NCBI GenBank assembly: GCA_040757115.1
Contig: JBFLYA010000047.1
Location: 4,788-21,831 of the forward strand
DNA: 17,044 nucleotides
Reading direction: 5' to 3'
From: a bacterium
GTDB lineage: Bacteria; UBA9089; CG2-30-40-21; SBAY01
Below the pieces are notes generated by a model, which saw nothing but the letters and a program-made list of their open reading frames with translations, did not search any database and was not told the DNA's origin. This document shows positions 1 through 17,044 of this stretch, piece by piece (the first letter of the stretch is position 1; every line of letters starts with the position of its first letter). A program made the position numbers and the translations under genes.

Positions 1-199
1 ATCCTGCGATGATATATCCGCCATCTGTGGTCTGCTGCACGGAATAGCCCCTATCATCAGAACTTCCGCCGTAAGTCTTCTCCCAGAGTGTGTCTGGCTG
101 AGATAGAGCAGGTGAATTAACTCCCAGGCATATCAGGATAGCTAATCCAAATTCAACCCACACTCTCTTTACTATTTCAACATAATTTATGTTTCTCAT
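1..199 (-). CDS. N-terminus of a secreted repeat protein (partial)
   Basis: The frame reads from an ATG at 199 down to base 1 without a stop (66 codons) and continues beyond the window. AAGGAGAT lies about 8 bases upstream of the ATG, which supports this start. Residues 1-34 look like a signal peptide: basic positions near the N-terminus and around residues 11-12, a hydrophobic stretch FGLAILICLGV, then a small-residue site near PALS-Q. The mature part begins with WEKTYGGSSDD and continues to TTDGGYIIAG. This phrase is typical of large exported proteins built from beta-propeller-like repeats that start W-x-K-T-[YF]-GG and contain TxDGGY. The full domain content and any C-terminal sorting domain are outside the window. 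The long upstream region to about 670 may be its 5' leader. Confidence 0.8.
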   Translation of the reverse strand, partial: MRNINYVEIVKRVWVEFGLAILICLGVNSPALSQPDTLWEKTYGGSSDDRGYSVQQTTDGGYIIAG

Positions 200-260
200 A
201 GCAATTTATCTCCTTTTTTGATTTTGGAATTTAGGCTTTAGCCTTTCACCCCCACTTTTT

Positions 261-343
261 AAATTGGGAAATGGGAAATGAGAAGCAGGGAATTTTCTTT
301 ATTTACTTCCTATTTCACATTTCTTACTTCCTATTCCTGACCT
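261..343. repeat. Imperfect hairpin with tandem-word arms
   Basis: The left arm repeats words of the type GGGAAATGGGAAATGAGAA. The right arm (about 298-337) is built from TTCCTATTTCACATTTC-like words that are roughly its reverse complement. The pairing is imperfect. It is one of about nine such loci in this window, each using a different short word. Confidence 0.5.
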
Positions 344-420
344 GTCCTGAATCAAGTTCATGACCAGGAGAGGTTTTATCCGAGAGGCTTCTACCTTTTA
401 TGTCATAACAATCACATCCT

Positions 421-466
421 TGACCCTTCGGGGTCAGACATTGTGAACCTTCGGGGTCGGACATTG
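421..466. repeat. Two 22-bp direct repeats with TTCG-loop hairpin
   Basis: Two direct copies at 422-443 and 445-466 have a period of 23 and differ at two positions. The first copy sits in a perfect hairpin: TGACCC (421-426), loop TTCG (427-430), GGGTCA (431-436). On the plus strand this would be a C(UUCG)G tetraloop. In the second copy one side reads GAACC, which weakens the stem. The role is unknown; it lies in the presumed leader of the partial gene at 199. Confidence 0.6.
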
Positions 467-539
467 AAAACAGAATTTATTCTGTAACTCTTCAGTCACA
501 GATGAACACGGATGAAAATGTAGAAGTGAAAAGTTAAAA

Positions 540-706
540 CGGAATTTCCCCTCTATTTAAATGCAAAAATTTAGCATAACCATTTGCTTTTCAATAAGAT
601 ATAGCGATATCTCTTTTTTTTAATTCCTATCTACAATTGAAAGGGGGATTTAATCCCTAATCCTTTATGATTAAACAATAACATCTTAATTAAATTTTGT
701 CAAGCA
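540..706 (-). repeat. Promoter-bearing dispersed repeat, copy 1
   Basis: About 167 bp matches 5941-6107 without gaps, at roughly 90% identity by eye (about 16 differences). Both copies are in the same orientation. Reading the minus strand, the element opens with a sigma70-type promoter and continues into a potentially structured stretch. That stretch includes the hairpin AGATAT-CGCT-ATATCT (598-613) nested inside TTTCAAT/ATTGAAA. The longest invariant blocks are about 611-690 of the promoter-distal core, while A/T-rich linkers vary. Copy 1 ends about 340 bases upstream of the gene starting at 199, and copy 2 about 270 bases upstream of the glycosyltransferase gene. This arrangement suggests a mobile or duplicated leader/promoter cassette; a short non-coding RNA gene is the alternative. 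Confidence 0.75.
675..703 (-). promoter_or_regulatory. Sigma70-type promoter in repeat copy 1
   Basis: On the minus strand the -35 box is TTGACA (698-703) and the -10 box is TATTGT (675-680), with a spacer of exactly 17 bp. Transcription would start near 668 and run leftward through the repeat toward the gene starting at 199. The same arrangement is kept in the second repeat copy. Confidence 0.65.
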
Positions 707-799
707 GTTTTTAAAAATAATGTAACTATTCACCACAGAGAATAATATGATAAAGTGTCATGTTGCCCTGCAAAAGATTTTCTGGATAAGATATTAATT

Positions 800-1015
800 G
801 TAACTGGTAACTTATTCTTTTGAGACGCCTCGGTCCGTGAAAGAGTAATACTCGAGCAGAGAAAGAGACTCAAAGAATCAAAACGAAAGAATCAATGAGT
901 GTGAACCTGCTGTTTTATAAAAAGTCAGGTTGCCATGTATAACAGAAAGTTACGGTTACCTTTTATATCTATCAAAGAACGAAAGGAGGAACAAGATTCA
1001 TTTTCGTAACCTGAC
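800..1015. other. Extensively self-complementary region, candidate structured RNA
   Basis: No plausible protein is encoded here. Several helices can nest: a closing stem GTAACTGGTAAC (800-811) with GTTACGGTTACC (949-960); inside it ATTCTTTTGAG (814-824) with CTCAAAGAAT (869-878, one bulge) and a small GAGT-AAT-ACTC hairpin near 843-853; then AACCTG (904-909) with CAGGTT (926-931). The segment GTCAGGTT (924-931) can instead pair with AACCTGAC (1008-1015), excluding the previous hairpin. The unpaired parts are purine-rich on the plus strand, which hints at a plus-strand RNA, but no promoter clearly assigns the strand. I do not recognise it as RNase P, tmRNA, SRP RNA, 6S or a riboswitch class I know. 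Confidence 0.4.
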
Positions 1016-1038
1016 ATATCTTTAAGGACTTTTATTAA

Positions 1039-1115
1039 GGTTTTCTCTTTTCTCCAAAGGGGTTAACCACAGAAGTTGTCAATTTAACCCCTTTGCCTCT
1101 GCTTTAGAGAAAACC
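1039..1115. repeat. GGTTTTCTCT stem-motif element, copy 1
   Basis: A rod-like hairpin: outer stem GGTTTTCTCT (1039-1048) with AGAGAAAACC (1106-1115), an asymmetric internal loop, then inner stem AAAGGGGTTAA (1056-1066) with TTAACCCCTTT (1084-1094). The outer stem sequence is shared with 3285-3359, whose inner stem has a different sequence but the same layout. Just beyond, TTAAGG and CCTTAA (about 1121-1143) form a second small stem. The conserved outer helix with a replaced but still paired inner helix suggests selection on structure. Confidence 0.55.
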
Positions 1116-1230
1116 CGTGCTTAAGGAGTTTTTACAACCCTTAATTGAAAAAAATTAAAAAAAACTTGACACTTTACATAACAGACCCGGAGAATGATTT
1201 TAGAAAAAGCACTGACAGAGCAAATAATTA

Positions 1231-1268
1231 GGGCAGTAATATAGCAGTTATTATTCAAAATTTTACTT
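1231..1268 (+). repeat. Short dispersed repeat (TATAGCAGTTATTA)
   Basis: Contains TATAGCAGTTATTA followed by TCAAAA and TTTTACT. The minus strand of 10314-10355 carries nearly the same 35-40 bases, just after the TadG-like gene. Its function is unknown. Confidence 0.45.
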
Positions 1269-1283
1269 ATAAATGCCGATAAG

Positions 1284-1428
1284 TATAGTAAGTATTAACC
1301 AAAACTTCACATTAGTATTGTTGATAGTTGATGGTTGATAGTCTATGAAACTATCAACTATAAACTATCAACTATAAACCCTGTTGCTATATCTGTTCTA
1401 TGAGAAATTTTCGTTAATAATTACTATA
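1284..1428 (+). repeat. Tandem-armed hairpin repeat, copy 1
   Basis: Conserved flanks surround a hairpin whose arms are short tandem words: GTTGATAGTTGATGGTTGAT on the left, CTATCAACTATAAA-type words on the right, and a TCTATGA loop. The left flank (TATAGTAAGTATTAACCAAA) and right flank (CCCTGTTGCTATATCTGTTC onward) recur at 15156-15356, where the arms contain more word copies. This copy lies 20 bases past the stop of the HAD hydrolase gene, so in that transcript it would form a strong 3' hairpin. Confidence 0.75.
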
Positions 1429-1448
1429 TAATTTCGTGAAACCTTATA

Positions 1449-2090
1449 TTATTCAATCTGCTTTGTGATAAAGGGCAGAGATGATATATTATCTATAATG
1501 AAATCAGGACATAACGACTCCAACAATTCTCTGTTTCTGATTCCACTCAAAACAGCAATAGTTTTAATATTTAATTCTTTGCCCCCTAATATATCAACTT
1601 CTGTATCTCCCACAATAATAGAAGAAACCGGAATAAACTCCGGATAATTTTCTAATAATCTTTTTTTGGTATAAAGAGAACCTTCGTTATCTTTTTCGGT
1701 CAGAATAGCTTTAAAAAAATCGAGTATCTCAAAATCTCGAAGTTCGTCTATCAAGTTCTCATAAGAATTTCTAAGGGTAATTAAGAAAAGGGAATGGTTA
1801 TTATAAAGGGTTTTCAGAACATCTGGCACCCAGGGCCACATAATATCGTATTTTAGAAATTCAGGCGTTTCAATCAACTGTTTCCATCGGTGAGCAGATA
1901 TTTCTTGAGTTAGTTCTACTCCACTTTCCTTGAAAATTTCTTCGCTTGGCACACGATTTTTCTTCCTCTCCCAATATGTATCTTTTGGCAGAATATTAGG
2001 TGCCGTTTTCCCTAAAATATATCGATAAACCGCATAATACTTTTCAGATACATCAAGTATAGGACCATCAAGGTCTATATAAATATCCAA
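1449..2090 (-). CDS. HAD-superfamily hydrolase (phosphatase-like)
   Basis: This 213-residue protein has the HAD core. Motif I, DLDGPILD (residues 6-13), supplies the nucleophile and acid/base aspartates. A threonine in LITLRN (about 105) fits motif II. VGDTEVDILGGKE (about 161-173) is motif IV, with its Mg-binding acidic residues. An alpha-helical cap (about 15-85) sits between motifs I and II, as in phosphoglycolate phosphatase-like members. The substrate cannot be read from the sequence. The start is TTG at 2088-2090: GGGGA lies 6 bases upstream and no in-frame ATG fits before motif I. The gene begins 12 bases after the ATP-grasp gene, so the two are surely co-transcribed. A role in the same decoration or biosynthetic pathway is inferred from this linkage only. 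Confidence 0.85.
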   Translation of the reverse strand: MDIYIDLDGPILDVSEKYYAVYRYILGKTAPNILPKDTYWERKKNRVPSEEIFKESGVELTQEISAHRWKQLIETPEFLKYDIMWPWVPDVLKTLYNNHSLFLITLRNSYENLIDELRDFEILDFFKAILTEKDNEGSLYTKKRLLENYPEFIPVSSIIVGDTEVDILGGKELNIKTIAVLSGIRNRELLESLCPDFIIDNISSLPFITKQIE

Positions 2091-2102
2091 TTTTATTCCC
2101 CA

Positions 2103-3194
2103 CTATTTCTGGAGATTATGTCTCCTTTTTTCTAATTCTTCTTTATATAGCCTTATAGTTTTTTCATCTGTTAGGACAGGAAGAAAATCCATACCTCTAA
2201 TCCAGGCAAGTCCTGGGGTTAAGGGGTTTATTTTCTTTGGGATAAAAGAAGAAACATCTTCATCAAAAGCTAACTTTACAAAAATATAAGGCATATTTAG
2301 CCCACAAGAAGTGAAGAAATAATGCGTGGTAAAGAATCGACCAATATTGATTTCTGTAGGATTAGGAATACCATCTTTATCGTAGGTTAAATCAACTGAA
2401 AAGATTCCATTTGGGTGGTTATCAACGGCCATTATGGTTTTTAAGGCTATTTCGTCCACAATCGGGTCAGAAACAGTTATTCCTGTTCCTGTAATTCCTG
2501 TAACACCAGAAGGGGCTCTATTACCCAGTTCCCAATACAGTCTTTTTCTACCCTGACCCACAATTAGTTCTCCATTTTTCCACAGAGACATCCAGGTAAT
2601 GGAATCTGGTTTCAGGCATTCAGCCGCGGTAAAACTACCCCAACCATTACAGAAATCTATCCATGCCCTGGCGACATTGTAATTTTCTGCACGGAAACTT
2701 CCCATTCCACCACCAGGGCTGAATGTCGCTCTAACCCAAACTGGAGTGCCAAATTTATCAACTGCGATTTTAAGGTCATCTTCGTTATTTATCCTCATTG
2801 TCTCTGGAACTTTAAGTCCAGCTTCTTTCCACTTAAGATAAGAAGCGAATTTATCCTGACATAATTCTATGGTTTTATGCTCTGGCAAAAATACCCTGAG
2901 TTTATACTCATCCCGGAGTTCCTTTCTTATCTTCGAGATAGCATAAATTTCCTGGTCTGGCTGTGAATAAATCAGCGCAGGTTTTGTTTCCTGAATAATC
3001 TCCTTTAAGATAGGAAGATAATCATTATGAGTCGGATGGGGAACTAAATACTTTTCATTAGTTTCAGCCCGATGTAAGGAATATTCATTACAATCAACAC
3101 CGATAAGATAGAAATTTTCACTGGAGACTCTCAGTGACCTGACAAAATTTGTGGAGGGTGTTCCCCCAGCACCAGTAATCAAAATTCTTTTCAT
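2103..3194 (-). CDS. ATP-grasp family enzyme (carbamoyl-phosphate-synthase-like fold)
   Basis: This 363-residue protein opens with a Rossmann-like pre-ATP-grasp domain (MKRILITGAGGTPSTN, 1-16). An ATP-grasp domain follows: the helix ELCQDKFASYLKWKEAGLKVPET (about 110-132), then FGTPVWVRATFSPGGGMGSF (about 148-167), which corresponds to the phosphate-binding loop. FSVDLTYD...NPTEINIGRF (about 265-287) holds the acidic and Asn residues that bind Mg-ATP. ATP-grasp enzymes join a carboxylate to an amine or thiol through an acyl-phosphate; the partners here are unknown. The start ATG follows AAGGAGGAG at the usual spacing. The HAD hydrolase gene is 12 bases downstream. Upstream lies a 360-base gap with three paired motifs that may be a regulatory leader. 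Confidence 0.85.
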   Translation of the reverse strand: MKRILITGAGGTPSTNFVRSLRVSSENFYLIGVDCNEYSLHRAETNEKYLVPHPTHNDYLPILKEIIQETKPALIYSQPDQEIYAISKIRKELRDEYKLRVFLPEHKTIELCQDKFASYLKWKEAGLKVPETMRINNEDDLKIAVDKFGTPVWVRATFSPGGGMGSFRAENYNVARAWIDFCNGWGSFTAAECLKPDSITWMSLWKNGELIVGQGRKRLYWELGNRAPSGVTGITGTGITVSDPIVDEIALKTIMAVDNHPNGIFSVDLTYDKDGIPNPTEINIGRFFTTHYFFTSCGLNMPYIFVKLAFDEDVSSFIPKKINPLTPGLAWIRGMDFLPVLTDEKTIRLYKEELEKRRHNLQK

Positions 3195-3284
3195 TTCTCC
3201 TCCTTATTTTTGCACAAGTAATGTCAAAAGTTTCAGTTTGATTTTTTCCCTAACTACTTGTATTTTTAATGAGTTTTAAGATAC

Positions 3285-3395
3285 GGTTTTCTCTCTTTAT
3301 AGCAGTAGGTCCTAAATAAATATTGCAGGACCTACCACCCTATGCTCTGAGAGAAAACCCCTACTCATAGAGACTCATCACAACTCTACGGTAGG
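3285..3395. repeat. GGTTTTCTCT stem-motif element, copy 2
   Basis: Outer stem GGTTTTCTCTC (3285-3295) pairs perfectly with GAGAGAAAACC (3349-3359). AGCA (3301-3304) pairs with TGCT (3343-3346), and GTAGGTCC (3305-3312) with GGACCTAC (3328-3335). CCTAC (3360-3364) then pairs with GTAGG (3391-3395). The plan is the same as at 1039-1143: a long rod followed by a small stem. It lies in the gap upstream of the ATP-grasp gene and could act in its leader or be an independent RNA. Confidence 0.55.
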
Positions 3396-3410
3396 TTAAA
3401 AGAGCAAAAC

Positions 3411-3474
3411 GGTAGATGATACTGGATCTATCGCTTAAAAAGAGAAAACCTCTCTTTAAAACTCATCATCTACC
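3411..3474. repeat. GGTTTTCTCT stem-motif element, variant copy 3
   Basis: GGTAGATGAT (3411-3420) pairs perfectly with ATCATCTACC (3465-3474). The enclosed part holds AGAGAAAACC (3441-3450) and the hairpin AAAGAGA (3439-3445) with TCTCTTT (3451-3457). Here the shared motif sits in the loop region instead of the base of the rod. The rest of the gap 3195-3557 is AT-rich, and no gene is seen in it. Confidence 0.5.
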
Positions 3475-3557
3475 CTTTCATATTCATATTCTTAATCTTT
3501 CATATCCTATTTGACACTACCATTAAGTATCATTTTTCTCTTTTTATTTAGTCCTTG

Positions 3558-4706
3558 TTATAAAAGACTTTTTCCTTTTTTAGGTTCTCTTGAATAATCC
3601 TTTATATCTCCAATCATTTCAAGCACATCATAAATATTATCTATTTTACCACCCATAATTATGGAAAAGTTCTTTATCCCGTAATCTTTCCTGAACAATA
3701 TTGGTCTTCCATCGTCTATTTCGTTCTTTATTAAAACAGTTTTAACCTCATATAGAGAATTTACGTATCGAACTCCCTTCATTAATGGAAGATATCTCTC
3801 TGCATCCTTGACCATAAACGGAAAATGTGATTCCAAATTCACTTTCTTAAGATGAGCATGGCCGTCAATAAAATTATCAATGTCCTGCCAACTATAATGC
3901 GGTGTATATCTTACATGATGGAAAGAGTGCATATTTAATGAGGGGTATGGCATAATTGAAAAGAAAGGGCCATCCATAATTGTTATTCCAACATATTTAA
4001 GCTCCTCCGGCATCTCTAACAAGGGCATTTCTGTAACTTCATGCTTTAAAGGTAGTAAAGGAAGATAAGAATTGTGCAATAATTTATTAATTTGGGAATA
4101 GGTGCAATTAAAAACTTTTCTTGCTTGTAATTTAATATTGTTTTTTGTCAGAGATAAAATAATTTCATCATTCCCAACTTGTTCTACTTTGTCAACTTCC
4201 TCATTGTACCAAACAGTGATGCCAGCTTTTACAAGCCTTTGTTTTAAAATCTGTCGAAGCTTAGCGGCATCGAATGCTACCTCTTGAACAGAAAATACCT
4301 CTTCAATATTATCCATATTAAAAAGTCTCCGCATTTTATCAGGGGCAATTTTGATTGGGGCTCCAATCCTTTTATATATTTCACTAAACTGATAGGCGTT
4401 AACTTTTGACCATTTTCTGGCAATTGCATATATTTTTTCAAATTCATCATAAATACATCCCTTGAAATCCAGGATAAATCTCGGGAAATTTTTGAAGGAC
4501 CTAATTGCAGTCAGCAGACTTCTTGGATAATGATATCCCCCATGAACCCTTGCTTGATTGATTGCCGACGCCCTCAATAAGAGATCAGGCTCTTTCTCAA
4601 TAATAAGCGTGTTGGCACAAAAATTTCGGATAATGAGAGCGGTGCAACATCCATAAAATCCACCGCCGATAATAACCGCATCAAACTTTTTCAGATTAAA
4701 TGACAT
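3558..4706 (-). CDS. FAD-dependent oxidoreductase (DAO-like)
   Basis: With the ATG at 4706 this is a 382-residue flavoprotein. FDAVIIGGGFYGCCTA (about 8-23) is the dinucleotide-binding GxGxxG loop, followed by an acidic residue ending strand 2 (LIIEKEP). ASAINQARVHGGYHYPRS (about 47-64) is a flavin-proximal motif of D-amino-acid-oxidase-like enzymes, including members found in polysaccharide clusters. A frame open to 4751 would add 15 residues, but that start lies deep in the upstream gene and lengthens the part before the Rossmann loop. The 4706 start gives an 11-base overlap (ATGTCATTTAA) with the glycosyltransferase stop and suggests translational coupling. The ribosome-binding site is weak. 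The substrate is unknown; action on a sugar or amino-sugar intermediate is inferred from context. Confidence 0.8.
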   Translation of the reverse strand: MSFNLKKFDAVIIGGGFYGCCTALIIRNFCANTLIIEKEPDLLLRASAINQARVHGGYHYPRSLLTAIRSFKNFPRFILDFKGCIYDEFEKIYAIARKWSKVNAYQFSEIYKRIGAPIKIAPDKMRRLFNMDNIEEVFSVQEVAFDAAKLRQILKQRLVKAGITVWYNEEVDKVEQVGNDEIILSLTKNNIKLQARKVFNCTYSQINKLLHNSYLPLLPLKHEVTEMPLLEMPEELKYVGITIMDGPFFSIMPYPSLNMHSFHHVRYTPHYSWQDIDNFIDGHAHLKKVNLESHFPFMVKDAERYLPLMKGVRYVNSLYEVKTVLIKNEIDDGRPILFRKDYGIKNFSIIMGGKIDNIYDVLEMIGDIKDYSREPKKGKSLL

Positions 4707-5670
4707 TTTTTCTATCAATATTCTCGGGAAACACTGAACTATTAGCTTCATCTGCCAAGAAATATATATCTCCCTTTTTAGTCTCTCTTAAAATACGGGC
4801 AACATATTCCCCTATAATCGCTAATATCAGAAACAGCAGGAAAAACATCGTAGCATTTACAAGTTGGGTTGAAATCCATCCTTGTGGAATGTATTTTTGG
4901 AAGAATACAAAACCCGTCAAGACGTAGAGAATTACAAACAAATTCATCATGCTTGCCAATAAGCCAATAAACGAAGCTATTCTTATTAATTTTTCGGAAT
5001 TTGAAACAATAACTTCTATTGCAAAGGCAAAGGCTTTAAAGTAATCTTCTTTCCTTTGATGACCAGAGCGGTTTATCCTTATATATGGTATGGTGGCGTG
5101 GCTAAAACCGATTTCTAATAACAAATACTTAATATATCTACTTCTATCCTTAATCCTAACAATTGAGTTCACTGCCCTTCTACTCAAAACGATAAATTTC
5201 GAAAACCTGGGATTTACATTATAACCGGTCAAGAATTTACTTGCTTTAAAAAATGCCCAAGAAAATAATTTGTCTATAAAGGTTTTATCTCTCTCATCAC
5301 TTTTTTCTGCAATTACAACATCATAACCGGATATTGACTTATCTATCAATTGCGGAATTAAAGACGGCGGGTCATAATTAACATCCATCAATACAATAAA
5401 ATCCCCTATACAATTATTTAATGCAGCTAAATATGTAACCTCATCATCATACTGTTTAGATAAAATTATCAACCTGATATTTTTTATTTCTTTCAGTATT
5501 TCCTTCACTCTTGAAACAGAGGCGTCCGTAGAGCCATTATCAATTAAAACTAATTCATAATTTGCATACGAGCTTTTAAGAACCTCTATCGTGTCTTTAA
5601 TGTAAGATTCTATTATCTCAGCATTGTTATTGATGACCGTTGCTACTGAAATTAAGTTGTCTATATTCAT
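4696..5670 (-). CDS. Family 2 glycosyltransferase with C-terminal membrane helices
   Basis: With the ATG at 5670 the product is 324 residues. The N-terminal GT-A domain shows VLIDNGSTD (about 46-54) and VLMDVNYDPPSLIP (about 94-107), the region that normally carries the DxD and DPP motifs. Two hydrophobic segments near the C-terminus (about 236-262 and 274-298, the second including ATMFFLLFLILAIIGEYVA) match polyprenyl-phosphate glycosyltransferases of the GtrB/ArnC/DPM1 type. Such enzymes load a sugar onto a lipid carrier at the inner membrane. The ATG at 5670 is preceded by GGGGAGAG; a GTG at 5688 is also in frame, but it overlaps that ribosome-binding site and is less likely. The motif reads DVN where DAD is usual, so donor or metal use may differ. 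The oxidoreductase gene overlaps its end by 11 bases. Confidence 0.85.
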   Translation of the reverse strand: MNIDNLISVATVINNNAEIIESYIKDTIEVLKSSYANYELVLIDNGSTDASVSRVKEILKEIKNIRLIILSKQYDDEVTYLAALNNCIGDFIVLMDVNYDPPSLIPQLIDKSISGYDVVIAEKSDERDKTFIDKLFSWAFFKASKFLTGYNVNPRFSKFIVLSRRAVNSIVRIKDRSRYIKYLLLEIGFSHATIPYIRINRSGHQRKEDYFKAFAFAIEVIVSNSEKLIRIASFIGLLASMMNLFVILYVLTGFVFFQKYIPQGWISTQLVNATMFFLLFLILAIIGEYVARILRETKKGDIYFLADEANSSVFPENIDRKNVI

Positions 5671-5788
5671 AATACTCTCTCTCCCCACAATAACATATTG
5701 TCAAATTTACTGATACTCGATGTTCAAGTTTTTTAATGAAGATAAAAGAGATGTAACGAAATTTAGCCTCGTAGAGGACTCTTAAACA

Positions 5789-5895
5789 GATTAAACGGAT
5801 TTTTCTTTTTGTAAGCAAATTGAACGGATTAAACGGATTTTTTTTATTTTTTTTCCGCTAAATCCGCTTACTAACAATATTCCTCCTTCCGCTTA
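5789..5895. repeat. Tandem-armed hairpin (AACGGATTAAACGGATT words)
   Basis: GAACGGATTAAACGGATT on the left faces CCGCTAAATCCGCTTAC on the right, with GTAAGC/GCTTAC bounding the pair. A related word copy precedes it at about 5776-5800. No credible gene lies between 5671 and 6458; a frame over 5627-5818 overlaps the glycosyltransferase start and resembles no protein. Confidence 0.5.
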
Positions 5896-5940
5896 CCATA
5901 GACGGAGTTAAAAAACATTTTTTGCAATTCAATTCTACAA

Positions 5941-6107
5941 CGGAACTTCCCTTCTATTTAAAGGCAAAAATTTAGCATAACCATTTGATTTTCAATAAGA
6001 TATAGCGATATCTCTTGTTTCTGATTCCTATCTACAATTGAAAGGGGGATTTAATTTCTCATCCCTTATGATTATATAATAGCATATTAATTAAATTTTA
6101 TCAAGCA
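5941..6107 (-). repeat. Promoter-bearing dispersed repeat, copy 2
   Basis: Second copy of the element at 540-706, the same length without gaps and about 90% identical. Reading the minus strand, it begins with the promoter at 6076-6104, then an invariant block (TAAATCCCCCTTTCAATTG onward), then the AGATAT/ATATCT hairpin and a conserved block CAAATGGTTATGCTAAATTT. The promoter-proximal CCCCCTTTC run can pair with GAAGGGA at the far end; in copy 1 the facing bases are AGGGGA, so the pairing is kept. It lies about 270 bases upstream of the glycosyltransferase ATG. Confidence 0.75.
6076..6104 (-). promoter_or_regulatory. Sigma70-type promoter in repeat copy 2
   Basis: On the minus strand the -35 box is TTGATA (6099-6104) and the -10 box is TATTAT (6076-6081), with a 17-bp spacer. 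Transcription would start near 6069 and could run into the glycosyltransferase/oxidoreductase pair, leaving a 5' leader of about 400 bases. Confidence 0.65.
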
Positions 6108-6191
6108 TTTTTTTACTAATACTCGTATGCATACTTTCAAAGTCTCTTTTTATAGACTCTTTTTGAGGGGAAGTTTCGTTTAAACCTATTT

Positions 6192-6217
6192 CACAGGTCG
6201 AAATTTTTCGACCTGTG
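6192..6217. repeat. Perfect 12-bp inverted repeat within a nested hairpin
   Basis: CACAGGTCGAAA (6192-6203) and TTTCGACCTGTG (6206-6217) are perfect inverted arms around two T bases. A second, imperfect copy occurs at about 6370-6393. CGACCTGTGCGGTTAGAT (about 6209-6226) also pairs with about 6360-6378, enclosing 6228-6330. That enclosed part is itself a tandem-word hairpin (GTAAAATGGATAATGTAAAATG against CATTTTACATTTTACAT). It may end transcripts coming from the acyl-CoA ligase gene, but there is no T-run. Confidence 0.6.
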
Positions 6218-6458
6218 CGGTTAGATGTAAAATGGATAATGTAAAATGAAAATGTATAACTGAAAGGTAATGAGTCTTGCGAAGTACTAAAATTTCCCAT
6301 TTTTCATTTCCTATTTTACATTTTACATTTATTTTTCCTTTGCGTCTCTGCGATGAATTAGTCTAATCGCACAGGTCGAAATTTTTTGACCTATCTGTAA
6401 CTATTGATATTTATTGATGTTGTAGAACTTTCGATTTATCAGTTACTACAAATTACAC

Positions 6459-7949
6459 TTAACCTATTTTTTTAAGTTCATATCTCTTTATCTTCCCTGA
6501 TTTTGTTTTTGGTAGGGAAGGGATAAACTCTATATAACTGGGAACTTTATAATATGGGAGATTTTCTTTGCAAAAGCGTAATATCTCCTTTTTCGTCGTC
6601 TGAGCATCATCAGTCAAGACGATAAATGCTTTAATCACTTCACTTAAAATTGGGTCAGGCACACCTATGACGCCACATTCCATAACATCCTTATGTTTAA
6701 CCAGAATATCCTCAATCTCCTGGGGGCTAACGCGAAAAGCCCCGGTCTTTATCATATCCGATTTTCGACCAACCATATAAATATAACCCTCTTCATCAAC
6801 AGTGGCTAAATCACCTGTATGTAACCCATCTTCCTTCAAAACCTTTTTAGTCTCTTGAGATTGTCTCCAGTATCCCTTCATTATATTTTTACCTCTGGCA
6901 ATAATCTCACCTACTTCTCCTAACTGGACTTCCTGACCCTGTTTATTTTTAACCTTTAACTCTACCCGAGGGATACCTTTCCCAAGAGAACCAAGTTTTG
7001 AAATTAATTTATCTGGCTCAAGATAAGATAATCTTGCACAAGCCTCTGTTTGACCATACATAATATAAATTTCTACCTTAGGTAAAATCTCTTTTAATCG
7101 TAAGATATTCTCTTTTGGCAACGCACCTCCGGCACAGGTAATATATCTCAAGTCTGGAAACTGTAAGTTGCGGATATTCGACTTATGAAGAAGTAAGGCA
7201 TAAGATGATGGGACGCCTGAAAATCCAGTTACTTTCTCTTTAATCATTAATTCCAGCACTTTGTTTAAAAAGACAAATTGTGTGGATATAACAAGTTTCC
7301 CCCCAACCTTTATATGGGTCAAAAGTAATGAATTCCCATAAGAGTAATAAAATGGTAAGATGACCATTAGACTGTCTTCTTTAGTCAATTTTAAATACTC
7401 AATAATGGAATTGGTGTTATCAATCAAATTCAAATGAGTGAGTATGATACCTTTTGGCTTACCGGTAGTGCCAGAGGTATAGATTATTTGAGCGATGTCA
7501 TTTTCATTTATTATTACTTTTGAATCCCGAAAGATATATTCTTGCTCTAAAATCTCTTTTAATGCCTTTTCTTCTATGATTAAAAAATCTAAATTGTTAA
7601 TTCTGGAGAGATATTGAAGGCAGGTTTTATTTGTAATAACACATTTTGGTTCTACATCTTTTAATAACCCTTCTAACTCCAATGATGTCGTATCTGTATT
7701 TAATGCGACAACAATAGCCCCAATCTTTAGAATAGCAAAATATGAGATGACATAATTAATAGAATTATTGAGTAAAATAACGACCCGTTCGCCTTTTTTT
7801 ACCCCTTGTTTTTCTAAAATAAAGGCTAACTTTAAAACCAAATTATAAAGTTGATTATAGGTAATTCTATTATTCTCATAGACTATTGCTATATTTTCTG
7901 GATATTTAGTTGCACTATCTTCAAGAAAAAAATATGCATTTATGATCAA
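6459..7949 (-). CDS. AMP-forming acyl-CoA synthetase / ligase
   Basis: This 496-residue protein is a full-length member of the ANL superfamily, which activates a carboxylate as an acyl-adenylate and usually transfers it to CoA. Visible motifs are YTSGTTGKPKG (157-167, phosphate loop), YGQTEA (298-303), HTGD (377-380, ribose-binding Asp), GRKSDMIK (394-401, hinge) and KTKSGKIKR (481-489) with the catalytic Lys at 486. The acyl specificity cannot be read by eye; medium- or long-chain fatty acid, or an aryl acid, are possible. The start is TTG at 7947-7949, overlapping the TGA of the upstream gene, with GAGGG six bases before it; no in-frame ATG lies near. This indicates translational coupling to the decarboxylase-like gene. 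Confidence 0.9.
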   Translation of the reverse strand: MIINAYFFLEDSATKYPENIAIVYENNRITYNQLYNLVLKLAFILEKQGVKKGERVVILLNNSINYVISYFAILKIGAIVVALNTDTTSLELEGLLKDVEPKCVITNKTCLQYLSRINNLDFLIIEEKALKEILEQEYIFRDSKVIINENDIAQIIYTSGTTGKPKGIILTHLNLIDNTNSIIEYLKLTKEDSLMVILPFYYSYGNSLLLTHIKVGGKLVISTQFVFLNKVLELMIKEKVTGFSGVPSSYALLLHKSNIRNLQFPDLRYITCAGGALPKENILRLKEILPKVEIYIMYGQTEACARLSYLEPDKLISKLGSLGKGIPRVELKVKNKQGQEVQLGEVGEIIARGKNIMKGYWRQSQETKKVLKEDGLHTGDLATVDEEGYIYMVGRKSDMIKTGAFRVSPQEIEDILVKHKDVMECGVIGVPDPILSEVIKAFIVLTDDAQTTKKEILRFCKENLPYYKVPSYIEFIPSLPKTKSGKIKRYELKKIG

Positions 7950-8956
7950 GGTCTGCCCTCAATTCCCAATTTGAAATACCCGGGATTTACCTTTTTTAAC
8001 TCTCTTTTTGTATATAATTTTTTATAGGTAATGATGTTTGTCTTTTGTAAAATTGAAGAGATTATTTCTTCACATTCCTGTTTTGTCCTGGCGTGAATCA
8101 TTGCAAAGAGATTATATTCCCACTCAGGAGAGGTTGTTCGCTCATAGCAATGCGTTACTTGAGGATATTGACTTAGAATTGTCGCCACTTTTAAGATATT
8201 TTCAGGCTCTACTTTTAAAACAACCATAACATTTTCTTTAATTCCTATTTTATAATGGTCAAGCACCGCCCGAACTCTTTTTATAATCCCTGATTTTCTA
8301 TACGATTCTATCTTCTCCAATAGTTTTTTTTCGCTAATTCCTATCTTCCTGGCAATAGATTGATAAGGTTTATTGACCAGTGGAAGACTAACTTGTAATT
8401 CTTTAAGTATTAGCCAATCAATTTCATTAAGGGAAACAGGTTTTTTCTTTTTTGGTGGTTGAAATTCATCTTCTTCAAATTGTAGCGGGGTCGCTGTATC
8501 TATTTGGAAAATAGCCCTTATTTTAAATTTATTTATCCGCTCAAGGTTCAAGAGCTGGTTAATTTTTGTTTCTGATTTTATGCGGGTGATAATTTTTTCA
8601 ATCTCTTTATTTGAGCGTGCAATTAAAGTGAACCAGAGATTGTATTCATCATCTCGTTCGTAATTATGGGTAATTTCTGGGTATTTGTCGATTATTTTAG
8701 CCACTTTCTCTATTTTTTCTTCTGGAACTTTCATTGCCACCAGTGTTCCCACATAACCTAATTTACCTGTATCAAATAATGGGCTAATTCTACGGATAAC
8801 ACCCTGTTTTTTTAATGCCTTAATTCGATTTAATATTTCATCTCTGGGAATGTGTAGATTAAAAGATAAGGTTTTAAATGGCTCCGGGCAGATAGGGAAA
8901 TTATGTTGGATAGAGTTTAATATCTTTATCTCTAACGAGGTTAAAGAATTGGTCAT
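7946..8956 (-). CDS. Fused AhbA-AhbB-like (NirD-NirL-like) siroheme decarboxylase homolog
   Basis: This 336-residue protein is two Lrp/AsnC-like units in one chain. Each has an HTH-type N-terminal part (about 6-57 and 176-228) and a RAM-like part. A Lys/Pro-rich linker (about 160-175) joins them. The first unit carries ITHNYERDDEYNLWFTL (95-111) and the second VTHCYERTTSPEWEYNLF (267-284); these are signature segments of AhbA/NirD-L and AhbB respectively. The known proteins decarboxylate siroheme to didecarboxysiroheme, for the alternative heme b route or heme d1. AhbA proteins usually have RDH before the YN of the first motif, as I recall; here it is RDD. The protein could therefore be altered in activity or act as a regulator. 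No other heme gene is in the window. The ATG is 4 bases after the gspG stop, with its AAGGA inside gspG. Confidence 0.8.
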   Translation of the reverse strand: MTNSLTSLEIKILNSIQHNFPICPEPFKTLSFNLHIPRDEILNRIKALKKQGVIRRISPLFDTGKLGYVGTLVAMKVPEEKIEKVAKIIDKYPEITHNYERDDEYNLWFTLIARSNKEIEKIITRIKSETKINQLLNLERINKFKIRAIFQIDTATPLQFEEDEFQPPKKKKPVSLNEIDWLILKELQVSLPLVNKPYQSIARKIGISEKKLLEKIESYRKSGIIKRVRAVLDHYKIGIKENVMVVLKVEPENILKVATILSQYPQVTHCYERTTSPEWEYNLFAMIHARTKQECEEIISSILQKTNIITYKKLYTKRELKKVNPGYFKLGIEGRP

Positions 8957-8960
8957 TTTA

Positions 8961-9410
8961 TCATTCCTTTTTCTCTACCGCAGGTGTTTTCCAACTAACA
9001 ATATCTTCTCCTTCTTTTTCGCCGCCCTCTTTTCCATCAGCACCATAAGATATAAGGTCATAGCCATCAGGATTTTGTTCACCTGGGGATATGTAGACAT
9101 ACGGATTTCCCCAGGGGTCTAATGGAATCTCCTTTTTAAGATAAGGTCCATCCCAATTTTTAGGTAAAGGCGAGATAATTGGTTCTTCTCGCAATGCTTT
9201 TAATCCTTGTTCTGTGGTTGGATACTGGCCATTATCCAGACGGTAGCTATCTAATCCAACACCAAATATCTCTATCTGAGCTTGTGCCCCAATGCGTTTT
9301 GCTTTAGCTACCTTCTTGAATACCGTTGGAAATACAAAAGCGGCAATGATAGAAATTATCAAAATAACGACCATTAATTCCATTAAGGTAAATCCTTTTT
9401 CTTGCTTCAT
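8961..9410 (-). CDS. gspG: Type II secretion major pseudopilin GspG
   Basis: With the ATG at 9410 the protein has 149 residues, typical of GspG. The prepilin leader MKQEKG is followed by FTLMELMVVILIISIIAAFVFP: cleavage after Gly, Phe at +1, the conserved Glu at +5, and a hydrophobic helix. The C-terminal globular part has the family features NGQYPTTEQGLKAL, the WDGPYL and DPWGNPY segments, and a YDLISYGADGKEGGE tail resembling the calcium-binding loop of GspG. A TTG two codons earlier is in frame, but GGAG sits correctly only for the ATG. GspG normally forms the T2SS pseudopilus shaft. No other gsp gene is nearby; instead it leads the decarboxylase-like and ligase genes with almost no spacing. 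Confidence 0.9.
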   Translation of the reverse strand: MKQEKGFTLMELMVVILIISIIAAFVFPTVFKKVAKAKRIGAQAQIEIFGVGLDSYRLDNGQYPTTEQGLKALREEPIISPLPKNWDGPYLKKEIPLDPWGNPYVYISPGEQNPDGYDLISYGADGKEGGEKEGEDIVSWKTPAVEKKE

Positions 9411-9429
9411 TCTCAATCGCTCCTTTTGT

Positions 9430-9476
9430 TGGTAACTGGTAATTGGCGATTGGTTACCAATTACTTGCTTTTAATT
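9430..9476. repeat. GGTAAC/GTTACC hairpin upstream of gspG
   Basis: TTGGTAAC and GTTACCAA, and separately GTAATTGG and CCAATTAC, can form alternative hairpins in the gap between the coiled-coil gene and gspG, ending just before the gspG ribosome-binding site. The words resemble those at 800-811 and 15141-15155. It might end the upstream transcript or tune gspG translation. Confidence 0.45.
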
Positions 9477-9486
9477 TCGTGAAATT

Positions 9487-9978
9487 CTATAATAAGTTTA
9501 AAGACCTTAACACGGTGGCCATTTTGGGTTCTTTAAGGGCATACTTCCTTAATGCCTCTAAAATAATATTCTCCCTCTCTTCTAATCTTTCCTCTAATTG
9601 TTTTGTTTTTGATATTACCGGGGCGATAGCTGTTCTTCTGTCCCATAAAATAAAGCCCGTTAAGGCTATCATCCCGCAGAGTAATGTGAGAATTCCCCCT
9701 AACAAGGTATGGGTCAATCCCAATAAATCATCTATGCGTTTATTTAGGTTTGAGTCTAAATCATCTATGCGTTTATTTAGACTTGACTCTAAATCATCTA
9801 CACGAGTATTTAATGCTTTTTGCCCTTCTTCAAGCTTCACTACCCTTATGGTTAACTCATCTATTTTCCCCTCAATTTTATTTAGTTTTTCTATAATTTT
9901 ATCTTCGGCAAAGGTATATGTAGTATTAAAGGCGATAAAGAAAAGAATAAAAAACCATATTTTAGTTTTTGTAATCAT
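9487..9978 (-). CDS. Coiled-coil membrane protein of unknown function
   Basis: This 163-residue protein has a signal-like N-terminus (hydrophobic 7-22, then FAED). A predicted coiled coil follows at about 27-86, with 11-residue repeats (RVDDLESSLNK, RIDDLDSNLNK, RIDDL). A strong transmembrane segment (about 90-112) precedes a charged helix rich in Glu/Arg (about 120-140) and the tail KYALKEPKMATVLRSLNLL. The repeat is visible in DNA as a 33-bp tandem unit at about 9728-9800, so the coiled-coil length could change in steps of 11 residues. I do not recognise a family with a known role. GGGGGGT lies before the ATG, and a strong promoter is 22 bases upstream. It precedes gspG by 76 bases; a shared transcript is possible. 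Confidence 0.8.
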   Translation of the reverse strand: MITKTKIWFFILFFIAFNTTYTFAEDKIIEKLNKIEGKIDELTIRVVKLEEGQKALNTRVDDLESSLNKRIDDLDSNLNKRIDDLLGLTHTLLGGILTLLCGMIALTGFILWDRRTAIAPVISKTKQLEERLEERENIILEALRKYALKEPKMATVLRSLNLL

Positions 9979-9999
9979 ATTTTTTTACCCCCCATAATC

Positions 10000-10028
10000 A
10001 ATATAACATATTAACCTTTCTCTGTCAA
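10000..10028 (-). promoter_or_regulatory. Sigma70-type promoter for the coiled-coil gene
   Basis: On the minus strand the -35 box is TTGACA (10023-10028) and the -10 box TATATT (10000-10005), with a 17-bp spacer. Transcription would start near 9993, giving a leader of only about 15 bases before the ATG at 9978. It may also drive gspG and the two genes after it. Confidence 0.7.
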
Positions 10029-10164
10029 CTATTTTCTTTGGTAATCCAGTCAGTAATTCTCATTTTGAAAAGGTGTAAGAAGGTTTTTGAATAAAAAGCT
10101 GTTTCACTTCATCTGGGGTAAATATAGCACTTATTAATCGAAATTTGACATAGATAGGGTTCTG

Positions 10165-10305
10165 AAATTCCAAATCACAAATTCCAAATTCCAAATAAAT
10201 TCAAATAACCAAAATTCAAAACATTACCCCCATAGTTTGTATTTAGGATTTGAAATTTGGTGCTTATTTGAGATTTGGTGCTTGGGATTTGGGATTTTTT
10301 TACTT
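10165..10305. repeat. Tandem-armed hairpin (AAATTCCAAAT words)
   Basis: The left arm (about 10168-10222) is built from AAATTCCAAATCACAAATTCC-like words. The right arm (about 10239-10302) is built from GGATTTGAAATTTGG and GATTTGGTGCTT words, roughly its reverse complement. Between 10029 and 10164 I see nothing else. At 10314-10355 the minus strand carries the short TATAGCAGTTATTA repeat also present at 1231-1268, right after the stop of the TadG-like gene; it can form ATAACT/AGTTAT. Confidence 0.55.
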
Positions 10306-10356
10306 ATCCACTCTGAGTAAAGTTTTTGACTAATAACTGCTATAGTTATCAGCACT

Positions 10357-11910
10357 CTAATACGGTACCAGATGAACCTCTTTTGAACCGACAGGCAGAC
10401 ATAGGTTTATCAACCAGTTTGGGTTTTTTCGGTATCGGCTGTGAATTCGTTCATCATAATTAAGGGTAATGGTATTGCGATAGATTAATGCCTCGTCTTT
10501 AGAGACTATAGCACCGTTAAAATGCACCCCATTTCCTAATCTACCCGCACAGGCATGATTGGTATAAATGATAGATTCAATCTTATTGATGTGATTTGTG
10601 GCAATATCACCAAATTCATCCGTATTAGGAGGTAATCTATCAAAATCAGTAATTGGCACTTGCGTTTGAACATCCGACCAGTTATACATATCGTCAAATA
10701 TTCCATCTCCATCAAGGTCTTCGGTTTTTGATTGAAAGATACCATCATTTTCGGTTGGGTCTGTCCAATAGCCTCCATCTGGGTGTTCCGGGTCATTTAT
10801 CCAGACATTAGTATCTGGTATGCCATCTGCTCCTACATCCTCACAACCCATATCAAATAGCCAGTAATTAGAATACCATTTATCATTTCCATAATATCCA
10901 AAATAAGGGTCTTTGGTATAATCACCAATAATCACATTTTCGCGTGCGGCTAAACCGAGAATATCTTTATCTTTATTTGCCTCAACCCACTGGTCAACGA
11001 CCGCTGCGTCATCCGAGGCTGGTCGAGGAGAGGAAGGGGTATTTTTATAATCTATGTCTGCGGCAATGTAAATATTTCTACCCGCATAAATAGTTCCCGT
11101 CCCTTGAACCGTGCCTTTGACGATAACATCACCCCGAATAACAACAGGTCCTTTTATCTCAATGGGATTAGAAGGAGTGCCTTCAAGAATAATATTTCCT
11201 GATTCACCTGCTTCATCCCCAAAAACCTTATCAATCACTATTTCATCCCCTATTTTAATAGAACTATTTTTTTCAAAGGCTAAATTTTCATAGAAGTCAA
11301 TTGCTTGTAAATTAGGCATTTCTAATTTCTCTACCCCTTCATACACATTGTAATCCTGTCCGCCAGGTGTTTTCCATGTGCCTCGAATCTCACCAGAGGC
11401 ATAGACATCACCAACTACTGTTGGGTCATATTTAAAATCAAAATCACCATTTGAGCGAATATCACCATTAGCCGTGATGCCACTTCCATAAAACCAGCCC
11501 CAATTGTTGAGAAAATAAACATAGTCAAAAACATAGGAAGGTGGGTAAAGGACAACAACAGCGGCAGAACAAACTGTAACAGACGCCTTTTCTATCCCTA
11601 ACACTCTGGCAAATACCGTAGTTATTTCCTTTGACACCTTTATTGTAATCGTTCCATTATCAATTATTTGAATATCCTCACTGGTAATCTGGAAGCCATT
11701 AGCCTCGACCAATCTAATTGCCTCTGTTGTTGCTGAACCAGGGGCATCAGGGAGTTGCCAGGCACCAGCTAAAGCGCCGGCATCTAAGGCATTTTGCAAT
11801 TGTGTCTGGAAAAGATAAACTCGCCCAACATCAACCGCTAATGCCGCTACTCCTAAAAAAACCATCATAAATAAAGAGACAAATATGACAACCTGTCCTC
11901 GTTCTCTCAT
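10357..11910 (-). CDS. TadG-like pilus-assembly / secreted surface protein
   Basis: With the ATG at 11910 the product is 517 residues. The N-terminus (MRERGQVVIFVSLFMMVFLG, helix about 7-27, then AVDVGR and LQNALDAGALAGA) matches the Tad-like N-terminal domain of TadG-type Flp-pilus proteins, with the bulk outside the membrane. The middle (about 130-300) is rich in short Gly/Asp turns such as GDVYASGEIRG, VVIRGDVIVKGTVQGTG and GRNIYIAADI, suggesting a stacked beta structure. DLDGDGIFDD (about 400) resembles a calcium-binding loop. A frame open to 11952 exists, but AGGAGGGT sits correctly for 11910. The gene is about 720 bases downstream of the TadE-like gene, with repeats between, so co-transcription is uncertain. 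The role of the beta-rich part is not known. Confidence 0.8.
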   Translation of the reverse strand: MRERGQVVIFVSLFMMVFLGVAALAVDVGRVYLFQTQLQNALDAGALAGAWQLPDAPGSATTEAIRLVEANGFQITSEDIQIIDNGTITIKVSKEITTVFARVLGIEKASVTVCSAAVVVLYPPSYVFDYVYFLNNWGWFYGSGITANGDIRSNGDFDFKYDPTVVGDVYASGEIRGTWKTPGGQDYNVYEGVEKLEMPNLQAIDFYENLAFEKNSSIKIGDEIVIDKVFGDEAGESGNIILEGTPSNPIEIKGPVVIRGDVIVKGTVQGTGTIYAGRNIYIAADIDYKNTPSSPRPASDDAAVVDQWVEANKDKDILGLAARENVIIGDYTKDPYFGYYGNDKWYSNYWLFDMGCEDVGADGIPDTNVWINDPEHPDGGYWTDPTENDGIFQSKTEDLDGDGIFDDMYNWSDVQTQVPITDFDRLPPNTDEFGDIATNHINKIESIIYTNHACAGRLGNGVHFNGAIVSKDEALIYRNTITLNYDERIHSRYRKNPNWLINLCLPVGSKEVHLVPY

Positions 11911-11974
11911 TTTTCCACCCTCCTGATAAGTGTTCTTAATTATTTCCCGCAAGATTTTACCACAAATTATCGCT

Positions 11975-12289
11975 GATGTTCTCCTGAAAATAGAGAGTAG
12001 AGAGTAGAGAGTAGAAAGTAGAAAGTAAAGAAAACATCACTTCTCACGCTTATCTCCCTATCTCCCACCTTCTATCTCCTATCTACTATTTTCATCTTCA
12101 TTTGTGAACTAACGATTCATGACCGTTTCTCCTGAAAATAGGAAGTAGAAAGTAGAGAGTAGAAAGTAAAGAAAGATAAGCCTCTTCTTTCTCTCTCTAC
12201 CCTCTACTATTTTCATCCTCCTTTGTGTCCACCCTGTGGACATGAGCGTTTCCCCTGAAAATAGACTACAGACCATAGACTATAGACCA
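11975..12289. repeat. Three related tandem-armed hairpin units
   Basis: Three units begin with TTTCTCCTGAAAATAG-like sequence (about 11979, 12125, 12249). In the first two, the arm runs through AGAGTAGAAAGTAGAAAGTA-type words, then a spacer, then TCTAC/TCTATC words ending in CTACTATTTTCATC. GAAAATAG and CTATTTTC bound each hairpin. The third is truncated and reads AGACTACAGACCATAGACTA. They look like successive copies of one element whose arms have diverged. Confidence 0.6.
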
Positions 12290-12310
12290 CGGAACCGATG
12301 AAAAGCAAGT

Positions 12311-12376
12311 TTATTCCCCCTTAACAAAGGGGGTTAGGGGGTTATTATTCCCCCTTAACAAAGGGGGTTAGGGGGT
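12311..12376. repeat. Two tandem copies of a CCCCCTT/AAGGGGG hairpin
   Basis: Two 32-base copies (12311-12342 and 12345-12376, period 34) each contain CCCCCTTAACAAAGGGGG followed by TTAGGGGG. Each unit folds on itself. Short G/C-rich words of this kind are common as dispersed intergenic repeats in large bacterial genomes. Confidence 0.65.
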
Positions 12377-12385
12377 TGTTGTATT

Positions 12386-12631
12386 CCTCTCTTGAGAGAG
12401 GAAAATCTACTTACGATATGCAACAATTCCCTCTCTGATTTTCATCAGGGCAAGTTTTTGACTACAGCAACATTAAAATTGATTAACAAATCTGATTTGC
12501 CTGCTGAACATTCGGCAAGCAGGTTCTATGTATTTCAATGGCTGCACCAATAATCTTTTCTGTTATCTAATTTATTTCTATGTCTTCTCTGTTCCTCTGC
12601 GTCTCTGCGGTGAATTATTATCTGAACGGTT
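12386..12631 (-). repeat. Gene-end dispersed repeat, copy 1
   Basis: Read on the minus strand, the element starts at the TadE-like stop codon with AACCGTTCAG. It continues with ACCGCAGAGACGCAGAGGAA and the AACAGAGAAGACAT block, then a variable part. It then has the hairpin CTGAT-GAAA-ATCAG (12435-12448) and a terminal hairpin CCTCTCT/AGAGAGG (12386-12401). The second copy at 16678-16862 starts 13 bases after the hisD stop and lacks about 80 bases of the middle. In both, the element lies sense to the gene it follows. Confidence 0.7.
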
Positions 12632-13058
12632 ACGGCAATTTTTCTATCCGCATCGTCGAAGTAGCAGTCATCTTTAATCCCATCATCTTAATCTTTTTAC
12701 TAAAAACTGGGATGTAGATAGAAACCTTATAAGGGATAGCAACGGATATGTCTCCTCCTACCTCGCGTTCTGCGTCAGTTGGGGGAGAAATATTAATTTC
12801 CTCATCTAAAATTTCGCCAGTTAAAAAGTAGGTTTTAACTAACTGAGAGTCGGCACTGGTAGTAATTTCATCTCGTATCTCTTGAGTTTCTTTACCAAGT
12901 GCGCCTGCTCTTGCGTATTCACGAGTAATCTGGGTAACAATTAAATAATTATGAAATACAAGACTAATTTCTATAATGAAGATAGTAATTATTAATAAAA
13001 GTGGCAGAAGTAGAGCAAATTCAACCGTTGATTGCCCTTTTTGGCTTTCTTTATTCAT
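12630..13058 (-). CDS. TadE-like pseudopilin
   Basis: This 142-residue protein has the TadE signature: a short basic leader (MNKESQKGQ) followed by STVEFALLLPLLLIITIFIIEISLVF, a hydrophobic helix preceded by a Glu as in pilin-type proteins. ARAGA follows at about 49-53. The rest is a small extracytoplasmic domain with beta-rich segments. TadE proteins are minor pseudopilins of Flp/Tad pili; I cannot tell whether this one belongs to a complete system, since no tadA/B/C is in the window. The ATG comes 1 base after the TAA of the regulator gene, so coupling is likely. The only Shine-Dalgarno candidate, GGAGG, is 12 bases away inside that gene. Confidence 0.85.
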   Translation of the reverse strand: MNKESQKGQSTVEFALLLPLLLIITIFIIEISLVFHNYLIVTQITREYARAGALGKETQEIRDEITTSADSQLVKTYFLTGEILDEEINISPPTDAEREVGGDISVAIPYKVSIYIPVFSKKIKMMGLKMTATSTMRIEKLP

Positions 13059-13059
13059 T

Positions 13060-15063
13060 TTATCTGATGACCTCCAACACCTTTAAGAAAGCGGCTACTA
13101 TCTCCGGGTCAAATTGGCTACCCGCATTTTTCTTTAATTCTTTAATTGCCTCATCTTTAGACTTTGCCTTTCTATATGGTCTATCCGAAGTCATGGCATC
13201 ATAAGCATCTGCGACGGCAATTATTCGTGCTCCTAATGGAATCTTATCCATTAATAGTCCTGACGGATAACCACTTCCATCATATCGTTCGTGGTGATGT
13301 TTGATAATTGGGATTCCTCTTTTTAAAAATCCTAATGGCTTAATGATATTTACCGATGTCGTTGGATGCAATTTTATTTCATCCCATTCTTCTTGAGTTA
13401 ATGCCTCTGATTTAGATAGGATATAATCGCGAATGCCAATTTTACCAATATCGTGCAATTGGCAGGCATAGCGTATCAGTTCCTGCTCATCTTGTGGTAA
13501 GTTTAATTTCTTCGCTATCAGCATTGCATACTGAGCCACTCTCTCGGAATGACCTTTAGTATAATAATCTTTTGCCTCAATCGTCCCAACCAGAGCCCCC
13601 ATCGCTCCGATGTAGAGTGCCTGTAGATTTTTATTTAACTTAATGATTTCGTCTAATTTTTGATTCAACTCAACATTCTTTTTAGTCAGGGTATTAAGCA
13701 AATGTTTGTTCTTAAGTTCCAATCGTTGTTTTTCCAGACCTCTTTTAATTATCACACTTACTTTTTCCATCTCAAGTGGTTTTTCTAAATAGTCATAAGC
13801 ATCATACCGCAATGACTCAATTGCCGCTTCCATAGAGGAGTAACCCGTAATTATAATTACGACCGTATCTGCATATTTCGCTTTAATTTCCTTTAACACC
13901 TCTAATCCACTCATATCCGGCAATTTTATATCTAAAAGCACTAAATTAAATGATTTTTTCTTCATTTGTGCCAGAGCAGAATCTCCTGAATGGGCAATTG
14001 TTACCAGGTAACCCCATCTTTCTAAAAAATTGGAGAAGATGGAGCATATTCCCTGGTCATCATCAACTAATAAAATATTTTCTTTTTCTAACAACAAAGA
14101 CTCTGCTTTAGAATTATCCTTTTCTTCTCCCATTCTTTTATCCACGATATAATTTGAGCCAATGAAGGTTTTAGCATATTCTTTTAATTCTGCCCCTATA
14201 GTTGATACCTGGGCTAAATGTGTCAAATTCCGTTGTTTATTCGTGACTACGCCGATGGAAATACTCATAATAGGAAATTCTTCTTTTTCCCCTTTGCGAT
14301 TAAAGCCTAAAATGTAACCTCTTTCTTTATCTTCTGCTGAATATAAATCAGGGATTGCGGCATCAAATTCTTTAATAATTTCCTGGCAGATAATCTCAAT
14401 TCTGTCTGGATGACTAATAACGATAAAATCGTCTCCACCGATATGTCCGATAAAATCTTTTTCAGTTCCGACCTTCTGAACTGCATTTATAATTACCTTT
14501 GCGGTCAGTTTTATTGCCTCATCTCCTTTAGCAAAACCATAATGGTCATTAAACGCCTTAAAATTATCCACATCTAAAAAGCCAATAGCAAAAAGGTTCT
14601 TGCTCTTAATACAATTATTTATTTCCTCTCGAATACTATTATTTCCAGGGAGTTTACTAAGTGGATTGGAATCAATTCCTAAATAGGTGCGGTAGATAAT
14701 ACTTTCAAGGATAGCGATAAGTTCTTCTAAATCAAATGGTTTGACGATATATTCATCAATCCCCATCCTCCAGCCGGCAATTTCATCTTCTATGGTAGAT
14801 TTGGAACTCAAGATAATTATTGGTAAGTGTTTATGAACAGGGCTTTTTCTTATTTTCTTACAAACCTCATAACCACTCATCTCTGGCATTAAAATATCAA
14901 GGATAATCAGATGCGGAAGTCTCTCTTCTAATCTCTCTAATGCTTCCTTCCCGCTTTGAGCCGTAGTAACTTCATAACCTTTTACTTCTAACAGATTTCT
15001 AATCACTTCTAATATTTCCCATTCATCATCTACAACCAGGATATGTGTTTTTTCTTCCATCAT
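13060..15063 (-). CDS. REC-GGDEF-REC-HD-GYP response regulator (c-di-GMP phosphodiesterase-like)
   Basis: This 667-residue protein has four modules. REC1 (about 7-125) has phospho-acceptor Asp56 and Lys108. A GGDEF domain (about 132-310) has NPLSKLPGN and LDVDNFK with metal Asp164, and GGDDF at 209-213 in place of GGDEF. The usual RxxD inhibitory site before it reads TEKD. REC2 (about 329-445) has Asp378 and Lys428. A coiled linker (about 443-485) precedes the HD-GYP domain, with HD at 537-538 in LHDIGKIG, HHHERYDGSGYPSG (589-602) and AVADAYDAMTSDRPYR. The HD-GYP residues look complete, so it should hydrolyse c-di-GMP; the GGDEF half may be weak or a sensor. A soluble cytoplasmic protein is expected. 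The ATG at 15063 or 15060 lies at the promoter's expected start site. Confidence 0.92.
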   Translation of the reverse strand: MMEEKTHILVVDDEWEILEVIRNLLEVKGYEVTTAQSGKEALERLEERLPHLIILDILMPEMSGYEVCKKIRKSPVHKHLPIIILSSKSTIEDEIAGWRMGIDEYIVKPFDLEELIAILESIIYRTYLGIDSNPLSKLPGNNSIREEINNCIKSKNLFAIGFLDVDNFKAFNDHYGFAKGDEAIKLTAKVIINAVQKVGTEKDFIGHIGGDDFIVISHPDRIEIICQEIIKEFDAAIPDLYSAEDKERGYILGFNRKGEKEEFPIMSISIGVVTNKQRNLTHLAQVSTIGAELKEYAKTFIGSNYIVDKRMGEEKDNSKAESLLLEKENILLVDDDQGICSIFSNFLERWGYLVTIAHSGDSALAQMKKKSFNLVLLDIKLPDMSGLEVLKEIKAKYADTVVIIITGYSSMEAAIESLRYDAYDYLEKPLEMEKVSVIIKRGLEKQRLELKNKHLLNTLTKKNVELNQKLDEIIKLNKNLQALYIGAMGALVGTIEAKDYYTKGHSERVAQYAMLIAKKLNLPQDEQELIRYACQLHDIGKIGIRDYILSKSEALTQEEWDEIKLHPTTSVNIIKPLGFLKRGIPIIKHHHERYDGSGYPSGLLMDKIPLGARIIAVADAYDAMTSDRPYRKAKSKDEAIKELKKNAGSQFDPEIVAAFLKVLEVIR

Positions 15064-15070
15064 ATCTTTA

Positions 15071-15099
15071 ATTATACTCTAATATTTTATATTTGTCAA
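15071..15099 (-). promoter_or_regulatory. Consensus sigma70 promoter for the regulator gene
   Basis: On the minus strand TTGACA (15094-15099) and TATAAT (15071-15076) are both perfect consensus, with a 17-bp spacer. The transcript would begin near 15064, essentially at the start codon (15063 or 15060), so the mRNA would be leaderless or nearly so. No ribosome-binding site is visible upstream. Confidence 0.75.
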
Positions 15100-15107
15100 A
15101 TAAATTC

Positions 15108-15136
15108 TTGACTAATGGGTTTATTTTGAGTATACT
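15108..15136 (+). promoter_or_regulatory. Sigma70-type promoter for hisD
   Basis: TTGACT (15108-15113) and TATACT (15131-15136) have a 17-bp spacer. Transcription would start near 15143 and include the tandem-armed repeat in a leader of about 250 bases before the hisD ATG. It is divergent from the regulator promoter, and the -35 boxes are 8 bases apart. Confidence 0.65.
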
Positions 15137-15155
15137 TTATAGGTAACTGGTAATT

Positions 15156-15356
15156 TATAGTAAGTATTAACCAAAAGTTCACATTAGTATTGTTGATGGT
15201 TGATAGTTGATGGTTGATGGTTGATAGTCTATGAAACTATAAACTATCAACTATAAACTATAAACTATCAACTATCAACTATAAACTATAAACTATCAAC
15301 TATCAACCCTGTTGCTATATCTGTTCTATGAGAAAATTTCGTTAATAACTACTATA
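15156..15356 (+). repeat. Tandem-armed hairpin repeat, copy 2
   Basis: Shares both flanks with 1284-1428, but the arms are longer: the left arm has more GTTGATG/GTTGATA words and the right arm more CTATCAACTATAAA words. The TCTATGA loop is retained. In the hisD transcript it would be a long 5' hairpin ending about 40 bases before the start codon. Confidence 0.75.
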
Positions 15357-15396
15357 ATTAACCACAACCACTATGACACAAAAAGGAGATTGCAAA

Positions 15397-16665
15397 ATGG
15401 AAATACTTAGATTTGAAGAAGATAACGAAAGGATTAAAAAAGTTCTTGAGCGGTCTAACATCAATCTCATTGATGAAGGAATAAAACAAAAGGTAGAAGA
15501 GATTGTTTGTGAGGTGCGGAATTCAGGTGATACCGCATTATTAAAATATACAGCGTTGTTTGATGGAGTAAAATTAGATGATTTAAAGGTTAGCCCGGAT
15601 GAATTTTTAGTGGATAATGAATTTCTGCAGAATCTTGAATTGGCGGCGACAAACATTACCAACTTCCATAAACATCAATCCTTTAATTCCTGGACAGTTT
15701 CAAGGGAAGATGGTGTGATTTTAGGACAATGCTATCGACCAATGGAAATAGTTGGGATTTATGTTCCGGGTGGTCGGGCACCGTATGTTTCAACGGTGTT
15801 AATGACGGCTATCCCGGCTAAAGTGGCAGGGGTAAAAAAGATTATTCTTTGCACACCTCCTGACAAAAATGGCAAGATTAATCCTTATATTTTGGCGGCA
15901 AGTAAGTTAGCCCGGGTAGATGAGATTTATAAAGTTGGCGGAGCACAGGCAATTGCCGCATTAGCCTTTGGCACTGCCACTATTCCTAAAGTTGACAAGA
16001 TTGTTGGACCGGGGAATATCTATGTTACTCTGGCAAAAAAAATAGTCTTTGGTGAGGTAGATATTGATATGGTGGCAGGACCAACTGAGGTAGTAGTTAT
16101 TGCTGATGCACAGGCTAATCCAGAATTTATCGCCGCTGATTTACTCTCGCAGGCAGAACATGACCCACTCTCATTAGCGGTTCTTCTTACTACCTCTTCA
16201 GATTTAGCCAATCTTGTTTTAAATAAGGTTGAATCACAGTCAAAATTACTTTCTCATCAGGAAACACTCAAACACTCCCTTGATAATTTAACCATTATTA
16301 TCACCCAAACCTTACAGGAGGCGATTAACATATCCAACCAATTTGCCCCAGAACATTTAGAACTACATATTAAAAATCCGATGGAAATATTAGGGAATAT
16401 TGAACATGCCGGGGCAATATTTCTTGGTGAATATTCACCCGAATCTGTGGGTGATTATTTTGCTGGACCAAGTCATGTTTTGCCAACCTGTAAATCCGCA
16501 CGGTTCTTTTCACCACTTGGCGTAGAAGACTTTTTAAAACGCTCAAGTATCATCTCTTACACGAAACAGGCATTGCTTAAATACGGACAGGAGATTATTA
16601 ATCTGGCTAATTTAGAGGGTTTCGACGGTCATGCCAATGCGGTTAAGGTAAGATTAGAAAAGTGA
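15397..16665 (+). CDS. hisD: Histidinol dehydrogenase
   Basis: This 422-residue enzyme catalyses the last two steps of histidine synthesis, NAD-dependent oxidation of L-histidinol to L-histidine, in the cytoplasm. Family motifs are present throughout: YVPGGRAPYVSTVLMTAIPA, KVGGAQAIAALAFGT, KIVGPGNIYVTLAKK, MVAGPTEVVVIAD and DLLSQAEHDP (zinc-ligand Gln and His). FAPEHLELH carries the catalytic Glu-His pair. SVGDYFAGPSHVLPT holds a zinc-ligand Asp, and the C-terminal FDGHANAVKVRL the last zinc-ligand His. The length fits the family (about 430). ATG 15397 is chosen because AAGGAGAT lies 6-10 bases upstream; an ATG at 15373 in the same frame has no such site. It is the only plus-strand gene and has no histidine-pathway neighbour here. 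Confidence 0.97.
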   Translation: MEILRFEEDNERIKKVLERSNINLIDEGIKQKVEEIVCEVRNSGDTALLKYTALFDGVKLDDLKVSPDEFLVDNEFLQNLELAATNITNFHKHQSFNSWTVSREDGVILGQCYRPMEIVGIYVPGGRAPYVSTVLMTAIPAKVAGVKKIILCTPPDKNGKINPYILAASKLARVDEIYKVGGAQAIAALAFGTATIPKVDKIVGPGNIYVTLAKKIVFGEVDIDMVAGPTEVVVIADAQANPEFIAADLLSQAEHDPLSLAVLLTTSSDLANLVLNKVESQSKLLSHQETLKHSLDNLTIIITQTLQEAINISNQFAPEHLELHIKNPMEILGNIEHAGAIFLGEYSPESVGDYFAGPSHVLPTCKSARFFSPLGVEDFLKRSSIISYTKQALLKYGQEIINLANLEGFDGHANAVKVRLEK

Positions 16666-16677
16666 AGAAAGTGAGCA

Positions 16678-16862
16678 ACCGTTCAGGTGGTAATTTACCG
16701 CAGAGACGCAGAGGAACAGAGAAGACATGGAAATAAATCAGATAACAGAAAAGATTATTGAGGTAATCTTTGTAATACATAGGACATCAAAACCTTGCAC
16801 TGATGAAAATCAGGGATGGAATTGTTGCCTCTCCTAAATAGATTTTCCCCTCTTGAGAGGGG
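16678..16862 (+). repeat. Gene-end dispersed repeat, copy 2
   Basis: Begins with AACCGTTCAG 13 bases past the hisD stop and follows the same order as the copy at 12386-12631. It carries CTGAT-GAAA-ATCAG (16800-16813) and the terminal hairpin CCCCTCT-TG-AGAGGGG (16847-16862). The terminal stem has different bases from copy 1 but is equally well paired. A run of five T bases follows about 11 bases later, so it could serve as a loose terminator for hisD. Confidence 0.7.
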
Positions 16863-16921
16863 TTAGAGGTGTGTTTTTCTCTGCGTCTCTGTGTCTCTGC
16901 GGTGAAGAGTTACTCAGCAAT

Positions 16922-17044
16922 TCTCGGTGAATTTTTAGAGACTGAATTCACCTATGTTTAGGAGAGATAGAAAAAAATATTTTTCGTAAAGATTTTGAGA
17001 GGAAAATAAGGAATAATGAGTCTCTATCTAATTTTTCACCGAGA
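16922..17044. repeat. Large inverted repeat reaching the window edge
   Basis: TCTCGGTGAA (16922-16931) and TTCACCGAGA (17035-17044) are perfect inverted ends. AGAGACT (16937-16943) and AGTCTCT (17019-17025) extend the pairing. The enclosed 75 bases are AT-rich. The right part carries ATGAGTCTCTAT, also found on the minus strand of 3367-3378 beside a stem-motif element. The arms may extend beyond the window. Just upstream (16863-16921) there are only TCTCTGCGTCTCTGTG-type words. Confidence 0.55.

Follow-up and report, generated by a model that had tools for sequence, protein, structure and literature searches.

The dispersed repeat that occurs twice in the window (the whole stretch of 17,044 nucleotides analysed here) is very probably a non-autonomous, internally deleted type I miniature element of an insertion sequence (IS) of the IS1634 family. 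The repeat would consist of the transposase promoter of the IS and a short 5' untranslated leader, followed with hardly anything in between by the final codons of the lost transposase, its stop and the 3' end, and it would close with the right terminal inverted repeat. The element would have been mobilised by transposase from intact relatives, the outer left end would since have been lost by deletion from most copies, and the copies may have been kept because neighbouring genes use the promoter. Most copies are probably immobile, as they lack the outer left end.

The first-pass annotation had described two gap-free copies that were about 90% identical. Both are real: they share 178 nt at 90% identity without gaps (535-712 versus 5936-6113), far above chance level in a BLAST search against the own genome (G000; E 2.6e-64). 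The limits given earlier, 540-706 and 5941-6107, were too narrow for the second copy. The IS left end matches that copy in three pieces (6180-6149, 6145-6109 and 6113-6060), and because the matches at 6180-6149 and 6145-6109 have been kept the element spans 5939-6180 with both terminal repeats. Upstream of copy 1 a left terminal repeat was searched for and not found; its left end stops at a T-run. The features are as follows.

538..721, minus strand: copy 1, a left-truncated miniature element made up of T-run, transposase promoter and IS right end, 89-90% identical to other copies
698..703, minus strand: -35 hexamer TTGACA of copy 1
675..680, minus strand: -10 hexamer TATTGT of copy 1, with a spacer of 17 and TG upstream
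650..663, minus strand: fusion point GGATTAGGGATTAA of copy 1, probably representing the final codons and stop of the transposase that was lost
538..553, minus strand: right terminal inverted repeat of copy 1, GAGGGGAAATTCCGTT, in which CCG is the end and TT opens the flank TTTTAA
5939..6180, minus strand: copy 2, a miniature element with both ends, from the IS left-end matches and the core match at the right
6165..6180, plus strand: left terminal inverted repeat of copy 2, GAGGGGAAGTTTCGTT as read on the plus strand
5939..5954, minus strand: right terminal inverted repeat of copy 2, GAAGGGAAGTTCCGTT
6099..6104, minus strand: -35 hexamer TTGATA of copy 2
6076..6081, minus strand: -10 hexamer TATTAT of copy 2, with a spacer of 17 and TG upstream
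1..199, minus strand: gene downstream of copy 1, for a secreted-type protein (MRNINYVEIVKRVW...), continuing past the window edge
4696..5688, minus strand: gene downstream of copy 2, for a family 2 glycosyltransferase (Pfam PF00535, E 5e-14)

Ends and parentage of the repeat

The boundaries were defined by aligning all copies together with their flanks. The right boundary is sharp at GAGGGGAAGTTCCG, which constitutes the terminal inverted repeat at the 3' end of the element and is followed by unrelated flanks that often start with TTNNAA. Over query 10-64, its promoter half, the repeat shares 83-91% identity with the DNA leading into the start of an IS1634-like transposase on two contigs of the own genome (C121 and C82) and on contig C237 of a sister species of the same genus (G001). 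These three matches are limited to query 10-64 and continue directly into ATGTATGTGTCC..., which in C237 opens the reading frame MYVSRIYREHNHKKYLTVLIQKSIRKGKKVIHQTLANITKWPEH..., and upstream of the C237 promoter lies AACGGAACTTCCTCTC, the reverse complement of the right boundary of the repeat. Thus, since it adjoins the transposase frame and AACGGAACTTCCTCTC mirrors the right boundary, the promoter half corresponds to the left end of the IS. Indeed, that left end starts with AACGGAACTTCCYCTC, the reverse complement of the sharp 3' end of the repeat. Counts of the end motif are 19 and 26 for the two genomes, compared with 1-2 for a control pattern.

The family of the transposase was assigned via full-length homologs. 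The 121-aa remnant in G001, which is related to the transposase at locus L109, by itself matched no Pfam or NCBIfam profile. Full-length homologs of the C237 reading frame, 34% and 33% identical to it across the first ~108 residues, match Pfam DDE_Tnp_1. Moreover, the homologous transposases at L109 and L110 belong to NCBIfam IS1634 (NF033559), with E-values of 1.5e-91 and 6e-83 and scores of 308 and 280 bits at a profile cut-off of 100 bits.

The right end probably carries a trace of a transposase gene. At the right-end junctions of G001 the core of the repeat starts with AAACGGATTAGGAATTAA, which reads KRIRN-stop, and the homologous transposases end in LKRIRR-stop, LIKGRKSR-stop and similar. 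In the small repeat the KRIRN-stop segment is fused to ..TAATCATAA, just short of the expected transposase start. This fusion to the transposase leader therefore marks the repeat as an IS from which the coding region has been removed. A comparable arrangement is seen in a sister genus (G002), where an IS1634-type transposase C-terminus is followed ~80 bp further on by the similar end GGGGGGAAGCTCCG. Of the two ends of the repeat, the left one corresponds to DNA that adjoins the transposase start, and the right one is linked to the transposase by junction pairing and the KRIRN-stop segment only. An intact IS with a transposase and this exact right end on one contig was not found in the G000 and G001 drafts; because the contig with the body between the junctions is absent from both, its identity as a transposase is one that we infer. 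Other IS1634 fragments of the own genome (C66, C181, C201 and C32) were considered as parent and rejected, being without these ends.

Type I MITEs are internally deleted IS derivatives that keep parental sequence (PMC10969869), and the repeat is likewise short (184-242 bp), without transposase and present in multiple dispersed copies. It shares with type I MITEs a size below 500 bp, the lack of a transposase, ends and sequence that appear to be held in common with an IS, a mostly intergenic position, target duplications in young copies and the frequent occurrence of truncated copies. It differs from them in keeping the transposase promoter together with the 3' end, and in the absence of one terminal repeat from most copies. 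In fact, loss of terminal repeats in old MITE copies is established, and in QMITE2 12 of the 78 copies are without ~40 bases at the 5' end (PMC10969869). Within the IS1634 family, ISPfe2 measures 1884 bp, with ends of 13 bp and duplications of 6 bp (PMC3281130). The repeat resembles this family in the type of transposase found next to the IS left end, in ends of ~14-16 bp and in 6-bp target duplications, whereas it is only 184-242 bp long and has no transposase.

Junctions, target sites and the left-truncated form

Six contigs of G001 (C132, C193, C258, C317, C318 and C337) terminate in the IS left end, and at five junctions (C243, C269, C371 at both its ends, and C428) the contig opens with the core. 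Each of them reaches ~120-130 bp into the element, which is what the collapse of a multicopy element by an assembler would produce. Three pairs of junctions can be joined by 6-bp duplications, namely TAAAAG (C337/C243), TTAGAA (C132/C371) and TTATAA (C193/C428). The TAAAAG and TTAGAA sites are uninterrupted in the own genome, where the flanks overlap by exactly 6 bp (L161 759-764 and L160 753-758); the insertion at the former splits a gene that is ATPase-like as judged by its sequence and not by a profile. Since duplications and empty sites pair the junctions in this way, the core constitutes the right end of an element whose left end precedes the transposase. The junction elements of G001 thus have target duplications of the parental length of 6 bp. 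Terminal repeats at both ends are present in these junction elements and in copy 2, and absent from copy 1 and most intergenic copies. The outer flanks of copy 2 are unequal (TTTAAA versus TTGTAG), i.e. its target duplication is not matched.

Copy 1 and the other intergenic copies without a left terminal repeat start at the T-run just upstream of the -35 hexamer, with the exception of the copy on C212, which starts inside the promoter. For independent deletions this left boundary is unusually constant. Moreover, two copies (on C256 and g1C30) have TTACA directly outside both ends, against the T-run, and the site in G001 that matches the C256 copy, which lies upstream of grpE, is empty apart from the word TTACA. 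These flanks and the empty site would fit insertion of the truncated form itself. The mobile unit could then run from T-run to right terminal repeat, with the IS1634 transposase using the proper end and an A/T-rich surrogate at the left. The recurrence of the same T-run in most copies and the exactly empty C256 site speak for this possibility. However, most truncated copies lack a matching duplication, a T-run is a weak end, and deletion between T-runs combined with retention of the promoter could give the same boundary, so that we consider mobility of the truncated form unlikely. The more elaborate proposal that one-ended IS remnants have spread throughout the genus, are kept as ready-made promoters of housekeeping and surface genes (grpE and the genes for RNA cyclase and glycosyltransferase), and move as a truncated unit through a single terminal repeat appears distinctly improbable.

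Two tandem copies, 172 bp apart, are found on C41 of G001 (L067 7401-7756). This arrangement apparently arose from unequal recombination between TTAAATA words, one in the left flank and one at the right end.

The predicted promoter, downstream genes and the RNA reading

As originally proposed, both window copies carry, on the minus strand, hexamers at exactly 17 bp, TTGACA-17-TATTGT (703..675) and TTGATA-17-TATTAT (6104..6076), each with TG upstream. Shuffled DNA yields about as many sites (means 1.7 and 1.2) in a promoter scan taken by itself; what supports the promoter is that the same hexamers recur in other copies and at the transposase start, with the consensus TTGAYA-17-TATTRT for the two window copies. 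From its sequence, this near-consensus extended -10 promoter would fire outward, through ~130 nt of IS 3' sequence, into the downstream DNA. In this respect the repeat is reminiscent of the Correia elements of Neisseria (NEMIS/CREE), which are also of miniature size and lie upstream of genes with a sigma-70-like promoter inside the element (PMC10969869). The elements themselves are unrelated, and the sigma-70-like promoter upstream of genes is a prediction in the present case.

The next gene is on the same strand for both window copies, as had been noted; the distance of 270-340 bases given for it changes to ~340 (copy 1) and ~250 (copy 2) when counted from the element end. The pattern extends beyond the window, in line with what the first-pass annotation had put forward as a check, since all 11 scorable intergenic copies (w1, w2, C31, C74, C212, C256, C185, g1C30, g1C147, g1C50 and g1C142) precede a gene on the same strand. 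The next substantial frame begins 15 to 458 nt away, that of C185 having only 71 codons, and among the proteins encoded are GrpE, RNA 3'-phosphate cyclase, a radical SAM protein and a glycosyltransferase. Orientation is informative where the upstream gene is co-directional, and these copies (w1, w2, C74, C212, C185, g1C30 and g1C142) agree in seven out of seven cases, for which the chance probability is 1 in 128; C31 and g1C50 are flanked by divergent genes, so that either orientation agrees, and for C256 and g1C147 the available sequence includes no upstream gene. Among the copies at contig junctions, several of which interrupt genes, a same-strand gene follows in 3 of 6. The sample is small and the gene calls are open reading frames. 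Use of the predicted promoter by downstream genes is plausible, given the agreement of all 11 intergenic copies (including the seven informative ones) versus half of the junction copies. The pattern fits retention of copies with a helpful promoter or purging of copies that fire antisense.

There is about an even chance, in our estimation, that the promoter is an inert leftover on IS-derived debris, and that the same-strand pattern stems from selection against antisense promoters or from small numbers. This possibility concerns use, not parentage, and its probability is not exclusive with that of the miniature element derived from an IS1634 parent. The informative copies are only seven, and conservation along the element is fairly uniform (0.82 upstream of the -35 hexamer, 0.87-0.93 elsewhere), as expected from a recent common origin and not from selection on the promoter. 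On the other hand, an inert leftover accounts less readily for 11 of 11 intergenic copies facing a same-strand gene versus 3 of 6 at junctions, and for the copy that lies 15 nt from the start of a gene with its own AGGAGG site.

Originally, three options had been left for the repeat: a new cis-regulatory RNA class, a small RNA family or a promoter-bearing miniature element. The last one stands, with the IS1634 family as the parent, and the two RNA options are not supported for want of an Rfam match, excess folding stability or convincing covariation. A structured cis-regulatory RNA or small RNA family, with promoter and hairpins as the functional unit, would be in keeping with the fixed position of the promoter, with a presumed transcribed leader of ~130 nt that is 88-93% identical, and with the same-strand genes downstream. 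Nevertheless, the folding z-scores lie around 0 throughout (-1.3 to 0.9 for 19 copies; near 0 for the window copy on both strands), and the minimum-energy folds differ among copies. The consensus fold has 32 pairs, of which 2 show a two-sided change, in one sequence each. The conserved pairing amid drifting A/T linkers that had been described earlier disappears in an alignment of 14 copies, in which paired columns are conserved no better than unpaired ones (0.955 versus 0.953). In addition, an Rfam scan of the window gave no match, and the presumed core forms the terminus of a mobile element that has a terminal repeat and target duplications. The repeat shows neither a covarying conserved structure nor an Rfam family by which it could count as structured RNA, riboswitch or small RNA, and the RNA-family reading, largely refuted, is now very hard to credit.

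A candidate RNA class is hereby removed, and an ordinary mechanism, with empty sites to hand, takes its place. The natural comparison is between the two close species (both fragmented drafts), which differ in a strong-looking promoter before conserved genes such as grpE.

Distribution and neighbouring repeats

The core is present in 8 copies in the own genome and in ~11 in the sister species. Beyond these two it was not found among the 61 genomes searched, where the other matches concern the general promoter stretch only. In public collections no exact match was obtained for core patterns with 20 to 22 fixed bases; the repeat was likewise without match in phage and viral collections, as were the transposase N-terminus and core pattern in a genome-contig collection. 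The element is newly described and, among the genomes searched, restricted to one genus; promoter-bearing IS remnants as a kind are already known. A CRISPR repeat, suggested by ..TTTCAATTGTAGATAGGAATC.., was dismissed, as the 20-mer occurs singly in each element copy and is never arrayed.

Several other repeats were encountered. A second, related miniature family of ~277 bp with the ends TGGGGGAAGTTCCG/AGGGGGAAGTTCCG is located at L131 3421-3697 (G001 C313), L129 4585-4861 (G001 C24), L123 349-624 (G001 C258) and L128 3513-3798 (G000 C265), with 6-bp duplications at 3 of the 4 sites. Its left part, CTTGACAA included, aligns with the IS1634 left end, and the C265 copy splits an apparent transposase reading frame. 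The C237 transposase is itself interrupted by another repeat, since the block GTAATTTTGGTCAATAAATTTCCC... that follows its start (L055 ~3900-3100, minus strand) recurs in C20 and C338 (L155 and L156). In another family of the phylum (G011; L111 102-630) an IS1634 transposase retains its N- and C-terminal portions but has lost the segment between them, an internal deletion of a similar sort.

Immediately ahead of T-runs and promoters the word CTGAATAGTTAC is met repeatedly (L162 ~1235-1270 on G000 C21, window 721-740 and the left flanks of several copies). At one site it is part of a hairpin, CTGAATAGTTAC-AATTTTT-GTAACTATTCAG, and it may represent the terminus of a further dispersed repeat. The window also contains long inverted repeats of the CGCAGAGACGCAGAG type (12386-12631 and 16677-16862; 109 and 76 nt, 84-87%), ~4 kb apart, and a dispersed pair of ~145-200 nt (1284-1428 and 15156-15356) with matching blocks that are 91-95% identical and a variable GTTGATAGTTGATG / AACTATCAACTATAAAC hairpin array.
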